From Claveliimonas bilis (GTDB lineage: Bacteria; Bacillota; Clostridia; Lachnospirales; Lachnospiraceae), in assembly GCF_030296775.1 (NCBI RefSeq), contig NZ_AP027742.1, positions 186,001 through 250,000 of the forward strand: a DNA stretch of 64,000 nt, written 5' to 3'. Numbering within the stretch: the first letter of the stretch is position 1; every line of letters starts with the position of its first letter. Positions 1 to 64,000 of the stretch are shown in pieces. The notes under the pieces were generated by a model. It was given only the letters and a program-made list of their open reading frames with translations, was not told the DNA's origin and did not search any database. A program made the translations under genes and the position numbers.

Positions 1-1
1 T

Positions 2-319
2 TATGCCTGTCAGTTTATCGGAAATCCGTATGTATGGGGAGGGACAAGCCTTACAAATGGAGCAGACTGTTCCGGTTTTGTCCAATCTGTATATGCACAT
101 TTTGGGATCAGCCTTCCGCGGACTACCTGGGATCAGGAAAATGTGGGTACAGGCATCAGCTATGACCAGGCATTGCCGGGGGATTTGATCCTGTACGAAG
201 GACATGTGGGAATTTATATGGGAGATGGACAGATAGTAAATGCCATCAATCCTTCAAAAGGAATCGGAGTCATTCCTGCAACCTGCATGAGCATAAAGAC
301 CGTTCGACGGGTATTGTAA
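2..319 (+). CDS. NlpC/P60 family cell-wall hydrolase, C-terminal part (5' end outside window)
   Basis: The reading frame is open from the first bases and ends at the TAA at 317–319, so only the last 105 residues are visible. They form an NlpC/P60 cysteine peptidase domain: the catalytic Cys lies in the motif DCSGF and the His in GHVGIYMG, preceded by the usual PGDLILY turn. Such enzymes cut the D-Glu–diaminopimelate bond in peptidoglycan stem peptides outside the cell. N-terminal SH3 or repeat domains and a signal peptide would lie upstream of the window. No clear terminator follows before the response regulator gene 84 bases downstream. Confidence 0.85.
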   Translation, partial: YACQFIGNPYVWGGTSLTNGADCSGFVQSVYAHFGISLPRTTWDQENVGTGISYDQALPGDLILYEGHVGIYMGDGQIVNAINPSKGIGVIPATCMSIKTVRRVL

Positions 320-403
320 ATGAAAGTTTCCCTTGTCAGGCGCATTTGCAGGATGATAAAATGGGATTGCACAAGATATCATTAGCAGGATGAGGGAAAC
401 CAG

Positions 404-1087
404 ATGAAACGCATATTGTTGATCGAGGATGACAAAGATTTGAACAAAGGGCTGGTATATGACCTGGAAATGCATGATTACAGGGTATATCCAGCTTTTT
501 CTTTATCGGAAGGAATGTTATATCTGGAAGAAAATAAAGTAGATCTGATTTTGCTGGATGGAAATCTTCCGGATGGAGATGGATTTGATTTTTGCCGGCA
601 GGTGAAGAAAGAAAAGGAGACAGCGGTTATTTTTCTTACGGCAAGGGATATGGAGCAGGATGAACTGCAAGGATTTGACTGCGGAGCGGACGACTATATC
701 ACAAAGCCCTTTCATATGCCGATCCTTCGCCGGAGAATAGAGGCGGCGCTTCGCAAAACCGGCCGACAGGAGCAAAAAAGAGAGAACTCTGTATACCGGG
801 ATGATGCGCTTCTTATCGACTTTGAAAATCTGCAGGCCAGACTGAACGGCAGGGAACTCCTGCTGACACCGACGGAATTTCGGATCTTAAGACTGATGAC
901 TGTAAATAGGACAGTGACAAAGCAGCTTTTACTGGAAAAAATCTGGGATACATCAGGCAGTTTTGTAGATGAACATACTGTTGCAGTCAATATCAACCGT
1001 CTTCGGAAAAAGCTGGAAGGGAGCGGGCACGAATATATTAAGACGGTGTACGGCATGGGATACCAGTGGAGGGGGATGGAAATATGA
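404..1087 (+). CDS. OmpR-family response regulator
   Basis: This 227-residue protein has an N-terminal receiver domain (acidic pocket D9/D10, phospho-acceptor D52, TKPF lysine near residue 101) and a C-terminal winged-helix DNA-binding domain ending in the typical YIKTVYGMGYQW motif. It should bind DNA when phosphorylated by the kinase encoded next door. Its stop overlaps the kinase start as ATGA, so the two are translationally coupled. The ABC exporter after a terminator-like hairpin is the likely regulated target, as in Bce-type detoxification modules; that link is inferred from position only. Confidence 0.92.
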   Translation: MKRILLIEDDKDLNKGLVYDLEMHDYRVYPAFSLSEGMLYLEENKVDLILLDGNLPDGDGFDFCRQVKKEKETAVIFLTARDMEQDELQGFDCGADDYITKPFHMPILRRRIEAALRKTGRQEQKRENSVYRDDALLIDFENLQARLNGRELLLTPTEFRILRLMTVNRTVTKQLLLEKIWDTSGSFVDEHTVAVNINRLRKKLEGSGHEYIKTVYGMGYQWRGMEI

Positions 1088-2037
1088 GGCCGGGTATGGA
1101 ATTGATTGTGGCGGGAACCCTGCTGGGAGCTGCTTTGATCATGCTTTTGCTCGCCGTGCTGGCGATGCTTTTGACAAGAAAAAATCTGACGGAATACAGT
1201 CGGAAGCTTTCCTATACACTGGATCGCATGATAAGCGGAGATAAGGAGATTGCCTTTGAGGAAGAAAAGGAGACACTGATCGGAAGAATACAGGTCAAAA
1301 TGAGACAGGTCTACGAGATTATGCAGGCACAGGCAGATCAGAGATGGGAAGAAAAGAAACAGATGGAAGAGATTGTCAGTGATATTTCCCATCAGGTTAA
1401 GACGCCTATTGCCAATCTGCGCATGTATCATGAGCTGGCGGCCCAGGAGCCTGAGAAAGCCGGGGAATTTATGGAGGCAGAGGAAAGGCAAATTGATAAG
1501 CTGGAATTTCTCATGAAGACTATGATAAAAATGTCCAGGCTGGAGACAGGACTGATAGAAGTAAAACCGCTGAAAAATAAGGTTTACGACCTGATTTTTC
1601 AGGCAGTGTGTACCATCGCTTTGAAAGCGGAGAAAAAAGAGATAGATATAGAGGTGGAATGCAGTGAGAACCTGGAGGCGCTGTTTGACAGAAAATGGAC
1701 AGTGGAAGCGCTGGCCAATATTCTTGATAATGCGGTAAAATACAGCGGAAAGGGCAGCAGGATCCGGATCAGAGCCGACAGGACGGACTATTTTGTGAGG
1801 ATCCGTGTGGAGGATGAGGGAAGAGGGATTCGGGAAGATAATCTTCCCAATATTTTTAAAAGGTTTTACCGGGAAAAGGAAAGCAATGATGTAGAGGGTG
1901 TGGGAATCGGACTTTATCTGACTCGTCAGATTATTATGCAGGAAAAAGGATTTGTAGAGGCGTTGTCCCGACAGGGGATCGGATCTGTCTTTTCTCTGCA
2001 TTTGCCTGCTGATGTACCGGAGACTTTTGAGGGATAA
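1084..2037 (+). CDS. Membrane sensor histidine kinase
   Basis: The ATG at 1084 overlaps the regulator stop and has GGAGGGG upstream; an in-frame ATG at 1066 is less well placed. The 317-residue protein has one hydrophobic segment (about residues 7–31), a short linker, a dimerization domain with the phospho-acceptor H103 in SHQVKTP, and an ATPase domain with N box (NILDNAVKY), G1 (DEGRGI) and G2 (GVGIGLYL). There is almost no extracellular loop. This resembles kinases that sense through their membrane part or a partner transporter, which fits the FtsX-type exporter immediately downstream. Confidence 0.9.
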   Translation: MRPGMELIVAGTLLGAALIMLLLAVLAMLLTRKNLTEYSRKLSYTLDRMISGDKEIAFEEEKETLIGRIQVKMRQVYEIMQAQADQRWEEKKQMEEIVSDISHQVKTPIANLRMYHELAAQEPEKAGEFMEAEERQIDKLEFLMKTMIKMSRLETGLIEVKPLKNKVYDLIFQAVCTIALKAEKKEIDIEVECSENLEALFDRKWTVEALANILDNAVKYSGKGSRIRIRADRTDYFVRIRVEDEGRGIREDNLPNIFKRFYREKESNDVEGVGIGLYLTRQIIMQEKGFVEALSRQGIGSVFSLHLPADVPETFEG

Positions 2038-2053
2038 GGCAGACAGAAGTCAT

Positions 2054-2108
2054 AAGATTATCTCGAAACTGTGATATTTTTGAGAGCAGTTTGAGATAAT
2101 CTTTTTTT
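2054..2108 (+). terminator. Long hairpin with U-tract between kinase and ABC genes
   Basis: AAGATTATCTC (2054–2064) pairs perfectly with GAGATAATCTT (2093–2103). An inner AAACTG/CAGTTT helix extends it and a T-run follows. It should end or attenuate two-component transcription, so the exporter genes probably have their own promoter or are read through at a reduced level. Confidence 0.8.
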
Positions 2109-2172
2109 ATGATGTAGAAAACGGAGGTTTCCTTCACAGGAAAAATCGCAGGACAGAAAGGACAGAAGAATT

Positions 2173-2871
2173 ATGAACTATATTTTGGAAGCACAGAACC
2201 TGAAAAAATATTATGGAAAAGAGCCCAACATTACAAAAGCATTGGACGGTGTCAGCCTTGCAGTGGGGCAGGGAGAGTTTGTCTCCATCATTGGAACCAG
2301 CGGAAGTGGAAAATCTACGCTTCTGAATATGCTGGGAGGTCTGGATGTGCCGGACTTTGGCGAAATTATTATTCGGGGAAAAAAGATTGCCAAGATGAAC
2401 GATGAGCAGCTTTCTATCTTCCGGAGGAGAAATATCGGATTTGTATTTCAGAATTACAATCTGGTTCCGATTCTGAATGTGTATCAGAATATCGTCCTTC
2501 CTATTGAGCTGGACGGGAATCAGGTGGATAAGGAGTATGTGGAAAAAATTATCCGTATGCTGCACCTGGAAGAAAAGCTGGAAAATCTGCCGAATAATCT
2601 GTCCGGCGGACAGCAGCAGAGGGTGGCGATCGCAAGAGCCCTTGCCAGCAAGCCGGCGATCATCCTGGCGGATGAGCCTACAGGAAATCTGGACTCCAGG
2701 ACATCCCTGGAGGTGATGGAACTTCTGCGGATGACAAGTACGGAATTTGACCAGACGTTGGTAATGATCACACACAATCCTGAAATTGCTCAGGTGGCTG
2801 ACAGGATGATCCGCATCGAAGATGGAAGGATCGTTAAAGGAGCGCCGTCTGTCAGGGAGAATCTGGGATAG
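2173..2871 (+). CDS. ABC transporter ATP-binding protein (MacB/LolD/BceA type)
   Basis: This is a 232-residue nucleotide-binding subunit. Walker A is GTSGSGKST, the signature is LSGGQQQR, and Walker B is ILADEPTGNLD followed by the H-loop ITHNPEIA. The Q-loop segment FVFQNYNLVPILNVYQNI is typical of the family that pairs with FtsX-like permeases (MacB, LolD, BceA, FtsE). It starts 8 bases after a purine-rich site and ends 13 bases before the permease start. It should power the large permease that follows, moving a peptide, lipid or antibiotic substrate that cannot be told from sequence. Confidence 0.92.
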   Translation: MNYILEAQNLKKYYGKEPNITKALDGVSLAVGQGEFVSIIGTSGSGKSTLLNMLGGLDVPDFGEIIIRGKKIAKMNDEQLSIFRRRNIGFVFQNYNLVPILNVYQNIVLPIELDGNQVDKEYVEKIIRMLHLEEKLENLPNNLSGGQQQRVAIARALASKPAIILADEPTGNLDSRTSLEVMELLRMTSTEFDQTLVMITHNPEIAQVADRMIRIEDGRIVKGAPSVRENLG

Positions 2872-2884
2872 AGGAGGAATAGAG

Positions 2885-5449
2885 ATGCTTTTAGAAAATG
2901 ACAATAAAAAATTTATCCGGACGTTATCCAACAACTGTCTGAAAGCAAATAAAATCCGCAATGCGATTGCTCTTCTTGCCATTATGCTGACGGCCCTCCT
3001 TTTTACGGCAGTAGCGACCATTCTCCAGGGGACTCAGATTAGTGTGCGGGAGCAGACGATCCGCCAGTCGGGAACAAGATTTATGGCTTCGATTAAATTC
3101 ACAACGGCTGAAAAAACGAAAGAGCTTATGGAAGATCCGTTGTGGGAAACCGTGAGTGTAGAGCGGGTACTTTGGAAGATAGTGAATCCGGAGCTTATGG
3201 ACATCAGTGTCAACATGGCGTGGATGGAGGAAACTTATGCAAAGAACAGTTATATGGAAATTGAGGAAGGGCATATGCCCGAGGAAGAATACGAGTTTGC
3301 CTGTGATACGGAGATTCTGCGGCTTCTGGGGATCCCGGAGGAAACAGGAACAAAGGTGAACATACAGTATCTGACGGATGAGGGAGTAAAAGAAGAACCT
3401 ATGACGCTTAGCGGATACTGGGAGGGAGAAAAATATGAACAGACTGCTGAAGTGATGGTGTCGGAGGCATTCCTCGAAAAGAGGATTGATGAAAGCACCA
3501 TCGCCCATGACGCCAGCGTCCCGGGATCTTACTGTATCCGCGGAAGCTTTGCTACGGATGAGGATGTGGAAGGCCAGTTAAACATGGTGATCGCCAACGC
3601 CGGATTTGATCCCGACGCAGAAAGAGGAAAAGAGGGATTTGTGGTCCATCACACGAATCCGGCCTATGAGAACAGGAATGAAATGGGAGGCGGAATGATA
3701 GCAGCGGCGGTTTTCGGAGTGCTGATGATCCTCCTGGCAGGCTATCTTATTATTTACAACATATTTCGCATTTCTATACTGAAAGATATTCGGCTGTACG
3801 GTCAGCTCAAAACGATCGGTACCTCGCCGAAGCAGCTGAAATATATGGTAAAGCGGCAGGGATATCTTCTGGCGCTGGCAGGGATTCCGGCAGGGCTTAT
3901 CTTAGGCTGGCTTCTTGGAAATGTACTTCTGCCCCTTATCATGGCAAGTACAACAGTGGGAGAGTCTGTATTTATCATGCCCCATCCCGCTGTGTGGGTG
4001 GTGTCGGCAGCCTTTACCTTTCTTACCGTGTGGATCAGCTGCGGCCGCCCCGGAAAGCTGGCAGCCAGAGTATCTCCTGTGGAAGCGCTGCGATATCAGG
4101 ACGGTGAGGAAGGCGGCAAAGCCAAAAAGAAAGGCAGAGATTCCCATCATCGGATTTTCCAGATGGCGTCGGCAAATTTAAAACGAAACAGAGGGAAGAC
4201 AGTCCTTGTGGTCATGAGCATCGCCTTGAGCCTTATTCTTTTGAACAGTGTACTTGGTGCGACAGGATGCTTTGATAAAGAGATATATGTCCGCCGGAAC
4301 GCAGTGACTGATTTTATTGTGCACAGCGGAAATTATGGGAATTTCAGTGTAGATGATTATACAAAAACACTGAATCCGAAGCTTTCCGGAAAGCTAAGTG
4401 AAATGGAAAATGTAAAAAATTTTGGGGAAGTATACTGCCATATTCTTCCGCCGGAACAGGTTACGGACATCGAGCAGGGATCCCTGATTAATATTACAGA
4501 GATTAACGGGAAAAGGACGAATATTGTAACCGAAGGCACAAAAGAAGAATTTGGAAATGCAGTTTCAGAGTTTGACTGGCGCCGTACAGTTTACGGGTGG
4601 AGCAGAAATATTCTGAATGATGTGATATTGATAGAAGGAGAACTGGATTATGACAAGTTGAACAGCGGAAACTACGTGATCATGGCAGGATTTTTAGGAG
4701 ATGACGGCCTCTATGCGAAAGAGTCTCAGGAGTTCCATGCCGGTGATAAAATCCGGCTGGATATTGGCGGGGAAGAAAAGGAGTATGAAGTGCTTGCTGT
4801 GGCAGGTGCAGTGCATAATCTGACACTGGATTCTTCTTTGGGAGGATATGAGGCGGTTGTGTTTTCAAAGGAACAGTTTCAGGCTATATTCCCGGATGAT
4901 ACAGATCCGCTGGTCTGTGCATTTGATGCCGAGGAAGGTACGTTTGCCGAGGTAAACAGCGAGGCAGAACAGATCACATCCCAGTTGAACAGCAGCATGA
5001 TCACCCGATTGTCGGAAGAAAGAGAGTTCGATGAGATACAGAGTACCTATCGGATCGTGGGAATCGTACTGGCGGCGGTCTTTGCCGTGATCGGCATCCT
5101 GAATCTTATCAATGTCATTTTGACCGGAGCGATTGCAAGACAGAACGAGTTTGCTGTCATGCGGAGTATCGGCATGAGCCAGAGACAGCTTAAGAAGCTG
5201 TTCATCTATGAAGGTGTCCTGTACGCCCTCCTGGCCGGGGCAGTAGGTATAACAGCCAGTGCGGCAGTTTCGCTTACTGCAGTAAAAGCAATCGTATCTA
5301 ACTGGTGGTTTGCCAGGTACTCTTTATCAGTCCTTCCTGCATTTGAGGCGGCCCTTATATGCAGCCTTCTGGCAGCAGGAATTGCGTGGGTGATCGACCG
5401 TATGTGGAATAAAGGAAGCATTGTAGAAAAATTAAGAAGAATAGAGTAG
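2885..5449 (+). CDS. FtsX-like ABC transporter permease, large two-domain form
   Basis: The start is the ATG at 2885, preceded by GAGGAGGA; longer frames lack such a site. The 854-residue protein has a first membrane helix near residues 25–50, an extracytoplasmic domain of roughly 200 residues, and a three-helix FtsX block near residues 265–400. A second helix near 435–455, another extracytoplasmic domain and a C-terminal FtsX block follow. This duplicated layout is the common peptide-exporter or lipoprotein-transport permease of Firmicutes. With the ATPase and two-component system it forms a four-gene module, likely for resistance to a cell-envelope antimicrobial (inference from architecture). 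Confidence 0.88.
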   Translation: MLLENDNKKFIRTLSNNCLKANKIRNAIALLAIMLTALLFTAVATILQGTQISVREQTIRQSGTRFMASIKFTTAEKTKELMEDPLWETVSVERVLWKIVNPELMDISVNMAWMEETYAKNSYMEIEEGHMPEEEYEFACDTEILRLLGIPEETGTKVNIQYLTDEGVKEEPMTLSGYWEGEKYEQTAEVMVSEAFLEKRIDESTIAHDASVPGSYCIRGSFATDEDVEGQLNMVIANAGFDPDAERGKEGFVVHHTNPAYENRNEMGGGMIAAAVFGVLMILLAGYLIIYNIFRISILKDIRLYGQLKTIGTSPKQLKYMVKRQGYLLALAGIPAGLILGWLLGNVLLPLIMASTTVGESVFIMPHPAVWVVSAAFTFLTVWISCGRPGKLAARVSPVEALRYQDGEEGGKAKKKGRDSHHRIFQMASANLKRNRGKTVLVVMSIALSLILLNSVLGATGCFDKEIYVRRNAVTDFIVHSGNYGNFSVDDYTKTLNPKLSGKLSEMENVKNFGEVYCHILPPEQVTDIEQGSLINITEINGKRTNIVTEGTKEEFGNAVSEFDWRRTVYGWSRNILNDVILIEGELDYDKLNSGNYVIMAGFLGDDGLYAKESQEFHAGDKIRLDIGGEEKEYEVLAVAGAVHNLTLDSSLGGYEAVVFSKEQFQAIFPDDTDPLVCAFDAEEGTFAEVNSEAEQITSQLNSSMITRLSEEREFDEIQSTYRIVGIVLAAVFAVIGILNLINVILTGAIARQNEFAVMRSIGMSQRQLKKLFIYEGVLYALLAGAVGITASAAVSLTAVKAIVSNWWFARYSLSVLPAFEAALICSLLAAGIAWVIDRMWNKGSIVEKLRRIE

Positions 5450-5454
5450 AAAAC

Positions 5455-5499
5455 GGACAAGAAAGGGCGTATTTGCTACCTTTCTTGTCCACTTTTTCT
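5455..5499 (+). terminator. Rho-independent terminator after ABC permease
   Basis: GGACAAGAAAGG (5455–5466) and CCTTTCTTGTCC (5479–5490) form a perfect 12-bp stem, followed by a T-rich tail. It closes the exporter operon. Confidence 0.9.
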
Positions 5500-5817
5500 T
5501 TAATAACTTATGTAATGTTTCGAAAATCGAAATAATGTACAATTTACACAAATTTGTAAAAACATGGAAAATTTTGTAAAAAAGACTTATCCAAGTTATC
5601 CACATAAAAAACCATGAAAAAGGTGGAAAAATCAAAGTTTTTGAAAACTTATCCACATTATCCACATGGATATCCCGGTTTTTGGTGGATTACTTACGTC
5701 AAATAAAAGAACGAATGTTTTGTGAAGAAATGATAAAAATGAGTTTTTGTCGAAAAAACAGGAAAAGAAACTTGACAAATAAATAACCAGAAATTAACGA
5801 GAAATTTATTTTAAATG
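5500..5817. other. Gene-free AT-rich region with DnaA-box cluster
   Basis: No convincing gene is visible. The stretch is very AT-rich and carries two abutting pairs of DnaA-type 9-mers on the same strand: TTATCCAAG (5587–5595, imperfect) with TTATCCACA (5596–5604), and TTATCCACA (5649–5657) with TTATCCACA (5658–5666). Three match the consensus TTATCCACA exactly. The layout resembles box arrays at chromosomal origins or DnaA-titration clusters, but no dnaA, dnaN or rpmH gene is near. See the finding. Confidence 0.6.
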
Positions 5818-5846
5818 TTTACACAATGAAAGAAAGCAGATATAAT
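5818..5846 (+). promoter_or_regulatory. Sigma-A-type promoter of the DUF1858 gene
   Basis: TTTACA (5818–5823), a 17-base spacer and a perfect TATAAT (5841–5846), placed 38 bases before the gene start. Confidence 0.75.
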
Positions 5847-5883
5847 AAAAACTACGTGGAAGATAAAGGAGGATTAATGAATT

Positions 5884-6084
5884 ATGGTAAATAAAGAAAT
5901 GACAATTGGCGAATTGTTAAGTGTAAATCCAGATGTGGCACCGATTCTCATGGAAATCGGAATGCATTGCCTTGGCTGCCCGGCTTCCCAGGGTGAAACA
6001 TTAGAAGAGGCAGCTATGGTACATGGGATCGATGCGAATCTGCTGGTAGAAAAGATCAATGCGTTTATCAATGCCAATGCATAA
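5884..6084 (+). CDS. DUF1858 domain protein (small disulfide/redox-type)
   Basis: This 66-residue protein is almost entirely one DUF1858 domain, with the motif MHCLGCPAS carrying a CxxC pair. Such domains occur alone or fused to hybrid-cluster proteins and are suspected redox or metal-binding modules; the exact function is unknown. A strong AAAGGAGG (5865–5872) precedes it. An ATG at 5877, closer to optimal spacing, opens a five-codon frame that ends inside this gene (5892–5894), so initiation at 5884 may involve some competition. It stands alone between its own promoter and terminator. Confidence 0.85.
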
Positions 6085-6110
6085 ATCAGGTTTTCTGGAT
6101 TCAGGAAAGC

Positions 6111-6154
6111 AAAACATCCGGACAAGTCCTTGGACTGACCGGATGTTTTTTTTT
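6111..6154. terminator. Bidirectional terminator between DUF1858 gene and mecA
   Basis: AAAACATCCGG (6111–6121) pairs with CCGGATGTTTT (6139–6149) and a run of Ts follows on the + strand. On the - strand the flank also has several Ts, so it can serve both convergent genes. Confidence 0.85.
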
Positions 6155-6180
6155 GTCATTATTGATTTTTAAGTCTTTGA

Positions 6181-6909
6181 TTAAATCTGTGAAAGATTCT
6201 GTACTGCATCCGCAGACAGTATAATCTCACAATGCTCTTCCAAATATGCCAGGGAGGCGCTGGAAGCTTTTTCCAAAGTTCCGTACTCGGACAGCATATT
6301 GCAGATTCGGTTAAATTCCCGTGTTGTGTGGTCTGACTGTGTCAGGGCAAGAATGTACATATCGGCTTTATGGTCTTTATACAATGTGTTGGAACCGAAA
6401 TATATTGACTGCAGCAGATGAGCTGCATGAATCACCTGATCCATATTGGTAAAAGAAAACAGCCGGAGGGAAAGAGAGCGCTCCTTTTCTGACTTCTTAT
6501 CGGAAGTTTCCGACACGGAGGAAACACTTTCCTTAACTTTTCCCAGGAGATTTAAAAGCTCCTCGGCGCCTTCCAGCTTTTCAAGGGCTGATTCCTTTAC
6601 GGAGTCCCATTCTCCTCCCGGAGAAGGGGCAAATTTAGAAAATCTAGTATCGAGTTCCTCAGGATCTTCGACTTTTGTGATTATCAGCACGATTGAATCG
6701 GAAGAAGCGGGAATCGCTTCTATCATAAGAGGAATATCCTCGGCTTCAAAACCGAATTCAAATGCCGCTTGTTGCATCATATCATGGAAAAGTGATTTTG
6801 CCTTTTCAGTTCCATAGGCAAGTTCGCTTAACTGAAGCTGCCTGTCAGTTAAATCAGCACGTGTAAGAGTACAGCGAATCTGATTATCGTTGATCTTTTC
6901 AATCTTCAT
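6181..6909 (-). CDS. mecA: Adaptor protein MecA
   Basis: The protein starts MKIEKINDNQIRCTLTR, the classic MecA N-terminus. The ATG at 6909 follows AGGAAG; an in-frame ATG seven codons upstream is possible. At 242 residues it has the family length. The N-terminal domain binds substrates and the C-terminal domain docks on ClpC, delivering proteins to ClpCP degradation. Between them lies a low-complexity linker rich in Ser and charged residues. In Bacillus, MecA controls competence and sporulation factors; which substrates apply here cannot be seen. Confidence 0.9.
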   Translation of the reverse strand: MKIEKINDNQIRCTLTRADLTDRQLQLSELAYGTEKAKSLFHDMMQQAAFEFGFEAEDIPLMIEAIPASSDSIVLIITKVEDPEELDTRFSKFAPSPGGEWDSVKESALEKLEGAEELLNLLGKVKESVSSVSETSDKKSEKERSLSLRLFSFTNMDQVIHAAHLLQSIYFGSNTLYKDHKADMYILALTQSDHTTREFNRICNMLSEYGTLEKASSASLAYLEEHCEIILSADAVQNLSQI

Positions 6910-6981
6910 AATTATCACTTCCTTTTTCACAGTATATCATATGGGATGATCAGAGTTCAATAAAATAAAAATAAAAAAAGC

Positions 6982-7011
6982 TTGCGTTAACATAAAAATA
7001 GGTGCTATAAT
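6982..7011 (+). promoter_or_regulatory. Possible promoter at the start of a long leader
   Basis: TTGCGT (6982–6987), an 18-base spacer and a perfect TATAAT (7006–7011) point rightward. The next gene starts about 370 bases downstream, which would leave an unusually long leader. Confidence 0.5.
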
Positions 7012-7381
7012 ACCAATACAGAAATTAGTATTCCCAAATCATACATTCTTAGAATAGATCTGTCAATCAGATTTTATTTACGATCAGGTAATCTCAATGT
7101 AAATCTAGTAACCAATCAACAATATTTCAAACAAGTCGGATCAGACGCAATTCAACAGGAAAGTTTTATTTAATCAGAAAAAGTTCAAAAACATGTTTCA
7201 ACAAGAAAAAGATCTGCTCGAAAAATGTTGAAAGAAGCGAGTGCTGTTTCTGTAATCAGACATATTTTAATATATCACGCACTTCCATAAGGAGATATGT
7301 CTGAATGTAAGTTTTAGTTATATTCCATTTTATGCAGACGGAAGGAAAAGGTTTCTTTGCAGCAGGAAAAAGGAGGCTGTG
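7012..7381 (+). other. Long gene-free leader with a 10-bp hairpin
   Basis: No gene is evident in about 370 bases. A perfect inverted repeat TCAGACATAT (7256–7265) / ATATGTCTGA (7295–7304) encloses a purine-rich AAGGAG. It may be a regulatory leader or a small RNA, but no known riboswitch consensus was recognised. Confidence 0.35.
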
Positions 7382-7603
7382 ATGCCGGAAGAAAGAAAGG
7401 AATTTCAGGAAATGTTCAGTGAGCTGAACATGTATGAAAAACGGGGAGTATATATTGCAATGGAGGGAAAACCGGCAAGCCCGACACAGATCGTACAGGC
7501 GCATATGGTGAGTGAAGATTCCGGATATATGAGAGATTATGTTTTAAATGAAAACGGAGATCTGAAAGCGTTGTACTTCTATCATGTTAACCAGAGTATT
7601 TAA
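7382..7603 (+). CDS. Small conserved-looking protein of unknown function
   Basis: A 73-residue acidic protein starting MPEERKEFQEM, with AGGAGG (7371–7376) correctly placed before the ATG at 7382; a GTG one codon upstream is also possible. The second half (YVLNENGDLKALYFYHV) looks like a small beta-rich domain. There are no membrane segments or cysteines. I do not recognise the family. The gene is probably real because of its good ribosome site and stable codon use. Confidence 0.65.
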   Translation: MPEERKEFQEMFSELNMYEKRGVYIAMEGKPASPTQIVQAHMVSEDSGYMRDYVLNENGDLKALYFYHVNQSI

Positions 7604-7642
7604 AAGTAAAAAAGCGCAGACACCCCTCGCGGAATAACGGAG

Positions 7643-7686
7643 AACAGTCCAGCCGCGCCATGTGGCAACCCTGTGGCTGAACTGTT
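7643..7686. other. Hairpin without clear T-tail
   Basis: AACAGTCCAGCC (7643–7654) and GGCTGAACTGTT (7675–7686) pair with one mismatch. The flank downstream is A-rich rather than T-rich, so this is either a weak terminator of the small gene or a structured leader of the GH18 gene. Confidence 0.4.
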
Positions 7687-7769
7687 ACAAAAATATTCTT
7701 AAATGTCGAAATAAATAATGACGGAACCTGCAAAAGTTGATATAATGAGGTATATGTGGGAGGTGCAGC

Positions 7770-9566
7770 ATGGAACAAAGACGCAGAAGGCGCCGTAGAA
7801 GGCGGCCGCAGTCAAGACGGAGAAGAAAGCGTAACCTGATTCTGAAAGTAGGTTTTTTCATAATACTGATAGTGGGAATTATTGCAGCTGTCTTTTTGTG
7901 GAGAAGATACGGACCCTCAAAAGAACAGGCGGATTTAAACGGATATTATGGAATAGAAAGTGAAGACCAGCTCGCTATCGTTGTAAATAATGATATTCTT
8001 GAACCAAAAGGAATGATATCGGATGGAAGAGCTTACGTAGAATACAGCATTGTCCGGGATTATATCAATCAGAGATTCTATTGGGATCCGAGCGAAAACA
8101 TCCTGCTTTATACACTGCCCAATGATACGGTATCGGTAGATGTGGGAAGCACGGATTATACGGTTTCAAAACAGAAAAACACCGGGGATTACGTCATTTT
8201 AAAGACAGAAGGAAGTACAGCTTACATTGCGCTGGATTTTGTGAAACAGTATACGGATATGGAATATGAAGTCTATGACGACCCCAGTCGAGTGGTTGTA
8301 GTGACAGAGACCGGGGAAGTGAAGGTAGCAGAGGCGAAGAAAGATACGCAGGTACGTTATCAGGGCGGAGTAAAGAGTCCGGTACTTACAGAAATCAGTA
8401 AAAATGACATCGTAACTTATATTGAGGACGAAGGCGACTGGAAAAAAGTCCGCACGGAAGATGGATTTATTGGATATGTAAAGAAAAGCGCGCTTCGCGA
8501 TGAGGAGACTCAGAAAATAGACAGAGGATTTGAAGAGCCTGAATATACCAATATTTCCAAGGATTATACTATTAACATGGCATGGCATAATGTTACAAAC
8601 AGCGATGCCAACAGCAGTGTTCTGGAAATGATCGCCAGTACGAAAGGACTGACAACTATTTCACCTACCTGGTTCCATGTGGCAGATACATCCGGCAACC
8701 TGGAATCCATTGCTACAGCGGACTATGTGAATTACGCACATCAGTCAGATATAGAAGTCTGGGCGGCGATACGTGATTTCGACGGCGGAATTAATTCCGC
8801 GGAAGAATCCTATGAATTATTAAGCCATACTGCAAACAGGACAAACCTGATCAATCAGCTCATGTCAGAGGCACTCAGAGTAGGACTGGATGGAATTAAT
8901 GTAGATTTTGAAAAAATTTCCGATGAGTGCGGAGAACATTACATTCAGTTTATCCGGGAGCTGTCTGTACAGTGCCGGAAAAACGGTATAGTACTTTCTG
9001 TGGATAATTATGTGCCGCAGTCTTATAATCAGCAGTATCATCGGGAAGAACAGGGAGTTGTTGCCGACTATGTAGTCATCATGGGCTATGATGAACATTA
9101 CAGCGGTTCCCCGGAGGCAGGCTCAGTTGCTTCTTATGATTTTGTAAAGGCAGGTATTGAGAATACGCTCAAGGAAGTGCCGGCAGAGAAGGTGATCAAT
9201 GCAGTGCCGTTCTTTACGAGAGTATGGAAAGAAACGCCTAAGACAGAAGAGGAGCTGGCAGCAGACCAGGGAACAGATGCGGAGCAGTATACTACAAAAG
9301 TAGAAAGCACAGCTTACAGCATGGCAGAAGCAAAAGCCGTAGTGCAGCAGGCAGGAGCCACTGCACAGTGGGATGACACGACCAAACAGAATTACGCGGA
9401 GTGGGAAGCAGATGGAGCGACCTATAAAGTATGGTTGGAAGATACCCAGTCTCTTGAGCCGAGACTTCAGCTTATGAAGGATTATAAACTGGCAGGTACA
9501 GCGGCGTGGCGCCTGGGTCAGGAAGAATCAGATGTCTGGGAACTGATTTTGAAATATGTAAATTAA
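7770..9566 (+). CDS. Membrane-anchored glycoside hydrolase family 18 with SH3 domain
   Basis: The 598-residue protein opens with an arginine-rich cytoplasmic tail (about 15 Arg in the first 21 residues) and one membrane helix (about 27–46). A stalk-like domain, an SH3-type domain (about 190–245) and a C-terminal GH18 barrel follow. The GH18 catalytic motif DGINVDFE spans 374–381, with E381 as the acid/base. This is the layout of YaaH/YdhD-type enzymes that cleave peptidoglycan N-acetylglucosamine bonds, often in spore coat or germination contexts. A terminator overlaps the start of the next gene, the amidase. Confidence 0.88.
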   Translation: MEQRRRRRRRRRPQSRRRRKRNLILKVGFFIILIVGIIAAVFLWRRYGPSKEQADLNGYYGIESEDQLAIVVNNDILEPKGMISDGRAYVEYSIVRDYINQRFYWDPSENILLYTLPNDTVSVDVGSTDYTVSKQKNTGDYVILKTEGSTAYIALDFVKQYTDMEYEVYDDPSRVVVVTETGEVKVAEAKKDTQVRYQGGVKSPVLTEISKNDIVTYIEDEGDWKKVRTEDGFIGYVKKSALRDEETQKIDRGFEEPEYTNISKDYTINMAWHNVTNSDANSSVLEMIASTKGLTTISPTWFHVADTSGNLESIATADYVNYAHQSDIEVWAAIRDFDGGINSAEESYELLSHTANRTNLINQLMSEALRVGLDGINVDFEKISDECGEHYIQFIRELSVQCRKNGIVLSVDNYVPQSYNQQYHREEQGVVADYVVIMGYDEHYSGSPEAGSVASYDFVKAGIENTLKEVPAEKVINAVPFFTRVWKETPKTEEELAADQGTDAEQYTTKVESTAYSMAEAKAVVQQAGATAQWDDTTKQNYAEWEADGATYKVWLEDTQSLEPRLQLMKDYKLAGTAAWRLGQEESDVWELILKYVN

Positions 9567-9569
9567 TAA

Positions 9570-9626
9570 ACGTCTCCTGACAGACATATATTAAATAAAA
9601 TATGTGTTGTCAGGAGATGTTTTTTT
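9570..9626 (+). terminator. Terminator of GH18 gene, overlapping the cwlD ribosome site
   Basis: The left arm at 9570–9589 pairs with 9601–9620 through a 20-bp stem with a small bulge, followed by seven Ts. The right arm contains CAGGAG, which is also the best ribosome binding site for the following amidase gene. Confidence 0.8.
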
Positions 9627-10308
9627 GCGGAAAGGATTGGAGTTTATTTTGGCGCTGGCTGTTCTTGCAGGGCTTGTCTTTGCAGGAAGAGAAGTCAGCC
9701 GGTATGCGTCGGCACAGAAGGTAGAGGCCAATAAGCTGGTTGTGCTGGATCCGGGGCATGGAGGAAGAGACCCGGGAAAGGTGGGAGTCGGGGATGTCCT
9801 GGAAAAAGATCTGAATCTTGCCATAGCAAAGAAGGTGAAGAAAATACTGGAGAAGGATGGACTGGAAGTCATTATGACAAGAGAGAAAGACGAGATGCTC
9901 TGTTCGAAAGATGCTTCTAATAAAAAAGTAGAAGATCTGAAAAACAGAATTGAACTTATTAACAGCAATGAACCGGCAGTGACAGTGAGCATTCACCAGA
10001 ACAGTTATCCCGATGAAACAGTAAAAGGGTCTCAGATTTTTTATTTTACTCATTCGGCGGAGGGAAAAGAGGCGGCGGAAAGAATGCAGGAGGAATTTCT
10101 TGCCGCATTTCCCGATAATACGCGGGAGTTAAAAGCGAACGATACATACTATCTTCTGAAAAAAACAGAAGTTCCCACCATTATTGTGGAGTGCGGATTT
10201 TTGAGCAACAGTGAGGAAACAAAGCTTTTAAGCCAGGATGAATATCAGTTGAAACTGGCAAAAACGATTGCCAAAGGGATAGAAAGCTGGGCAGTGACGG
10301 CAGGGTAG
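9625..10308 (+). CDS. cwlD: N-acetylmuramoyl-L-alanine amidase, CwlD type
   Basis: An Amidase_3 zinc enzyme of about 227 residues: signal-anchor helix near residues 5–20, then VVLDPGHGGRDPG with the first zinc His, a zinc Glu in LEKDLNLAIA, His in VSIHQNSYP, and the catalytic Glu in IVECGFLSN. CwlD cleaves the amide bond between muramic acid and L-alanine and starts muramic-delta-lactam formation in spore cortex. The TTG at 9625 sits 8 bases after AGGAG; a GTG at 9604 is possible but lies inside the terminator stem. Position after a GH18 enzyme fits a spore-wall theme. Confidence 0.85.
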   Translation: MRKGLEFILALAVLAGLVFAGREVSRYASAQKVEANKLVVLDPGHGGRDPGKVGVGDVLEKDLNLAIAKKVKKILEKDGLEVIMTREKDEMLCSKDASNKKVEDLKNRIELINSNEPAVTVSIHQNSYPDETVKGSQIFYFTHSAEGKEAAERMQEEFLAAFPDNTRELKANDTYYLLKKTEVPTIIVECGFLSNSEETKLLSQDEYQLKLAKTIAKGIESWAVTAG

Positions 10309-10341
10309 TAAAAAGCAGGAAATAATGTTATAATAGAAAAC

Positions 10342-11391
10342 ATGGAAACAAAAGTAGAAAGAATAAATCGAGAACAAATGAATATGGAAATAATCCGTGA
10401 AGCGGGCAGTATTTTAAAAAAAGGAGGACTGGTTGCCTTTCCGACGGAAACAGTATACGGTCTTGGGGCAAACGCCTTGGATGAAAAAGCCGCAGCAAAG
10501 ACTTATGCGGCCAAGGGAAGACCATCTGATAATCCTCTGATCGTTCACATTGCCAGGCTGGAAGATTTATATGAGGTGGCAGAGCATGTGCCGGAGAAGG
10601 CAGAGACTCTGGCGCGAAAATTCTGGCCGGGACCGCTTACGATGATCTTTGAAAAAACCTCTATTGTGCCCTATGGAACAACGGGAGGGCTGGAGACAGT
10701 TGCCGTTCGTATGCCGGATGATGAGATTGCAAGAGCACTGATCCTTGCCGGAGGCGGATATGTTTCCGGCCCAAGTGCCAATACATCAGGAAGGCCAAGC
10801 CCCACTACCGCCGGACATGTGATGGATGATCTGAACGGGAAAATAGAAATGATCCTGGATGGAGGAGCAGTTCATATCGGGGTGGAATCAACGATTGTAG
10901 ATATGACTTCGGAGCCGCCTATGATCTTAAGGCCCGGTGCGGTAACAAAAGAAATGCTGGAAAAAGAAATCGGACAGGTCCTGGTGGATCATGCTGTCTT
11001 AGATGCAGACAGTAAAACGCCTCCCAAGGCTCCGGGAATGAAATACCGCCATTATGCGCCAAAGGCAGAATTGACTGTCATAGAAGGAGAGCTGGAATCT
11101 GTTGTAAGTACGATTCAAAAGATGGCGGGAGAAAAAGAGGAGCAGGGATACAGAACAGGTATCATCGCCACAGAAGAAACAGTAAACAGATATTCAGGCA
11201 GTAATATAAAATGTATTGGAACCAGAGAAGACGAAAGTACAGTGGCGGCAAATCTTTACGGCATTCTTCGGGAATTTGACGCTGATGGTACGGATTATAT
11301 TTACAGTGAATCCTTTGATGCAGAAGGGATTGGAAGTGCTGTGATGAACCGGCTTTTGAAAGCAGCCGGACATCGTGTGATCAAAATTTAA
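10342..11391 (+). CDS. tsaC: L-threonylcarbamoyladenylate synthase (Sua5/YwlC type)
   Basis: The 349-residue protein has an N-terminal YrdC domain (about 15–205), with PTETVYGLGANA, the KGRP(S)DNPL segment and SGPSANTSGRPSPT, plus a C-terminal Sua5 domain. It makes threonylcarbamoyl-AMP from threonine, bicarbonate and ATP for the t6A37 modification of tRNAs reading ANN codons. The start is uncertain: ATG 10342 has no ribosome site but lies 7 bases after a TATAAT (10329–10334), and ATG 10378 is also possible. The next gene, upp, follows about 100 bases on. Confidence 0.9.
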   Translation: METKVERINREQMNMEIIREAGSILKKGGLVAFPTETVYGLGANALDEKAAAKTYAAKGRPSDNPLIVHIARLEDLYEVAEHVPEKAETLARKFWPGPLTMIFEKTSIVPYGTTGGLETVAVRMPDDEIARALILAGGGYVSGPSANTSGRPSPTTAGHVMDDLNGKIEMILDGGAVHIGVESTIVDMTSEPPMILRPGAVTKEMLEKEIGQVLVDHAVLDADSKTPPKAPGMKYRHYAPKAELTVIEGELESVVSTIQKMAGEKEEQGYRTGIIATEETVNRYSGSNIKCIGTREDESTVAANLYGILREFDADGTDYIYSESFDAEGIGSAVMNRLLKAAGHRVIKI

Positions 11392-11401
11392 GAAAGGGGC
11401 A

Positions 11402-11456
11402 GCAGCAGTGATACTGCCGCTGAGGTAATAAGTGCCGATCCCTTGTATATCGGCGC
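11402..11456 (+). other. Two consecutive hairpins in the upp leader
   Basis: GCAGT-GAT-ACTGC near 11412–11426 forms a tight hairpin, and AGTGCCGAT pairs with ATCGGCGCT (11430–11456) with one wobble pair. No T-run follows, so they are not classic terminators. A role in upp control is only a guess. Confidence 0.35.
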
Positions 11457-11491
11457 TGGGAAAATAAGATAAAACCAGGAGGAAAAAACAA

Positions 11492-12121
11492 ATGTCAAAT
11501 GTATATGTAATGGACCACCCGCTGATCCAGCATAAAATCGGCTTTATCCGCCGGCAGGAGGTGGGGTCAAAGGACTTTCGGGCTATTGTCAGTGAGATTG
11601 CGATGCTGATGTGTTTTGAAGCAACGAGAGATCTGAAGCTGCAGGATGTAGAGATTACCACGCCTATATGTCCTACCGTGGCGAAAGAACTGGAAGGAAA
11701 GAAGCTGGCGATCATACCGATCCTTCGGGCAGGCCTGGGAATGGTGGAAGGGATGCTTCAGCTCATACCTGCGGCAAAGGTGGGCCATATCGGATTATAC
11801 AGAGATCCGGAGACATTGAACCCGGTGGAATATTACTGCAAACTCCCGGCAGACTGCGATGAAAGAGAAGTCTTTGTTGTAGATCCCATGCTGGCAACCG
11901 GAGGCTCCTGTTCCGCGGCTATTGAGCTTTTGAAAGCAAAAGGAGTAAAGAAGATCCGTTTCCTCTGTGTGATCGCAGCGCCGGAAGGAGTGGCGAGAAT
12001 GCAGAAGGAGCATCCGGATGTAGATCTTTATATAGGCGCGCTGGACGATCATTTGAACGATCATGGATACATTGTACCGGGGCTTGGAGATGCCGGCGAC
12101 CGCATTTTTGGTACAAAATAG
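11492..12121 (+). CDS. upp: Uracil phosphoribosyltransferase
   Basis: This 209-residue enzyme makes UMP from uracil and PRPP in pyrimidine salvage. The PRPP-binding loop appears as [20 protein letters not shown] and the uracil-binding C-terminus as [16 protein letters not shown], both diagnostic. AGGAGG precedes the ATG at good distance. It is followed after 20 bases by dCMP deaminase, giving a small pyrimidine-nucleotide operon. Confidence 0.96.
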
Positions 12122-12141
12122 CACAAAGGGGGAAGGACGAG

Positions 12142-12630
12142 ATGGGAAGCAAAAGAGAAGGATATATAAGCTGGGATGAATATTTCATGGGAGTGGCAAT
12201 CTTATCCGGACAGCGTTCGAAAGATCCGAATACACAGGTAGGGTGCTGTATCGTAAGCCAGGATAACAAGATTCTTTCCATGGGATACAATGGCTTGCCG
12301 ATCGGATGTTCTGACGATGAATTTCCCTGGGACAGAGAGGGAGACGATCCCCTTGATACAAAATATGTCTATACTGTGCACAGCGAATTAAATGCGATAT
12401 TAAATTACAGAGGAGGCAGCCTGGAAGGCGCTAAATTGTACGTTTCCCTGTTTCCCTGTAATGAATGTGCAAAAGCGATCATACAAAGTGGGATAAAAGA
12501 AGTGATCTATGACTGCAACAAATATGAAGGGACCCCGTCTGTGACCGCATCAAAGAGAATGTTCGACGCGGCGGGAGTGAAATATCACCAGTATAAGCGA
12601 ACGGGAAGAAAGATAGAAATAGAGTTGTAA
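12142..12630 (+). CDS. comEB: Deoxycytidylate (dCMP) deaminase, ComEB family
   Basis: A 162-residue zinc deaminase with HSELNAIL (zinc His and catalytic Glu) and LFPCNECAK (zinc Cys pair). It converts dCMP to dUMP, the precursor for dTMP synthesis. AAGGGGGAAGG lies upstream of the ATG. It is the last gene of the upp unit and is followed at once by a long perfect hairpin. Confidence 0.9.
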   Translation: MGSKREGYISWDEYFMGVAILSGQRSKDPNTQVGCCIVSQDNKILSMGYNGLPIGCSDDEFPWDREGDDPLDTKYVYTVHSELNAILNYRGGSLEGAKLYVSLFPCNECAKAIIQSGIKEVIYDCNKYEGTPSVTASKRMFDAAGVKYHQYKRTGRKIEIEL

Positions 12631-12679
12631 TGCAATTTGGGACGTAACAAACTTTAAAAGTGTTACGTCCCAAATTGCA
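12631..12679. repeat. Perfect 19-bp hairpin repeat, family copy 1
   Basis: TGCAATTTGGGACGTAACA (12631–12649) is the exact reverse complement of 12661–12679, around an 11-base loop. It lies between the convergent dCMP deaminase and DUF2508 genes. The ACGTAACA/TGTTACGT stem core and CTTTT-type loop recur at 28911 and 61123. It probably works as a two-way terminator, yet has no T-run. Confidence 0.85.
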
Positions 12680-12701
12680 TTAAGTGGTGGGTAAAACTGC
12701 G

Positions 12702-12950
12702 TTATACCCTGGGTAAAATTGATTTTGCCTGCCGGAGGAGAAAGCTATACCGCTTCCATGCGGCGTTTCCCCTGTAAATGTAACAGTCGATAAGATCAGG
12801 ATCAGAAGCATTCTGGAAGTTATTGTAGGCATCTTCAATTTCCTGTCTGGCAAGAGCGATCTCTTCTGCAATATCAAAATTATCTTTGTCGAAAGACAGT
12901 CTTCTATAAATATCCTCTTCAGCTGCTTTTCCCCGTTGAAATAGTTTCAT
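12702..12950 (-). CDS. DUF2508 (YaaL-like) family protein
   Basis: An 82-residue, mainly helical protein whose segment ending PDLIDCYIYRGNAAWKRYSFL matches the DUF2508/YaaL pattern. The ATG at 12950 has GGAGGTG nine bases upstream; an in-frame ATG at 12968 is less likely. In Bacillus yaaL lies beside bofA; here the two are divergent neighbours, which supports both calls. Its molecular role is unknown. Confidence 0.8.
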   Translation of the reverse strand: MKLFQRGKAAEEDIYRRLSFDKDNFDIAEEIALARQEIEDAYNNFQNASDPDLIDCYIYRGNAAWKRYSFLLRQAKSILPRV

Positions 12951-13064
12951 TGCGGCGGTCACCTCCATGGCTTTTTCCTCTTTATTCCTAGTATAGCCAG
13001 AAAGGTAGAATAAAATACCGTCAGGAAGGATATATATGGAAAAAGAGGAAAAGCAGGAAAAAAT

Positions 13065-13274
13065 ATGTCGGAAGAAAAACCAGGAATAATTTTTAATTTT
13101 TTTATCAGAGCATTAATAGGAATGGCAATTATTTTCTTTGTAAACTATTTTCTTGACAGCAGGGGAATTGAAGCGTCAGTAGGGATGAACGGGGTTTCGT
13201 TTTTGACATCCGGAATCCTTGGTATTCCTGGGGTTGCGTTGCTTTATGGTATTGTTCTCTATAAAGTTTTGTAG
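13065..13274 (+). CDS. bofA: BofA-type pro-sigma-K processing inhibitor
   Basis: A 69-residue membrane protein with two hydrophobic segments (about 10–28 and 45–68) and the conserved end GILGIPGVALLYGIVLY. BofA holds the intramembrane protease SpoIVFB inactive until a forespore signal releases pro-sigma-K cleavage. Its presence is good evidence for a sporulating lineage. The ATG follows AGGAAAAAA; no cotranscribed gene is evident. Confidence 0.88.
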   Translation: MSEEKPGIIFNFFIRALIGMAIIFFVNYFLDSRGIEASVGMNGVSFLTSGILGIPGVALLYGIVLYKVL

Positions 13275-13310
13275 AAATCTCACAAAGTTTACATATCTTT
13301 CGAAAAGCTA

Positions 13311-13339
13311 TGGACATTTATGGAAGACAGGGATATAAT
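13311..13339 (+). promoter_or_regulatory. Promoter of the Tad pilus operon
   Basis: TGGACA (13311–13316), a 17-base spacer and TATAAT (13334–13339). The start of transcription would leave a leader of about 145 bases before the GTG start of tadZ. Confidence 0.7.
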
Positions 13340-13489
13340 ACATTCTACAAGTTGTCATAACTTGTATCTGATTGAATCTTGTTGAACGTCTGAATTGTTT
13401 CTGGAGTTCTTATGCCATTCGGTTAAGAAATTCAAAAACGCAAGCAAAACTGAATATGGAGTTATTTTTTTAGTAACAGGAGGGAACTT

Positions 13490-14464
13490 GTGAGCAGCAA
13501 AAACTTGGTCATCTGTGATCCGGATTCAGAATACGCTGCCAGGCTGGCTGTCTATTTCAGCGGGAAAAGGGAACTTGCCTTTCAAGTGAAAACATGCAGT
13601 TGTCCCCAGCAGATACAGCCGATCCTGGAAAAAGGTACCATCGATTTTCTCATGCTGGCGGAAGAGTTTTATGAACCATACCCGGATGAAGTGGTAAAAA
13701 CTTCGGGCAAGCTTATTCTTCTGTCATCGGAAAAAAGGGAAATCTGTGCCGATTCCTGTCCGTCAGTTTTTAAATATCAGCCGGCGGAAAATATTTTTAC
13801 AGAGCTTCTGCAAATATGCGCGAAAGAAAAGCAGGAGGATATTCTGAAGATACGAAAAGACAAAGAAGGCAGGATCATAGGATTTTATTCTCCTGTCCGC
13901 CGTCTCGGACAGACAGCGATGGCGTTGGAAATGAGCAGGGAGTTATCGAAAAAGGAAAACGTATTGTATCTGAATCTTGAAACTTACGCGGGCATAGACG
14001 GATACTTTCCGGACGAAACGCAGAAAAATTTATCTGTACTTCTGTATTATCTGAAACAGGAAACGAGGAATCTGGGACTGATATTGGCTGGATTGATCTG
14101 CCAGTATGAAGGAGTAGACTATATTCCGCCGGTTCAGATTCCGGATGATCTTAAAGAAATTTCAGCAGATGAGTGGATATGGCTTTTTGAGGAAATTCTG
14201 ACAGGAAGCATTTATGATGTGCTGATATTGGACATAGGCGAGAGCATACAGGGGATTGTAAAAATTTTAAATGTCTGCGACGAAATATACATGCCTGTCT
14301 CAGATGACCGGTCTGCTGCTTCCAAAATCCGTCAGTTTGAGCGAATGCTGCTTCAGTCGGGAAGCAGTGAAACAGCAGAGAGGGTGGTTCGATGTGATTT
14401 CAGAAGAACAGCTGCAGGAAAAAATTATGAAAAGGCTCGATCTATCAAAGGAAATCGAAGATGA
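13490..14464 (+). CDS. tadZ: TadZ/CpaE-like pilus localization ATPase
   Basis: The 324-residue protein starts with GTG after GGAGGG. The N-terminal 110 residues look like a degenerate receiver domain, and the rest like a MinD/ParA-type fold with VLILDIGES in the Walker B position. The usual KGGxGKT loop is replaced by SPVRRLGQTAMA, so nucleotide hydrolysis is doubtful. TadZ proteins place the Tad secretion machine at its site in the cell. Its end overlaps the tadA start by about 70 bases, and it is the first gene of a tightly packed operon. Confidence 0.8.
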   Translation: MSSKNLVICDPDSEYAARLAVYFSGKRELAFQVKTCSCPQQIQPILEKGTIDFLMLAEEFYEPYPDEVVKTSGKLILLSSEKREICADSCPSVFKYQPAENIFTELLQICAKEKQEDILKIRKDKEGRIIGFYSPVRRLGQTAMALEMSRELSKKENVLYLNLETYAGIDGYFPDETQKNLSVLLYYLKQETRNLGLILAGLICQYEGVDYIPPVQIPDDLKEISADEWIWLFEEILTGSIYDVLILDIGESIQGIVKILNVCDEIYMPVSDDRSAASKIRQFERMLLQSGSSETAERVVRCDFRRTAAGKNYEKARSIKGNRR

Positions 14465-15611
14465 CGAGCTGACGGGGCTGATATTCCGCGTGCTTGCAGA
14501 AGAAAGCGAGATGGAATATATTCCGCTGCAGAAAAAGGTAAGCCTGGGAAGAGAATTATTCAATGTTTTTCGAAAATTGGATGTATTGCAGGACTTTATT
14601 GAAGACGAAGAAATTACTGAAATTATGATTAATGGAACGCAAAATATTTTTGTGGAAAAAAGAGGAAAACTTTATCTGACAGATAAAAGATTTCCATCCA
14701 GAACCCGTTTAGAGGATGTGGTGCAGCAAATTGTGTCGGGAGCAAATCGCATGGTCAATGAGGCTTCCCCCATCGTGGATGCCAGGCTGGCTGACGGATC
14801 CAGGGTAAATGTCGTACTTTATCCCGTGGCTCTTAACGGTCCCATTGTAACCATCAGAAAATTTCCACAGGAGCAGATTACCATGAAGGAACTGATCAGA
14901 CTTGGTGCTCTAAGTGAAGAGTTGGCTGAATTTTTAAAAATGCTGGTAGTATCGGGATACAATATTTTCATAAGCGGCGGGACAGGTTCTGGAAAGACGA
15001 CGTTGTTGAATGCGCTGTCGCAATTTATTCCAAAGGATGAAAGAATCATTACGATCGAAGACAACGCAGAGCTGCAGATCCAGGGAGTTCCAAATCTGGT
15101 AAGGCTGGAAGCAAGAAATCCAAATGCAGAAGGAACCGGAGAAATCACCATACGCAGTTTGATACGCTCGGCTCTTCGGATGCGGCCGGACCGGATTATT
15201 GTAGGGGAGGTCAGAGGACCGGAGACAATTGACATGATACAGGCAATGTCTACCGGTCATAAAGGAAGCCTTAGCACCGGACATTCGGACAGTCCAAAGG
15301 ACATGCTTCAAAGACTGGAAACCATGGTGATTATGGGAATGGACATTCCTCTGGCAGCTGTTCAAAGACAGATTGCGTCGGCTATAGATATCATTATACA
15401 CATTGGCAGACTGCGTGATAAAAGCAGGAAAATACTGGAGGTGGTAGAGGTTCTGAATTATGAGGAGGCTCAGATTAAAACAAGACCACTTTATGAATTT
15501 GAGGAAACAGAAGGAGGAAAACCGGGGGAAATGGTTAAGGGAAGCTGGAAAAAAGCTGCTGAGTTATTCCACAAAGAAAAATTATTTTCAGCAGGATATC
15601 AGGAAATATGA
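14394..15611 (+). CDS. tadA: TadA/CpaF-family secretion ATPase
   Basis: A type II/IV secretion ATPase of about 405 residues, with Walker A GGTGSGKTT, an Asp box around IITIEDNAELQI, Walker B near RPDRIIVGEVRGPE and the His box MSTGHKGSLSTGHS. It powers assembly of the Flp-type pilus on the cytoplasmic face. The GTG at 14394, just after GAGAGGGTGG, is the most likely start; an ATG at 14427 is an alternative. Both overlap the 3' end of tadZ. Confidence 0.93.
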   Translation: MISEEQLQEKIMKRLDLSKEIEDDELTGLIFRVLAEESEMEYIPLQKKVSLGRELFNVFRKLDVLQDFIEDEEITEIMINGTQNIFVEKRGKLYLTDKRFPSRTRLEDVVQQIVSGANRMVNEASPIVDARLADGSRVNVVLYPVALNGPIVTIRKFPQEQITMKELIRLGALSEELAEFLKMLVVSGYNIFISGGTGSGKTTLLNALSQFIPKDERIITIEDNAELQIQGVPNLVRLEARNPNAEGTGEITIRSLIRSALRMRPDRIIVGEVRGPETIDMIQAMSTGHKGSLSTGHSDSPKDMLQRLETMVIMGMDIPLAAVQRQIASAIDIIIHIGRLRDKSRKILEVVEVLNYEEAQIKTRPLYEFEETEGGKPGEMVKGSWKKAAELFHKEKLFSAGYQEI

Positions 15612-16314
15612 ATATGTTGTGGCATTTACAAAAGCTGCGGCTCTTTTGGGGCTGATCGCATACTTGTATTACGAATCTATATGGGCGTTTTTTCTTCTGA
15701 CGCCGGCGATAGTCGGATATATGAAGATTTGGGAACAGGAATGTGTACAACAAAAGGAAAGAGAATTTCGGCAGCAGTTTCAGGAGGCGATCCGCTTGAT
15801 GCTGGCTTCGCTGAATGTAGGGTATTCCTTGGAGAACGCTATAAAAGAAACAAAAAAAGATCTTGATATACTTTATAATGGACAAACGGCAATCCAAAGA
15901 GAGTTTACCTATATGATCCGCCAGATTTTTGTTCAAATTCCTACGGAACAGATTTTGGAGGAGTGGGCGGACCGGGTAAAGCAGGAAGACCTGCAGAATT
16001 TTGTAAATGTTTTTGTGACAGCAAAAAGAAGCGGAGGGGATCTTCTGTCTATTATCAGAGATTCTATTGGGCAGATCAGGGACAAAATCGAAGTGGAAAG
16101 AGAAATCGAAACACTGATCGCTGCTAAAAAGTATGAATTTAAAGTAATGTCAGCGATTCCTTTTGGAATTATCGGATATATGAAAATCAGTTTTCCGGAA
16201 TTTATGGAAATCTTATACGGAAATGTTTTAGGAGTAGGAGTGATGAGTATATGTCTGATGATATACGCCGGAGCCTACTATTTTGGACAAAGAATTGTAA
16301 ATATAGAAATTTAA
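15460..16314 (+). CDS. tadB: TadB-like inner-membrane platform protein
   Basis: A type II secretion F-domain protein of up to 284 residues, with membrane segments near 60–85 and at the C-terminus (about 225–275). The T2SF core is recognisable by MLASLNVGYSLENAIKET and TAKRSGGDLLSIIRDS. It forms the membrane platform that couples the TadA motor to pilin. The start is uncertain; as listed it overlaps tadA by 152 bases, and later starts at 15493 or beyond are possible. Tight overlap suggests translational coupling. Confidence 0.85.
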   Translation: MRRLRLKQDHFMNLRKQKEENRGKWLREAGKKLLSYSTKKNYFQQDIRKYEYVVAFTKAAALLGLIAYLYYESIWAFFLLTPAIVGYMKIWEQECVQQKEREFRQQFQEAIRLMLASLNVGYSLENAIKETKKDLDILYNGQTAIQREFTYMIRQIFVQIPTEQILEEWADRVKQEDLQNFVNVFVTAKRSGGDLLSIIRDSIGQIRDKIEVEREIETLIAAKKYEFKVMSAIPFGIIGYMKISFPEFMEILYGNVLGVGVMSICLMIYAGAYYFGQRIVNIEI

Positions 16315-17537
16315 TGGCAGCGGTGTTGGTGATAACCGGAATCCTGGCAGCGGTTCTTCTTGCAAGCGATATTGGAAAATCCATTGTTTCGCAGAAAACG
16401 ATTTCAAGAAATTCCTATGGAGAAGGAACGGTAAAAAAGCAGCTGGAGATTTCGGCAGACGGTCAAAAAATAGAAGAACCAATCGAGATTGAGATAATGG
16501 AAAGGCAGTATACAGCCGGAGAAATTCAGGAGGTGTTCCGTCGAGCGGTAGAGCAGATAGAAAGACTGGCATTGGCAGAAAATGAAAGTGCGGAAAAGGT
16601 GCAGACGGATCTTAATCTGGTTACAAGTATTCCGGATGAGCCTGTAAAAGTAGAGTGGGAGCTGGACCGTTACGATATCATGGACATCAATGGGAAACTT
16701 CATGAGGAGACGGTTGAAGAATTGGAACAAAAGGGTGAAACGGGGATTCTGGTACAGTTAAAGGCATGCCTGACTTATACAGAAGATGAGACTAAGCAGG
16801 CTATGCATGAGATGGCAGTTCGCGTGTATCCTCCAGTGAAAACAAAGACAGAAAATCTAATCGCGGACATTAAAACAGAAATCTCAAGAATAGATACGAA
16901 AAATAAGACAAAAGAAACAATAAAATTACCTGAAAAAGTAAATGGAAAGGAAATTTCGTATTACTATCCTATGGACTTCCGGGGATTAACTGTGTTGATT
17001 ATGGGGATTGTGGTGGCAGTACTTCTGTTTTTCCTGGACAGACAAAACAGGAAAAAAGAACAAGATGACAGAGACAGGCAGATGATGCAGGATTATCCCC
17101 GGATTGTAAGCCAGCTTAATCTGCTTTTAAGCGCCGGGATGAGTACAAAAAGCGCATGGAAAAAGATTATAGATGAATATAAGAAAAAGAAGATAAAGGG
17201 AAAGAAAAGGTACGCCTATGAGGAGATGGAGGCGGCCTGGAATGAAATGTGCAGCGGAGTACCGGAAAGAGAGTGTTACGAGCAGTTTGGAAGCAGGTGC
17301 AGGCTGCAGGCATATATGAAATTAGGGACGCTGCTGTCCCAGAACTTGAGGAAAGGGACGAAGGGGCTGGCAGATATGCTGCGTCTGGAAGGGATTCATG
17401 CTTTTGAAGAGAGGAAAGCATTGGCAAAAAGATTAGGCGAAGAAGCGGGGACAAAACTTCTTCTTCCCATGTTTTTTATGCTGGCGGTTGTGATGATCAT
17501 CATTATTGTTCCGGCCTTTTTATCCATTCAACTATAG
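16251..17537 (+). CDS. tadC: TadC-like inner-membrane platform protein
   Basis: The 428-residue protein begins with a membrane helix (about 20–40), then a roughly 200-residue domain predicted outside the membrane, a second helix (about 242–262) and a C-terminal T2SF domain with LLLSAGMSTKSAWKKI and a final helix. Most TadC proteins lack the large N-terminal extension, which is typical of the Clostridia form. Its start lies within the 3' end of tadB. It pairs with TadB as the secretion platform. Confidence 0.82.
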   Translation: MSDDIRRSLLFWTKNCKYRNLMAAVLVITGILAAVLLASDIGKSIVSQKTISRNSYGEGTVKKQLEISADGQKIEEPIEIEIMERQYTAGEIQEVFRRAVEQIERLALAENESAEKVQTDLNLVTSIPDEPVKVEWELDRYDIMDINGKLHEETVEELEQKGETGILVQLKACLTYTEDETKQAMHEMAVRVYPPVKTKTENLIADIKTEISRIDTKNKTKETIKLPEKVNGKEISYYYPMDFRGLTVLIMGIVVAVLLFFLDRQNRKKEQDDRDRQMMQDYPRIVSQLNLLLSAGMSTKSAWKKIIDEYKKKKIKGKKRYAYEEMEAAWNEMCSGVPERECYEQFGSRCRLQAYMKLGTLLSQNLRKGTKGLADMLRLEGIHAFEERKALAKRLGEEAGTKLLLPMFFMLAVVMIIIIVPAFLSIQL

Positions 17538-17559
17538 AGTTTATAAGGAAGGAGAACAT

Positions 17560-17736
17560 ATGTGGAGACTACATTATTTTATGCATTTGATGAAAGAAAA
17601 AAAGGGAATTGGCGTAGTGGAAGTGATTTTAATTTTAGTTGTGCTGATTGGGCTTGTCATTATTTTTAAGTCCCAGCTTACCAGCCTGGTCCAGACTATA
17701 TTTCAGAAAATTACAAGTGAAAGTGCAGGAATCTGA
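17560..17736 (+). CDS. flp: Flp1-like pilin
   Basis: A 58-residue protein with AAGGAAGGAG before the ATG at 17560. After a short basic leader it has KKGIGVVEVILILVVLIGLVIIF, with a Glu five residues after the first glycine, as in type IVb pilins processed by TadV. It is the likely major structural subunit of the pilus made by this operon. Confidence 0.85.
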   Translation: MWRLHYFMHLMKEKKGIGVVEVILILVVLIGLVIIFKSQLTSLVQTIFQKITSESAGI

Positions 17737-17740
17737 AACG

Positions 17741-19126
17741 TTGGAGAACCTGCGGGGAGAAATGACTGCTTTTTTAGCATTGATTTTTATTTTGCTGATT
17801 TCCTTTGCGGGTTCTTTGATGGAAAGCGTTTCTATACAAAGCGCGAAAAACTACAGAAGAGCGGATATGAACCGGGCGGTGGAATCGGTGTTTGCAGAGT
17901 ATCAGAAAGAGATGCTGGAAGAATTTGATCTGTTTGTCCTGGAAGGAAGTTATGAAAGCGGCAGCTATTCTAAGGATAGGATCATGGATCGGCTTTCCTA
18001 TTATGGTGCGGGAAATATGGAGCACAGTATAAAAAGAATGGAAATTATCACGGACCGAGGAGGAGCACCTTTTCTTGAACAGGTGAATCAGTGGGTAAAG
18101 CATAAATACGGTTTGGATAAGCTGGATGGGCTGCTGGGAGAGGCGCAAAGTTGGAAAAGCCAGAGCGAAGAGGCAAAGAAGTTCCAGAAAGAGGAAGAAA
18201 ATCAAAATCAGACACTGGAAGATTTGCTGAAGGAAAATGAGCAGCAGCTGCCGACAGAAGATAATCCTTTAAATACAGTTTCCGGGCTGAAAAATTCTCC
18301 GCTTTTAAACCTTGTTATGCCAAAGGAAAAAACAGTATCGGCGAAAAGTATCGAACTTTCTTCCATGGTATTTCACAGAAGCCTGGAAGAAGGATATGGA
18401 GACTTCCAGGATGTTTCAGATGGGACAGGCGCTTCTTCTCTGGCGCTGGGAGTATATCTTTTAGAGCACTTCAAATCGGCAGTTTCAAAAGAGGAGAGTG
18501 ATACCGGGGCATCAGCAAGTGCGCTGGAGTATGAATTGGAATACATACTTGGCGGAAAAGGCAGCGACAGAGAAAATCTGGAATATGTTGTACAGCGGCT
18601 CCTGGCTATCCGAGTAGTTCCTAATTATATTTATCTGCAAAGCGACAGTGCAAAGAAGGCGGAAGCAAGAGCGATGGCGCTTACTTTGTGCACATTGCTG
18701 GCTGTCCCGGCAATTACGGAGGCAGTTATGCAGGCGCTTCTGTTTGCCTGGGCCTTTGGAGAGAGCGTGGTGGATATAAGAGCTTTGCTGGACGGAAGAA
18801 AAGTACCTTTAACGAAAGATCGGCAAAGCTGGCAGCTTCAGTTGTCCGCCCTGTCCCGGCTGGGAGAAGAGGGAGAATGGAAAAGCGGACAAGATTCAGA
18901 AAAAGGATTGGATTATACCGATTATATAAGAATCTTACTTTTCCTGCAAAACACCGGGCAGACAGCCCGGCGCAGCCTGAATCTGATGGAGCAGAAATTG
19001 AGAACAGAGAAGGGATTTACCTGGTTTCGGGCAGATTACTGTATCACAAAAATAGAGTTTGAATCTGTTTGCAAACTTCGCAGAGGGATCAATTACCGCT
19101 TTGCTACCTATTTCGGATATAACTAG
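17741..19126 (+). CDS. DUF5702-type pilus-associated membrane protein
   Basis: About 461 residues: a signal-anchor near the N-terminus (MTAFLALIFILLISFAGSLMES), a long exported domain rich in helices, and a hydrophobic segment near residue 325–345. The sequence around the helix resembles the G-x-ITVFLSL pseudopilin-like start of DUF5702 proteins in Clostridia Tad loci. The start is uncertain; TTG 17741 has CAGGAA nine bases upstream, while GTG 17717/17723 and ATG 17762 are alternatives. Possibly a minor pilin or an assembly factor. Confidence 0.7.
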   Translation: MENLRGEMTAFLALIFILLISFAGSLMESVSIQSAKNYRRADMNRAVESVFAEYQKEMLEEFDLFVLEGSYESGSYSKDRIMDRLSYYGAGNMEHSIKRMEIITDRGGAPFLEQVNQWVKHKYGLDKLDGLLGEAQSWKSQSEEAKKFQKEEENQNQTLEDLLKENEQQLPTEDNPLNTVSGLKNSPLLNLVMPKEKTVSAKSIELSSMVFHRSLEEGYGDFQDVSDGTGASSLALGVYLLEHFKSAVSKEESDTGASASALEYELEYILGGKGSDRENLEYVVQRLLAIRVVPNYIYLQSDSAKKAEARAMALTLCTLLAVPAITEAVMQALLFAWAFGESVVDIRALLDGRKVPLTKDRQSWQLQLSALSRLGEEGEWKSGQDSEKGLDYTDYIRILLFLQNTGQTARRSLNLMEQKLRTEKGFTWFRADYCITKIEFESVCKLRRGINYRFATYFGYN

Positions 19127-19243
19127 ATTTTATATATTGCTGAGTTTCAGAGATTTACCTATATAGCCAGACAAAAGAGAAGCCGGAAACATGGAAAGGC
19201 GTCCTTTTGAAGGAATTATTTACTATGGAAAGAGAGGTGCAAA

Positions 19244-20065
19244 ATGGCTTTCACGGATACAACCATGTTCTTTAATCAAAATATCTCACATCGTCATCAT
19301 TGTTTGTTGAACAAAAGGGCGCCTTTCTGTGTTTCCGGAAGTATAACAATAGAGGCAGCGCTGGCTGTTCCTATGTTTTTTCTGGCAATTATTGCGCTTT
19401 GCTATATGATGGAAGTAATGTCAGTGCGGACAAGCATACGAAGCGGAATGCAGTCGGCGGGGAAGATGGCGGCCAGAGAAGCATATATGAAGCCGGTTCT
19501 CATTCCGGGAGAGATTGAAAAAACGGTGATTGAGTCAATTGGAGAAGAGCGGCTGGAGCAAAGTATTATAGAAGGTGGCAGTCAGGGAATACGCTGTGAA
19601 AAATCCTACATGTCTCCGGTGACAGGACTTATGGAGATCCGGGTAAATTACAGAGTGTTTCTTCCGGTGCGATTCTTTGGACAAATTACAGTACCGATGG
19701 AAGAGTCCTGCAGATTAAAAGGATGGATAGGATACGAGAAAACAGGATTTTTACATAGGGATGAAACCGTTGTTTATATTACAGAGACAGGGATGGTCTA
19801 CCACAAAGACTATCACTGTACCTATCTGGAGCTGTCGATCAAAACAGTACCGTCCAATGAGGTAGATGCTCTTAGAAATAAAAGCCAGGGGAAATATTAT
19901 CCCTGTGAACGGTGTACAGGCCGCCAGCTGGGGGAAGAAGTGTATATTACAGATTATGGAAATCGCTATCATTCATCTTTAAGCTGCAGCGGTCTGAAAA
20001 GAACAATTTATGCAGTACCGCTGTCAGAGGCGGCGGGGAAAGGAGCTTGTTCAAAATGCGGATAA
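19244..20065 (+). CDS. tadE: TadE-like pseudopilin with duplicated C-terminal Cys domain
   Basis: The 273-residue protein has the TadE signature GSITIEAALAVPMFFLAIIAL (about 32–52). Unusually, its C-terminus carries two similar repeats (about 180–225 and 228–273), each with VYIT-x-x-G-x-x-YH, a middle Cys and a final CxxC. They resemble small zinc-ribbon or disulfide modules. TadE proteins are minor pseudopilins of the Tad pilus; the repeats may make an adhesive or capping tip (inference). It ends ten bases inside the next gene, the prepilin peptidase. Confidence 0.82.
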   Translation: MAFTDTTMFFNQNISHRHHCLLNKRAPFCVSGSITIEAALAVPMFFLAIIALCYMMEVMSVRTSIRSGMQSAGKMAAREAYMKPVLIPGEIEKTVIESIGEERLEQSIIEGGSQGIRCEKSYMSPVTGLMEIRVNYRVFLPVRFFGQITVPMEESCRLKGWIGYEKTGFLHRDETVVYITETGMVYHKDYHCTYLELSIKTVPSNEVDALRNKSQGKYYPCERCTGRQLGEEVYITDYGNRYHSSLSCSGLKRTIYAVPLSEAAGKGACSKCG

Positions 20066-20517
20066 CAAAAATCATTCAGGAACTTAATGTGGAAAACCTG
20101 ATATGTTTAGGGGTTCTGACAGGAATTTCTGTGTATGATATATTATTCAGGAAAATTTCCGGATTTGTCCTGATGTTGGGAAGTATACTGGCAATAGGAT
20201 ATGGACTGACCGTATCGGAAAATCCCTGGTATATTTGTGCGGCAGGAGCGGCAGTCGGAGGCATCTTGCTGGGAATTGCCTATGTGACAGATCAGGCGGT
20301 GGGATATGGAGACGGTTGGCTTTTGGCAGCTCTTGGTGTCTATCTGGGAATCTGGGCTGTTCTTGAAGTGCTGATCGTGGCATGGGGGCTGATGGCAGGG
20401 GCAGCCGCAGTGTGCCTTGTAAAGAAAAGATGGTCCAGACATGCAGCTCTTCCAATGACGCCGTTTGTAACTTTTGGTTTTATTATATTTATGGTCAGTG
20501 AATGTATTTATGAGTGA
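20056..20517 (+). CDS. tadV: TadV/CpaA prepilin peptidase
   Basis: A 153-residue membrane aspartyl protease with about four helices. The two catalytic aspartates appear in VYDILFRKI and in the GxGD motif VGYGDGWLL. It has no methylase domain, as expected for Tad peptidases. It would cleave the leader of Flp and the TadE-like proteins. The ATG at 20056 follows AAAGGAG, overlapping the end of the TadE gene. Confidence 0.9.
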   Translation: MRITKIIQELNVENLICLGVLTGISVYDILFRKISGFVLMLGSILAIGYGLTVSENPWYICAAGAAVGGILLGIAYVTDQAVGYGDGWLLAALGVYLGIWAVLEVLIVAWGLMAGAAAVCLVKKRWSRHAALPMTPFVTFGFIIFMVSECIYE

Positions 20518-20935
20518 CAGGAAAAAGGATAAGTCAATATTAAAAAAGAAATATCAGGGAAGCCTGACTGTGGAGGCAGCATATCTGATGCCGGTGATAG
20601 GGATGATATTAGCAGTCAGCATTTTGGCATTATTTTATTTTCATGACAAGAATATTATTTCTTCATGCGCTTATGAAACTGCAGTAGTTGGGAGTACGAA
20701 GGCGAGAGAAAAAGATGGTGTCAGTCCTGATATTCTGATCCGGGCTTTTCAGGAGAGGATACATGGGAAATGTATCCTCTTTCCGGATGCAGCTGTGGAG
20801 GTGCAGGTGAAAGAAAACATGATCCTAGTTCATGCTTATTCCCGAAGAAAGGGAATGACAGTATCGACAGAGCATAGAATGAAAGTGACGGATCCTGAAA
20901 AATATATACGTGATTTTCGAAGAATCGGGAAATAA
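20510..20935 (+). CDS. Second TadE-like pseudopilin
   Basis: A 141-residue protein with the leader and helix GSLTVEAAYLMPVIGMILAVSI (about 20–41), matching TadE-type pseudopilins. The ATG at 20510 overlaps the tadV stop, so translation is probably coupled; no strong ribosome site is seen. The exported part is short and lacks the Cys repeats of the first TadE-like protein. Confidence 0.8.
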   Translation: MSDRKKDKSILKKKYQGSLTVEAAYLMPVIGMILAVSILALFYFHDKNIISSCAYETAVVGSTKAREKDGVSPDILIRAFQERIHGKCILFPDAAVEVQVKENMILVHAYSRRKGMTVSTEHRMKVTDPEKYIRDFRRIGK

Positions 20936-20945
20936 GGGAGAAGAT

Positions 20946-21725
20946 ATGTTAGAAAAGGAATATGGAATAGAAAAGGCAGAGTATAGAAGAGGACTTGAGC
21001 AGACTATGCTGATATTTGAAGGAGAAACTGCCTACATAGAAGATTATCAAATGAAAATGCTGGAAGAAAATCATATAAAAGGGTTTTTGGACGTAAGGGG
21101 GAGGGGACAGGATGGAACCAGTTTGTATGAATATGATATTACTGGAAAAAGAAGCATAAAATCGATCTATGAAGAAAGAAAAATCACTATAAGAGAAATG
21201 AAAAAATTTACAAAAAAAGTCTTGGCACTGCTAAGAGAAGCATCAAGATATCTTTTGGATGCGGATAGGATTGTTTTGGATCCGGAATTTATTTTTTATG
21301 AAAATGGGGAATATGCTTTCTGCTACTATCCGCTGGGAGGATGGGATGTATGGAAGGCTTTTCATAAACTAACAGAACATTTTGTGCAGTGGACAGATTA
21401 TCAGGATGACAATAGCGTGAAATGCGCTTTTTTGCTGCATAAGGAAACTATGCGTGAAAATTATAGTCTGAGGAAAATTTTGAAAAAACTGGAAGAAGAT
21501 GAAGAAGAAAAAAAGACAGCAATACTTCAGCATACAGAACAAGAACCTGCGGAATATTCATATGACACAAAAGAACATGACTGGATTACAAGTCAGGAAA
21601 TGGGAAGCAGTATACTGCGAGAGACGGATAATATGTGGAACCCGGTAAAAAACTTTCTGAAACGCCATAAAAAACCGGTATGGAAAGCGTGGGACGGAAT
21701 TTATATTGATGAAGAAGAATTATAA
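20946..21725 (+). CDS. DUF6382-type protein without FHA domain
   Basis: A 259-residue soluble acidic protein with GGGAGAAG before the ATG at 20946. Its N-terminal part (RRGLEQTMLIFEGE through CYYPLGG) resembles DUF6382, usually joined to a C-terminal FHA domain in Clostridia Tad loci. Here the protein ends early in a charged helix and no FHA fold is visible. It is the last gene of the pilus operon; function unknown, perhaps signalling to the TadA motor. Confidence 0.7.
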   Translation: MLEKEYGIEKAEYRRGLEQTMLIFEGETAYIEDYQMKMLEENHIKGFLDVRGRGQDGTSLYEYDITGKRSIKSIYEERKITIREMKKFTKKVLALLREASRYLLDADRIVLDPEFIFYENGEYAFCYYPLGGWDVWKAFHKLTEHFVQWTDYQDDNSVKCAFLLHKETMRENYSLRKILKKLEEDEEEKKTAILQHTEQEPAEYSYDTKEHDWITSQEMGSSILRETDNMWNPVKNFLKRHKKPVWKAWDGIYIDEEEL

Positions 21726-21800
21726 CAAAATGTAGTAATTTGCAGGAAATGTTTCAATCTGTTGACGGAAGAAGAAAAATACACACTCCGTTTCGATTTA

Positions 21801-21809
21801 TGATATAAT
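21801..21809 (+). promoter_or_regulatory. Extended -10 promoter of the rhomboid gene
   Basis: TGATATAAT (21801–21809) has the TG extension and a perfect -10, with no good -35. It lies 68 bases before the start codon. Confidence 0.5.
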
Positions 21810-21876
21810 ATCGTCAGACACTATATCTTTGCCCCAAGAAGTGTACATTTGGGCAGACTTCATTAAAGGAGAAAAA

Positions 21877-22482
21877 ATGTACCAGAAAAAGGCAGTATTT
21901 ACAATTGGATTATTGGCAGTAAACGTGGCAGTATTTTTCTTTCTGGTATTTCAGGGAAGAACAGAAGATCCGATCTTCATGATAGAACATGGCGCTATGC
22001 TTACTCCTTTGGTGGAGCAAGGTGAGTATTATCGAATGATCAGCAGCATCTTTTTGCACTTTGATTTTTCTCATCTTATGAACAATATGCTAAGCCTTGG
22101 GTTGTTGGGGTGGCAGCTGGAATTGACACTTGGAAAAATAAAATATGTTATTATATACCTCTGTTCAGGTATTGCCGGAAATCTGCTGTCTATGATTGTG
22201 GATATCAGAACAGGAGAGTATGCGGTAAGTGCCGGCGCTTCAGGGGCAATCTTTGGCATTATCGGAGCGCTTCTTTATATAGCGGTCAGAAATCATGGCA
22301 GGATTGGCAGGATATCCGGCAGAGGATTGGCGTGGATGGCAGTCTTTACATTGTACTATGGGTTTACAAGCACAGGAGTAGATAATTACGCTCACATTGG
22401 CGGGCTGGTCTGCGGATTCATCCTGGCAATATGTTTATATTGGAAGAAGGATCGTGAATACGGTTCCTTTTCCTACCGTTGA
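21877..22482 (+). CDS. Rhomboid-family intramembrane serine protease
   Basis: About 201 residues with six hydrophobic helices. The catalytic serine is in GASGAIFG and the partner histidine in DNYAHIGGLVCG; the HLMNNMLSLG segment after helix one is also typical. It cuts membrane proteins within the bilayer. The ATG at 21877 follows AAAGGAG closely; an ATG at 21829 would add a soluble tail. Its last 48 bases overlap the 3' end of the convergent histidine kinase gene. Confidence 0.9.
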   Translation: MYQKKAVFTIGLLAVNVAVFFFLVFQGRTEDPIFMIEHGAMLTPLVEQGEYYRMISSIFLHFDFSHLMNNMLSLGLLGWQLELTLGKIKYVIIYLCSGIAGNLLSMIVDIRTGEYAVSAGASGAIFGIIGALLYIAVRNHGRIGRISGRGLAWMAVFTLYYGFTSTGVDNYAHIGGLVCGFILAICLYWKKDREYGSFSYR

Positions 22483-23160
22483 TGTTACAGTTATCTGACC
22501 TTCATGGGCATCGATGACCCGGCGGACAATGGCAAGTCCCAGTCCGGTTCCATTGGATTTATAGGTCACAAAGGGCTGAAAGATCTGGCTTTGCTGTTCC
22601 TCGGAGATACCACAGCCGGAATCCTCAATCTGTACAGCAATATTGTGGTTCTGTACAAATGCTTCAAGCCGGATAGAGCCGGATCCGTCAATAGATTCTG
22701 CAGCGTTGCGCAGAATATTGAGAAATACTTCCTTAAGTTTTGTGCGGTCTGCACAGACAGTTGGAAGGGAAGGAGACAAAAAAGAGGTAAATTCAATCGG
22801 ACCATCCATGCAGGAAGAAGCAAAGGAAAGTACGATATGCTCCATAAATTCGCGGAAAGAAAACACGGAACGGCTTAAGGATGTACTGTGATTCAAAGAA
22901 GAAAGCTCTTCAAGAAGCTGTTTCATATATTCAATATCTTCGCGCATAGAACGCCAGTAACGGTCAGAGATGATTTCGGGATGGCGTGATTCCAGAAACT
23001 GAAGCGTACTGTAGACTAAAGTGAGGGGATTTCTGATTTCATGGCTGATAGCTGATATCGTTTCCTCCTGAGATGACAAAAGTTTCTGGATCAAAGTTCG
23101 ATTTTCGGGCTTTTCTGACATTAATTGTTCTAATTTGTCGTAATCAGTACTTGTAAACAT
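22435..23160 (-). CDS. Soluble orphan histidine kinase
   Basis: A 241-residue cytoplasmic kinase made of a dimerization domain (phospho-acceptor H40 in ISHEIRNPL) and an ATPase domain (NILRNAAESI, DSGCGI, GTGLGLAIV). There is no sensor or membrane segment and no response regulator nearby. Kinases of this kind in Clostridia often feed the sporulation regulator Spo0A directly, an inference from the family. The 3' end overlaps the convergent rhomboid gene. Confidence 0.85.
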   Translation of the reverse strand: MFTSTDYDKLEQLMSEKPENRTLIQKLLSSQEETISAISHEIRNPLTLVYSTLQFLESRHPEIISDRYWRSMREDIEYMKQLLEELSSLNHSTSLSRSVFSFREFMEHIVLSFASSCMDGPIEFTSFLSPSLPTVCADRTKLKEVFLNILRNAAESIDGSGSIRLEAFVQNHNIAVQIEDSGCGISEEQQSQIFQPFVTYKSNGTGLGLAIVRRVIDAHEGQITVTSTVGKGTVFTILLPI

Positions 23161-23246
23161 AGGATACTACCGCCTTTCTGGACTTCAAGTTTAGCACTGG
23201 CGGTTCAAATATTCAATTACTATTTTAAGGAAAGAAGGATGATGAT

Positions 23247-23660
23247 ATGAGAGATGAAAACTGTATTTTTTGCAAGATAGCAAATGGAGAAATTCCGTCG
23301 GCTACTCTTTATGAGGATGATGATTTTCGCATTATTCTGGATCTGGGACCTGCATCCAAGGGGCATGCACTCCTTTTACCTAAGGAACATTACGAGAATC
23401 TGTATATGCTTCCCGACGAACTGGCGGCAAAAGCATTGCCGGTTGCAAAAAAAATGATTACAAAACTGACAGAAGTGCTGGGCTGTGACGGATATAACGT
23501 CGTGCAGAATAATGGCGAGACTGCCGGCCAGACGGTATTCCACTTCCATATGCATTTAATTCCGCGTTATAAGGGAGACCAGGTTGGGCTTGGATGGAAA
23601 ATGGGAGAGCTTACAGACGAGGAACGGGACGACATTCTTGCCAAATTGCGAGAGGCCTGA
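23247..23660 (+). CDS. HIT-family nucleotide hydrolase (Hint type)
   Basis: A 137-residue protein with the zinc-type CIFC motif near the start and the histidine triad HFHMHLIP. Hint/HIT proteins hydrolyse nucleoside phosphoramidates or related AMP conjugates; the physiological substrate is unclear. A purine-rich site precedes the ATG. The split sigma-factor gene follows after 37 bases on the same strand, so they may have been cotranscribed. Confidence 0.92.
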   Translation: MRDENCIFCKIANGEIPSATLYEDDDFRIILDLGPASKGHALLLPKEHYENLYMLPDELAAKALPVAKKMITKLTEVLGCDGYNVVQNNGETAGQTVFHFHMHLIPRYKGDQVGLGWKMGELTDEERDDILAKLREA

Positions 23661-23697
23661 TAGAAAAAGGAATACAAGGGATAAAAGGAATATTGAT

Positions 23698-24044
23698 GTG
23701 GAAATAGAATTCATAGGAGGATCCGGATTCGATGCCATATATGAACAGCATAAGGCCAAAATCTTTCAGACAGCAATGATGTACACAAAGGAATGGCATA
23801 CTGCAGAAGATATTACACAGGAGGCATTTCTTAGATACTATATCTACATGGAACATGCGTCGATCGATAATACCAGACAATGGCTGTTGACAACAACCAG
23901 AAATATAGCTTTGAATTACAGAAGAGATCGCAGCAGAGAACAGCTTGTAGATTTTGAAGAATTTGGTGAAGATAAAATGGATTGCAGTGAGAGCACTGAA
24001 ACGATATTCTTTAGAAAACTCTGGAAGAGAGAAGTGTTTACATC
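23698..24044 (+). pseudogene. ECF-type sigma factor, 5' part, interrupted by IS30-family element
   Basis: GTG 23698, preceded by AAAGGA, opens a sigma-70 region 2 (FDAIYEQHKAKIF ... AEDITQEAFLRYY). The frame runs into the insertion sequence after REVFTS. Joining base 24044 to base 25758 restores one uninterrupted frame of 184 residues ending at 25965, so the gene was intact before insertion. As it stands, region 4 is separated and the factor is almost surely inactive. Confidence 0.88.
24031..24044. repeat. 14-bp target-site duplication, left copy
   Basis: GAAGTGTTTACATC here is repeated exactly at 25744–25757 on the other side of the insertion sequence. Removing one copy with the element restores the sigma-factor frame. 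Confidence 0.85.
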
Positions 24045-24050
24045 CAAAAA

Positions 24051-24066
24051 TGAAATTTTAAATTCC
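24051..24066 (+). repeat. Left terminal inverted repeat of the IS
   Basis: TGAAATTTTAAATTCC, exact reverse complement of 25721–25736. Confidence 0.85.
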
Positions 24067-24143
24067 ACCTCTCCTACGGGTAGTAGCGTTTACTTCTGCA
24101 CAGTTGATATTTACTCTTTCATACATCCATGGTATGGTTATCT

Positions 24144-24168
24144 CTCCTTCTGACAGCAGTAGAAGGAG
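24144..24168 (+). promoter_or_regulatory. Hairpin masking the transposase ribosome site
   Basis: CTCCTTCT (24144–24151) pairs perfectly with AGAAGGAG (24161–24168), burying the Shine-Dalgarno sequence AGAAGGAGG just before the ATG at 24176. Such hairpins reduce transposase translation from read-through transcripts. Confidence 0.6.
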
Positions 24169-24175
24169 GCTCATC

Positions 24176-25489
24176 ATGAGTAAATATATTCCTGGTAACC
24201 AAAAACATCTTACCCTTGAAAACCGTATCTATATCGAAAACGAACTAAATAAGGGCACTTCCTTTAAGGATATTGCCAGGTTCCTGTGTAAGGATCCTAC
24301 TACAATCTCTAAAGAAGTCAGGGCTCACCGTCTCTCAGACTGGTATCACAAAGGGACTTTCTATAATGCCAAAAACTTCTGTATTCACCGCTATCACTGT
24401 AAGAAAACGAACGCCTGTGGAAAGATTGTCCTGTGCGGAATCAAATGCGCATCCTGTCCTACCTGCAACCAAACCTGCAGAAACTTTGAAAAAGAGCATT
24501 GCGTAAGGCTTGACCGGGCTCCCTATGTCTGCAACGGCTGTACGAAAAAAATCAATCACTGCACGCTTGCCCACAAATACTCTTATAACGCCAGGTTCGC
24601 TGACAGGAAATACCGGGAAAAACTCCGGGATTCTAGAACAGGTATTAACATGACCAAACGGGAGCTTCACAAAAAGGATCAGATCATTTCCCCTCTGATC
24701 GAACAGGGACAGTCTCCCTATCATATCCTGACAAACCATCCGGAGCTGGATATGTCCGTCCGTACCCTGTATTCGTATCTTGACCAGGGACTCTTTACGG
24801 CAAGGAACATAGATCTGAAACGGAAAGTTCATTTCAAACCAAGAAGGTGCCATAAAACACAGATCACGGACAGAGCAGTCTTTAGCAACCGATTATATCA
24901 TGACTTCTGTTCCCTTGCCCTTACAGGCTATGTCCAGATGGATACTGTCCATTCTTCCAGGGAATCAAAAAAGACCTTGCTGACCATGTTTTTCACCAAA
25001 GAAAAACTCTTCCTTGCTTTTCTGATGAACCGCTGCACCAAAGGCGCTGTCCGTCTTGTTTTTGACCGTCTGGAAAAGCGTATGGGAACCTATGAATTTA
25101 CTTCCGTGTTTGAATATATCCTCACGGACCGGGGCTCTGAATTTGGTGATCCGGATGCTTTGGAAACCGGCGTAAACGGAATACAGCGTTCCAGCATTTA
25201 TTACTGTGACCCGATGCAGAGTGGGCAGAAGGGCGGATTGGAACAAGCACACACGATGCTGCGGATGATCCTCCCAAAAGGAACCAGTTTTGAATTCCTT
25301 ACACAATGGGACGTAAACCTGATTGTGAACCATATCAATTCCACACCGAGGGAAAGCCTGGGTGGGAGGACGCCATACAGCGTCGCGTTGGAAGCACTTG
25401 GAGAAGAGGTCTTAAACGCATTTCAGCTTAGACCGATTGCCCCGGATGAGGTAAATCTGACGCCTAAGCTGATCCGCTTTAATCACTAA
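24176..25489 (+). CDS. IS30-family transposase
   Basis: The 437-residue protein begins with a helix-turn-helix (LTLENRIYIENELNKGTSFKDIARFL ... TTISKEV), then a Cys-rich stretch (about 80–150, with several CxxC pairs) and a DDE domain. The catalytic residues are the D in VQMDTV, the D in ILTDRGSEF and the E in GGLEQAH. The end matches the IS30 pattern NxxPRxxLGxxTP (NSTPRESLGGRTP). It inserts copies of the element; here it has landed in a sigma-factor gene. Confidence 0.93.
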   Translation: MSKYIPGNQKHLTLENRIYIENELNKGTSFKDIARFLCKDPTTISKEVRAHRLSDWYHKGTFYNAKNFCIHRYHCKKTNACGKIVLCGIKCASCPTCNQTCRNFEKEHCVRLDRAPYVCNGCTKKINHCTLAHKYSYNARFADRKYREKLRDSRTGINMTKRELHKKDQIISPLIEQGQSPYHILTNHPELDMSVRTLYSYLDQGLFTARNIDLKRKVHFKPRRCHKTQITDRAVFSNRLYHDFCSLALTGYVQMDTVHSSRESKKTLLTMFFTKEKLFLAFLMNRCTKGAVRLVFDRLEKRMGTYEFTSVFEYILTDRGSEFGDPDALETGVNGIQRSSIYYCDPMQSGQKGGLEQAHTMLRMILPKGTSFEFLTQWDVNLIVNHINSTPRESLGGRTPYSVALEALGEEVLNAFQLRPIAPDEVNLTPKLIRFNH

Positions 25490-25720
25490 TCAACTGATCG
25501 AAATCTGCTGTCAGACTGGAAGTAAACGTTTCACATTTTTTAGATGTGGCCGGTGGAATTCAGTCCCGCACACCGTATTCCAGCGGTCCGTTTCCCATGC
25601 CCAGAAATCAAGTATTTTTCGATGAGTTTAGCTAATTATAACAGAAAACTGGAGATTTTGCTTAAAAATCCCCTGTAAAATCCGCGAAAAATAAAGTATG
25701 GTGGAATTTACCTCTTCACC

Positions 25721-25736
25721 GGAATTTAAAATTTCA
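25721..25736 (-). repeat. Right terminal inverted repeat of the IS
   Basis: GGAATTTAAAATTTCA, exact reverse complement of the left repeat at 24051–24066. Confidence 0.85.
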
Positions 25737-25743
25737 ATTTAGC

Positions 25744-25757
25744 GAAGTGTTTACATC
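25744..25757. repeat. 14-bp target-site duplication, right copy
   Basis: GAAGTGTTTACATC, identical to 24031–24044. Confidence 0.85.
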
Positions 25758-25965
25758 TACGATAACGATTTTAGATGCACTGTATGAAAAGAATCGCCGA
25801 TGGTATGATGCGGTTACGCTGGTTTACTGTATGGAAAGACCGCAGAAAGAAGTAGCGGAGTGTATGGGTGTTAATCTGGATACTTTACATAGTATGTTGT
25901 ATAGAGCAAGAAATTGGATAAAGGAGTATTGCAGAGAAGAATATGACCACATCCATGAAGCATAA
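25758..25965 (+). pseudogene. ECF-type sigma factor, 3' part (region 4)
   Basis: Encodes the sigma-70 region 4 helix-turn-helix (AVTLVYCMERPQKEVAECMGVNLDTLHSML) with its recognition helix and ends at TAA 25965. It has lost its own start because of the IS. With the right duplication copy a GTG at 25749 could open a 72-residue peptide, but no ribosome site is evident. A rho-independent terminator follows. Confidence 0.85.
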
Positions 25966-25995
25966 AAACAGGTGCCGATACGACACCTGTTTTTT
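25966..25995. terminator. Terminator between sigma gene remnant and murG
   Basis: ACAGGTG (25968–25974) pairs with CACCTGT (25984–25990), then six Ts. A-run on the other side lets it work for the convergent murG too. Confidence 0.85.
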
Positions 25996-26004
25996 ACAGC
26001 AATA

Positions 26005-27072
26005 TTATTCATTGACAGCAGATTCAATTAAATCAATAATAGTGTCAATAGAATTTTGTTGGTGAGATTTCGCCATAGCATCTACATACTGCCGGCGATT
26101 TGCATACAATTCATGGATAGATGAAAGCAAAGTTTCACTGGTAATATTTTCTTCTTCCAGAACAAGGCTGAAGCCCTGGCGTTCAAAGGAACGGGCATTC
26201 AGGATCTGGTCGCCGCGGCTTGCATTGGCAGATAAAGGTATCAAAAGATTGGGCTTATGAAGGGCAAGCAGCTCACAGATAGCATTTGCACCGGCTCTTG
26301 ATATTACAATATCCGTAAGTGCGAACAGATCTTTCAGCTCATCTTTGATGTATTCGTACTGGACATAGCCGCTTATATTGTTTAAAGTAGGGTCAAGCTT
26401 GCCGCGTCCGCACAGATGAATGATCTGGAACTCTTTCAGGATTTCAGGAAGATTACTGCGCACGGCATCATTGATCGCAGCGGCTCCCAGGCTTCCGCCA
26501 ATAATAAGAATAACCGGTTTGTCGGGAGATAATCCCGTAAATAATCTGGCTTTTTCTTTATCGCCTTCCAGCAATTCCTGACGGATGGGAGAGCCGGTCA
26601 GAACCGCTTTGTCTGCGGGGAGAAGTTTTACTGTCTCCGGGAAATTGCAGCAGACTTTTGTGGCAGAGGGAATCGACAATTTATTTGCAAGACCGGGAGT
26701 CATATCGGATTCATGTATAATAGTAGGTACTTTACATTTTTTTCCGGCCATGACAACAGGAACGGATACAAAACCGCCTTTAGAAAAAATAACATCAGGA
26801 TTTAATAGTTTGATCAACCTTTTTGCTTCCCCAAACCCTTTCAATACGCGAAAAGGATCTGTGAAATTCTGAAGGCTGAAATAGCGGCGGAGCTTCCCGG
26901 AAGAAATTCCATGATAAGGGATGCCGAACTGCTCGATCAATTCTTTTTCAATGCCATTGTAAGAACCAATATAGTGAATATCATACTGCAATTCTTTTAG
27001 CCGCGGCAATAAAGCGATATTAGGGGTAACATGGCCGGCGGTACCGCCGCCGGTTAAAATGATACGTTTCAT
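26005..27072 (-). CDS. murG: UDP-GlcNAc: lipid I N-acetylglucosaminyltransferase MurG
   Basis: The 355-residue enzyme begins MKRIILTGGGTAGHVTPNIAL, the donor/acceptor loop of MurG, and has IIGGSLGAAAIND and SRAGANAICELLALHKPNLLIPL, the UDP-GlcNAc site. It makes lipid II from lipid I on the inner membrane face. GGAGGAACAAT precedes the ATG at 27072; a 44-residue upstream extension is unlikely. It sits outside any mur cluster, between the parts of a sigma/anti-sigma pair. Confidence 0.95.
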   Translation of the reverse strand: MKRIILTGGGTAGHVTPNIALLPRLKELQYDIHYIGSYNGIEKELIEQFGIPYHGISSGKLRRYFSLQNFTDPFRVLKGFGEAKRLIKLLNPDVIFSKGGFVSVPVVMAGKKCKVPTIIHESDMTPGLANKLSIPSATKVCCNFPETVKLLPADKAVLTGSPIRQELLEGDKEKARLFTGLSPDKPVILIIGGSLGAAAINDAVRSNLPEILKEFQIIHLCGRGKLDPTLNNISGYVQYEYIKDELKDLFALTDIVISRAGANAICELLALHKPNLLIPLSANASRGDQILNARSFERQGFSLVLEEENITSETLLSSIHELYANRRQYVDAMAKSHQQNSIDTIIDLIESAVNE

Positions 27073-27103
27073 ATTGTTCCTCCGATTTAAACATTCTAAG
27101 ACA

Positions 27104-27132
27104 ATTGTATACGTAACAAGGGAAAGGGTCAA
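27104..27132 (-). promoter_or_regulatory. Promoter of murG
   Basis: On the - strand TTGACC (27127–27132), a 17-base spacer and TACAAT (27104–27109), about 32 bases before the start codon. Confidence 0.7.
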
Positions 27133-27184
27133 GAAAAAGTCATAAATGAAAATGCTATAAATCGAAAATCGAGAGAGGTATGTC

Positions 27185-28048
27185 ATGAAAGAACAATTCG
27201 ACAACGAACAATTCAGTCAGTTTTTGAATGAACAGCTTCAGAGGGAGGCAGAAGAAATAGAAAAAGAGCTGGAAGAGCATCCGGAGCTTGCTGATCTGTC
27301 CCCTGATGACAGTGTGAAGGACAGGCTGTATGCACAGATAGAAGAATACGAGACACAGAAAGCTCTCAGTAAATTGTCGGAGAAGGACCGGGAGGCTCTC
27401 CGTCTGGGAAGAATGCTTCAGAAAGAGCGGGAAGAAGATGAGACCCGCCGGACAGTACGAAAACGCCGTATGGGCTGGAGACGTATTGCGGCCCTTGCTG
27501 CTGTGATGATATTTGTGCTGGGACTTGGAATCACAAGTGTAGGCGGACCGAAACGAGTAATGGAAGTCATGCAGCAGATGGTTGGCGGAAGAGAGATGAC
27601 GAGAATTAATTCAGATGATGACGAGATATTGAGTTCCGGAGAAAGCGAAGAAGAAAAGTCATATCAGCAGATAAAAGATGAATTGGGGATTGATCCGGTG
27701 AGACTATTCACAAACATAGATGGAATGCGGTTTGTCGGGGCAGAAATAGATGAGATGATGCAGACGGCAAATCTGCTTTTTGATATGAAAGGAAATGTTG
27801 TTTCGTATATTGTCAGCCTGTCCTATGCGGATGGTTCTTTTGGTTCTGATATTGAAGATCAGCTGGTCGATACCTATCCATACAAGACAGAGCACTTTAC
27901 TGTTGAGGTGAGAGAATATCTGATTTCAGAAACTAATGAAACAGAATTTTCAGCAGAGTTTGATTATCAGGAGGTTCATTATCAGCTGACAGGTATTATG
28001 GAAAAGGCAGAATTAGAAGAAATTTTAAAAAATTTACATTTTTTATAA
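27185..28048 (+). CDS. Anti-sigma-factor-like membrane protein
   Basis: The 287-residue protein has a charged, helical cytoplasmic part (1–100), one membrane helix (about 100–120) and an exported domain in the rest. This is the layout of anti-sigma factors paired with ECF-type sigma genes, and the split sigma gene lies just upstream with murG in between. The end (EEILKNLHF) resembles DUF4367-type domains. The pairing is inferred from position; no conserved zinc motif is seen. Confidence 0.6.
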   Translation: MKEQFDNEQFSQFLNEQLQREAEEIEKELEEHPELADLSPDDSVKDRLYAQIEEYETQKALSKLSEKDREALRLGRMLQKEREEDETRRTVRKRRMGWRRIAALAAVMIFVLGLGITSVGGPKRVMEVMQQMVGGREMTRINSDDDEILSSGESEEEKSYQQIKDELGIDPVRLFTNIDGMRFVGAEIDEMMQTANLLFDMKGNVVSYIVSLSYADGSFGSDIEDQLVDTYPYKTEHFTVEVREYLISETNETEFSAEFDYQEVHYQLTGIMEKAELEEILKNLHFL

Positions 28049-28123
28049 AAATCCCGTCAGTTTTTGTCCTTATATGTGTCTTACTATATGAGGAAAGAAA
28101 AGTAGGAAATGTGGAGGGATGAT

Positions 28124-28606
28124 ATGAAGAGAAGGATTATATCTGTGTGCTGTGCTGCTGTGATGATTATGGGACTAACAATCAGCGCGGGATTCCAAAC
28201 AAATGCGACTGAAAGTCAACCTATCAACAATCACTCATATCTCACACACGAAACAGAATCTACAGGTATAGCCACACTAATTACCAGAGGTGCAGACCTT
28301 CAGACCGGGTATTCTAAAATTGTACGGTTAGGTCCCGGAGTCATCTATGCCGGAGGAACGACTATTGCACAGCATGAAGTAGAATCTGTAAAAGTGTCTG
28401 TGATGGTAGAACGGGCAAAGGATGAAAACGATGACTGGCACTATGTAGATCTTTGGCAGAAGGAAAATAAAGATTCACTTTCTGTCAGTTCCAACAAACG
28501 GTTGGAGGTCGAAGGGGACTGGTATTACCGTGTCCGCTGTGTACATTCGGCAGGAAATGACATGAGCAGTTCTTACACCGATGGTATTTACATTGAGGAA
28601 CCTTAG
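28124..28606 (+). CDS. Secreted small protein of unknown function
   Basis: The 160-residue protein starts MKRRIISVCCAAVMIMGLTI, a signal peptide likely cut near ATES. The mature part has LGPGVIYAGGTTIAQHEVESVKVSVMVER and YYRVRCVHSAG, giving a beta-rich domain similar to small secreted proteins of Lachnospiraceae (perhaps the DUF6147 group; not certain). GTGGAGGG precedes the ATG at 28124. Confidence 0.7.
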   Translation: MKRRIISVCCAAVMIMGLTISAGFQTNATESQPINNHSYLTHETESTGIATLITRGADLQTGYSKIVRLGPGVIYAGGTTIAQHEVESVKVSVMVERAKDENDDWHYVDLWQKENKDSLSVSSNKRLEVEGDWYYRVRCVHSAGNDMSSSYTDGIYIEEP

Positions 28607-28642
28607 ACCTTTGTATTAGCCAGAAACATGACCAAGCACCAT

Positions 28643-28789
28643 GCTGGGACTGTTGTATTTACTACTTTGCGGTGCAAATTGGAAACTATATGAAACCTAA
28701 TTTTTTTATTTTTTCCTTACATTGAGAAGCCGTCATCAGGTCTGAAAGGACTAAAGTCGTCGCAAAGTAGTAAATACAGCAGTTCCAGC
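28643..28789. mobile_element. Candidate 147-bp MITE or long-arm hairpin element
   Basis: A 29-base sequence at 28643–28671 is the reverse complement of 28761–28789 with two mismatches. The inner 89 bases are non-coding and AT-rich. Long near-perfect terminal repeats around a short non-coding core fit a miniature inverted-repeat element; no target duplication was recognised. The gap from 28607 to 28958 holds no gene. Confidence 0.55.
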
Positions 28790-28910
28790 AAAAAGAAAGC
28801 AAGAGAACAAATCCAAGAAACAGGAGAGGAAGGTGAGCATGAATGCTTGCCTTCCTTTTCCGTTATAGATAAATATAGAAAATTGACAAAAATACCCGGG
28901 GTATATGTCG

Positions 28911-28945
28911 ATTTGGGACGTAGTAAACTTTAAAAGTGTTACGTC
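28911..28945. repeat. Degenerate hairpin repeat, family copy 2
   Basis: ATTTGGGACGTAGTAAACTT onward matches copy 1 (12634–12669) almost base for base through stem, loop and TGTTACGTC, then loses the far right arm. It lies just past the 3' end of the TSCPD gene, between convergent genes. Confidence 0.75.
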
Positions 28946-28958
28946 TCCTGTTAAACAT

Positions 28959-29201
28959 TTAACAATCTTTTGCGGCGCGCAGGGCTTTTGCCAGCTGATC
29001 CGGGCAGGATGTCGGTTTGTTGCCGCAGCGGATTCCCTCCATACGCTCGATGGCCTCGTCCACGTTCATTCCTTTGACGAGATGAGAAATTCCCATTGTA
29101 TTGCCTGCGCATCCTCCGACAAACTCTACGGATTTAATGGTGTCTCCGTCTAATTCTACATTGATCTGTCTGGAACAGACGCCCATTGGTCTGTACTGCA
29201 T
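28959..29201 (-). CDS. TSCPD-domain protein (TIGR03905 type)
   Basis: An 80-residue protein with four cysteines (VCSRQI, GGCAGN, GIRCGN, TSCPDQLA) and the name-giving TSCPD motif. The domain also occurs in ribonucleotide reductases and is thought to bind metal; role unknown. GAGGAGGTATAGAT precedes the ATG. It stands alone on the - strand. Confidence 0.85.
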   Translation of the reverse strand: MQYRPMGVCSRQINVELDGDTIKSVEFVGGCAGNTMGISHLVKGMNVDEAIERMEGIRCGNKPTSCPDQLAKALRAAKDC

Positions 29202-29382
29202 ATCTATACCTCCTCTGTAGTCATTAAGAAAATATCAATATTTTTATTATGACAGATGGTACCCCTTATTGGCAAGCCTGTTTCATACAAAATTCCGTCA
29301 GCGGCAGTATCCCGGACTTGCCAAAGCAGCCCGGAACGAATATACTCAATGCAGTAAGAAAAAGTAAAAGGAGGCAAAGCGT

Positions 29383-30075
29383 ATGATAGGAATTATCGGA
29401 GCAATGGAAGACGAAGTGGCGGCTCTGAAAGAAGCTATGGAAATAGAAAAAACAGAGGAACAGATCGGCATGACCTTTGTGAAAGGGAAACTGTGCGGAA
29501 AAGATGCGGTTGTAGTACGAAGCGGTATCGGCAAGGTGAACGCTGCCCTGTGTGCACAGATTCTTGCTACGGTGTATAAGGTGGACGTGCTGATCAACAC
29601 AGGAATTGCCGGATCTTTGGATGCCAGAATTGATATTGGAGATATGGTTATTTCTACAGACGCTCTGTATCATGATATGGATGCGGTGAATTTTGGTTAT
29701 GAACCGGGACAGATCCCGCAAATGGATATCTTTTCTTTTCCGGCGGATGAGCGCCTCATAGAACTTGCGAAAGCGGCAAACGAGGAAGCAAATCCGGATA
29801 TCCACACTTTTACAGGGAGAATTGTGACTGGAGATCAGTTTGTATCATCAAAAGAAGTAAAAGAAAGTATTGTAGAAAAATTCCATCCTCTGTGCACAGA
29901 GATGGAGGGAGCGGGCATTGCGCACGCCGCCTACCTGAACAAAATTTCGTATGTCATAATCCGGGCGATTTCGGATAAAGCCGACAACAGCGCCACGATG
30001 GACTATCCGGCTTTTGAAAAGCAGGCAATCAGCCACAGTGTAAGGCTTGTAAAAAATCTGCTTCCGCGGATCTGA
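29383..30075 (+). CDS. mtnN: 5'-methylthioadenosine/S-adenosylhomocysteine nucleosidase
   Basis: The 230-residue enzyme starts MIGIIGAMEDEVAALKE and has CTEMEGAGIAHAAYL and the catalytic D in ISDKADNSA. It removes adenine from MTA and SAH, feeding the methyl cycle and, with LuxS, autoinducer-2 formation. AAAAGGAGG precedes the ATG. Confidence 0.95.
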   Translation: MIGIIGAMEDEVAALKEAMEIEKTEEQIGMTFVKGKLCGKDAVVVRSGIGKVNAALCAQILATVYKVDVLINTGIAGSLDARIDIGDMVISTDALYHDMDAVNFGYEPGQIPQMDIFSFPADERLIELAKAANEEANPDIHTFTGRIVTGDQFVSSKEVKESIVEKFHPLCTEMEGAGIAHAAYLNKISYVIIRAISDKADNSATMDYPAFEKQAISHSVRLVKNLLPRI

Positions 30076-30215
30076 AAAATGAGTCCTGCCATTTTTGTCA
30101 AAAAAGAAGAAAAACCAACAAAATGCAAGAAACCAGAGACGAAAACTGTTGAACGGTTTTTCTGATTTCTTCTTCCGGTTCGAGTATAATCGAATCAAAG
30201 AAGGAGGGTTTTGTG

Positions 30216-31178
30216 ATGTTAGAAGTGGTATTGGACAAGCAGATCCTGGTCATACTGATCGGGATAGCAGCGGTATTAGGAGTGCTTAGTAAATGTGTGG
30301 CGGGATTTTCCCTGAAAAGGCTGGTTCGGGCAGCAGGAAACATGAACAAAAGCAGTCATGCTCTGGTCCGGCTGATCAAAGCAAAATTTGAACATACCTG
30401 CATGATCAGCGACCGGGTGCAGAATGTAGATGCCTTTGTGGGAAAATATCTCTATGAATACCGCGTGGTGGGACTTCGTCTCCACACATGGCGGAGGATG
30501 GAAAAGGCGGCGGTATGGCTCTGCCTGATCTTCGGTCTTGCCGGAGCAGCGGCATGGTACTCACTATATGGTATGGGAGATCAGGTGCTTCAGTACGCTG
30601 CCGGGGGAGCGGGAACGGCCATCCTTGTATTTCTGTTCCAGCTTACCGGAGATGAGAAGTATCAGCTGGATGCAGTGAAAAATTACATGGTAGACTACCT
30701 GGAAAATATCTGCGCCCGCAGGTACGAAAAGGCGCAGCAAAAAGAGATACGGGAAGAGTGGAAGGAAATGGCGCCGCCTGAACCGGAAAGAACCCCAATA
30801 CAGAGTGGGGCGGTTTCACAGACGGTTGCAGATACCCGGGCAGCAGGCGACGTGCTTCTGGAAGAAGACGAACCATCGCCGGAACCCCTTGCTTCCAGGG
30901 AGGCAGGAGCACAGACTGTTTCGGAAGCAGCCGGAGCCTGGGAGGCGGCCAACCGCATGGAGCCGGAAGTTGCTGCGGTAAAAAGAACAGAAGAGCAGAA
31001 AAAGGAAGAAAACGCAGCTTTCAGCCAGCGGACCAGAAACAGCTCTGTAAAAAATGCCTCAGTAAAAAGGAAGGCAGAGGAAGCGAGAGATCTGAAAGAC
31101 GAGTGCAAAGACCAGAAAGAAAAAGAAGTGCCCAAAGAAGTACTGATAAGAGAGATCCTGGAAGAGTTTCTGGCTTGA
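30216..31178 (+). CDS. Membrane protein of unknown function
   Basis: A 320-residue protein with GGAGGG seven bases before the ATG at 30216. It has membrane segments near 8–30 and 95–140, a basic amphipathic loop between them, and a long charged, Ala/Glu-rich C-terminal half (about 180–320) that looks disordered or coiled. I recognise no family. It lies alone upstream of pgi. Orientation suggests the disordered tail is cytoplasmic. Confidence 0.6.
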   Translation: MLEVVLDKQILVILIGIAAVLGVLSKCVAGFSLKRLVRAAGNMNKSSHALVRLIKAKFEHTCMISDRVQNVDAFVGKYLYEYRVVGLRLHTWRRMEKAAVWLCLIFGLAGAAAWYSLYGMGDQVLQYAAGGAGTAILVFLFQLTGDEKYQLDAVKNYMVDYLENICARRYEKAQQKEIREEWKEMAPPEPERTPIQSGAVSQTVADTRAAGDVLLEEDEPSPEPLASREAGAQTVSEAAGAWEAANRMEPEVAAVKRTEEQKKEENAAFSQRTRNSSVKNASVKRKAEEARDLKDECKDQKEKEVPKEVLIREILEEFLA

Positions 31179-31184
31179 TTTCCA

Positions 31185-31238
31185 TACGCTATTTTCCTTG
31201 CCAAGAGGGGGCAATACTGCTAAAATAAAAATAGCGTA
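31185..31238. other. Inverted repeat in the pgi leader
   Basis: TACGCTATTTT (31185–31195) pairs perfectly with AAAATAGCGTA (31228–31238) around a 32-base loop. No T-run follows, so it may be a leader structure or a weak terminator of the preceding gene. Confidence 0.45.
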
Positions 31239-31358
31239 GTGTGCGATACCGATGGAAAAGTGTTGCAGGCGCGTTAAAAAGCTACCGGGGGGCACATGTA
31301 ATAATAGCAGATTACCCGGATGGAAATAACATAAGATAGATAGAAGGAAGGTATTACT

Positions 31359-32708
31359 ATGAGCAGTAAAGTGACATTTGATTATTCAAAAGCAGCAGCA
31401 TTTGTAAAAGAACATGAAATAGAAGCTATGAAGAAGATCGTGGAAGATGCAAAAGATGTGCTGACAGGCAGAAATGGTGCGGGAAATGATTTCCTCGGAT
31501 GGATCGATCTGCCGGTTGACTATGATAAAGAAGAGTTTTCACGTATCCAGAAAGCAGCAGAGAAAATAAAGGCAGATTCCGAAGTGCTGATCGTGATCGG
31601 AATCGGCGGATCCTACCTGGGAGCAAGGGCAGCAATTGAATTTCTGCGCCACAATTTCTACAACATGGTTCCAAAGGAAATCCGTAAGACACCGGAGATT
31701 TACTATGCAGGAAACAGCATAAGCAGTACCTACCTGAAACATCTTATTGACGTGATCGGAGACAGAGATTTCTCCGTAAATATTATTTCCAAATCCGGAA
31801 CTACAACAGAGCCGGCTATCGCATTCCGTATTTTCAAGGAAATGCTGGAGAAAAAATACGGCAAAGAAGAGGCGGCAAAGAGAATTTACGCTACAACTGA
31901 TAAAGCAAAGGGAGCGCTGAAGAACCTTGCAACAGAAGAAGGTTATGAAACATTTGTTGTTCCGGATGATGTAGGAGGACGTTTCTCTGTACTGACAGCA
32001 GTAGGCCTTCTGCCGATCGCAGTCAGCGGAGCAGATATTGAAAAGCTGATGGAAGGCGCGGCATCCGGAAGAGAGATGGCTTTGAACAACCCATTTGAAG
32101 AAAACGACGCTCTCCAGTATGCGGCAATCCGAAACATTCTGCACAGAAAAGGAAAATCTGTGGAAGTGCTGGCAAACTATGAGCCAAGCCTTCACTATGT
32201 ATCAGAATGGTGGAAACAGCTTTACGGCGAAAGCGAAGGAAAAGACCAGAAGGGAATCTTCCCGGCATCTGTTGATCTTACGACAGACCTTCACTCCATG
32301 GGACAGTTTATCCAGGATGGAAGCCGTATCATGTATGAAACCGTAATGAATGTGGAAACTTCTCAGGAAGAGATCATTCTGAATGAAGAGCCGGTAGATC
32401 TGGACGGATTGAACTATCTGGCAGGAAAGACCGTTGATTTTGTAAATAAGAGCGCAATGAACGGTACTGTTCTTGCACATACAGACGGAAATGTTCCGAA
32501 CCTGATGGTAAATATTCCGGAGCAGAACGAATATTATCTGGGACAGCTGTTCTACTTCTTTGAATTTGCATGCGGCGTCAGCGGATATGTATCCGGTGTA
32601 AATCCTTTCAACCAGCCGGGAGTAGAGAGCTACAAGAAAAACATGTTTGCTCTTCTTGGAAAACCGGGATACGAAAAAGAAAGAGAAGAACTTCTGAAAA
32701 GATTGTAG
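31359..32708 (+). CDS. pgi: Glucose-6-phosphate isomerase
   Basis: The 449-residue glycolytic enzyme interconverts glucose-6-phosphate and fructose-6-phosphate. The sugar-phosphate SIS core is visible as [29 protein letters not shown] and [18 protein letters not shown]. The catalytic Glu region ([13 protein letters not shown]) and the C-terminal [14 protein letters not shown] are conserved. AGAAGGAAGG lies upstream of the ATG. The YaaO-type decarboxylase follows only 9 bases after the stop. Confidence 0.97.
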
Positions 32709-32717
32709 AGAATATAT

Positions 32718-34124
32718 ATGGAGACACTATACAGCAGGCTGAAGGCATACAGCGATACGGATTATTATGGCTTCCACATGCCGGGACACAAAAGAAATCA
32801 GATACGTTTTGGTGAAGGGCTTCCCTATGGGATCGATATTACAGAGATTGAGGGGTTTGACGATCTTCATCATGCAGACGGCATTATAAAAGAAGCCCAG
32901 CAGGAGGCGGCCAGGCTCTACGGAGCAGAGGAAACGAAGTTTCTGGTAAATGGAAGTACAGCAGGGATTTTAAGTGCTGTTCTTGGCTGTACGAAAAAGG
33001 GAGATCAGATCCTTGTTGCAAGAAACTGTCATAAATCCGTCTACCATGCCATATTTCTGAATGAGCTGGAACCGGTCTATCTGTGGCCCGGTTTCAGCCG
33101 TCAGTTTCAGTTAAATACGGAAATCTCCGTAAGCGCAGTGAAAGCTGCGCTTACTAAGCATTCCCGGATAAAGGCGGTTGTTATTGTCTCACCCACCTAT
33201 GACGGAGTTGTCTCTGATATTGAGTCAATTGCAGAGGCAGTCCATGAAAGGGGAATCCCCCTGATCGTGGATGAAGCCCACGGCGCACATTTTGGATTTC
33301 ACCCTTATTTTCCGGAAAATGCGCTGAAAAAAGGTGCGGATGTGGTGATCCACAGCCTTCATAAAACCCTTCCCTCTCTGACACAGACAGCGCTGCTCCA
33401 TATGAGAGGGGAGTATATAGATAAAAGAAGGATTTCTTCTTATCTGGATATGCTCCAGTCAAGCAGTCCTTCCTATATCCTGATGGCGAGTATTCATGAA
33501 TGTATTCGGATGCTCAGGGAGGAGAAGGAGCAGCTTTTTGAACCTTATGTAAGGAATCTTGATACTCTGCGGAAAAATCTGCAGAATCTGAAACATTTGA
33601 AACTGGTACAGACAGAACATTACGACCGGTCAAAACTTGTAATTTCTGTAAGACATACGGATATGAGCGGCAGAGAGCTGTACAGGGAGCTTTTGGAAAA
33701 GTATCATCTTCAGATGGAGATGGCGGCGGGATCCTATGTACTTGCCATGACATCTTCGGGAGATACGAAGGAAGGATTTGCACGGTTTGAGCAGGCCCTG
33801 TTTGAGCTGGATGCAGCTGCTAAACTTCGGGAAAACGTACAGGAAGACGATATAGCAAAACTGCCTGAAAATTCTGTTATCTGTACAAGCGCCAAGGCAG
33901 CCCTTTGCGGGGCGAAAGAAACAACATACCTGCCTGTTGAAAAGAGCGAGGGAATGATCTCTTTGGAGTATGCCTACCTCTATCCGCCGGGCTGCCCGAT
34001 GATCGTACCGGGCGAGCGGATCAGCAGGGAATGTATCAAACGGCTTGCAGGCTATCAAAAGCTTGGTTTTAAAATAGAAGGCCTGGAAAAAGAAGGAAGC
34101 ATTGGAGTCTGGAACAATGGGTAA
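32718..34124 (+). CDS. Orn/Lys/Arg decarboxylase-family PLP enzyme (YaaO type)
   Basis: The 468-residue protein has the fold-type I PLP pattern: FHMPGHKRN at the N-terminus, VDEAHGAHFGFHP and the Schiff-base lysine in IHSLHKTLPSLTQ. It has the short YaaO/SpeA-type length without the receiver-like wing domain of the inducible enzymes. The reaction is probably decarboxylation of arginine, lysine or ornithine to a polyamine precursor; the exact substrate cannot be told. It opens the operon that continues to rsmI, the gene order seen at yaaO in Bacillus. Confidence 0.88.
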   Translation: METLYSRLKAYSDTDYYGFHMPGHKRNQIRFGEGLPYGIDITEIEGFDDLHHADGIIKEAQQEAARLYGAEETKFLVNGSTAGILSAVLGCTKKGDQILVARNCHKSVYHAIFLNELEPVYLWPGFSRQFQLNTEISVSAVKAALTKHSRIKAVVIVSPTYDGVVSDIESIAEAVHERGIPLIVDEAHGAHFGFHPYFPENALKKGADVVIHSLHKTLPSLTQTALLHMRGEYIDKRRISSYLDMLQSSSPSYILMASIHECIRMLREEKEQLFEPYVRNLDTLRKNLQNLKHLKLVQTEHYDRSKLVISVRHTDMSGRELYRELLEKYHLQMEMAAGSYVLAMTSSGDTKEGFARFEQALFELDAAAKLRENVQEDDIAKLPENSVICTSAKAALCGAKETTYLPVEKSEGMISLEYAYLYPPGCPMIVPGERISRECIKRLAGYQKLGFKIEGLEKEGSIGVWNNG

Positions 34125-34704
34125 AATATTTTATATCATGGGAAAAAGTGCATCCGGAAAGGACACGATCTTCAGAGAACTCAAAGAGCGCTGTCCACAG
34201 CTTGGAATGGTTGTCCCTTATACGACAAGGCCGATCCGTGCAGGAGAAAAAAACGGGGTGGAATATTTTTTTACAGATGAGGCGGCTTTGGCTAAAATGG
34301 AAGCAGAGCACAAGATCATAGAAATCCGCTCTTATGATACGGTTCATGGCATCTGGAAATATTTTACTGCAGCGGACGGGCAGATTGATCTGGAGAGTTC
34401 TGATTATCTGATGATCGGAACGCTGGAATCTTATGGAAAAATGAGAGAATATTACGGGGAAGAACATTTGATTCCCCTTTATATAGAAGTCGAAGACGGG
34501 GAGAGGCTTACAAGGGCGCTCCTTCGGGAACGGCAGCAGGCACAGCCTAAATACAAAGAAATGTGCCGCCGCTTCCTGGCAGACGAAGAGGATTTTTCAG
34601 AAGAGAACCTGAAGAAGCTGGGTATCAGACGAAGGTTTGACAACAGCAGCAAAGAACAATGTTTAGAAGAAATCACAGAGGTAATATACAATGGCAAGCT
34701 TTAA
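34117..34704 (+). CDS. Guanylate kinase-family protein in the Tmk position
   Basis: A 195-residue P-loop kinase with GKSASGKDT (9–17) and the guanylate-binding signature YTTRPIRAGEKNGVEYFF. These mark it as a GMP kinase relative, not thymidylate kinase, although in Bacillus the same slot between yaaO and holB holds tmk. The ATG at 34117 overlaps the upstream stop by eight bases. It could be a second GMP kinase or have a shifted substrate. It overlaps holB by 14 bases. Confidence 0.82.
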   Translation: MGKIFYIMGKSASGKDTIFRELKERCPQLGMVVPYTTRPIRAGEKNGVEYFFTDEAALAKMEAEHKIIEIRSYDTVHGIWKYFTAADGQIDLESSDYLMIGTLESYGKMREYYGEEHLIPLYIEVEDGERLTRALLRERQQAQPKYKEMCRRFLADEEDFSEENLKKLGIRRRFDNSSKEQCLEEITEVIYNGKL

Positions 34705-35680
34705 AGACGTAGTAGGACATAAGGATATTATAAAATATATACACAATGCAGTAGAGGAAAATAAAGTGTCCCACGCCTACATTCTGAATGGAGAGCGGGG
34801 ATCCGGCAAAAAAATGCTGGCCAATCTTTTTGCCACAACACTCCTGTGCGAAAAAGGAGGGCCGGATCCATGCAATGTGTGCCATTCCTGCAAGCAGGCA
34901 GAAAGCGGCAACCACCCGGATATTATCCGGGTGAACCATGAGAAGCCCAATACCATCAGTGTGGATGATATCCGGCAGCAGGTGAACAATGATATACAGA
35001 TCAAACCTTATCAGGGACCTTATAAAATTTATATTATAGCAGAAGCGGATCTGATGTCAGTACAGGCACAGAACGCCCTTTTAAAGACCATCGAAGAACC
35101 ACCGGAATATGCGGTTATCTTCCTTTTGACAGAAAATGCAGAAGTGCTGCTGCCGACGATCACATCCAGGTGCGTCATGCTGAAGCTCCGGAATATCCGG
35201 GATACGCTGATCCGAAAATATCTGATGGAAAGCCTGCAGATACCGGATTACAAGGCGGACATGTGCACGGCATTTGCCCAGGGAAATATGGGGCGCGCTA
35301 TTATGCTGGCAAACTCCGAATATTTCAATGAGATCCGGGAGGAAGCGGTACAGCTTTTAAAGTACATCAACGAGATGGATGTCAGCGAAATTGTGAAGGC
35401 CATTAAAAAGATCAGCACCTATAAGCTGGAGGTAAACGATTATCTGGATATCATCATGATATGGTACCGGGATGTACTGCTGTATAAGGCAACAAAAGAA
35501 ATGGACAGGGTAGTATTCAAAGATCAGCTTCCTTATATCCAGGAAAGGGCGCGCAAAAGCTCCTACGAAGGGATTGAGCTGATACTGGAAAGCCTGGAAA
35601 AAGCAAAGCAGAGGCTGAAAGCCAATGTTAATTTTGAACTGGTGATGGAGCTCCTGCTTTTGACGATAAAGGAGAACTGA
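34691..35680 (+). CDS. holB: DNA polymerase III delta' subunit
   Basis: The 329-residue clamp-loader subunit has GERGSGKKMLAN as a P-loop variant, four Cys of the zinc module (LLCEKGGPDPCNVCHSCKQA), and TIEEPPEYAVIFLLTE with the SRC region (TITSRCV). It works with tau/gamma and delta to load the beta clamp. It starts inside the guanylate kinase-like gene end and is followed four bases later by ricT. Confidence 0.92.
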   Translation: MASFKDVVGHKDIIKYIHNAVEENKVSHAYILNGERGSGKKMLANLFATTLLCEKGGPDPCNVCHSCKQAESGNHPDIIRVNHEKPNTISVDDIRQQVNNDIQIKPYQGPYKIYIIAEADLMSVQAQNALLKTIEEPPEYAVIFLLTENAEVLLPTITSRCVMLKLRNIRDTLIRKYLMESLQIPDYKADMCTAFAQGNMGRAIMLANSEYFNEIREEAVQLLKYINEMDVSEIVKAIKKISTYKLEVNDYLDIIMIWYRDVLLYKATKEMDRVVFKDQLPYIQERARKSSYEGIELILESLEKAKQRLKANVNFELVMELLLLTIKEN

Positions 35681-35684
35681 CAAT

Positions 35685-36599
35685 ATGATAAAAGTAATTG
35701 GAGTAAGATTCCGCACTGCCGGAAAGATCTATTTTTTCTCCCCCGGAAAGCTGGAGATCAAGCAGGGAGACAACGTGATCGTGGAAACGGCAAGAGGAGT
35801 GGAATTTGGTTATGTGGCAGCAGGGCCGAGGGAAGTAGAAGAAGATAACATAACCCTTCCCCTGAAGTCTGTCATTCGCATTGCCACAGCGGATGACATC
35901 CGGAAGGAAGAAAAGAATCGGGAGAAAGAAAAAGAAGCATTCAAGATCTGCCTGGAGAAAATACGCAAGCACGGTTTGGAAATGAAACTGATCGATGCGG
36001 AGTATACATTTGACAATAATAAAGTACTGTTTTACTTTACTGCAGACGGACGGATCGATTTCCGCGAACTGGTAAAAGATCTGGCAAGTGTGTTCCGCAC
36101 CAGGATTGAGCTGCGCCAGATCGGCGTGAGGGATGAAACGAAAATCCGGGGAGGTATAGGGATCTGTGGCCGTCCGCTCTGCTGTCATACATATTTGACA
36201 GAATTTGCGCCGGTATCGATCAAAATGGCAAAGGAGCAGAACCTGTCTCTGAATCCAAGCAAAATATCAGGAGTGTGCGGCCGTTTGATGTGCTGTCTGA
36301 CCAATGAGGAGGAGACGTACGAAGAACTGAACAGCCGGCTGCCGGCAGTGGGAGATACGGTGACAACGCCGGAGAAACTGCGGGGAGAAGTGCAGTCTGT
36401 CAATGTGCTGCGCCAGCTTGTCAAAGTAGTGGTGCAGCTGGATGATGACGAAAAAGAAATCCGGGAATACAAGGCCGGAGAGCTGCGCTTCCGTTCCAAA
36501 AAGAAGAAAAAAGAAATGAAGCTTAGCAAAGAAGAGCTGAAAGAACTGAAGGCCTTGGAAGGTAAGAATGAAGGGGTATCCAAATTAGATGATGAATAA
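35685..36599 (+). CDS. ricT: PSP1-domain protein RicT (YaaT)
   Basis: A 304-residue protein with the PSP1 domain and its Cys clusters CGRPLCCHTYL and CGRLMCCLTNE, which bind an iron-sulfur cluster in the RicAFT complex. In Bacillus the complex guides RNase Y cleavage and influences sporulation and competence. The lysine-rich C-terminus (about 265–290) is extra. The stop overlaps the start of the next gene. Confidence 0.93.
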   Translation: MIKVIGVRFRTAGKIYFFSPGKLEIKQGDNVIVETARGVEFGYVAAGPREVEEDNITLPLKSVIRIATADDIRKEEKNREKEKEAFKICLEKIRKHGLEMKLIDAEYTFDNNKVLFYFTADGRIDFRELVKDLASVFRTRIELRQIGVRDETKIRGGIGICGRPLCCHTYLTEFAPVSIKMAKEQNLSLNPSKISGVCGRLMCCLTNEEETYEELNSRLPAVGDTVTTPEKLRGEVQSVNVLRQLVKVVVQLDDDEKEIREYKAGELRFRSKKKKKEMKLSKEELKELKALEGKNEGVSKLDDE

Positions 36600-37359
36600 T
36601 TTAAAACCAGGAGAACGGCTGGATGACCTGCAGATCAATGGATACCGGATCATCCAGAGTCCGGGCAGATTCTGCTTCGGTATGGATGCGGTTCTTCTCT
36701 CGGCGTTTGCAAAAATAAAAAGAGGGGAAAAGGCACTGGACCTGGGAACGGGAACAGGAATCCTCCCTCTGCTTCTTGAGGCAAAGAATCCGGAAGGACA
36801 GTCTTTTGCAGGGCTGGAAATTCAGGAAGAGAGCGCTGACATGGCAAGAAGAAGTGTATGCCTGAATCATTTGGAACAAAAGATTTCGATCGTAACAGGA
36901 GATATCAAGGAGGCATCCGCCCTTTTCGGCGCCGCCTCCTTTCATGTCGTTACGGTGAATCCGCCCTATATGATCGGGCAGCATGGATTGAAAAATGAAA
37001 ATTATGCCAAATACGTGGCGCGTCATGAGGTGCTCTGTACGCTGGAAGACGTATTAAGACAAAGTGCTCTTGTTCTGAAAGAAAAAGGAAGATTTTATAT
37101 GGTGCATAGGCCCTTTCGGCTTACGGAGATCCTGGCAGGAATGAGCAGGTATCATCTGGAACCTAAGCGTATGCGCCTTGTCTATCCCTATAGAGACAAA
37201 GAGCCGAATATGGTCCTGGTAGAAGGGGTGAAAGGCGGCCGTCCCCGCCTGACGGTAGAACCGCCTCTGATCGTATACAAAAAAGGCGGGACTTATACGG
37301 AAGAATTATTAAAACTGTACGGCCTGGATGAACCAGACGAAGAAAGGGCAGGGAAATAA
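36589..37359 (+). CDS. tRNA1(Val) adenine-N6 methyltransferase (YabB/TrmN6)
   Basis: A 256-residue SAM methyltransferase with LDLGTGTGILPLLL (motif I) and the N6-adenine motif NPPYM. It fits YabB/TrmN6, which methylates A37 of tRNA1(Val). Two adjacent ATG codons (36589, 36592) lie inside the ricT end. The rsmI start follows 2 bases after its stop. Confidence 0.87.
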   Translation: MMNNLKPGERLDDLQINGYRIIQSPGRFCFGMDAVLLSAFAKIKRGEKALDLGTGTGILPLLLEAKNPEGQSFAGLEIQEESADMARRSVCLNHLEQKISIVTGDIKEASALFGAASFHVVTVNPPYMIGQHGLKNENYAKYVARHEVLCTLEDVLRQSALVLKEKGRFYMVHRPFRLTEILAGMSRYHLEPKRMRLVYPYRDKEPNMVLVEGVKGGRPRLTVEPPLIVYKKGGTYTEELLKLYGLDEPDEERAGK

Positions 37360-37360
37360 T

Positions 37361-38200
37361 ATGGCAGGTACTTTATATTTGTGTGCGACTCCCATTGGGA
37401 ATCTGGAGGACATGACATACCGGGCGGCGAGGGTGCTGAAAGAGGCAGACCTCATTGCAGCGGAGGATACCCGCAATACTATCCGGCTTTTGAATCACTT
37501 CGATATTCATACGCCTATGACAAGTTACCATGAATATAATAAAATTGAAAAAGGGAAAAAACTGCTGCAGCTTCTTATGGAAGGAAAGAACATTGCCCTT
37601 GTTACAGATGCGGGGACGCCGGGAATTTCCGATCCCGGAGAAGAGCTGGTGAAAATGTGTGCAGATGCGGGAGTGACGGTTACGGCCATTCCCGGGCCGG
37701 CAGCCTGTGTCACGGCGCTGATCCTGTCCGGCCTTCCCACAAGGAGGTTTGCATTTGAGGCGTTTCTCCCCTCCGATAAAAAAGAGCGGAAAAGTGTTTT
37801 GGAAGCACTTAAAAGGGAAACAAGGACGATCGTTCTTTACGAAGCGCCCCATCGGCTTTTGAAAACGCTGAAAGAGCTGGAAGATGTGCTGGGAGACAGG
37901 CTGATTTCCGTATGCCGGGAGCTGACAAAGAAACATGAAACAATTTTCCGCACAACACTTAAGGAGGCTTTGCAGTATTATGAAGCCAATGAACCAAGAG
38001 GGGAATGTGTGCTCGTCATTGAAGGTAAAAGTATACAGAAGCTGCAGGAAGAAACACGAAGAAAGTGGGAGGAAATGAGCATCCCGGAGCATATGGAATA
38101 TTATACCGAACAAGGGGTAGAGAAGAAGGAAGCCATGAAAAAGGTGGCAAAAGACAGGGGAATTTCCAAAAGAGATGTTTACCAGGCTCTTTTATCCTGA
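37361..38200 (+). CDS. rsmI: 16S rRNA (cytidine-1402-2'-O)-methyltransferase
   Basis: The 279-residue enzyme begins MAGTLYLCATPIGNLEDMTYRA and has the family marks AEDTRNTIRLLNHF and GTPGISDPGEELV. It methylates the 2'-O of C1402 in the decoding centre of the 30S subunit. GGCAGGGAAA precedes the ATG at 37361. It is the last gene of the yaaO-to-rsmI operon. Confidence 0.95.
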   Translation: MAGTLYLCATPIGNLEDMTYRAARVLKEADLIAAEDTRNTIRLLNHFDIHTPMTSYHEYNKIEKGKKLLQLLMEGKNIALVTDAGTPGISDPGEELVKMCADAGVTVTAIPGPAACVTALILSGLPTRRFAFEAFLPSDKKERKSVLEALKRETRTIVLYEAPHRLLKTLKELEDVLGDRLISVCRELTKKHETIFRTTLKEALQYYEANEPRGECVLVIEGKSIQKLQEETRRKWEEMSIPEHMEYYTEQGVEKKEAMKKVAKDRGISKRDVYQALLS

Positions 38201-38355
38201 CAACAGCAGTATGACGGCAGCAGGAGAAATCTTCTTAGTCAACTTGTATAGAAAAATAAAAAAAGATTGTTCAACTTTGGTATAGTCGTATTTACCCATT
38301 TTTAATATACTTTTTACAGAATAAAAGAGTCGGCGAACAGGAGGAACGAAAAGAA

Positions 38356-39468
38356 ATGGCAAGTTTATCATTAAAGCATATTAACAAAACATATCCTAAC
38401 GGATTTGAAGCAGTAAAGGATTTTAATATGGAAATCGAAGATAAAGAATTTATTATCTTTGTAGGACCGTCCGGATGTGGTAAATCCACAACACTTCGTA
38501 TGGTTGCAGGTCTTGAGGAGATTACTTCCGGTGAACTTTACATCGGAGACAAGCTTGTAAACGATGTAGAGCCAAAAGACCGTGATATCGCGATGGTATT
38601 CCAGAACTACGCTCTGTATCCGCATATGACAGTTTATGACAATATGGCATTTGGACTGAAACTTCGGAAAGTACCGAAAGACGAGATCGATAAAATGGTA
38701 CGTGAAGCTGCAAAGATCCTGGATCTGGAAGCACTTCTTGACCGTAAGCCGAAAGCTCTTTCCGGTGGACAGAGACAGCGTGTTGCTATGGGACGTGCGA
38801 TCGTTCGTAATCCAAAGGTATTCCTTATGGATGAGCCTCTTTCTAACCTGGATGCAAAACTTCGTGGACAGATGCGTATTGAGATTTCCAAACTTCATCA
38901 GAGACTGGGAACAACGATCATCTATGTAACACATGACCAGACAGAGGCTATGACTCTGGGAACAAGAATCGTTGTTATGAATGCAGGTGTTGTACAGCAG
39001 GTAGATACTCCGCAGACACTGTACGATTATCCGTGCAACCTGTTTGTTGCAGGATTTATCGGATCACCTCAGATGAACTTCGTAGACGCTGTATGTAAAG
39101 TGAATGGAGACAAGGTTGTTCTCCAGGCAGGTCCGTCCTCAATCGAGCTTCCGCCGGCAAAGGCAAAGAAACTGATCGAAGGAGGATATGACGGAAAGAC
39201 AGTTGTACTTGGTATTCGTCCGGAGGATGTACATGATGAGCAGATGTTCATTGAGGCATCTCCTAATACAGTAATCGAAGCTAAGATCCGCGTATACGAA
39301 ATGCTGGGAGCAGAAGTATTCCTGTACTTTGATTACGAGGGAGCAAGCATGACAGCAAGAGTTGATCCAAGAACAACCGCAAGAACAGGCGATGTTGTAA
39401 AATTTGCGCTGGATGCAGAAAAGATCCACGTATTTGACAAAGAGACAGAGCAGACAATCACAAACTAG
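38356..39468 (+). CDS. Orphan sugar-importer ATPase (MsmK/UgpC type)
   Basis: A 370-residue CUT1-type ATPase: Walker A GPSGCGKST, signature LSGGQRQRVAMGRA, Walker B VFLMDEPLSNLDA, then the C-terminal regulatory/TOBE domain (about 240–370). It has no permease or binding protein beside it. Such lone ATPases in Firmicutes serve several carbohydrate importers. The importer at 48466–51546 lacks an ATPase and is a likely client. Its own terminator follows. Confidence 0.93.
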   Translation: MASLSLKHINKTYPNGFEAVKDFNMEIEDKEFIIFVGPSGCGKSTTLRMVAGLEEITSGELYIGDKLVNDVEPKDRDIAMVFQNYALYPHMTVYDNMAFGLKLRKVPKDEIDKMVREAAKILDLEALLDRKPKALSGGQRQRVAMGRAIVRNPKVFLMDEPLSNLDAKLRGQMRIEISKLHQRLGTTIIYVTHDQTEAMTLGTRIVVMNAGVVQQVDTPQTLYDYPCNLFVAGFIGSPQMNFVDAVCKVNGDKVVLQAGPSSIELPPAKAKKLIEGGYDGKTVVLGIRPEDVHDEQMFIEASPNTVIEAKIRVYEMLGAEVFLYFDYEGASMTARVDPRTTARTGDVVKFALDAEKIHVFDKETEQTITN

Positions 39469-39488
39469 ATTTCGGCTTGAAAATAAAA

Positions 39489-39523
39489 GGGGCGGTACGA
39501 AAGCGAGGTACCGCCCTCTTTTG
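39489..39523 (+). terminator. Terminator after the sugar ATPase
   Basis: GGGCGGTAC pairs with GTACCGCCC (39508–39516), followed by TCTTTT. Confidence 0.9.
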
Positions 39524-39614
39524 TATTAAGGCAAAAGTCAAAAACCGACATTTTTTGACGGCTGTTTCATAAGGCGGCAGCAATGTAGGGATGAGATAGT
39601 GAGGGGAGAATAAA

Positions 39615-39773
39615 ATGAAGATCAGAACATCTCAAATTGCTGCGGTGTTGATATTGGGAGCCGTCATCGGATACCTTTCTGCCAGAAAGTATCAGACAGA
39701 GAGAGAAATACATCTGTTTGACTGCCGGATGAAAGAGTGGAAAAGGCAGTCAGAGTACAGGGAAAGGATGTGA
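39615..39773 (+). CDS. Small membrane peptide, 52 residues
   Basis: ATG 39615, preceded by GAGGGGAG, encodes MKIRTSQIAAVLILGAVIGY and a further 32 residues: one hydrophobic segment (about 7–22) and a charged C-terminus with a single Cys. It lies just before the regulator gene, whose TTG start follows 4 bases after the stop. It matches no family I know. Confidence 0.55.
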   Translation: MKIRTSQIAAVLILGAVIGYLSARKYQTEREIHLFDCRMKEWKRQSEYRERM

Positions 39774-39777
39774 ACAG

Positions 39778-40887
39778 TTGCTTTCAAATCAAACGATACA
39801 GAAACTGATACAGGAGATCAGAAGAATCGCCGGACTGGAATGCTCCATATGGAGTCAAGAAGGAAAATGTGTGGCAGCGACCAGTATAAAGGCAAAGCCT
39901 GACGCCGATTCTATCGCAGAATTTATTGCAGAATTTGAACATTCCGGTACGAGGGAAACTATAGGAAAAGAAAGCCTGTTTCTGGCAGAGGGAGATACGG
40001 CGTATGTTCTGGCTGTGGACGGGACGGATGAGAGAGCAGTCATGGCCGGAAGGTTCGGCGTCAGTCATTTGGAAAGCCTGATCCAGATCAACCGGAACCG
40101 AATGGACAAAAATCGTTTTATCCAGAATCTTCTTCTGAACGATATGCTGTTGGTTGATATTTATAATCAGGCAAAAAAACTGAAGATACCTGTTACCGGA
40201 AAACGAGTGGTATTTTTGATAAAATCCAGGAGTGAAACAGAAAGCATTGTCATGGAAACACTTCGGAGTCTTTTTGCCACAGGAATAAAAGACTTTATAA
40301 CGTCAGTAGAAGAGGGACATGTAATTTTGATAAAAGCGCTGGAAAAAACAGAGGATTATCCGGAAGTACAGCATATTGCCGATGTTATTGTAGATACGCT
40401 GGGAATGGAAGCGATGGTTGGCGTCCGAGTAGCTTTTGGCACGATCACAGAAGAGCTTAAGGAAGTTTCAGGCTCCTATAGAGAGGCAAAAACAGCGCTG
40501 GAGGTAGGGCGGATTTTCTATCCGCAGAAACGGGTGCTCAATTACAAAGTGCTTGGGATCGGACGGCTGATCCATCAGCTTCCCGAAAAGCTGTGTGAAA
40601 TGTTTCTGGATGAGGTGTTTGAAGGAAATGCGGCAGGCAGTTTTGAGGAGGAAGAACTGACGGCAGTTTATACGTTCTTCGAAAATAATCTGAACATATC
40701 GGAAACGGCGCGGAAGCTTTATGTACATCGAAATACTCTGGTATATCGCCTGGAGAAGATCCAGAAAAAGACCGGACTGGATGTGCGGGTGTTTGAAGAT
40801 GCTATGACCTTTAAGATTGCGCTGATGGTGGAAAAACATATGAGAGCAATGAAAGAAAAAGAACACAGCAGTGAGGATGCAATTTGA
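39778..40887 (+). CDS. CdaR/PucR-type transcriptional regulator
   Basis: TTG start at 39778 with AAAGGA before it. The 369-residue protein has a diacid-recognition-like N-terminal domain (about 5–130), a GGDEF-like/CdaR middle domain, and the PucR-type C-terminal helix-turn-helix (NNLNISETARKLYVHRNTLVYRLEKIQKKTGL). Such regulators respond to sugar diacids or related acids. The adjoining hydratase gene is probably its target; the two lie on the same strand. Confidence 0.88.
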   Translation: MLSNQTIQKLIQEIRRIAGLECSIWSQEGKCVAATSIKAKPDADSIAEFIAEFEHSGTRETIGKESLFLAEGDTAYVLAVDGTDERAVMAGRFGVSHLESLIQINRNRMDKNRFIQNLLLNDMLLVDIYNQAKKLKIPVTGKRVVFLIKSRSETESIVMETLRSLFATGIKDFITSVEEGHVILIKALEKTEDYPEVQHIADVIVDTLGMEAMVGVRVAFGTITEELKEVSGSYREAKTALEVGRIFYPQKRVLNYKVLGIGRLIHQLPEKLCEMFLDEVFEGNAAGSFEEEELTAVYTFFENNLNISETARKLYVHRNTLVYRLEKIQKKTGLDVRVFEDAMTFKIALMVEKHMRAMKEKEHSSEDAI

Positions 40888-40969
40888 CTTTTGGACAGAA
40901 CCGGGCTACAATAAACAGACAGGTGCCAGCAAAGGGCAGAAGAAAAAAGAATCAGGAGGAATTGCAAAG

Positions 40970-43252
40970 ATGATAAAGCTTTACGATAACGGCGTATATC
41001 TGATAAACGGCACAAAAATCGTTGAAGATATAGAAGAAGTGCGCCACGAAACCGGAAGCAGTGTGACCAGAGAAGAAGCAGCTTCCCAGACAATGGCCTA
41101 CAATATTTTGAAGGAGCACAATGTGTCCGGAAATATGGAACGCCTTCAGATTAAATTTGATAAGCTGACTTCCCATGACATTACGTTTGTAGGAATTATC
41201 CAGACAGCGAGAGCATCAGGCCTGGAGAAATTTCCGGTTCCTTATGTCCTGACAAACTGCCACAATTCCCTCTGTGCAGTAGGCGGAACCATCAATGAAG
41301 ATGACCATATGTTTGGACTGACCTGTGCAAAGAAGTACGGTGGTGTTTACGTACCGCCTCATCAGGCAGTCATTCATCAGTTTGCAAGAGAAATGCTGGC
41401 AGGCGGCGGAAAAATGATCCTCGGTTCAGACAGCCATACCCGCTACGGAGCGCTGGGAACGATGGCTATGGGCGAAGGGGGACCTGAGCTTGTAAAACAG
41501 CTTTTAAATAAAACTTATGATATAAAAATGCCGCAGGTAGTAGGTATTTATCTGGACGGAGAGCCGATCAAAGGGGTAGGTCCTCAGGATGTGGCGCTGG
41601 CAATTATCGGCGCGACTTTCGTAAATGGTTATGTTAATAATAAGGTGATGGAATTTGTAGGTCCCGGTGTGGAAAAATTAAGCACAGACTTCCGTATCGG
41701 AATCGATGTTATGACGACAGAGACAACCTGCCTGTCTTCCATCTGGAAGACAGATGAGACGATCCGCGAATTTTATGAGATCCACGAAAGACCGGAGGAT
41801 TATAAGGAACTGAATCCGGGCAGTGTGGCATATTATGACGGTATGGTCTATGTAAACTTAAGCGAGATCCGTCCGATGATCGCGATGCCGTTCCATCCTT
41901 CCAATGTATATACGATCGACGAGGTCAATGCAAATCTGGCGGATGTCCTTCATGATGTAGAGAAGAAGGCGCTTGTCAGCCTGGACGGCGCAGTGGATTA
42001 CTCCCTGCAGAGTAAGATCGTTGACGGAAAACTGTATGTGGATCAGGGAATTATTGCAGGATGTGCAGGCGGCGGATTTGAAAATATCTGTGCAGCTGCC
42101 GACATTATCAAAGGACATTATATCGGAGCAGATGAATTTACTTTCAGCGTATATCCGGCAAGTACGCCAATTTATATGGAACTGGTGAAAAACGGAGCGG
42201 TTGCAGATCTGATGGAGGCAGGAACAATTGTCAAGACAGCCTTCTGCGGCCCATGCTTCGGAGCGGGAGACACTCCGGCAAATAACGCATTTTCTATCCG
42301 TCACTCCACAAGGAACTTCCCTAACAGAGAAGGCTCCAAGCTGCAGAGCGGACAGATCGCTTCCGTTGCCTTAATGGATGCAAGATCGATCGCAGCTACA
42401 GCAGCAAACAAAGGGTTCCTGACTCCGGCAACAGCGATGGATGTAGAATACAAAGGGCAGAAATATCACTTTGACAGCAAGATCTATGCAAATCGTGTAT
42501 TTGACAGTCACGGCGTGGCAGATCCGTCAGTAGAGATCAAATTCGGACCGAATATTAAGGATTGGCCGGAGATGTCAGCTCTGCCGGAGAATCTGATCCT
42601 GAAAGTTGTATCAGAGATCCACGATCCGGTAACCACAACAGACGAGCTGATTCCTTCCGGAGAGACATCTTCTTATCGTTCTAACCCGCTGGGGCTTGCA
42701 GAGTTTGCGCTTTCCAGGAAAGATCCTGCATATGTGGGCAGAGCAAAAGAGGTGCAGAAAGCTCAGAAAGCCATCGAAGAGGGGACCTGCCCGCTGGATG
42801 CACTGGAAGAGTTAAAGCCGGTCATGGCGAAAATCCAGGAGACGTATCCGGAGGTCGGAAAAGGCAATATCGGTGTGGGAAGTACGATTTTTGCAGTAAA
42901 GCCAGGAGATGGCTCCGCCAGAGAGCAGGCGGCCTCCTGTCAGAAAGTGCTTGGCGGATGGGCCAATATCGCAAACGAATATGCTACAAAGAGATACCGC
43001 TCAAATCTGATTAACTGGGGAATGCTTCCATTCCTTACAAAAGAAGATCATGAGCACCTAAGTTTTAAAAACGGGGATTATATTTTTGTCCCTGACATTC
43101 GCAAGGCAGTAGAAGAGAAATCGAATGTCATTACAACTTACATTGTAAAAGAGGATGGACTGAAAGAGCTGGATCTGGAACTGGGAGATCTGACAGATGC
43201 AGAAAGAGAGATCATTCTTAAGGGATGTCTGATCAATTATTATAAAGGATAA
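40970..43252 (+). CDS. Aconitase-family hydratase (YbhJ-like)
   Basis: The 760-residue protein resembles aconitase-type hydratases of the YbhJ group. The iron-sulfur cysteines are suggested by CAGGGFENIC and CGPCFGAGDTPANNAF, and the aconitase swivel-domain loops by ILGSDSHTRYGALGTMAMGEGG. The ATG at 40970 has AGGAGG upstream; the 33-residue extension overlapping the regulator is unlikely. The substrate is unknown, but a CdaR-type regulator upstream points to a hydroxy-acid or sugar-acid pathway. Confidence 0.85.
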   Translation: MIKLYDNGVYLINGTKIVEDIEEVRHETGSSVTREEAASQTMAYNILKEHNVSGNMERLQIKFDKLTSHDITFVGIIQTARASGLEKFPVPYVLTNCHNSLCAVGGTINEDDHMFGLTCAKKYGGVYVPPHQAVIHQFAREMLAGGGKMILGSDSHTRYGALGTMAMGEGGPELVKQLLNKTYDIKMPQVVGIYLDGEPIKGVGPQDVALAIIGATFVNGYVNNKVMEFVGPGVEKLSTDFRIGIDVMTTETTCLSSIWKTDETIREFYEIHERPEDYKELNPGSVAYYDGMVYVNLSEIRPMIAMPFHPSNVYTIDEVNANLADVLHDVEKKALVSLDGAVDYSLQSKIVDGKLYVDQGIIAGCAGGGFENICAAADIIKGHYIGADEFTFSVYPASTPIYMELVKNGAVADLMEAGTIVKTAFCGPCFGAGDTPANNAFSIRHSTRNFPNREGSKLQSGQIASVALMDARSIAATAANKGFLTPATAMDVEYKGQKYHFDSKIYANRVFDSHGVADPSVEIKFGPNIKDWPEMSALPENLILKVVSEIHDPVTTTDELIPSGETSSYRSNPLGLAEFALSRKDPAYVGRAKEVQKAQKAIEEGTCPLDALEELKPVMAKIQETYPEVGKGNIGVGSTIFAVKPGDGSAREQAASCQKVLGGWANIANEYATKRYRSNLINWGMLPFLTKEDHEHLSFKNGDYIFVPDIRKAVEEKSNVITTYIVKEDGLKELDLELGDLTDAEREIILKGCLINYYKG

Positions 43253-43630
43253 TGTTTTAGGTAATGTAGTGTAAATATTGAGGCAGATGGTACTTGAAAA
43301 GAGTACAGGCTCCTGTGTTACAGTTGATTTATTATTTTGAGAGTCTTGTCTGCAAAGCGGGATACTTCATATTATGTATGGAGCATCCCGTTTTTTGTTT
43401 CCCGCGTTTAAATATCATCTTATCATTCGGCGTGCAGTCAAGAATTACACACAGTTTTTCAAGTGTCAGTAAGGAAGTACATGAGTTTAATTTTTTATAT
43501 ACCATGTATAGTTTTTGTTACAGGTTTTTCTCCTGGAGGACTTAAAATAGTACATGATGATATGATAAAATAGAATCAGTGTACCGGTCAGCAGGAGGTT
43601 GGCCGGGCGCTCCTGGAAGAAGAGGTTTTT
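43253..43630. other. Gene-free gap between hydratase and yesN-like gene
   Basis: It holds the terminator at 43356–43397 and a hairpin CAGGAG/CTCCTG just before the regulator. No convincing gene was seen, and the frame at 43294–43545 has no ribosome site. The promoter of the regulator must lie here but lacks a consensus form. Confidence 0.5.
43356..43397 (+). terminator. Terminator after the hydratase
   Basis: CGGGAT (43358–43363) pairs with ATCCCG (43385–43390), an inner CTTCAT/ATGGAG helix extends it, and six Ts follow. Confidence 0.85.
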
Positions 43631-45232
43631 ATGAAATTATTGAAACTTGTGATCGTGGACGATGAACCCATCCTGCTGCAGGGACTGCTTGACACCTATG
43701 ACTGGGCGGATATGGGCTTTAAGGTAGTGGGCTCGGCCCAGAGCGGCGAACAGGCCATAGAAGTGATCAAAGAGACAAAACCCCATGCGGTGCTGACGGA
43801 CATCCGGATGAAGCAGATCACGGGGCTTATGGTGATGGAGGAGATCCAGAAAACGGACATGGACTGCATGTTTATCGTCCTCAGTGCCTACCGGGATTTC
43901 GACTATGCCCAGCAGGCCTGTGATCTGGGGGCTTTTGCTTATCTGCTGAAGCCTATTGAGGACGAAAAGCTTAGGGAGACCATGGAGGCAGCCTACCGGA
44001 CCTGCATGGAGCAGATGGAGCAGGAGGCCAGGTATGAGAGCTGGGAGAAGCTTCTGGTAAAGGATGGGACCAGCTTTCAGCAGGTGGTTGTACAGAATTA
44101 TGTCCGGGACAGGCTCCCGGAGGAAAAAGTGGAAGAAGTTTTCCGGACGCTGGGGGATATGCCTGGAAATGAGGAGCGCTTTATCACTGTGTATGCGGAT
44201 ATAGATGTGGCCTACAAGATCACGGATTACCTGGATTATGAAGCGGCCAGATTCTCACTTCTTAAAAGGCTGGAAGAAGAGTTGGAGAGCCGCTATTTCT
44301 GCTGGCGGGCTGACGGGGAGGAGACGGGCAGCGCATTTATCGTCCGCACCACGGACAAAGAGGCGGTGGGAAAGCTGAAGCACTTCCTGGAATACATCAA
44401 AAAGGAGGAGCAAAGCAGGGTCATAGCCGCCATATCCAAGCCCTACAAAGGAATTGCCGGGATCAAAAGAAGTTATGTGGAAGCACGGAAGCTGTTCGAG
44501 ATTGCCAGTGTGTCCGGAGCGGGTGCTTTTACTTCCCCGGAGGGGGTGGAGCTGCCGGACCAGGCGGCAACGGCCGGAGAAAGCGGGGACAGGGACAACC
44601 TCATCGTGAACGCTGTGCGCAGGAACAGTGAGAAAGAGCTGAAGGAGGCCTTTGTCCAGTTTGTCTACGGGCTGCCCCATGAGGAGGAACAGCAGCGGCA
44701 GCATCTCCACCGGATGATGCTGAAAGTGGAACTTATGCTCCAGGCATCTTACGGGCTGACGGAAGATATCCGGGAAAAGTTCCGAGGCTATTATGATAAT
44801 CTGAGGAGCATCAGCGCGGCTAAGATGGTTGATGTCTGTTATCGGATCCTGTGCGCGGCCATTGAAGTGAGAAAAAGCGACGCAAAACAGGATGAGACAA
44901 GATATTTCAAAGAGTACATGTCAGAGGCAGTGGCCTACATAGAGGAGCATCTCAGGGACGAGGAACTGTCTATTGTATCTGTAGCTTCCCATATTTATCT
45001 GAACCCGGTCTATTTTGGGAGGGTGTTTAAAAATACGTTCCATATGACGTTTAAGCAGTATCTTCTCCAGCAGAGGATGGAGAAGGCCAAAAAGCTGCTG
45101 GAGGAAGGAAAAGGCAGTATCGGAGATATCTGTGAGGCGGTGGGAATCCACAACCCGTCCTATTTTTCCCATGTGTTCAAGCAGTACACGGGAAAGCTCC
45201 CAAGCGAATACAAGAAAGAGTATGAGGGATAG
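43631..45232 (+). CDS. YesN-type AraC response regulator
   Basis: The 533-residue protein has an N-terminal receiver (VDDEP, phospho-acceptor D57 in LTDIRM), a middle linker domain, and a C-terminal AraC/XylS DNA-binding pair (SIVSVASHIYLNPVYFGRVFKN and GSIGDICEAVGIHNPSYFSHVFKQ). These regulators activate carbohydrate transport genes. It is followed by its YesM-type kinase 12 bases later. Confidence 0.92.
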   Translation: MKLLKLVIVDDEPILLQGLLDTYDWADMGFKVVGSAQSGEQAIEVIKETKPHAVLTDIRMKQITGLMVMEEIQKTDMDCMFIVLSAYRDFDYAQQACDLGAFAYLLKPIEDEKLRETMEAAYRTCMEQMEQEARYESWEKLLVKDGTSFQQVVVQNYVRDRLPEEKVEEVFRTLGDMPGNEERFITVYADIDVAYKITDYLDYEAARFSLLKRLEEELESRYFCWRADGEETGSAFIVRTTDKEAVGKLKHFLEYIKKEEQSRVIAAISKPYKGIAGIKRSYVEARKLFEIASVSGAGAFTSPEGVELPDQAATAGESGDRDNLIVNAVRRNSEKELKEAFVQFVYGLPHEEEQQRQHLHRMMLKVELMLQASYGLTEDIREKFRGYYDNLRSISAAKMVDVCYRILCAAIEVRKSDAKQDETRYFKEYMSEAVAYIEEHLRDEELSIVSVASHIYLNPVYFGRVFKNTFHMTFKQYLLQQRMEKAKKLLEEGKGSIGDICEAVGIHNPSYFSHVFKQYTGKLPSEYKKEYEG

Positions 45233-45244
45233 ACAGAAATCAAT

Positions 45245-47047
45245 ATGAAAAGAAACGAGAAGGTATCTGGTATACAGAAAAAATATCTGAAGTATACAGC
45301 GGCGCTCCTGGGGCTTGCGCTTCTTCTCTCCAGCCTGGGGGCCGGCCTGTATATAAAGAACAGGCTGACCCGGGCGGTGATCGCAAAATACGAGTTCATG
45401 ACGGAGAGAATGGGCATCAGCCTGGAAAATCTGTTCCGTCAGAGCGATGAGGCGACGGCAGAGTGCGTCCTTTATGACGATGTGCAGCAGAGCCTGCGCA
45501 GTAAGGGGCTGGAGGAAGTCAGCCGCATTGGTCTGAGTAAGTATTTCGCCTATGTGGGGCTGGAGCACATCGCGGATTACTGCTATGTGGATAATAAAGG
45601 GAACGTATACAGTAAATCCTATTCAGATGTAACCTTTGAGGATGTGACGGACAGCGGTTTCCAGGACTATCTGGGAGAGGACTACGCCCGGACGAAATGG
45701 TTCTGGGCGAAGGATACGCTTTTTGGAACAGAGCAGGAGGCGCTTTTTATCGGAAGGTATGTCCGGAGCATGGAGTACGCCCACGAGCCCGGGATGTTGT
45801 TCTTCAAGATGGATGATGCGTTTCTGGAGGGGATCACAGGGACAAGTGGAGAGCTGACAAGCGAGGCGGCGGTTGGAATTATCGACACCAAAGGACAGCT
45901 CTGTTTTTCCTCGGTCCCGGAGGAATTCAGCCTGGGTAAGAAGCGCCAGGCAGATATTTCGGAGCGTATCGCCGGGAGCGGATCTGCCGGTATGATCCTG
46001 GAGGGGGAGCACATTCCTGGGGGCGTTCTGTCGGCGTACCGGGATGAGGCCAGCGGGCTGGCGGTCTTTTCCTTTGTGCCGGACAAAGTTTTGAACCAGG
46101 GGATCTTCCCTGTTTTCCTGGTGCTGGCCGGGATCTACCTTGTAGTGCTGGCTGCGGCTGCGGTGCTGAGTATTTATTTCTCCAGAAGATTTACAAAGCC
46201 CATCCAGGAGATCCGGACGGCCATGGCGGAATTTGACGGCAGCAATTTTGATCGGACCATAGAGCTTCACACAAACACAGAGCTGGACGAGATCGGTCAC
46301 TCCTACAATGAACTGCTCGGGAATATCCAGAGGCTGCTGGAGGAGATCAAGGAGCAGGAGAGAGAGCTGCGCACATCGGAGCTGAACATGCTGATCAGCC
46401 AGATCAATCCCCATTTTCTGTACAATACACTGGATACGATCTATATGCTGGCACGGATCAACAAGGAAGAGACAACTATGCGGATGATCCAGGCCCTGTC
46501 CAGATATCTGCGGCTGTCGCTGAGCAAAGGAAACGATATAGTGACTGTGGAAGATGAGCTGGAGAATGTGAAGAGCTACTTGGAGATCCAGCAGATACGA
46601 AATAGAGATCTTTTCTCATATAAAGTGGAATGCCAGGTGGATGCCGCCCATACAACCGTTCTGAAGTTGGTTCTGCAGCCTCTTGTGGAAAATGCAGTAA
46701 AATATGGATTCCAGGATATTTTTGAGGGAGGACAGATCCGGATCACTGTGTGGAAGGAAGAAGGAGAGCTGTACCTGGAGGTGTATAATAATGGCACCCC
46801 CATGGAGGCGGACATGGTGCAGAAGATCAACGGGATGAACAAGCTGCCGCTGGGAGAGATGAAAAACAGCTTTCCGGATAAGAGGCATGGCTACGGCGTG
46901 GTAAATATTTTGACCCGGCTTCGGCTGAAGTACGGGGACGGGGCGGCTTTTTACTGCAAAGCGCAAGCTGATGGAACAACGTGTACAATTAAAATTCCTC
47001 AAGGAGACGGGCAGGAGGCATATGAGCAGGAACAGATACAGATTTAA
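45245..47047 (+). CDS. YesM-type sensor histidine kinase
   Basis: A 600-residue membrane kinase: helix near 15–40, an exported sensor domain (about 45–285), second helix (about 290–315), HAMP (about 315–370), His-kinase domain with QINPHFLYNTLDTIYML, and HATPase. It should sense a glycan or sugar outside the cell, perhaps through the binding protein encoded next. It overlaps that gene by 26 bases. Confidence 0.9.
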   Translation: MKRNEKVSGIQKKYLKYTAALLGLALLLSSLGAGLYIKNRLTRAVIAKYEFMTERMGISLENLFRQSDEATAECVLYDDVQQSLRSKGLEEVSRIGLSKYFAYVGLEHIADYCYVDNKGNVYSKSYSDVTFEDVTDSGFQDYLGEDYARTKWFWAKDTLFGTEQEALFIGRYVRSMEYAHEPGMLFFKMDDAFLEGITGTSGELTSEAAVGIIDTKGQLCFSSVPEEFSLGKKRQADISERIAGSGSAGMILEGEHIPGGVLSAYRDEASGLAVFSFVPDKVLNQGIFPVFLVLAGIYLVVLAAAAVLSIYFSRRFTKPIQEIRTAMAEFDGSNFDRTIELHTNTELDEIGHSYNELLGNIQRLLEEIKEQERELRTSELNMLISQINPHFLYNTLDTIYMLARINKEETTMRMIQALSRYLRLSLSKGNDIVTVEDELENVKSYLEIQQIRNRDLFSYKVECQVDAAHTTVLKLVLQPLVENAVKYGFQDIFEGGQIRITVWKEEGELYLEVYNNGTPMEADMVQKINGMNKLPLGEMKNSFPDKRHGYGVVNILTRLRLKYGDGAAFYCKAQADGTTCTIKIPQGDGQEAYEQEQIQI

Positions 47048-48320
47048 AGGAAGATTCATACAGGCGGCAGCGGTTTCCCTGCTTTTCTCCGTAGCAGCCG
47101 CAGGCTGCGCGGGAAGGCAGGCAGAGGAAAAAGCAGGCGGGGAGGAGGTGTCCATCCCGGTCATCCTGATCGTGGACTCCTCTACAGGAAATAAAAATGA
47201 GGAGGATGTGATCCAGGCATTCAATGAATTGTATGATGGAAAGTGGCAGGCGGATGTGGAGTGGGTCATGGAGACGGAGGAAGAGTACCGGCAGAACCTG
47301 AAACGGCAGAATGTGACGGATACCCTCCCGGCAGTTATTACGGATCTTCGGATGCTTCCCGCTTTCTATTATACGATGATCCAGGATGGCAGGATCGAGG
47401 AACTGTCCGGATATATCAAGGAAGATGAAGAGTGGATGGAGATGATCGAGCCGTCGGTGCTGGAGTCCTGCAGCGAGGAGGACGGCAGTATTTATCTGGG
47501 CCCTGTCAGTACGGCGGCATTTTCCTGTTCCGGGATTTTCTGGAATGAGGAGCTGTTTGCCCAGGCAGGCATTGAAGAATTTCCTGACACATGGGAGGAA
47601 TTTTGGCAGTGCTGTGAGAAGCTGGAGAGCTGCGGTATCACTCCGCTGGCCCTTCATACGGAAGGGACAGCCTGGGCGCCCATGCTTTTTGCCACGGCGG
47701 AGACAGCCTCCACGGAGGAAGGGCTGCAATTCATGCAGCAGTTCTACCCGGACACCTACCAGGGTGAAAGCGGGCTGCGTATTGCCCGGACACTGGAGCG
47801 GCTGTTTCAGTACACCACAGATGATGCGCTGTATGTTGATTTTGATGTGTCCTATGAAAATTTTTTCTCCGGGAAGGCAGCTATGATTCCCAACGGATAC
47901 TGGATGATGGATCAGATTCCGGAAGAGTGGCAGGACAAAGTAAGATTCTCGGCATTTCCGGAAAACAGGCTGATCTCATCTCCGGAGACGTTTGGCTGGG
48001 CCATTGTGTCCAGCTACAGCCAGGAAGTCAAAGAGGGAGCGGCGGCTCTTCTGAAGCTGCGCACGCAGATGAACATGGAGCAAAGGGAGGAACTGTTTGA
48101 GAAGAACCCGGATTCCCTGACCCAGGCGGAGAGGGACTATATAGAGACTTACAAAAGCGGTCCGGTCCTTGTCCCTAACTACCAGGTGAAATGGAACTCC
48201 ATCCTGCAGGAGGAGACGCTGGGAACCATCCTCCCTGATCTGGCCCAGGGCAAGATCAGCCCGGAGGAATTTACAAGAAAAGAAGATGAGAGCATCCAGG
48301 AATTTCTGGAGGAGCAGTGA
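47022..48320 (+). CDS. Sugar-binding lipoprotein in the sensor operon
   Basis: The 432-residue protein has a lipoprotein signal ending in AAAGCAG, with the modified Cys near residue 26, and a family 1-type extracellular binding fold. GCAGGAGGC precedes the ATG at 47022. Placed in one operon with the kinase and regulator and separate from the permeases, it may present ligand to the YesM-type kinase rather than feed transport (inference). A strong terminator closes the unit. Confidence 0.85.
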   Translation: MSRNRYRFKGRFIQAAAVSLLFSVAAAGCAGRQAEEKAGGEEVSIPVILIVDSSTGNKNEEDVIQAFNELYDGKWQADVEWVMETEEEYRQNLKRQNVTDTLPAVITDLRMLPAFYYTMIQDGRIEELSGYIKEDEEWMEMIEPSVLESCSEEDGSIYLGPVSTAAFSCSGIFWNEELFAQAGIEEFPDTWEEFWQCCEKLESCGITPLALHTEGTAWAPMLFATAETASTEEGLQFMQQFYPDTYQGESGLRIARTLERLFQYTTDDALYVDFDVSYENFFSGKAAMIPNGYWMMDQIPEEWQDKVRFSAFPENRLISSPETFGWAIVSSYSQEVKEGAAALLKLRTQMNMEQREELFEKNPDSLTQAERDYIETYKSGPVLVPNYQVKWNSILQEETLGTILPDLAQGKISPEEFTRKEDESIQEFLEEQ

Positions 48321-48364
48321 TACTTCAGCGCCGGAGAACATACCGGCTCTGAAGTATTTTTTTT
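48321..48364 (+). terminator. Terminator after the sensor operon
   Basis: TACTTCAG/CTGAAGTA with an inner GCCGG/CCGGC step and eight Ts. Confidence 0.92.
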
Positions 48365-48411
48365 GGCATTCCTGGTTTTCTATTTGATAACGGGGAGGAG
48401 AAAAGGGCGGT

Positions 48412-48417
48412 TATAAT
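48412..48417 (+). promoter_or_regulatory. Likely -10 of the sugar-importer operon
   Basis: A perfect TATAAT without a well-spaced -35; the nearest TTGATA (48384–48389) is 22 bases away. This weak form fits activation by the AraC-type regulator. Confidence 0.45.
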
Positions 48418-48465
48418 AATCCCAGAACAAAGAAAACCGAGGTTTTCAGAAAGGTGAGGAAGGAT

Positions 48466-49770
48466 ATGAAAAAGAAAAAAGTAATGTCATTATTATTAGT
48501 TGCGGCGATGACAGCAGGCCTGGCAGCAGGATGCGGAAGCTCCTCCGATTCCGGGGACAGCGGAAGCAGCGAAGCAGAAGGAAAGGTATATTATCTCAAC
48601 TTTAAACCTGAAGCGGACGATTACTGGCAGGAACTGGCGGAAGTCTACACAGAGGAGACGGGCGTGGAGGTGACAGTTCTGACAGCAGCTTCCGGAGAGT
48701 ATGAGAAAACTCTGAAATCAGAAATGGCAAAGACAGATGCGCCTACCCTGTTCCAGGTAAACGGACCGGTGGGACTGGCAAGCTGGAAAGACTACTGTTA
48801 TGATCTGTCTGATTCTGACATAGCAGGGGAGCTGACAGACGACAGCTTTGCGCTGATGGATGGCGATAAGATGGCAGGTATTGCCTACGTTATCGAGAAC
48901 TACGGCATTATCTACAACAAGGACCTTCTTGAGAAAGCAGGCTACACAGCAGAGGATATCACAGACTTTGACAGCTTTAAAAAGGTAGTGGAAGACATCA
49001 CGGCAAGAAAGGATGAACTTGGATTCTCCGCATTTACATCAGCAGGAATGGACAGTTCATCTGACTGGAGATTCAAGACACATCTGGCCAATCTTCCGAT
49101 CTACTATGAGTACAAGGATGAGGGTATTGACAATACAGATGCCATCAAGGGCACATACCTTGACAATTACCGCCAGATCTGGGATCTGTACATCAATAAT
49201 GCAACCTGCGAACCGACAGAGATTTCCACAAAGACAGCCGACGACTCCACAGCAGAATTTGTGACAGAGGAAGCAGTCTTCTACCAGAACGGTACATGGG
49301 AGTACAACAATATTGCGGATATCGGAGATGAGAACCTTGGCATTCTTCCGATCTATATCGGAGTTGAGGGTGAGGAGAACCAGGGCGTCTGCACAGGAAC
49401 AGAGAACTACTGGTGTGTAAATTCCCAGGCATCTGAAGAAGATATCCAGGCAACACTGGATTTCATGAACTGGTGCGTAACTTCCGATGAAGGTGTAGAG
49501 TCTATGTGCAAAGATATGGGATTTGTCATTCCGTTCAAGTCCAACCTTGAGTCTGAAAATACACTGGTGAATGAAGCAAACGCATATATGGAAGACGGAA
49601 AAACACCTGTGACATGGGTATTCTCAACCATGCCTTCTGAAGAGTGGAAAAACGGTGTGGGTTCTGCGCTGACAGCATATGCGGCAGATCAGACAGATGC
49701 CAACTGGGATAAAGTTGTAAGCGCGTTTGTAGACGGATGGGCTACAGAAGCAGCGGCATCGGCAGAGTAA
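48466..49770 (+). CDS. Carbohydrate ABC transporter substrate-binding lipoprotein
   Basis: A 434-residue protein with a lipoprotein signal (LLLVAAMTAGLAAGCGSSS) followed by a Ser/Gly linker and a family 1 binding domain (ENYGIIYNKDLLEKAGY; FQVNGPVGLASWKDY). GAGGAAGG precedes the ATG. It captures an oligosaccharide for the two permeases that follow; the sugar cannot be told from sequence. Confidence 0.93.
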   Translation: MKKKKVMSLLLVAAMTAGLAAGCGSSSDSGDSGSSEAEGKVYYLNFKPEADDYWQELAEVYTEETGVEVTVLTAASGEYEKTLKSEMAKTDAPTLFQVNGPVGLASWKDYCYDLSDSDIAGELTDDSFALMDGDKMAGIAYVIENYGIIYNKDLLEKAGYTAEDITDFDSFKKVVEDITARKDELGFSAFTSAGMDSSSDWRFKTHLANLPIYYEYKDEGIDNTDAIKGTYLDNYRQIWDLYINNATCEPTEISTKTADDSTAEFVTEEAVFYQNGTWEYNNIADIGDENLGILPIYIGVEGEENQGVCTGTENYWCVNSQASEEDIQATLDFMNWCVTSDEGVESMCKDMGFVIPFKSNLESENTLVNEANAYMEDGKTPVTWVFSTMPSEEWKNGVGSALTAYAADQTDANWDKVVSAFVDGWATEAAASAE

Positions 49771-49811
49771 TCTTTCCGGAAGAGCTGAAAGATATATAGA
49801 ATTGAACAGGA

Positions 49812-49847
49812 AAGCGGCGGGCAGAAAAAGTCTGAACGCCGCTTTTT
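49812..49847 (+). terminator. Attenuator between binding protein and permeases
   Basis: AAGCGGCG (49812–49819) pairs with CGCCGCTT (49837–49844), followed by Ts. It should lower permease expression relative to the binding protein, a common arrangement. Confidence 0.8.
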
Positions 49848-49866
49848 CAGAAGGAGGAGGATTTAT

Positions 49867-50709
49867 ATGGAAAAAGCGATCAAGCGGTATATGCCCATCT
49901 TTGTGCTTCCCACATTCTGCGCGTTTATCCTTGGATTTATTATTCCGTTCATAATGGGGATCTGGCTTTCGTTCTGTAAATTTACCACAGTCACAGATGC
50001 GAAATTTGTCGGATTATCCAATTACATTGAGGCATTTAAGGACACTGTATTCAGACATTCTTTCTGGTATACAGCCCTTTTCGCTGTGGTCTCTTTGGTG
50101 GTGATCAATGTGATCGCCTTTGCCCTTGCCATGGCGCTGACACAGAAAATGCGTGGAACCAATATTTTCCGCACGATCTTTTTTATGCCGAACCTGATCG
50201 GAGGCATCGTACTTGGCTATATCTGGCAGCTTATTTTTAACGGCATACTGGCTCGTTACAATACAGCGTTGGGACTGAATGAGTGGTATGGATTCTGGGG
50301 ACTGATTATTCTGGTGAGCTGGCAGCAGATTGGTTATATGATGATCATTTACATTGCAGGGCTTCAGTCCATCCCCGGAGATGTGGTGGAGGCGGCCCAG
50401 ATCGACGGCGCATCGAGGATCCAGAGACTTTTCAAAGTGACCATCCCCATGATGATGCCATCCATCACCATCTGTATGTTCCTGTCTATTACCAATGGAT
50501 TCAAGCTCTTTGACCAGAACCTGTCACTGACGGCAGGAGAACCGTCCAAGATGTCCGAGATGATGGCGCTGAATATCTTCAACACATTCTACGGACGTAC
50601 CGGATGGGAGGGCGTCGGACAGGCCAAAGCGGTGATCTTCTTCGTCATCGTTGTGGCTATCGGTATGCTCCAGCTTAGGGCTACCCGTTCAAAGGAGGTG
50701 CAGCAGTAA
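49867..50709 (+). CDS. Sugar ABC transporter permease (MalF type)
   Basis: A 280-residue protein with six membrane helices and the EAA loop EAAQIDGASRIQRLFKVTIP for docking the ATPase. GAAGGAGGAGG precedes the ATG. It pairs with the next permease. No ATPase gene accompanies them. Confidence 0.93.
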   Translation: MEKAIKRYMPIFVLPTFCAFILGFIIPFIMGIWLSFCKFTTVTDAKFVGLSNYIEAFKDTVFRHSFWYTALFAVVSLVVINVIAFALAMALTQKMRGTNIFRTIFFMPNLIGGIVLGYIWQLIFNGILARYNTALGLNEWYGFWGLIILVSWQQIGYMMIIYIAGLQSIPGDVVEAAQIDGASRIQRLFKVTIPMMMPSITICMFLSITNGFKLFDQNLSLTAGEPSKMSEMMALNIFNTFYGRTGWEGVGQAKAVIFFVIVVAIGMLQLRATRSKEVQQ

Positions 50710-51546
50710 ATGAAAAAGAGAAGCAGGATAAGCGCAGCTGGGACCGGTATCTTTACCATTCTTGGACTGGTTTACATCGCCCCCATACTGATCGTGCTTA
50801 TGAATTCCTTTAAGAAAAAAGTATATATCAACAAAGAACCCTTTACGCTGCCGATAGAAAAGACATGGAACGGCCTTGAGAATTATCTGACAGCCATTGA
50901 CAAGTACGAGCTGCTCAGCGCCGTGGGCTGGACGGTATTTATTACCGTTGGCTCTGTACTGGTGATCCTTGTGTGCACATCTATGTGTGCCTGGTATATT
51001 ACAAGGGTAAAGACAAAGTTTACAAAGCTTCTCTATCTGCTCTGCGTGTTCTCCATGGTAGTACCTTTCCAGATGGTGATGTTCACCCTGTCTCTGGTGG
51101 CGGACCGGACCAGGCTCAACACACCCTGGGGAATTATCATCATTTACCTGGGATTCGGGGCAGGACTGGCAGTCTTTATGTTCTGCGGCTTTGTAAAGTC
51201 CATCCCGCTGGAGATCGAGGAAGCGGCTCTTATCGACGGCTGCACGCCTCTTCGTACCTTCTTTTCTGTGGTGCTTCCTATTATGAAACCGACATATATA
51301 TCTGTGGGGATACTGGAAACCATGTGGATCTGGAATGACTTCCTCCTGCCATACCTCGTGCTGGACCTGAATGAATACAAGACCATATCCATTGCGATCC
51401 AGTATATGAAGGGAAGCTACGGACGGGTGGATATGGGCGCCATCATGGCGGCGCTGATCCTGGCGGTCATCCCGGTGATCATTTTCTATCTGTCCTGCCA
51501 GAAGCATATAATCAAAGGTGTGGCAGCAGGCGCAGTAAAAGGATAA
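50710..51546 (+). CDS. Sugar ABC transporter permease (MalG type)
   Basis: A 278-residue, six-helix permease with the EAA loop EEAALIDGCTPLRTFFSVVLP. Its start abuts the stop of the MalF-type gene, and AAAGGAGGTG lies upstream. With the binding protein it makes a CUT1 importer that needs an outside ATPase, probably the one at 38356. Confidence 0.93.
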   Translation: MKKRSRISAAGTGIFTILGLVYIAPILIVLMNSFKKKVYINKEPFTLPIEKTWNGLENYLTAIDKYELLSAVGWTVFITVGSVLVILVCTSMCAWYITRVKTKFTKLLYLLCVFSMVVPFQMVMFTLSLVADRTRLNTPWGIIIIYLGFGAGLAVFMFCGFVKSIPLEIEEAALIDGCTPLRTFFSVVLPIMKPTYISVGILETMWIWNDFLLPYLVLDLNEYKTISIAIQYMKGSYGRVDMGAIMAALILAVIPVIIFYLSCQKHIIKGVAAGAVKG

Positions 51547-51565
51547 ACTATAAAAAAGCAAAGAG

Positions 51566-51594
51566 AGGGCTGCCCGGTGGGGGCAGCCCTTTTT
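51566..51594. terminator. Terminator of the importer operon
   Basis: AGGGCTGCCC pairs with GGGCAGCCCT, followed by Ts. Its end coincides with the stop codon of the convergent bioY. Confidence 0.9.
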
Positions 51595-52192
51595 AAGAAA
51601 TTCCTGCATTTACTCGTTTCCAGAGCTCCGGACCGAGAATGACAGTCAGAATAATTTTTACAGAATCTCCTGCCAGATACGGAATGACGCCAATAGCTAA
51701 CGCGGCAGTAAAAGACAGCTCCATTTGAAATGAGAGCCAGTATGTACCGAATAAATAAAGGACAGCGGTTCCGGCGATCAGACCGATAGCATGAAAGATA
51801 CGGTTTTGCGGAAAATGATCTATGATAAGTCCGCCGATTATAGTAAGGAAGATAAAACCGATCAGGTATCCTCCGGTGGGACCGGCAAATTTGGCAAATC
51901 CTCCGGAAAAGCCGGAAAATACAGGAAGTCCGGCAAGCCCCAGAAGAAGGTAGATAATGTAACTTAAAGTAGCCTTCTTCCATCCTAGAAGATAGATACT
52001 GAATCCGATGACAAGATTTGTCAGCGTGATCGGTACAGGGCTGAAAGGAATGGGAATAGAAAGCGGTGCCAGAATACAGGTCACAGCTGTTATTAAAGCA
52101 GTCAGTACCATAGAACGCGTGGAAAGGCGAATGCTGCCTGGAGATGCTGTCTGTGAAGGGTGTTGTGGTAAGTCATCTGGTTTTTGAAACAT
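51593..52192 (-). CDS. bioY: Biotin transporter BioY
   Basis: The 199-residue membrane protein has about six helices and the BioY features PIPFSPVPITLTNL and GFSGGFAKFAGPTGGYLIGF. It is the substrate-binding subunit of an ECF-type biotin importer. AGGAGG precedes the ATG at 52192; the longer frame upstream covers the promoter and is not used. A BirA-type operator overlaps its promoter, so it should be switched off when biotin is plentiful. Confidence 0.93.
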   Translation of the reverse strand: MFQKPDDLPQHPSQTASPGSIRLSTRSMVLTALITAVTCILAPLSIPIPFSPVPITLTNLVIGFSIYLLGWKKATLSYIIYLLLGLAGLPVFSGFSGGFAKFAGPTGGYLIGFIFLTIIGGLIIDHFPQNRIFHAIGLIAGTAVLYLFGTYWLSFQMELSFTAALAIGVIPYLAGDSVKIILTVILGPELWKRVNAGIS

Positions 52193-52225
52193 AGCTACAA
52201 TCCTCCTGTAAAATACTTTATAAAA

Positions 52226-52254
52226 AGTATAAAAGAAGGAAAGTGAATTGTCAA
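52226..52254 (-). promoter_or_regulatory. Promoter of bioY
   Basis: On the - strand TTGACA (52249–52254), 17-base spacer, TATACT (52226–52231). Confidence 0.8.
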
Positions 52255-52279
52255 CTAAATAAAAAATGAAGTTAACAAT
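52247..52279. promoter_or_regulatory. BirA (biotin repressor) operator
   Basis: ATTGTCAAC (52247–52255), 15 bases, GTTAACAAT (52271–52279): an inverted repeat matching the known BirA form, placed across the -35 of bioY. Confidence 0.75.
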
Positions 52280-52376
52280 ATGAAGTGAGTGAAATGGTGA
52301 AAAAATATAAATTATCAGAATATTATTATACAATAAGAAAATTATAAATTAATTAAAATAAAAATAAAAAATAGTA

Positions 52377-52405
52377 TTGACAAATAAAAGGGGTGGTGCT
52401 ATTAT
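52377..52405 (+). promoter_or_regulatory. Promoter of the candidate large RNA
   Basis: TTGACA (52377–52382), a 17-base spacer and TATTAT (52400–52405). No protein gene starts within the next 900 bases. Confidence 0.7.
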
Positions 52406-52411
52406 AAAGTC

Positions 52412-53174
52412 AATCCAAAAGAAATCCAATAAACCAGATAAAAGTTATATATTAAATTTAATAAAATTTATTTCTGACGAGAAAGGAAATAAATAAAAAG
52501 TAATAAGTATAATATATAAATAATATCTGAAAAGGATTTCAAAATATATTTCATATGTTGGTGAGATATATAGAGCGGAAATAAAACGGAAGGAGGCTTA
52601 ATCCATTGGACAATTCAGAATTTCATAATCAGTATATCGGTGGTAAGGCAAATGAAGGTTCCCATAGAATAAGCCTTAATTATAGAGAAGCCGGTAAAAG
52701 TTTATAAAGGAAAAATCGGAGAGTATAATCACCGGTGTAAAGAGATTAAAATTTGCAGATATACTGAATAAATACCACGTAGATCAAAGATATTAGAGGA
52801 TGCGTGAAGAAGTATCGGACTAATATATCAGATTTATATCAGGGAGCTATATAAAATATATGTTATAGAAGGAATAGCTTAATAGCGTTACAGATTATAT
52901 AGTTATAATAAGGGATGAAGAGCTGTAACGGGAACGGTTATAGATATTATAATAACTCGGAAAATATTTTATATAGAGAATATGAGGGCGATATAAATAT
53001 ATGATTCAGGAATAAGAAATCCAGACTTTGAGAAAAAATCGAATAAAAGGAAAAAGGCAAGGGAACGCAATTAATCGAAAAATATCCTCCGAGATATAAT
53101 TTAAAATATGATAAAATTTAATAGAAAGCAGCCACTGTAAAAAAGTTTCAAGTATTTACGGTGGCTGCTTTTTT
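52412..53174 (+). ncRNA. Candidate ~760-nt structured non-coding RNA
   Basis: No long frame is open, yet the stretch has a promoter at one end and a strong terminator at the other. Helices seen by eye: 5'/3' closing helix 52450–52459 with 53114–53123 (10 bp); hairpin 52466–52474/52486–52494 (9 bp); hairpin 52544–52553/52562–52571 (10 bp, one GU); 52594–52600/52670–52676; TCAGTATATC 52629–52638 with GATATACTGA 52758–52767 (10 bp, long range); 52886–52893/52923–52930 enclosing a smaller hairpin; and 52956–52961/53088–53093. The size and ends-paired form resemble large ornate RNAs such as ROOL, GOLLD or OLE. Which class, if any, is unknown. Confidence 0.6.
53125..53174 (+). terminator. Strong terminator at the end of the RNA candidate
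   Basis: AGCAGCCACTGTAAA (53127–53141) pairs with TTTACGGTGGCTGCT (53155–53169) with one GU pair, then six Ts. Confidence 0.92.
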
Positions 53175-53258
53175 CTATGAAAATAGTCTCGGCACTATCT
53201 TGGGAGGTAAAATATCATTTTTCGCCATAAAATCCCCATTTTCCAATATATTTCTATT

Positions 53259-53287
53259 TTGACATTGACTATCCTATATGCTACACT
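53259..53287 (+). promoter_or_regulatory. Promoter of the TPR–acidic–AAA-like gene
   Basis: TTGACA (53259–53264), 17-base spacer, TACACT (53282–53287). Confidence 0.7.
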
Positions 53288-53335
53288 AAAAGAGTTAAAA
53301 TATATACAAAAGTAAACATTATTGAGGTGAGAATA

Positions 53336-56300
53336 TTGGATAAATATGAATATCGGGTTAAAACAGAGCAAATGCTCGAATACATGGAAAAGAGGCAGTA
53401 TAAAAAAGCCATGGAGATTGCTGACACGATCGACTGGCGAAGAGTAAAAAATGCTTCAATGCTTAATAATGTCAGCGAGATATACGAATACAACGGGGAG
53501 TACCAGAAGAGCAGAGACATTTTATTTGTCGCTTATGACCGCTCTCCTGGCAGTAGAAAGATCGTATATCGTCTGGGAATCTTGGCATTAAAGATCAATG
53601 ATATTGAAGAAGCTTCCGATTGTTATGAGGAATTTGTAAAGCTGGCTCCGAAGGATCCGAACCAGTATATATTAAAATATAAAATTTTGAAAGCACGGCG
53701 TGCGCCTGTGTCAGAGCAGATTGCTGCACTGGAGGACTTCAAAAAGGCAGAGTATGTGGAAAAGTGGGCTTATGAGCTGGCGAAGCTTTATGATGAGGCA
53801 GGTATGACAGCAGAATGTCTGGAAGAATGCGACGACCTGATTCTGTGGTTCAGCGAAGGAAAATACGTTTACCAGGCGATGGAACTGAAGATGAAATATA
53901 AGCCGCTGACACCGTTGCAGCAGGAGAAATACAATAGTATGGGCGGCCAGAAAACCGGCAGAAGAGAAATGGTAAGAGCGTCGGCAGAAGAGGATGTGAA
54001 GCCTCAGGAAGCGGAAGAGGAAATGCAGGATGAACTGGAAGAAGCGGAGGATTCCCTGGAACAGGAGGATATTCCGGAGGTAAAAGAGTCAGGCACTCTT
54101 TCAGAGGAGGAAGCTGCTACCAGGGAGATTCGTCTTGATGAACTTAGAGCGGCACAGGAAAAAGCTAAAGAGGAAATGGCAGCCAAGCCTAAGGAAAAAT
54201 CATCTATCCGCCAGACTGTAAAGGGAGCAACGCTCTCCGAGGCGCTGGCGAATGGCGTGCGTGTTGCAAAAGGACTGGATATAGAGGAAAAGGCCAGCAC
54301 AAAGCAGGATGAGGCGATGCGTATCACGGGTCAGATGAAGATAGAGGAAATTCTGGCAGAGTGGGAAGCAAAGCAAAAAGGCAATGCGGAGGCTATTGAA
54401 GAGCAGAGAAAGAAAGATGAAGAAAAACTGGCGCAGAGACGGCTGGAGGCACAGCGCCGCCGTGAAGAGGAAGCCAGAAGAATAGAAGAACAGCAGCGTG
54501 CAGCGGAAGAAGCCAGAAAAATTGCAGAGCAGAAAGCGGCGGAGGAGGCAAGGAGACTTGCGGAGCAAAAAGCCGAAGAGGAGCGCATTCTTGCAAAACA
54601 AAAGGCGGATGAAGAGAAGAGACTTGCGAAGCTGAAAGAAGAGGAAGAAGAAGCCCTTCTGGATCGGATCGCATCCGGAAAAGCAACGGAAGAATTTAAA
54701 GAAGCAGTAAGAAATGCAGTTGAACCGGAAGAAGAACCAGAAGAAGTAATCGAAGAAATGATCGAGGAGGAACCGGACGAGCCTGTGGAAGAAGTGGTTG
54801 AAGAAATCACTGAAGAGGAGATCGCAGAGGAAGAAGACGAACCGGAAGAGCCTGCAGAAGAAGTAATGGAAGAATCCGCTGCAGAGGAAATATTTGAGGA
54901 AGCGGACGAGCCGGAAGAAATGCTGAATGCAGAAGTGCAGGACGAAGAAGAAATTCCTGAAGAGAGTCAGGATATGAGCATGACAGCGGATCTTAGACAG
55001 CTGATGGCTGAATTGGAAGCAGAAGATCAGCCGGAGGATAAGGGCATGAATCTGGGAGGTCTTTCCATAGAAGAGCCTGCTGACGAAGAAGTTTCTGATT
55101 ATATCGGCGAAGAAGAGTCATATGATGAGGCGGACTATGATGAAGTAGATTACGACGAGTCAGGCTTTGAAGAGGATGATGGATTCGAAGGCGATGATGA
55201 CTTCGAAGATGAGGATGATTTCGAAGACGAATATGAAGATGAGTATGTCGAAGACGATTACGAGGATGAATACGAGGACGATTATGCCGACGAATACGAA
55301 GATGAATATGAGGATAATGACCTTGAAGATGATATGGATGACGACAGCTTCGATGAAGATGACTACAGCGACTATGATGATATAGAAGATGACGATTATG
55401 ATGATGACTTCTATGATGACGAGGAAGAGGAGACGAAACCGAAGAAGAAACAGCAGGAAGAGCTGGTGATCGAAGAGCCTACGGAAGAGGAGATCCAGAA
55501 GCGTATTAAGAAAGGCAAAGGCGGCGTTCCATTTGATACAGGATTTGTAGTGACAGGGCGTTATGATTTGAGCGCTACAAGTGAGATCGGTCTGAAGGCG
55601 GGACTTACAGAGGAGCAGAAACAGCTGTTTTCTTACTTTGTTCCGGTGCGTGGTATGAGTGAACAGATAGTAGAAGTTCTGGATAATGACCGCCGGGAGA
55701 GAAGAAACGGAACGTCGAAAGTTGGAAATATCCTTGTTATCGGACACAAAGGATCCGGTAAAACTGTTCTTGCGGTTGATATTGTCAAAGCAATTCAGAA
55801 ACAGCGTAACCTTAAACAGGGAAAAGTTGCCATTGTAACAGGAGAAGCCTTAAATAAAAAGGATATCCCTAATATCATTCAGAAGCTGAAAGGCGGAGCA
55901 ATTATCATTGAGAAGGCCGGAAAGCTGAATGCCAGAACGGTCCGTGATCTGAACATTCTGATGGAAAAGAAGACAGGAGAGCTTCTGTTTGTGCTGGAGG
56001 ATCAGAGAAAAGCGTTAGAACGGCTCTTCACTGCCAATCCGGAGTTTAAGAAGAAATTAACTTCTAAACTGGAGCTTCCGGTATTTGTTAATGATGAGCT
56101 TGTAACTTTTGGACAGACCTATGCTAAGGAAAACGGGTATAAGCTGGATGAGATGGGTATATTGGCACTGTACAGCAGAATTGATGTGATGCAGAGAGAA
56201 GATCATGCCGTGACGGTAGCTGAAGTAAAAGAGATTATGGATGCAGCGATTGAACATTCCCAGAAAGCGAATGTAAAGCATCTGGCAAGACGTATGTTCC

Positions 56301-56359
56301 GCAAGGGAACAGACGAATCAGACCGCATTATTTTGAAGGAAGACGACTTCAAAATCTAG
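53336..56359 (+). CDS. Giant TPR / acidic-repeat / P-loop ATPase protein
   Basis: TTG 53336, seven bases after GAGGTG, is the likely start (GTG 53327 is an alternative). The 1007-residue protein has TPR-like helices (about 1–200), a charged Ala/Glu/Arg coiled coil (about 330–440), a very acidic Glu then Asp/Tyr-rich stretch (about 450–700), and a C-terminal ATPase-like domain with P-loop GHKGSGKT near 803–810. The C-terminus somewhat resembles SpoVK/CbbX-type AAA modules. Function unknown; perhaps a scaffold that moves or remodels partners. It follows the candidate RNA directly. Confidence 0.78.
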   Translation: MDKYEYRVKTEQMLEYMEKRQYKKAMEIADTIDWRRVKNASMLNNVSEIYEYNGEYQKSRDILFVAYDRSPGSRKIVYRLGILALKINDIEEASDCYEEFVKLAPKDPNQYILKYKILKARRAPVSEQIAALEDFKKAEYVEKWAYELAKLYDEAGMTAECLEECDDLILWFSEGKYVYQAMELKMKYKPLTPLQQEKYNSMGGQKTGRREMVRASAEEDVKPQEAEEEMQDELEEAEDSLEQEDIPEVKESGTLSEEEAATREIRLDELRAAQEKAKEEMAAKPKEKSSIRQTVKGATLSEALANGVRVAKGLDIEEKASTKQDEAMRITGQMKIEEILAEWEAKQKGNAEAIEEQRKKDEEKLAQRRLEAQRRREEEARRIEEQQRAAEEARKIAEQKAAEEARRLAEQKAEEERILAKQKADEEKRLAKLKEEEEEALLDRIASGKATEEFKEAVRNAVEPEEEPEEVIEEMIEEEPDEPVEEVVEEITEEEIAEEEDEPEEPAEEVMEESAAEEIFEEADEPEEMLNAEVQDEEEIPEESQDMSMTADLRQLMAELEAEDQPEDKGMNLGGLSIEEPADEEVSDYIGEEESYDEADYDEVDYDESGFEEDDGFEGDDDFEDEDDFEDEYEDEYVEDDYEDEYEDDYADEYEDEYEDNDLEDDMDDDSFDEDDYSDYDDIEDDDYDDDFYDDEEEETKPKKKQQEELVIEEPTEEEIQKRIKKGKGGVPFDTGFVVTGRYDLSATSEIGLKAGLTEEQKQLFSYFVPVRGMSEQIVEVLDNDRRERRNGTSKVGNILVIGHKGSGKTVLAVDIVKAIQKQRNLKQGKVAIVTGEALNKKDIPNIIQKLKGGAIIIEKAGKLNARTVRDLNILMEKKTGELLFVLEDQRKALERLFTANPEFKKKLTSKLELPVFVNDELVTFGQTYAKENGYKLDEMGILALYSRIDVMQREDHAVTVAEVKEIMDAAIEHSQKANVKHLARRMFRKGTDESDRIILKEDDFKI

Positions 56360-56379
56360 AGAATAACGGAAACAAAAGA

Positions 56380-56422
56380 GAAAGAGTTTTGGCGATGTAT
56401 TTTGTCAAAACTCTTTCTTTTT
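56380..56422 (+). terminator. Terminator before glgB
   Basis: GAAAGAGTTTTG (56380–56391) and CAAAACTCTTTC (56406–56417) form a perfect 12-bp stem with a T-run. Confidence 0.9.
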
Positions 56423-56478
56423 GACAGGTAATAAAGTATAATGAAGCTATCACAAATTTAAGACGAGAGGGTGGGCTT

Positions 56479-58389
56479 ATGGGAAAAACAAAGACCGTAA
56501 AACCATATGAAATCGGAGAACTGGATCATTATCTCTTTGGACAGGGGAACCATTATGAGATATATAAGAAATTGGGGGCGCATCGGGTAAAGAACGGAAA
56601 AAAAGAAGGGATATATTTTGCAGTCTGGGCTCCCCATGCGGAAGAAGTCTCAGTGGTCGGAGATTTTAATAACTGGGATGAATCAGCCAATGTCATGGAA
56701 AGAGGAGAACCACTGGGGATTTATACCTGTTTTATACCGGATGTGCCGGAGTATGCTTTATACAAATATTGTATCAAGACATATAAAGGGGAATATATTT
56801 ACAAGGCAGATCCTTTTGCAAATTATGCAGAGCTTCGTCCGGGAACTGCCTCCAGAATTATTGATATCAGCGATATTTCCTGGTCGGATCAGGCGTGGAT
56901 GGAGCAGAGAAAGGCATGGAAGCATACAGAACAGCCTATGTCGATTTATGAGGTCCACATCGGCTCATGGAAAAAGCATCCTGACGATGAGGACGGTTTT
57001 TATAATTACCGGGAATTTGCGCGTGAGATTACGAAGTATGTTAAGGATATGGGATATACCCATATTGAGATTATGGGCATTGCCGAGCATCCCTTTGACG
57101 GTTCCTGGGGATATCAGGTGACAGGATATTTTGCTCCTACCTCCCGGTACGGAACACCTCAGGATTTTGCCTGGATGGTGAATTATCTTCATAAAAATAA
57201 GATTGGGGTTATTCTTGACTGGGTTCCGGCTCATTTTCCAAGAGATGCCCATGGTCTTGCGGACTTTGACGGTACGCCGACTTATGAATATGCGGATCCC
57301 AGGAAAGGGGAACATCCCGACTGGGGGACAAAGATTTTTGATTATGGAAAAAATGAGGTGCAGAATTTCCTGATCGCAAACGCATTGTTCTGGATAGAAG
57401 ATTTTCATGTTGACGGTCTGCGGGTTGACGCAGTTGCTTCTATGCTTTATCTGGATTACGGAAAACGCGACGGGGAATGGGTACCGAATAAATACGGCGG
57501 AAATAAAAATCTGGAAGCTATCGGATTTTTCAAACATCTCAATTCTGTTGTGCTGGGAAGGAACCCGGGAGCGCTGATGATCGCTGAAGAATCCACGGCC
57601 TGGCCCAAGGTGACGGGAAGTGTGGAGGATGACGGTCTGGGCTTCAGCCTGAAATGGAACATGGGATGGATGCATGATTTTACAGAATACATGAAGCTGG
57701 ATCCTTATTTCCGTAAAGGGGCTCATAACTTGATGACATTTGCCATGAGTTATGCATACAGCGAAAAGTATATTCTTGTATTGTCTCATGACGAGGTTGT
57801 GCATTTGAAGTGTTCTATGATCAATAAGATGCCGGGACTTGGATTTGATAAATATGCAAATCTGAAGGTCGGATATGCTTTTATGATGGGACATGCCGGT
57901 AAGAAACTGTTGTTTATGGGACAGGAATTTGCACAGCTTCGGGAATGGAGTGAGAAGAGGGAACTGGACTGGTTTCTTCTGGAGGAGCCGGAGCACCAGT
58001 ATATACAGAACTGGATGAGAGATCTTCTGCATTTATATAAACGAAACAAGGCCATGTATGAACAGGATGATACGTGGGAAGGATTTGAGTGGGTAAATGC
58101 AGATGATGGAGACAGAAGCATTTACAGCTTTATCCGTCATTCCAAAGGAAATAAGAAAAATCTGCTTTTTGTATGTAATTTTACACCTATGGCAAGAGAT
58201 GATTATCGTGTAGGCGTTCCGAGAAGAAAGCAGTATAAGCTGATCTTGAACAGTGATGATAAAAAGTATGGCGGAACAGGCGAGGAAAGACCACAGATCT
58301 ATAAGGCGAAAAAGGGTGAATGCGACGGAAGGCCGTATTCGTTTGCCTATAAGCTTCCGCCATATGGAGTGGCTGTGTTTGAGTTTTAA
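56479..58389 (+). CDS. glgB: 1,4-alpha-glucan branching enzyme
   Basis: The 636-residue GH13 enzyme has an N-terminal CBM48 (WAPHAEEVSVVGDFNNWD), the barrel motifs VILDWVPAHFPRD, DGLRVDAVASMLYLD (nucleophile Asp), IAEESTAWPKVT (acid Glu) and VLSHDEVVH, and a C-terminal beta domain. It adds alpha-1,6 branches to glycogen. No other glg genes are next to it. A hairpin terminator follows. Confidence 0.96.
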   Translation: MGKTKTVKPYEIGELDHYLFGQGNHYEIYKKLGAHRVKNGKKEGIYFAVWAPHAEEVSVVGDFNNWDESANVMERGEPLGIYTCFIPDVPEYALYKYCIKTYKGEYIYKADPFANYAELRPGTASRIIDISDISWSDQAWMEQRKAWKHTEQPMSIYEVHIGSWKKHPDDEDGFYNYREFAREITKYVKDMGYTHIEIMGIAEHPFDGSWGYQVTGYFAPTSRYGTPQDFAWMVNYLHKNKIGVILDWVPAHFPRDAHGLADFDGTPTYEYADPRKGEHPDWGTKIFDYGKNEVQNFLIANALFWIEDFHVDGLRVDAVASMLYLDYGKRDGEWVPNKYGGNKNLEAIGFFKHLNSVVLGRNPGALMIAEESTAWPKVTGSVEDDGLGFSLKWNMGWMHDFTEYMKLDPYFRKGAHNLMTFAMSYAYSEKYILVLSHDEVVHLKCSMINKMPGLGFDKYANLKVGYAFMMGHAGKKLLFMGQEFAQLREWSEKRELDWFLLEEPEHQYIQNWMRDLLHLYKRNKAMYEQDDTWEGFEWVNADDGDRSIYSFIRHSKGNKKNLLFVCNFTPMARDDYRVGVPRRKQYKLILNSDDKKYGGTGEERPQIYKAKKGECDGRPYSFAYKLPPYGVAVFEF

Positions 58390-58412
58390 AGAATATCAAT
58401 AAATCTTGTTCG

Positions 58413-58466
58413 GGCGGAGAAATACAGACCGTAAAAGGGAGGTTTATTTCTCCGCCTGAATTTTGC
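58413..58466 (+). terminator. Hairpin after glgB
   Basis: GGCGGAGAAATA (58413–58424) and TATTTCTCCGCC (58445–58456) form a perfect 12-bp stem; the tail TGAATTTTG is only moderately T-rich. Confidence 0.7.
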
Positions 58467-58498
58467 TGTTTGATAAAAGGGAAAGGAAAAGAAGAGAA

Positions 58499-59182
58499 AT
58501 GCGCCTTAGAAATATACCAAGAGCAGATCGGATTTTGAGTGAGCACCAAAAGGTAATTAAAAATGAAGCGGAGAAAAAAGGAAAATGGAGCATGGTCTTT
58601 GAAAATGAGCATCCGGTCTATGTAGAGATAGGGATGGGGAAAGGACAGTTTTTAACAACATTAGCGGAAAAGAATCCGGATAAAAATTATATCGGGATTG
58701 AGCGCTATTCCAGTGTTCTGCTAAGAGCAGTAGAGCGTCTTGATGCTATAGAGGAGAAACAGGGCGTGAAGCTGGAAAATATCCGCTTTATCTGTATGGA
58801 TGCAGCAGATGTGCCGGATGTGTTCGAAGAAGAAGAGGTGGCGGGAATTTATTTGAATTTTTCAGATCCATGGCCTAAAAAACGTCATGCAAGAAGAAGG
58901 CTGACTTCAAGGGAATTTCTGAAAAGGTATGAAAAAATACTCGATGAAGATGGGGTGGTGGAATTTAAGACGGATAATCAGGAGCTGTTTCAATTTTCCC
59001 TGGAGCAGGCTAAAGAGACTGGATGGAACTTAAAAGCCATAAGCTGGGATCTTCACCACGATAAAGAAATGTGCCGGGGCAATGTGATGACGGAATATGA
59101 AGAAAAGTTTTCTTCACAGGGCAATCCTATCTGTAAGATGACTGCAGCGCCGTCAGTCAAGGATAAAGGGATCTCTGCATAA
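58499..59182 (+). CDS. trmB: tRNA (guanine-N7-)-methyltransferase
   Basis: A 227-residue enzyme with VEIGMGKGQFLTTLAEKNP (SAM site) and NFSDPWPKKRHARRRL, diagnostic of TrmB. It makes m7G46 in tRNA. The start MRLRNIPRA at 58499 matches the family N-terminus, and purines precede it. Confidence 0.95.
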   Translation: MRLRNIPRADRILSEHQKVIKNEAEKKGKWSMVFENEHPVYVEIGMGKGQFLTTLAEKNPDKNYIGIERYSSVLLRAVERLDAIEEKQGVKLENIRFICMDAADVPDVFEEEEVAGIYLNFSDPWPKKRHARRRLTSREFLKRYEKILDEDGVVEFKTDNQELFQFSLEQAKETGWNLKAISWDLHHDKEMCRGNVMTEYEEKFSSQGNPICKMTAAPSVKDKGISA

Positions 59183-59217
59183 TATATAGAGAAAACAAAA
59201 AAGGGAGCCTTAGGCAT

Positions 59218-59355
59218 ATGGGACGAAGAAAATCTGGACGAAGAATGTCAAAGCTGTACTGCAGGCTGTATTGGATAAGAAAGAAAAGTCCCATGATCGA
59301 CTGCCTGCATAAATCTTTGGATGAAGTATACCGGATATTAAATTCCAAATGCTGA
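59218..59355 (+). CDS. Small basic peptide, 45 residues
   Basis: ATG 59218 follows AAGGGAG and encodes a 45-residue, Arg/Lys-rich peptide with three Cys, ending IDCLHKSLDEVYRILNSKC. It lies between trmB and the thioredoxin gene in the same direction. No family is recognised. Confidence 0.5.
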   Translation: MGRRKSGRRMSKLYCRLYWIRKKSPMIDCLHKSLDEVYRILNSKC

Positions 59356-59374
59356 CCGGCTGGAAAGGAAAGAG

Positions 59375-59689
59375 ATGCTGCATTTGACAGAGGGAAATTT
59401 CCAGGCTGAAGTAAATCAGGCAAAGTTTCCGGTGGTGGTTATGTTTTATGCTTCCTGGTGTCCAAAATGTGCAATGACGAAGCCAGTGGCAGAGGATATA
59501 GAGAAACGGTACCGGAAAAAAGTGAAATTTTGTGAAGTGGAAATTGAGGAATGTCCGAATTTGGCGGTGAAATATGGAGCGGATATTGTTCCGACTCTTG
59601 TAATGTTCAAAAACGGGACTGTAAAAGCAAGAATGCAGGGAACAGTAGGAGAAAATATATTGGAAAAGAGAGTCAGGGAGCTGCTTTAG
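59375..59689 (+). CDS. Thioredoxin-family protein (CPKC active site)
   Basis: A 104-residue thioredoxin fold with MFYASWCPKCAMTKPVAEDI, active site WCPKC instead of WCGPC, and the cis-proline loop DIVPTLVMFKNG. It should act in disulfide exchange in the cytoplasm. GGAAAGAG precedes the ATG; a terminator follows at once. Confidence 0.9.
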   Translation: MLHLTEGNFQAEVNQAKFPVVVMFYASWCPKCAMTKPVAEDIEKRYRKKVKFCEVEIEECPNLAVKYGADIVPTLVMFKNGTVKARMQGTVGENILEKRVRELL

Positions 59690-59710
59690 GGCGGCTCCTT
59701 CGTTTTTTTT
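59677..59710 (+). terminator. Terminator after thioredoxin gene
   Basis: GGAGCTGC pairs with GCGGCTCC, followed by CTTCG and eight Ts. Confidence 0.85.
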
Positions 59711-59767
59711 CATCTAATTTTAAGAAAACTTTCATGTACTTTTTGGAATAAGTGTGTTATATTGGTG

Positions 59768-59805
59768 ACGGTAAAACATACCCTTTTGGATAAGGGTGGA
59801 GCCGT
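59768..59805 (+). other. Nested hairpin in the DUF1002 leader
   Basis: ACGG (59768–59771) pairs with CCGT (59802–59805) and ACCCTT (59780–59785) with AAGGGT (59792–59797), with an uneven internal loop. It may be a regulatory RNA element; no known riboswitch was recognised. Confidence 0.4.
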
Positions 59806-59851
59806 TTATCAAAAATAATTAAAAAGGGAGACAAGGTATTAACCGAAAGCT

Positions 59852-61108
59852 ATGAAAATGAAAAAAATTTTGCCAATTCTTATGGCAGCAGTTATGACAA
59901 CGTCAATGGTACCAATGACGGCTGGAGCAGTTGATACAGCTGACAGCAGCCAGGGAACAGAGGATACTGCATCGCAAAATACAGAAACGGGAAGCGATGC
60001 CGCAGCAGATGGAGCTTCCGGAACCGCAGGGGAGGCAGAAGGCTCAGGAGCAACAACGGACGGAACAACTTCATCAGATGGAACTGTGGGAACAGAGGAT
60101 GGAACCACATCGGATACTGCAGGAGAAACAGAAGGAACAGATGGGGCTGCAGGAGCAGAAGAAACAACAGGCGAGGATTCTACTGCAGAAGAGACTACAG
60201 ATGAAACGACAGAAGAAACAGAAGACGGCCAGACGGATAGTGAGAAAGTTGTTACTCTGGGAGAGAATCTTACAGAAGAACAAAGAGCATCCATGTATGA
60301 ATATTTTGGGACTTCAGCGGATGAAGTAAAAACTATCGTTGTTACTCATGCAGACGAAGTACAGTATATGCAGGGCATTGCTACTGACGAACAGATCGGA
60401 CCTACAACTAACAGCTGTGCTTATGTAGAGCCTACAGATTCCGGAGGAATCAAAGTAAAAACGGCAAATCTTAATTATGTGACCAGTGCTATGATCGCAA
60501 GTACGCTGACAACAGCAGGTATGGAAAACTGTAATGTTATTGCAGCTTGTCCTTTTGAAGTTTCCGGAACCGGAGCGCTGACGGGAATTATCATGGCATA
60601 TGAACAGGCAAGCGGCGAGAATCTGGACGAAGGCCAAAAAGAAGCTGCTATGGAAGAGCTTGTCACAACCGGAGAGATTGCGGACAGTGTTGGACAGGAG
60701 AAAGCAACGGAAGTGATAAAAGACGTGAAGACAGAAGTGCTGGATCAGGGCCTGACAGATGAACAGGAGATTGGTGAGGCGGTTGACAACATTGCACAGG
60801 AAAACGAAGTTACTTTGACAGATGATCAGAGACAGCAGATTGTCAGCCTTATGGAAAAAATTTCCCAGTATGATTATGATGTGAATGCGCTGAAAGATAC
60901 GCTCGATAACCTTACAGCAGATGATGGAGCGCTGGCAAACATATGGAATTCAGTAAAGAGTTTCTTTGTCGGATCTGATGATGGTATTTTAAGCGAAACA
61001 AACGATGAGGCACTTGGCTCCGATGTCATTACTGACAGTACGGTGAATGAAAGCGGATTTAAAGACGGGCTTCTGACAAGGATCAAGAATTTCTTTACAG
61101 GGGAATAA
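59852..61108 (+). CDS. DUF1002 secreted protein with acidic Thr/Glu linker
   Basis: The 418-residue protein has a signal peptide (first 26 residues), a long Thr/Glu/Asp/Gly-rich linker (about 30–130), and a DUF1002 (YpuA-like) domain (about 135–330: THADEVQYMQGIATDEQIG; NLNYVTSAMIASTL). DUF1002 proteins have unknown roles, likely in the envelope. The ribosome site is weak. A long perfect hairpin repeat follows. Confidence 0.85.
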   Translation: MKMKKILPILMAAVMTTSMVPMTAGAVDTADSSQGTEDTASQNTETGSDAAADGASGTAGEAEGSGATTDGTTSSDGTVGTEDGTTSDTAGETEGTDGAAGAEETTGEDSTAEETTDETTEETEDGQTDSEKVVTLGENLTEEQRASMYEYFGTSADEVKTIVVTHADEVQYMQGIATDEQIGPTTNSCAYVEPTDSGGIKVKTANLNYVTSAMIASTLTTAGMENCNVIAACPFEVSGTGALTGIIMAYEQASGENLDEGQKEAAMEELVTTGEIADSVGQEKATEVIKDVKTEVLDQGLTDEQEIGEAVDNIAQENEVTLTDDQRQQIVSLMEKISQYDYDVNALKDTLDNLTADDGALANIWNSVKSFFVGSDDGILSETNDEALGSDVITDSTVNESGFKDGLLTRIKNFFTGE

Positions 61109-61122
61109 TAGTTAATTGACAT

Positions 61123-61169
61123 ACAAATTGACACGTAACACTTTTGAAAAATGTTACGTGTCAATTTGT
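61123..61169. repeat. Perfect 18-bp hairpin repeat, family copy 3
   Basis: ACAAATTGACACGTAACA (61123–61140) is the exact reverse complement of 61152–61169, around an 11-base loop CTTTTGAAAAA. The stem core and loop start match copies 1 and 2 in reverse. It lies between convergent genes. Confidence 0.85.
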
Positions 61170-61221
61170 GTTAAACGGTGTGCTTTTTTGCGGAAAGCCC
61201 TGTGTAAAACTGCGTTTGCTG

Positions 61222-61725
61222 CTATTGCGGAGGCAGAAACAGGCCGATTTCCGGAGGACAGCACGAAAAAAAGAAGAATAAAAGTGCAGAAAGGAACCAA
61301 CAGAAAAAAATTTTCATCGGATCGGCGCGCCGGAAACGGGGAAATAAGTTGCTGGAGGCAATATAACAAAGGCAGATTCCTGTAAAATAAATCAGGATAT
61401 CCAGAAGCAAAATACTCCGACCGGCAATAAAAGTATAGAGATAAAATAGTACTGTAATGGCAGCCATGGCAAAGATCACGCCGACAAAGCGGGAAGCAAA
61501 CAGCATGGAAGGATTCGGCCGTCGAAGGGAATATTCCGCTATGGTCAGAAACAATACGGGGAAAAAGACCAGCTTCAGATGTTCCCAGACAGATTCATTT
61601 ACTGGAACGATCAGGGCCAGAAAAGGATTATAATCGGAAAATTCGTAGAGAAAATGACAGATGCTGCCAAGTATAAAAGTCCATAAAATATATGTAAAAT
61701 CGCGGCGATGATATAAACGGTACAA
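61222..61725 (-). CDS. Small multi-span membrane protein (DUF6512-like)
   Basis: About 167 residues with four to five helices and FTYILWTFILGSICHFLYEF ... VNESVWEHLKLVFFPVL, a pattern I associate with DUF6512 proteins. TTG 61725 has AAAGGAG seven bases upstream; a longer frame starting at 61770 also exists. Function unknown. Confidence 0.7.
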   Translation of the reverse strand: MYRLYHRRDFTYILWTFILGSICHFLYEFSDYNPFLALIVPVNESVWEHLKLVFFPVLFLTIAEYSLRRPNPSMLFASRFVGVIFAMAAITVLFYLYTFIAGRSILLLDILIYFTGICLCYIASSNLFPRFRRADPMKIFFCWFLSALLFFFFSCCPPEIGLFLPPQ

Positions 61726-61947
61726 ATTTTTGCTCCTTTCCGGTTTTGTATAGGCCTGTCCCACCGGCAAGAGGATGGCAGAACTGGAATAGTCCGGTCT
61801 TGCGGACTAAAAAAAGTATATGTAACTTTCAGGAAAAAAGAACCGGATATCCGTAAATTTCGGACGACGGATTTTGCAGAGCTTGAGGAACTTTTCGTCT
61901 GCTAATGACTAAGAGCTATGGAAAATGAAAAAAATAGAAAAAACTAC

Positions 61948-61976
61948 TTGCATTGTGTCTGAAACTATTATATAAT
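61948..61976 (+). promoter_or_regulatory. Promoter of the tRNA-Lys gene
   Basis: TTGCAT (61948–61953), 17-base spacer, TATAAT (61971–61976). Confidence 0.75.
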
Positions 61977-62017
61977 ATTTCTTGCGTTAAGGAAGTCTTA
62001 ACAAAATAATGAGATAT

Positions 62018-62090
62018 GCGCGATTAGCTCAGCTGGCAGAGCACCTGACTCTTAATCAGGGTGTCCAGGGTTCGAACCCCTGATCGCGCA
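62018..62090 (+). tRNA. tRNA-Lys (anticodon CTT)
   Basis: Acceptor GCGCGAT/ATCGCGC with discriminator A, D-arm TTAGCTCAGCTGGCAGAGC, anticodon stem CCTGA/TCAGG around CTCTTAA with anticodon CTT, and T-arm CAGGGTTCGAACCCCTG. CCA is not encoded. It reads AAG lysine codons. Confidence 0.95.
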
Positions 62091-62095
62091 TTTAA

Positions 62096-62145
62096 AAATC
62101 ACTGTTTTTGCGGACATTGTGAGCTGCGGGGACGGTGGTTTTTTT
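62096..62145 (+). terminator. Terminator of tRNA-Lys
   Basis: AAATCACTGT (62096–62105) pairs with ACGGTGGTTT (62132–62141) with two GU pairs, followed by Ts. Confidence 0.75.
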
Positions 62146-62175
62146 GTACAGGAAAGAGCGGAGGAAAAAGAGATT

Positions 62176-62838
62176 ATGGGAAATTTTTTGGTAAATAGTG
62201 AAGGCTATCTGACGGGAGCAGGATATGTGGCGGCGGTGATTGCGGGAATCCTGCTTCTGGCTGTGGGTGTATATTTTGCCAGAAGGGGAAAACAGGGGAG
62301 AAGGATCAGTACAAAACAGCTTGCCTTCTGCGGAATGGCAATGGCGCTCGCTTTTCTTACTTCATATATTAAAATTTTTCAGTTGCCATGGGGCGGAAGT
62401 GTTACTCTATGCAGTATGCTTTTCATTGTACTGATCGGAAACTGGTATGGGGTAAGGACGGGCATTTTCGTGGGATGTGCTTATGGAATCCTGCAGTTTC
62501 TTCAGGAACCATATGTGTTGTCGTTGTTCCAGGTATGCTGTGATTACTGGTTTGCCTTTGCCGCCATGGGAATAGCAGGATTTTTTATGCGTTCGAAAAA
62601 TGGTCTTTTGAAGGGATATGTTGCAGCAGTTCTGGCACGTGGCGCTTTTCATTCTCTGGGCGGTTATCTGTACTGGATGGACTATATGCCGGAAAATTTT
62701 CCACAGGCTTTGAAGAGCCTGTATCCGATCTTATATAATTATAGTTACATTTTAGCGGAAGCAATACTCACAATTATCATTATTTCTATACCGGCAGTAG
62801 CAAAGAGCCTGAACCGGATAAAACAGTTAGCGCAATGA
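62176..62838 (+). CDS. thiT: ECF thiamine transporter subunit ThiT
   Basis: A 220-residue membrane protein with about six helices; MALAFLTSYIKIFQLPWGGSVTL and QEPYVLSLFQVCCDYWFAF are marks of the thiamine-specific S component. It binds thiamine and works with a shared ECF module encoded elsewhere. GCGGAGG precedes the ATG at 62176. No TPP riboswitch is seen. It overlaps the next gene by ATGA. Confidence 0.9.
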   Translation: MGNFLVNSEGYLTGAGYVAAVIAGILLLAVGVYFARRGKQGRRISTKQLAFCGMAMALAFLTSYIKIFQLPWGGSVTLCSMLFIVLIGNWYGVRTGIFVGCAYGILQFLQEPYVLSLFQVCCDYWFAFAAMGIAGFFMRSKNGLLKGYVAAVLARGAFHSLGGYLYWMDYMPENFPQALKSLYPILYNYSYILAEAILTIIIISIPAVAKSLNRIKQLAQ

Positions 62839-63962
62839 AAAGAAAAAAGCAAGAAAAAGAGAAAAAACGGGGGAGATGGAAACGACGGCTTCTTTTTATC
62901 TGTGTGCTTGTCTTTCTGATCCCTACAGGATACTATGGTATTGATTTTGTTTATCGGGGGCAGACCGAGCCGCAGGTATCTGCTGTTCAGACAAGCACAG
63001 ACGGCGCTGTCTATTCCCTGGGAGAATTTAAGGAACGTCTGAAACCTTACAGAGGACTGTATGAAGAAGCTGTCGAAAAACATAAAGATGAAACGGACAG
63101 CGGCACCTATGTGATTCCGGGACTGAAGGCAACTATGACAGTGCGGGGAAACAGAGACAGGAAAGCGTCTGTATGCGGCGGCATGACGCCTCAGGGGATT
63201 ACGGTGTCAGATAAATACCTGTTCATCAGTGCATATTGCCATACCAAAACCCATAATTCAGTAATTTATGTGATAGACAAGGAAACTCACGAGTTCCTGA
63301 AAGAGCTTGTCCTTCCCAATAAAGCCCATGTAGGCAGTCTGGCCTATGATGATGAATATCACAATCTTTGGGTGTGTGGGAGCAGGAACGGAGTGGCACA
63401 GGTGAACGCGATCTCGGCAGAAGAAATAGAAGCCTATCATTTTACGGAAGAATACAGGCCGATCCGGTTCCTTCATGTAAACAATATTTTGGATATTCCC
63501 CGGAGTTCCTTCATGACATATGATCATTCCTATCTGTATGTGGGTTATTATTCGACAAAAGGAAACGGAATGATTAAAAAGTATGAGCTCCAGGATGATG
63601 GAAATATTCAAAGTGTCCGGGTGGAATATGACGGACAGCACAGCCGTCAGGGAGTTGCAGATGAGGATGATTTGGAAATTTCCCGATATGCACAGGGAAT
63701 GACCTTCCTTGGAGATATGCTTTTTCTTTCCTATTCTATGGGAATTACACCTTCCCGTTTGGCCGCTTACCAGGTATCAGACGGAATACGGGACTATACA
63801 GACGAGATGGCTTTGCAGGATATCCGGCTCCCCCGTATGCTGGAACAGATATGCATGGATGGAGGAACAATGTATCTGCTGTTCGAATCGGGAGCATATG
63901 CTTACAGAGGCCTTCCGGGAATGGCAGTTGACAGGGTACTGAAGATAGACATTCTGGAATGA
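62835..63962 (+). CDS. Membrane-anchored beta-propeller-like protein
   Basis: A 375-residue protein with a basic cytoplasmic start, one membrane helix (about 18–38), and an exported domain. Repeats such as NSVIYVIDKETHEFLKELVLPNKAHVGSLAYDDEYHNLWVCG suggest a small beta-propeller of the YncE kind. It is translationally coupled to thiT but its link to thiamine uptake is unknown. Confidence 0.7.
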   Translation: MKRKKQEKEKKRGRWKRRLLFICVLVFLIPTGYYGIDFVYRGQTEPQVSAVQTSTDGAVYSLGEFKERLKPYRGLYEEAVEKHKDETDSGTYVIPGLKATMTVRGNRDRKASVCGGMTPQGITVSDKYLFISAYCHTKTHNSVIYVIDKETHEFLKELVLPNKAHVGSLAYDDEYHNLWVCGSRNGVAQVNAISAEEIEAYHFTEEYRPIRFLHVNNILDIPRSSFMTYDHSYLYVGYYSTKGNGMIKKYELQDDGNIQSVRVEYDGQHSRQGVADEDDLEISRYAQGMTFLGDMLFLSYSMGITPSRLAAYQVSDGIRDYTDEMALQDIRLPRMLEQICMDGGTMYLLFESGAYAYRGLPGMAVDRVLKIDILE

Positions 63963-64000
63963 CATTGGGAAAAAGGTATCCGGCACAGGAGAGAAAGCAG

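Follow-up and report, generated by a model that had tools for sequence, protein, structure and literature searches.

What occupies the roughly 1.1 kb of AT-rich DNA that separates the divergent gene bioY from a long plus-strand gene in Claveliimonas bilis? The stretch analyzed here, referred to as the window, comprises 64,000 nucleotides, and the initial annotation had proposed that about 760 of the bases between these two genes are bounded by a promoter and a terminator. Both signals lie where it had placed them, enclosing 763 nt. The locus is organized as follows (positions are those of the window).

51593-52192, minus strand: bioY, transcribed divergently (Pfam BioY, 139.9 bits)
52377-52405, plus strand: near-consensus promoter TTGACA-17-TATTAT, from the sequence and a promoter scan
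52412-53174, plus strand: predicted transcript of ~763 nt, delimited by the promoter and the terminator
53126-53174, plus strand: intrinsic terminator, a hairpin with a T-run, from the sequence
53327-56359, plus strand: TPR-ATPase-like gene of 1010 aa, from its open reading frame

The terminator hairpin folds into 19 pairs with a 13-nt loop; a terminator scan that allowed loops of 3 to 8 bases, versus the 13 nt present here, gave 0 sites. The G+C content of the region is ~25-30%. Its plus strand has a folding energy of -161 kcal/mol, versus a mean of -121 kcal/mol for 20 shuffled sequences (z -6.3), and the minus strand gives a z of -3.9 (20 shuffles). Judged by its promoter and terminator signals, the region looks like one self-contained gene that specifies a large structured RNA.

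The name given to the downstream gene is a loose label, because the sole Pfam match of its product, NB-ARC, and the NCBIfam matches, CbbX and SpoVK, all fall below curated cut-offs; the weak likeness to the CbbX/SpoVK ATPases concerns the C-terminal part of the protein. This protein is widespread, its N-terminal part being present in 366/397 Lachnospiraceae genomes, and it has no family name in Pfam and NCBIfam. Its gene is preceded by a promoter of its own, TTGACA-17-TACACT (53259-53287), and by a GAGGTGAG ribosome site, both within 53259-53331 of the window; across the four full-length copies from sister species, this promoter stretch seems to vary little.

The initial annotation had likened the region to ROOL, GOLLD and OLE. 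The likeness in kind, that of a large structured RNA gene, stands; membership does not, as the Rfam search it had proposed placed the region in none of these or any other Rfam 15 family. Rfam 15 contains ROOL, GOLLD, OLE, HEARO and raiA. At gathering scores, the only match in the whole window was a tRNA at 62018. At E<=10 the region gave 14 matches, all below gathering scores and mostly to the terminator hairpin, none of them to ROOL, GOLLD, OLE, HEARO or raiA. The homologous loci described below behaved likewise: 20 of them, scanned at gathering scores, yielded only a T-box leader, in L072 and away from the RNA, and eight divergent ones, scanned at E<=0.1, yielded one microRNA-family match, in L163 and away from the core. 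We found no description of the RNA family in the open-access literature (subscription papers, preprints and supplements were outside the scope of this search), nor is the RNA described in the passages seen of PMC11109978, PMC8632094, PMC6429828 and PMC12286853. On the strength of the Rfam scans and of the comparative evidence below, this is almost certainly a real family of large structured RNAs that is not listed in Rfam 15.

Other known RNAs were considered and rejected. The genome's one 6S match lies elsewhere (G000:C1:1052606-1052788, 54.4 bits), as does its only above-cut-off tmRNA match (G000:C1:2758020-2758371, 163.9 bits), and the region itself gave no tmRNA match. As regards a CsrB-like sponge of CsrA, GGA was at most 1 sd above shuffles in 7/7 sequences (18 occurrences versus 16.2 for the window), and AAGGA was 1.8-1.9 sd above shuffles in 2/7. 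A search for CsrA itself (PF02599, E<=0.001) gave no match in the own genome, and the control search was positive in 3/14 genomes.

Homologs were collected in several rounds. By blastn, the element was present in 6/10 other genomes of the genus, namely a nearly identical genome of the same species and five other species with 73-78% identity; in one of these five (G002) the match spans only ~190 bases. A first blastn search of relatives matched 30/61 genomes at E<=0.01, with short stretches outside the genus. One of the latter, in G014, turned out to be the RNA, and the remaining ones were taken as chance matches of AT-rich DNA. We then fetched 80 named loci via the N-terminus of the downstream protein and searched them with an iterated profile, which found a conserved core in 62/80. 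Fourteen of the 18 coreless loci were rescanned with the covariance model R1 (best E 0.35); of the other four, L048, L055, L057 and L060, three have no more than ~110 bases of DNA in front of the gene, and the stretch fetched for L057 covers just a part of the RNA toward its 3' end.

Two covariance models were built, R1 from 46 cores and R2 from 100, and the elements of the core are the following.

52589-52780, plus strand: conserved core (G000:C1:238589-238780), found in its own genome by R1 with E 3.4e-33 and by R2 with E 1.0e-32
52629-52638, plus strand: P2, 5' strand, pairing with 52758-52767
52640-52645, plus strand: PB, 5' strand, pairing with 52773-52778 and forming a pseudoknot with P2
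52691-52695, plus strand: P3 hairpin, 5' strand, pairing with 52731-52735
52731-52735, plus strand: P3 hairpin, 3' strand, pairing with 52691-52695
52758-52767, plus strand: P2, 3' strand, pairing with 52629-52638
52773-52778, plus strand: PB, 3' strand, pairing with 52640-52645

R1 found the core in 70/397 Lachnospiraceae genomes and R2 found the RNA in 88/397, a lower bound, since the second model raised the count. Among 246 order-level genomes R1 matched three, all of them Lachnospiraceae, and among 291 class-level genomes R2 matched only the own genome; these two samples contain some Lachnospiraceae members and gave no match outside that family. The absences carry little weight because the genome searches scored few candidates per genome under strict filters. 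Restriction of the RNA to Lachnospiraceae is thus what has been seen so far and is not proven. The genera that bear the core include the gut genera Dorea, Coprococcus, Mediterraneibacter and Faecalicatena. Eighty-six of the 88 genomes have one match and two have two each, G116 (C7, C12) and G147 (C177, C109); the second match of G147 sits at a contig edge.

At E<=1e-3, blastn gave no match in 50,697 phage and 72,556 plasmid records. An exact scan of viral_contigs with a 21-base pattern returned one contig, IMGVR_UViG_2585427817_000006 (L106). The stretch fetched from it starts inside the RNA gene, and an integrase gene (Pfam Phage_integrase, 29.8 bits) lies directly behind the 3' end of the RNA (L106:1-650 and 715-1860). 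From the position of this integrase gene, a prophage may use the 3' end of the RNA gene as its attachment site.

Comparative counts refer, unless stated otherwise, to a set of 100 loci. It omits L001-L006, L008 and L021-L025, the cores of which are identical to loci in the set; L007 and L009-L020, which are short blastn matches; L106; and L148 and L150, which are the same as L081 and L069. Also left out were L107-L137, 16 of which have cores identical over 110 bases to members of the set and 15 of which differ. Of the 51 rows of an alignment designated A4, 47 were considered, the four matches with E of 0.35-0.95 being left out.

The signals that delimit the predicted RNA recur across the loci. 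The same promoter criterion was satisfied upstream of the core in 95/97 loci with enough upstream DNA, compared with 21-35 of 97 in ten shuffle controls, and a terminator-like hairpin with a T-run follows the 3' element of the RNA in 72/78 loci. The predicted RNAs have a median length of 630 nt (range 359-911, 69 loci).

The initial annotation had drawn a 10-bp long-range helix, 52629-52638 with 52758-52767; this is P2, which is present and covaries across species. Since PB crosses P2, the core is a pseudoknot. In the 100 aligned cores, 98.7% of P2, 93.7% of PB and 92.1% of P3 cells are paired, which for the three helices together amounts to 95.5% of 2039 cells in alignment A5, versus 25-44% in controls with slid partners. 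The fitting of A5 took P2 and P3 into account but not PB, which is also absent from the structure of the covariance models. Double-sided changes were present at 19/21 pairs of P2, PB and P3, in 155 cells versus 38 in shuffles, and 0/500 shuffles scored as high. Double-compensatory events were then counted on a tree of 74 sequences and compared with 300 simulations: P2 underwent 17 (null maximum 4), P3 22 (null maximum 5) and PB 5 (null maximum 3). In all five helices tested, these three and the long-range helices LR1 and LR2 treated below, such events exceeded the maximum of the simulations. In P2, P3 and LR2, pair-breaking events were fewer than in any simulation, which is not so for PB (23 versus a null minimum of 20). 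A blind all-pairs covariation test on the 74 sequences returned one pair with E<0.05 (in P3, E 0.025) and one P2 pair with E 0.167; we judge this test to have little power at conserved columns.

The core structure was confirmed out of sample with 18 divergent copies found by R2 and lying outside its training set. In these, 90.8% of 304 cells of P2, PB and P3 are paired (PB 88.4%, P3 80.4%), versus 30-43% in slid-partner controls, with double changes at 15/21 pairs. In some copies much of a strand has been replaced along with its partner, as with CAGUGUAAG/CUUACACUG in L182 and GUGACAG/CUGUCAC in L191; a few of the weakest copies, L189, L192, L194 and L196, show no ordinary PB. The compensatory changes support a pseudoknotted core of P2 and PB with the hairpin P3. 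A further helix, P1, in which the Shine-Dalgarno region would pair with AAGCCTT, was tried and rejected: beyond two G-C pairs, it holds in 68/89, 79/96, 54/93 and 46/98.

The core is tied back to the 3' end of the RNA by long-range helices, strongly supported in the case of LR2 and less so in that of LR1.

52657-52663, plus strand: LR1, 5' strand, GGTTCCC, pairing with GGGAAC at 53061-53066
52671-52677, plus strand: tentative LR0, 5' strand, AAGCCTT, possibly pairing with AAGGC at 53054-53058
52716-52721, plus strand: LR2, 5' strand, TCGGAG, in the loop of P3, pairing with CTCCGA at 53087-53092
53054-53058, plus strand: tentative LR0, 3' strand, AAGGC, possibly pairing with 52671-52677
53061-53066, plus strand: LR1, 3' strand, GGGAAC, pairing with 52657-52663
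53087-53092, plus strand: LR2, 3' strand, CTCCGA, pairing with 52716-52721

For these tests a sequence profile, and not pairing, was used to align the 3' element; its seeds were stretches around a CCTCCG-like motif. Omission of L158 and L146 left 76 sequences, and removal of near-duplicates left the 74 with an aligned 3' element that the LR1 and LR2 tests cover. LR2 shows 10 double-compensatory events (null maximum 3), its two strands changing together in AUCGAAG/CUUCGAU, ACCGGAG/CUCCGGU, UUUGGAG/CUCCAAA, ACCGAAG/CUUCGGU and AUCAGAG/CUCUGAU. Its inner five pairs hold in 73/73 sequences and the outer two in 69/73 and 65/73; L036, L038, L046 and L069 each have one position that does not pair. 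LR1 is the weakest of the five helices, with 5 double-compensatory events (null maximum 4) and 41 pair-breaking events, which is not below the null minimum of 40. Six of its pairs hold in 57-61 of 59-61 sequences and the outer two only in 36/56 and 37/50; one position is C-G in 34 sequences and T-A in 22. As a third long-range helix LR0 is weakly supported, with a score of 14.09 for own partners and, for 400 swapped ones, a mean of 13.13 (sd 0.34) and a maximum of 14.09 (50 sequences). In a search of 56 divergent loci for a 3' motif, the pattern CTTTC...AGGG matched in 8.

A different link between the ends, a helix of 52450-52459 with 53114-53123 that the initial annotation had drawn as closing them, did not hold up. 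It is not conserved, its 5' strand being gapped in the four full-length copies from sister species, and a comparison of own with swapped partners gave no signal in the only 4 usable sequences.

Outside the core, the RNA contains three hairpins.

52466-52494, plus strand: 5' hairpin with a covarying stem and the conserved loop GACGAGAAA at 52476-52484
52544-52571, plus strand: second 5' hairpin, lineage specific, its strict motif being found in 8/100 loci
52799-52816, plus strand: mid hairpin, a variant of the hairpin with a GUAAAGAAA loop

The first two had been proposed initially. That at 52466-52494 is present, and its stem covaries across species; that at 52544-52571 is present in the window, its strict motif being confined to the 8 loci just mentioned. 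The GACGAGAAA loop lies upstream of the core in 43/100 loci, and its own stems pair at 5.38 of 6 positions, versus a mean of 3.23 and a maximum of 3.95 in 1000 swaps (39 distinct flanks). The GUAAAGAAA motif lies downstream of the core in 65/100 loci, a motif that the window's own variant does not match; its stems pair at 4.29 of 6 positions, versus a mean of 3.22 and a maximum of 3.57 in 1000 swaps (56 distinct flanks). Both tests used whichever of nine pairing offsets scored best on the own sequences. A conserved loop on a covarying stem is, we infer, what a docking site for a protein or another RNA would be expected to look like. In L188 and L193 the CCUGACGAGAA hairpin motif, usually upstream, lies within ~110 nt downstream of the core, as if a domain had been permuted. 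The proposal that the helices be checked for covariation in homologs thus yielded compensatory changes in P2 and in the 52466-52494 hairpin; these speak against the caution that helices in such AT-rich DNA may be due to chance.

The absence of a long open frame had also been noted, which is correct, except that a conserved frame of 33 aa following a ribosome-binding sequence had been overlooked.

52590-52596, plus strand: Shine-Dalgarno sequence AAGGAGG, from the sequence
52606-52707, plus strand: start codon TTG and frame of 33 codons, crossing the 5' strands of P2, PB, LR1 and the tentative LR0

The Shine-Dalgarno sequence, which is 9 nt from the start triplet in the window, is largely conserved in the alignments, with exceptions that include L154, L159 and L174. 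A start triplet is present in 99/100 loci (ATG 42, TTG 51, GTG 6, CTG 0; one locus is without) and the 18 further divergent copies have ATG in 5, TTG in 7, GTG in 4 and CTG in 2. The triplet is located inside a possible tiny hairpin, CC-NNU-GG, the C-G pairs of which are found in 100/100 and 96/100 loci, so that its conservation may be partly structural. The distance from the start to P2 is a multiple of three in 88/90 measurable loci. Frame 0 has no stop for 24 codons in 62/62 loci of the main clade, which are not 62 independent events because these sequences share ancestry, whereas each of the other two frames has stops in 57/62 and dinucleotide shuffles predict a stop in 50.9 of 62. On the tree, 4 of 389 substitutions created a stop versus 13.4 expected (P 0.003, L069 left out). 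Among the remaining 37 loci, a stop occurs within 14 codons in 6; for the other frames the corresponding figures are 22 and 32. Translation would end after 2-4 codons in 13/117 copies (6/99 loci and 7/18 of the more divergent ones).

The peptide itself appears to drift. Over 135 close pairs of sequences, which are not independent, changes were distributed over the codon positions as 400/392/375, and there was no synonymous bias in the same pairs (fraction 0.225 versus 0.247 and 0.283 in the other frames). Because the frame is open in 62/62 main-clade loci without such a bias, selection seems to act on ribosome entry or transit rather than on the peptide.

The whole is best explained, in our view with about an even chance of being correct, by an autonomous gene for an RNA that would act in trans and have its fold gated by ribosomes. 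The RNA would be made from its own promoter to its own terminator, the core folding with P2 and PB crossing, and would act probably as a ribonucleoprotein or together with ribosomes. A ribosome would initiate at the Shine-Dalgarno sequence and start codon at the entrance of the core and could translate 14-35 codons in most copies, passing the 5' strands of P2, PB and LR1. Its passage would open the P2/PB pseudoknot and LR1, and without ribosomes the core would remain closed. The fold would thereby report or respond to ribosome availability. The gating itself, with transcription, translation, switching and the partner all inferred, is a reading to which we give somewhat less than an even chance. 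More tentative still is the proposal that the RNA represents a new class, free-standing, multiply pseudoknotted and operated by ribosomes, which it would recruit to open or occupy its own knot and not for the sake of a peptide.

The main rival, which we regard as rather unlikely, is a noncoding scaffold or RNA-only assembly like OLE or ROOL, in which the start-like triplet would be a structural mini-hairpin and never be translated. The size of the RNA, its pseudoknots, the 3' end tied into the core, the nearly invariant CC/GG around the triplet and the closing of the frame after 2-4 codons in 13/117 copies all fit such a scaffold. Against it, none of the triplets in 99 loci starts with C, their first base always being A, T or G; a Shine-Dalgarno sequence lies 9 nt upstream of the triplet in the window; and stops are much rarer in this frame than in either alternative one. 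These same features of start and frame, along with the recurring residues QY[VE]SG, could point instead to a dual-function RNA whose product is a peptide of 15-35 aa. S. aureus RNAIII is such a dual-function RNA with a peptide product. We consider this quite improbable here: synonymous bias is lacking, the recurring residues fall where the P2 and PB strands lie, and the peptide shrinks to 2-4 residues in the 13 copies just mentioned. An antisense regulator acting in trans, with the pyrimidine-rich strands GUUCCC and CCUCCGA pairing to the Shine-Dalgarno regions of mRNAs, has in its favor that the motifs CCUCC and UUCC[CU] recur, but both are accounted for by LR1 and LR2, in which they change together with their partners, making this reading improbable.

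Control in cis can be weighed by the gene context. In 59/62 core-bearing loci the RNA lies <=1.2 kb upstream of the TPR-ATPase-like gene, as would a leader or attenuator of that gene; this count is biased, the loci having been fetched through the gene. In the 38 loci found with the RNA model, the fetched stretch shows the gene downstream in 10 and not in 28, some of these stretches ending at contig ends, and other genes follow instead. The neighborhood differs between loci; L147, for example, has genes for a pseudouridine synthase, for an aconitase-like protein and for a periplasmic binding protein around the RNA. Such varied neighbors make the RNA unlikely to be the leader of one gene. A terminator (72/78 loci) and the separate conserved promoter at 53259-53287 intervene, and the gene occurs in 366/397 genomes of the family as compared with 88 for the RNA; we regard a leader function as very unlikely. 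Finally, a chance structure or a decayed protein gene might be suspected at a G+C content of only ~25-30%. This reading is refuted by compensatory changes over 100 copies and the out-of-sample confirmation in 18 more, and we grant it next to no probability.

If the RNA does represent a new ribosome-operated class, it would be a translation sensor or a ribosome-docking RNA, different in kind from tmRNA, 6S RNA, OLE and the nanocage RNAs. It occurs in common gut genera, and its anatomy makes a specific prediction, the entry of ribosomes into a pseudoknot. It also offers a comparative example of an open frame that is kept while the peptide drifts. The discovery of a large, complex bacterial RNA family has often opened the way to new biochemistry.

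Among known systems, the short frame embedded in a pseudoknot-rich RNA is reminiscent of tmRNA, which has the same arrangement; the RNA described here differs by having its own Shine-Dalgarno sequence and start codon, and the genome's tmRNA is encoded elsewhere. The odc1 motif is a structured motif that carries a uORF, and motifs of this kind lie in front of a gene over which they are believed to exert control in cis, according to the part of PMC8632094 seen. Both have a conserved RNA structure, a short frame and a ribosome-binding site; here, in contrast, the structured region is followed by a terminator and another promoter, and its neighboring genes differ from locus to locus. ROOL is highly complex, with multiple pseudoknots, GOLLD is bound by ribosomes in pull-downs, and both have their genes in phages or prophages, frequently close to tRNA islands, as reported in the part of PMC12286853 seen. 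Like them, the window RNA is large and has pseudoknots. Unlike them, it is chromosomal and has no blastn match in the phage and plasmid records, and as for tRNA islands, the sole Rfam-detected tRNA in the window is ~9 kb from it. OLE RNA, of about 600 nt, is found in Bacillota. The RNA resembles it in size and structural complexity and differs in lacking an Rfam OLE match and in carrying an embedded Shine-Dalgarno sequence, start codon and frame. The ribosomal protein bS21 reportedly belongs to the OLE complex (PMC12054373, seen in part). By analogy, the RNA may in its mode of action be most like the large structured RNAs that touch the ribosome, OLE and GOLLD.
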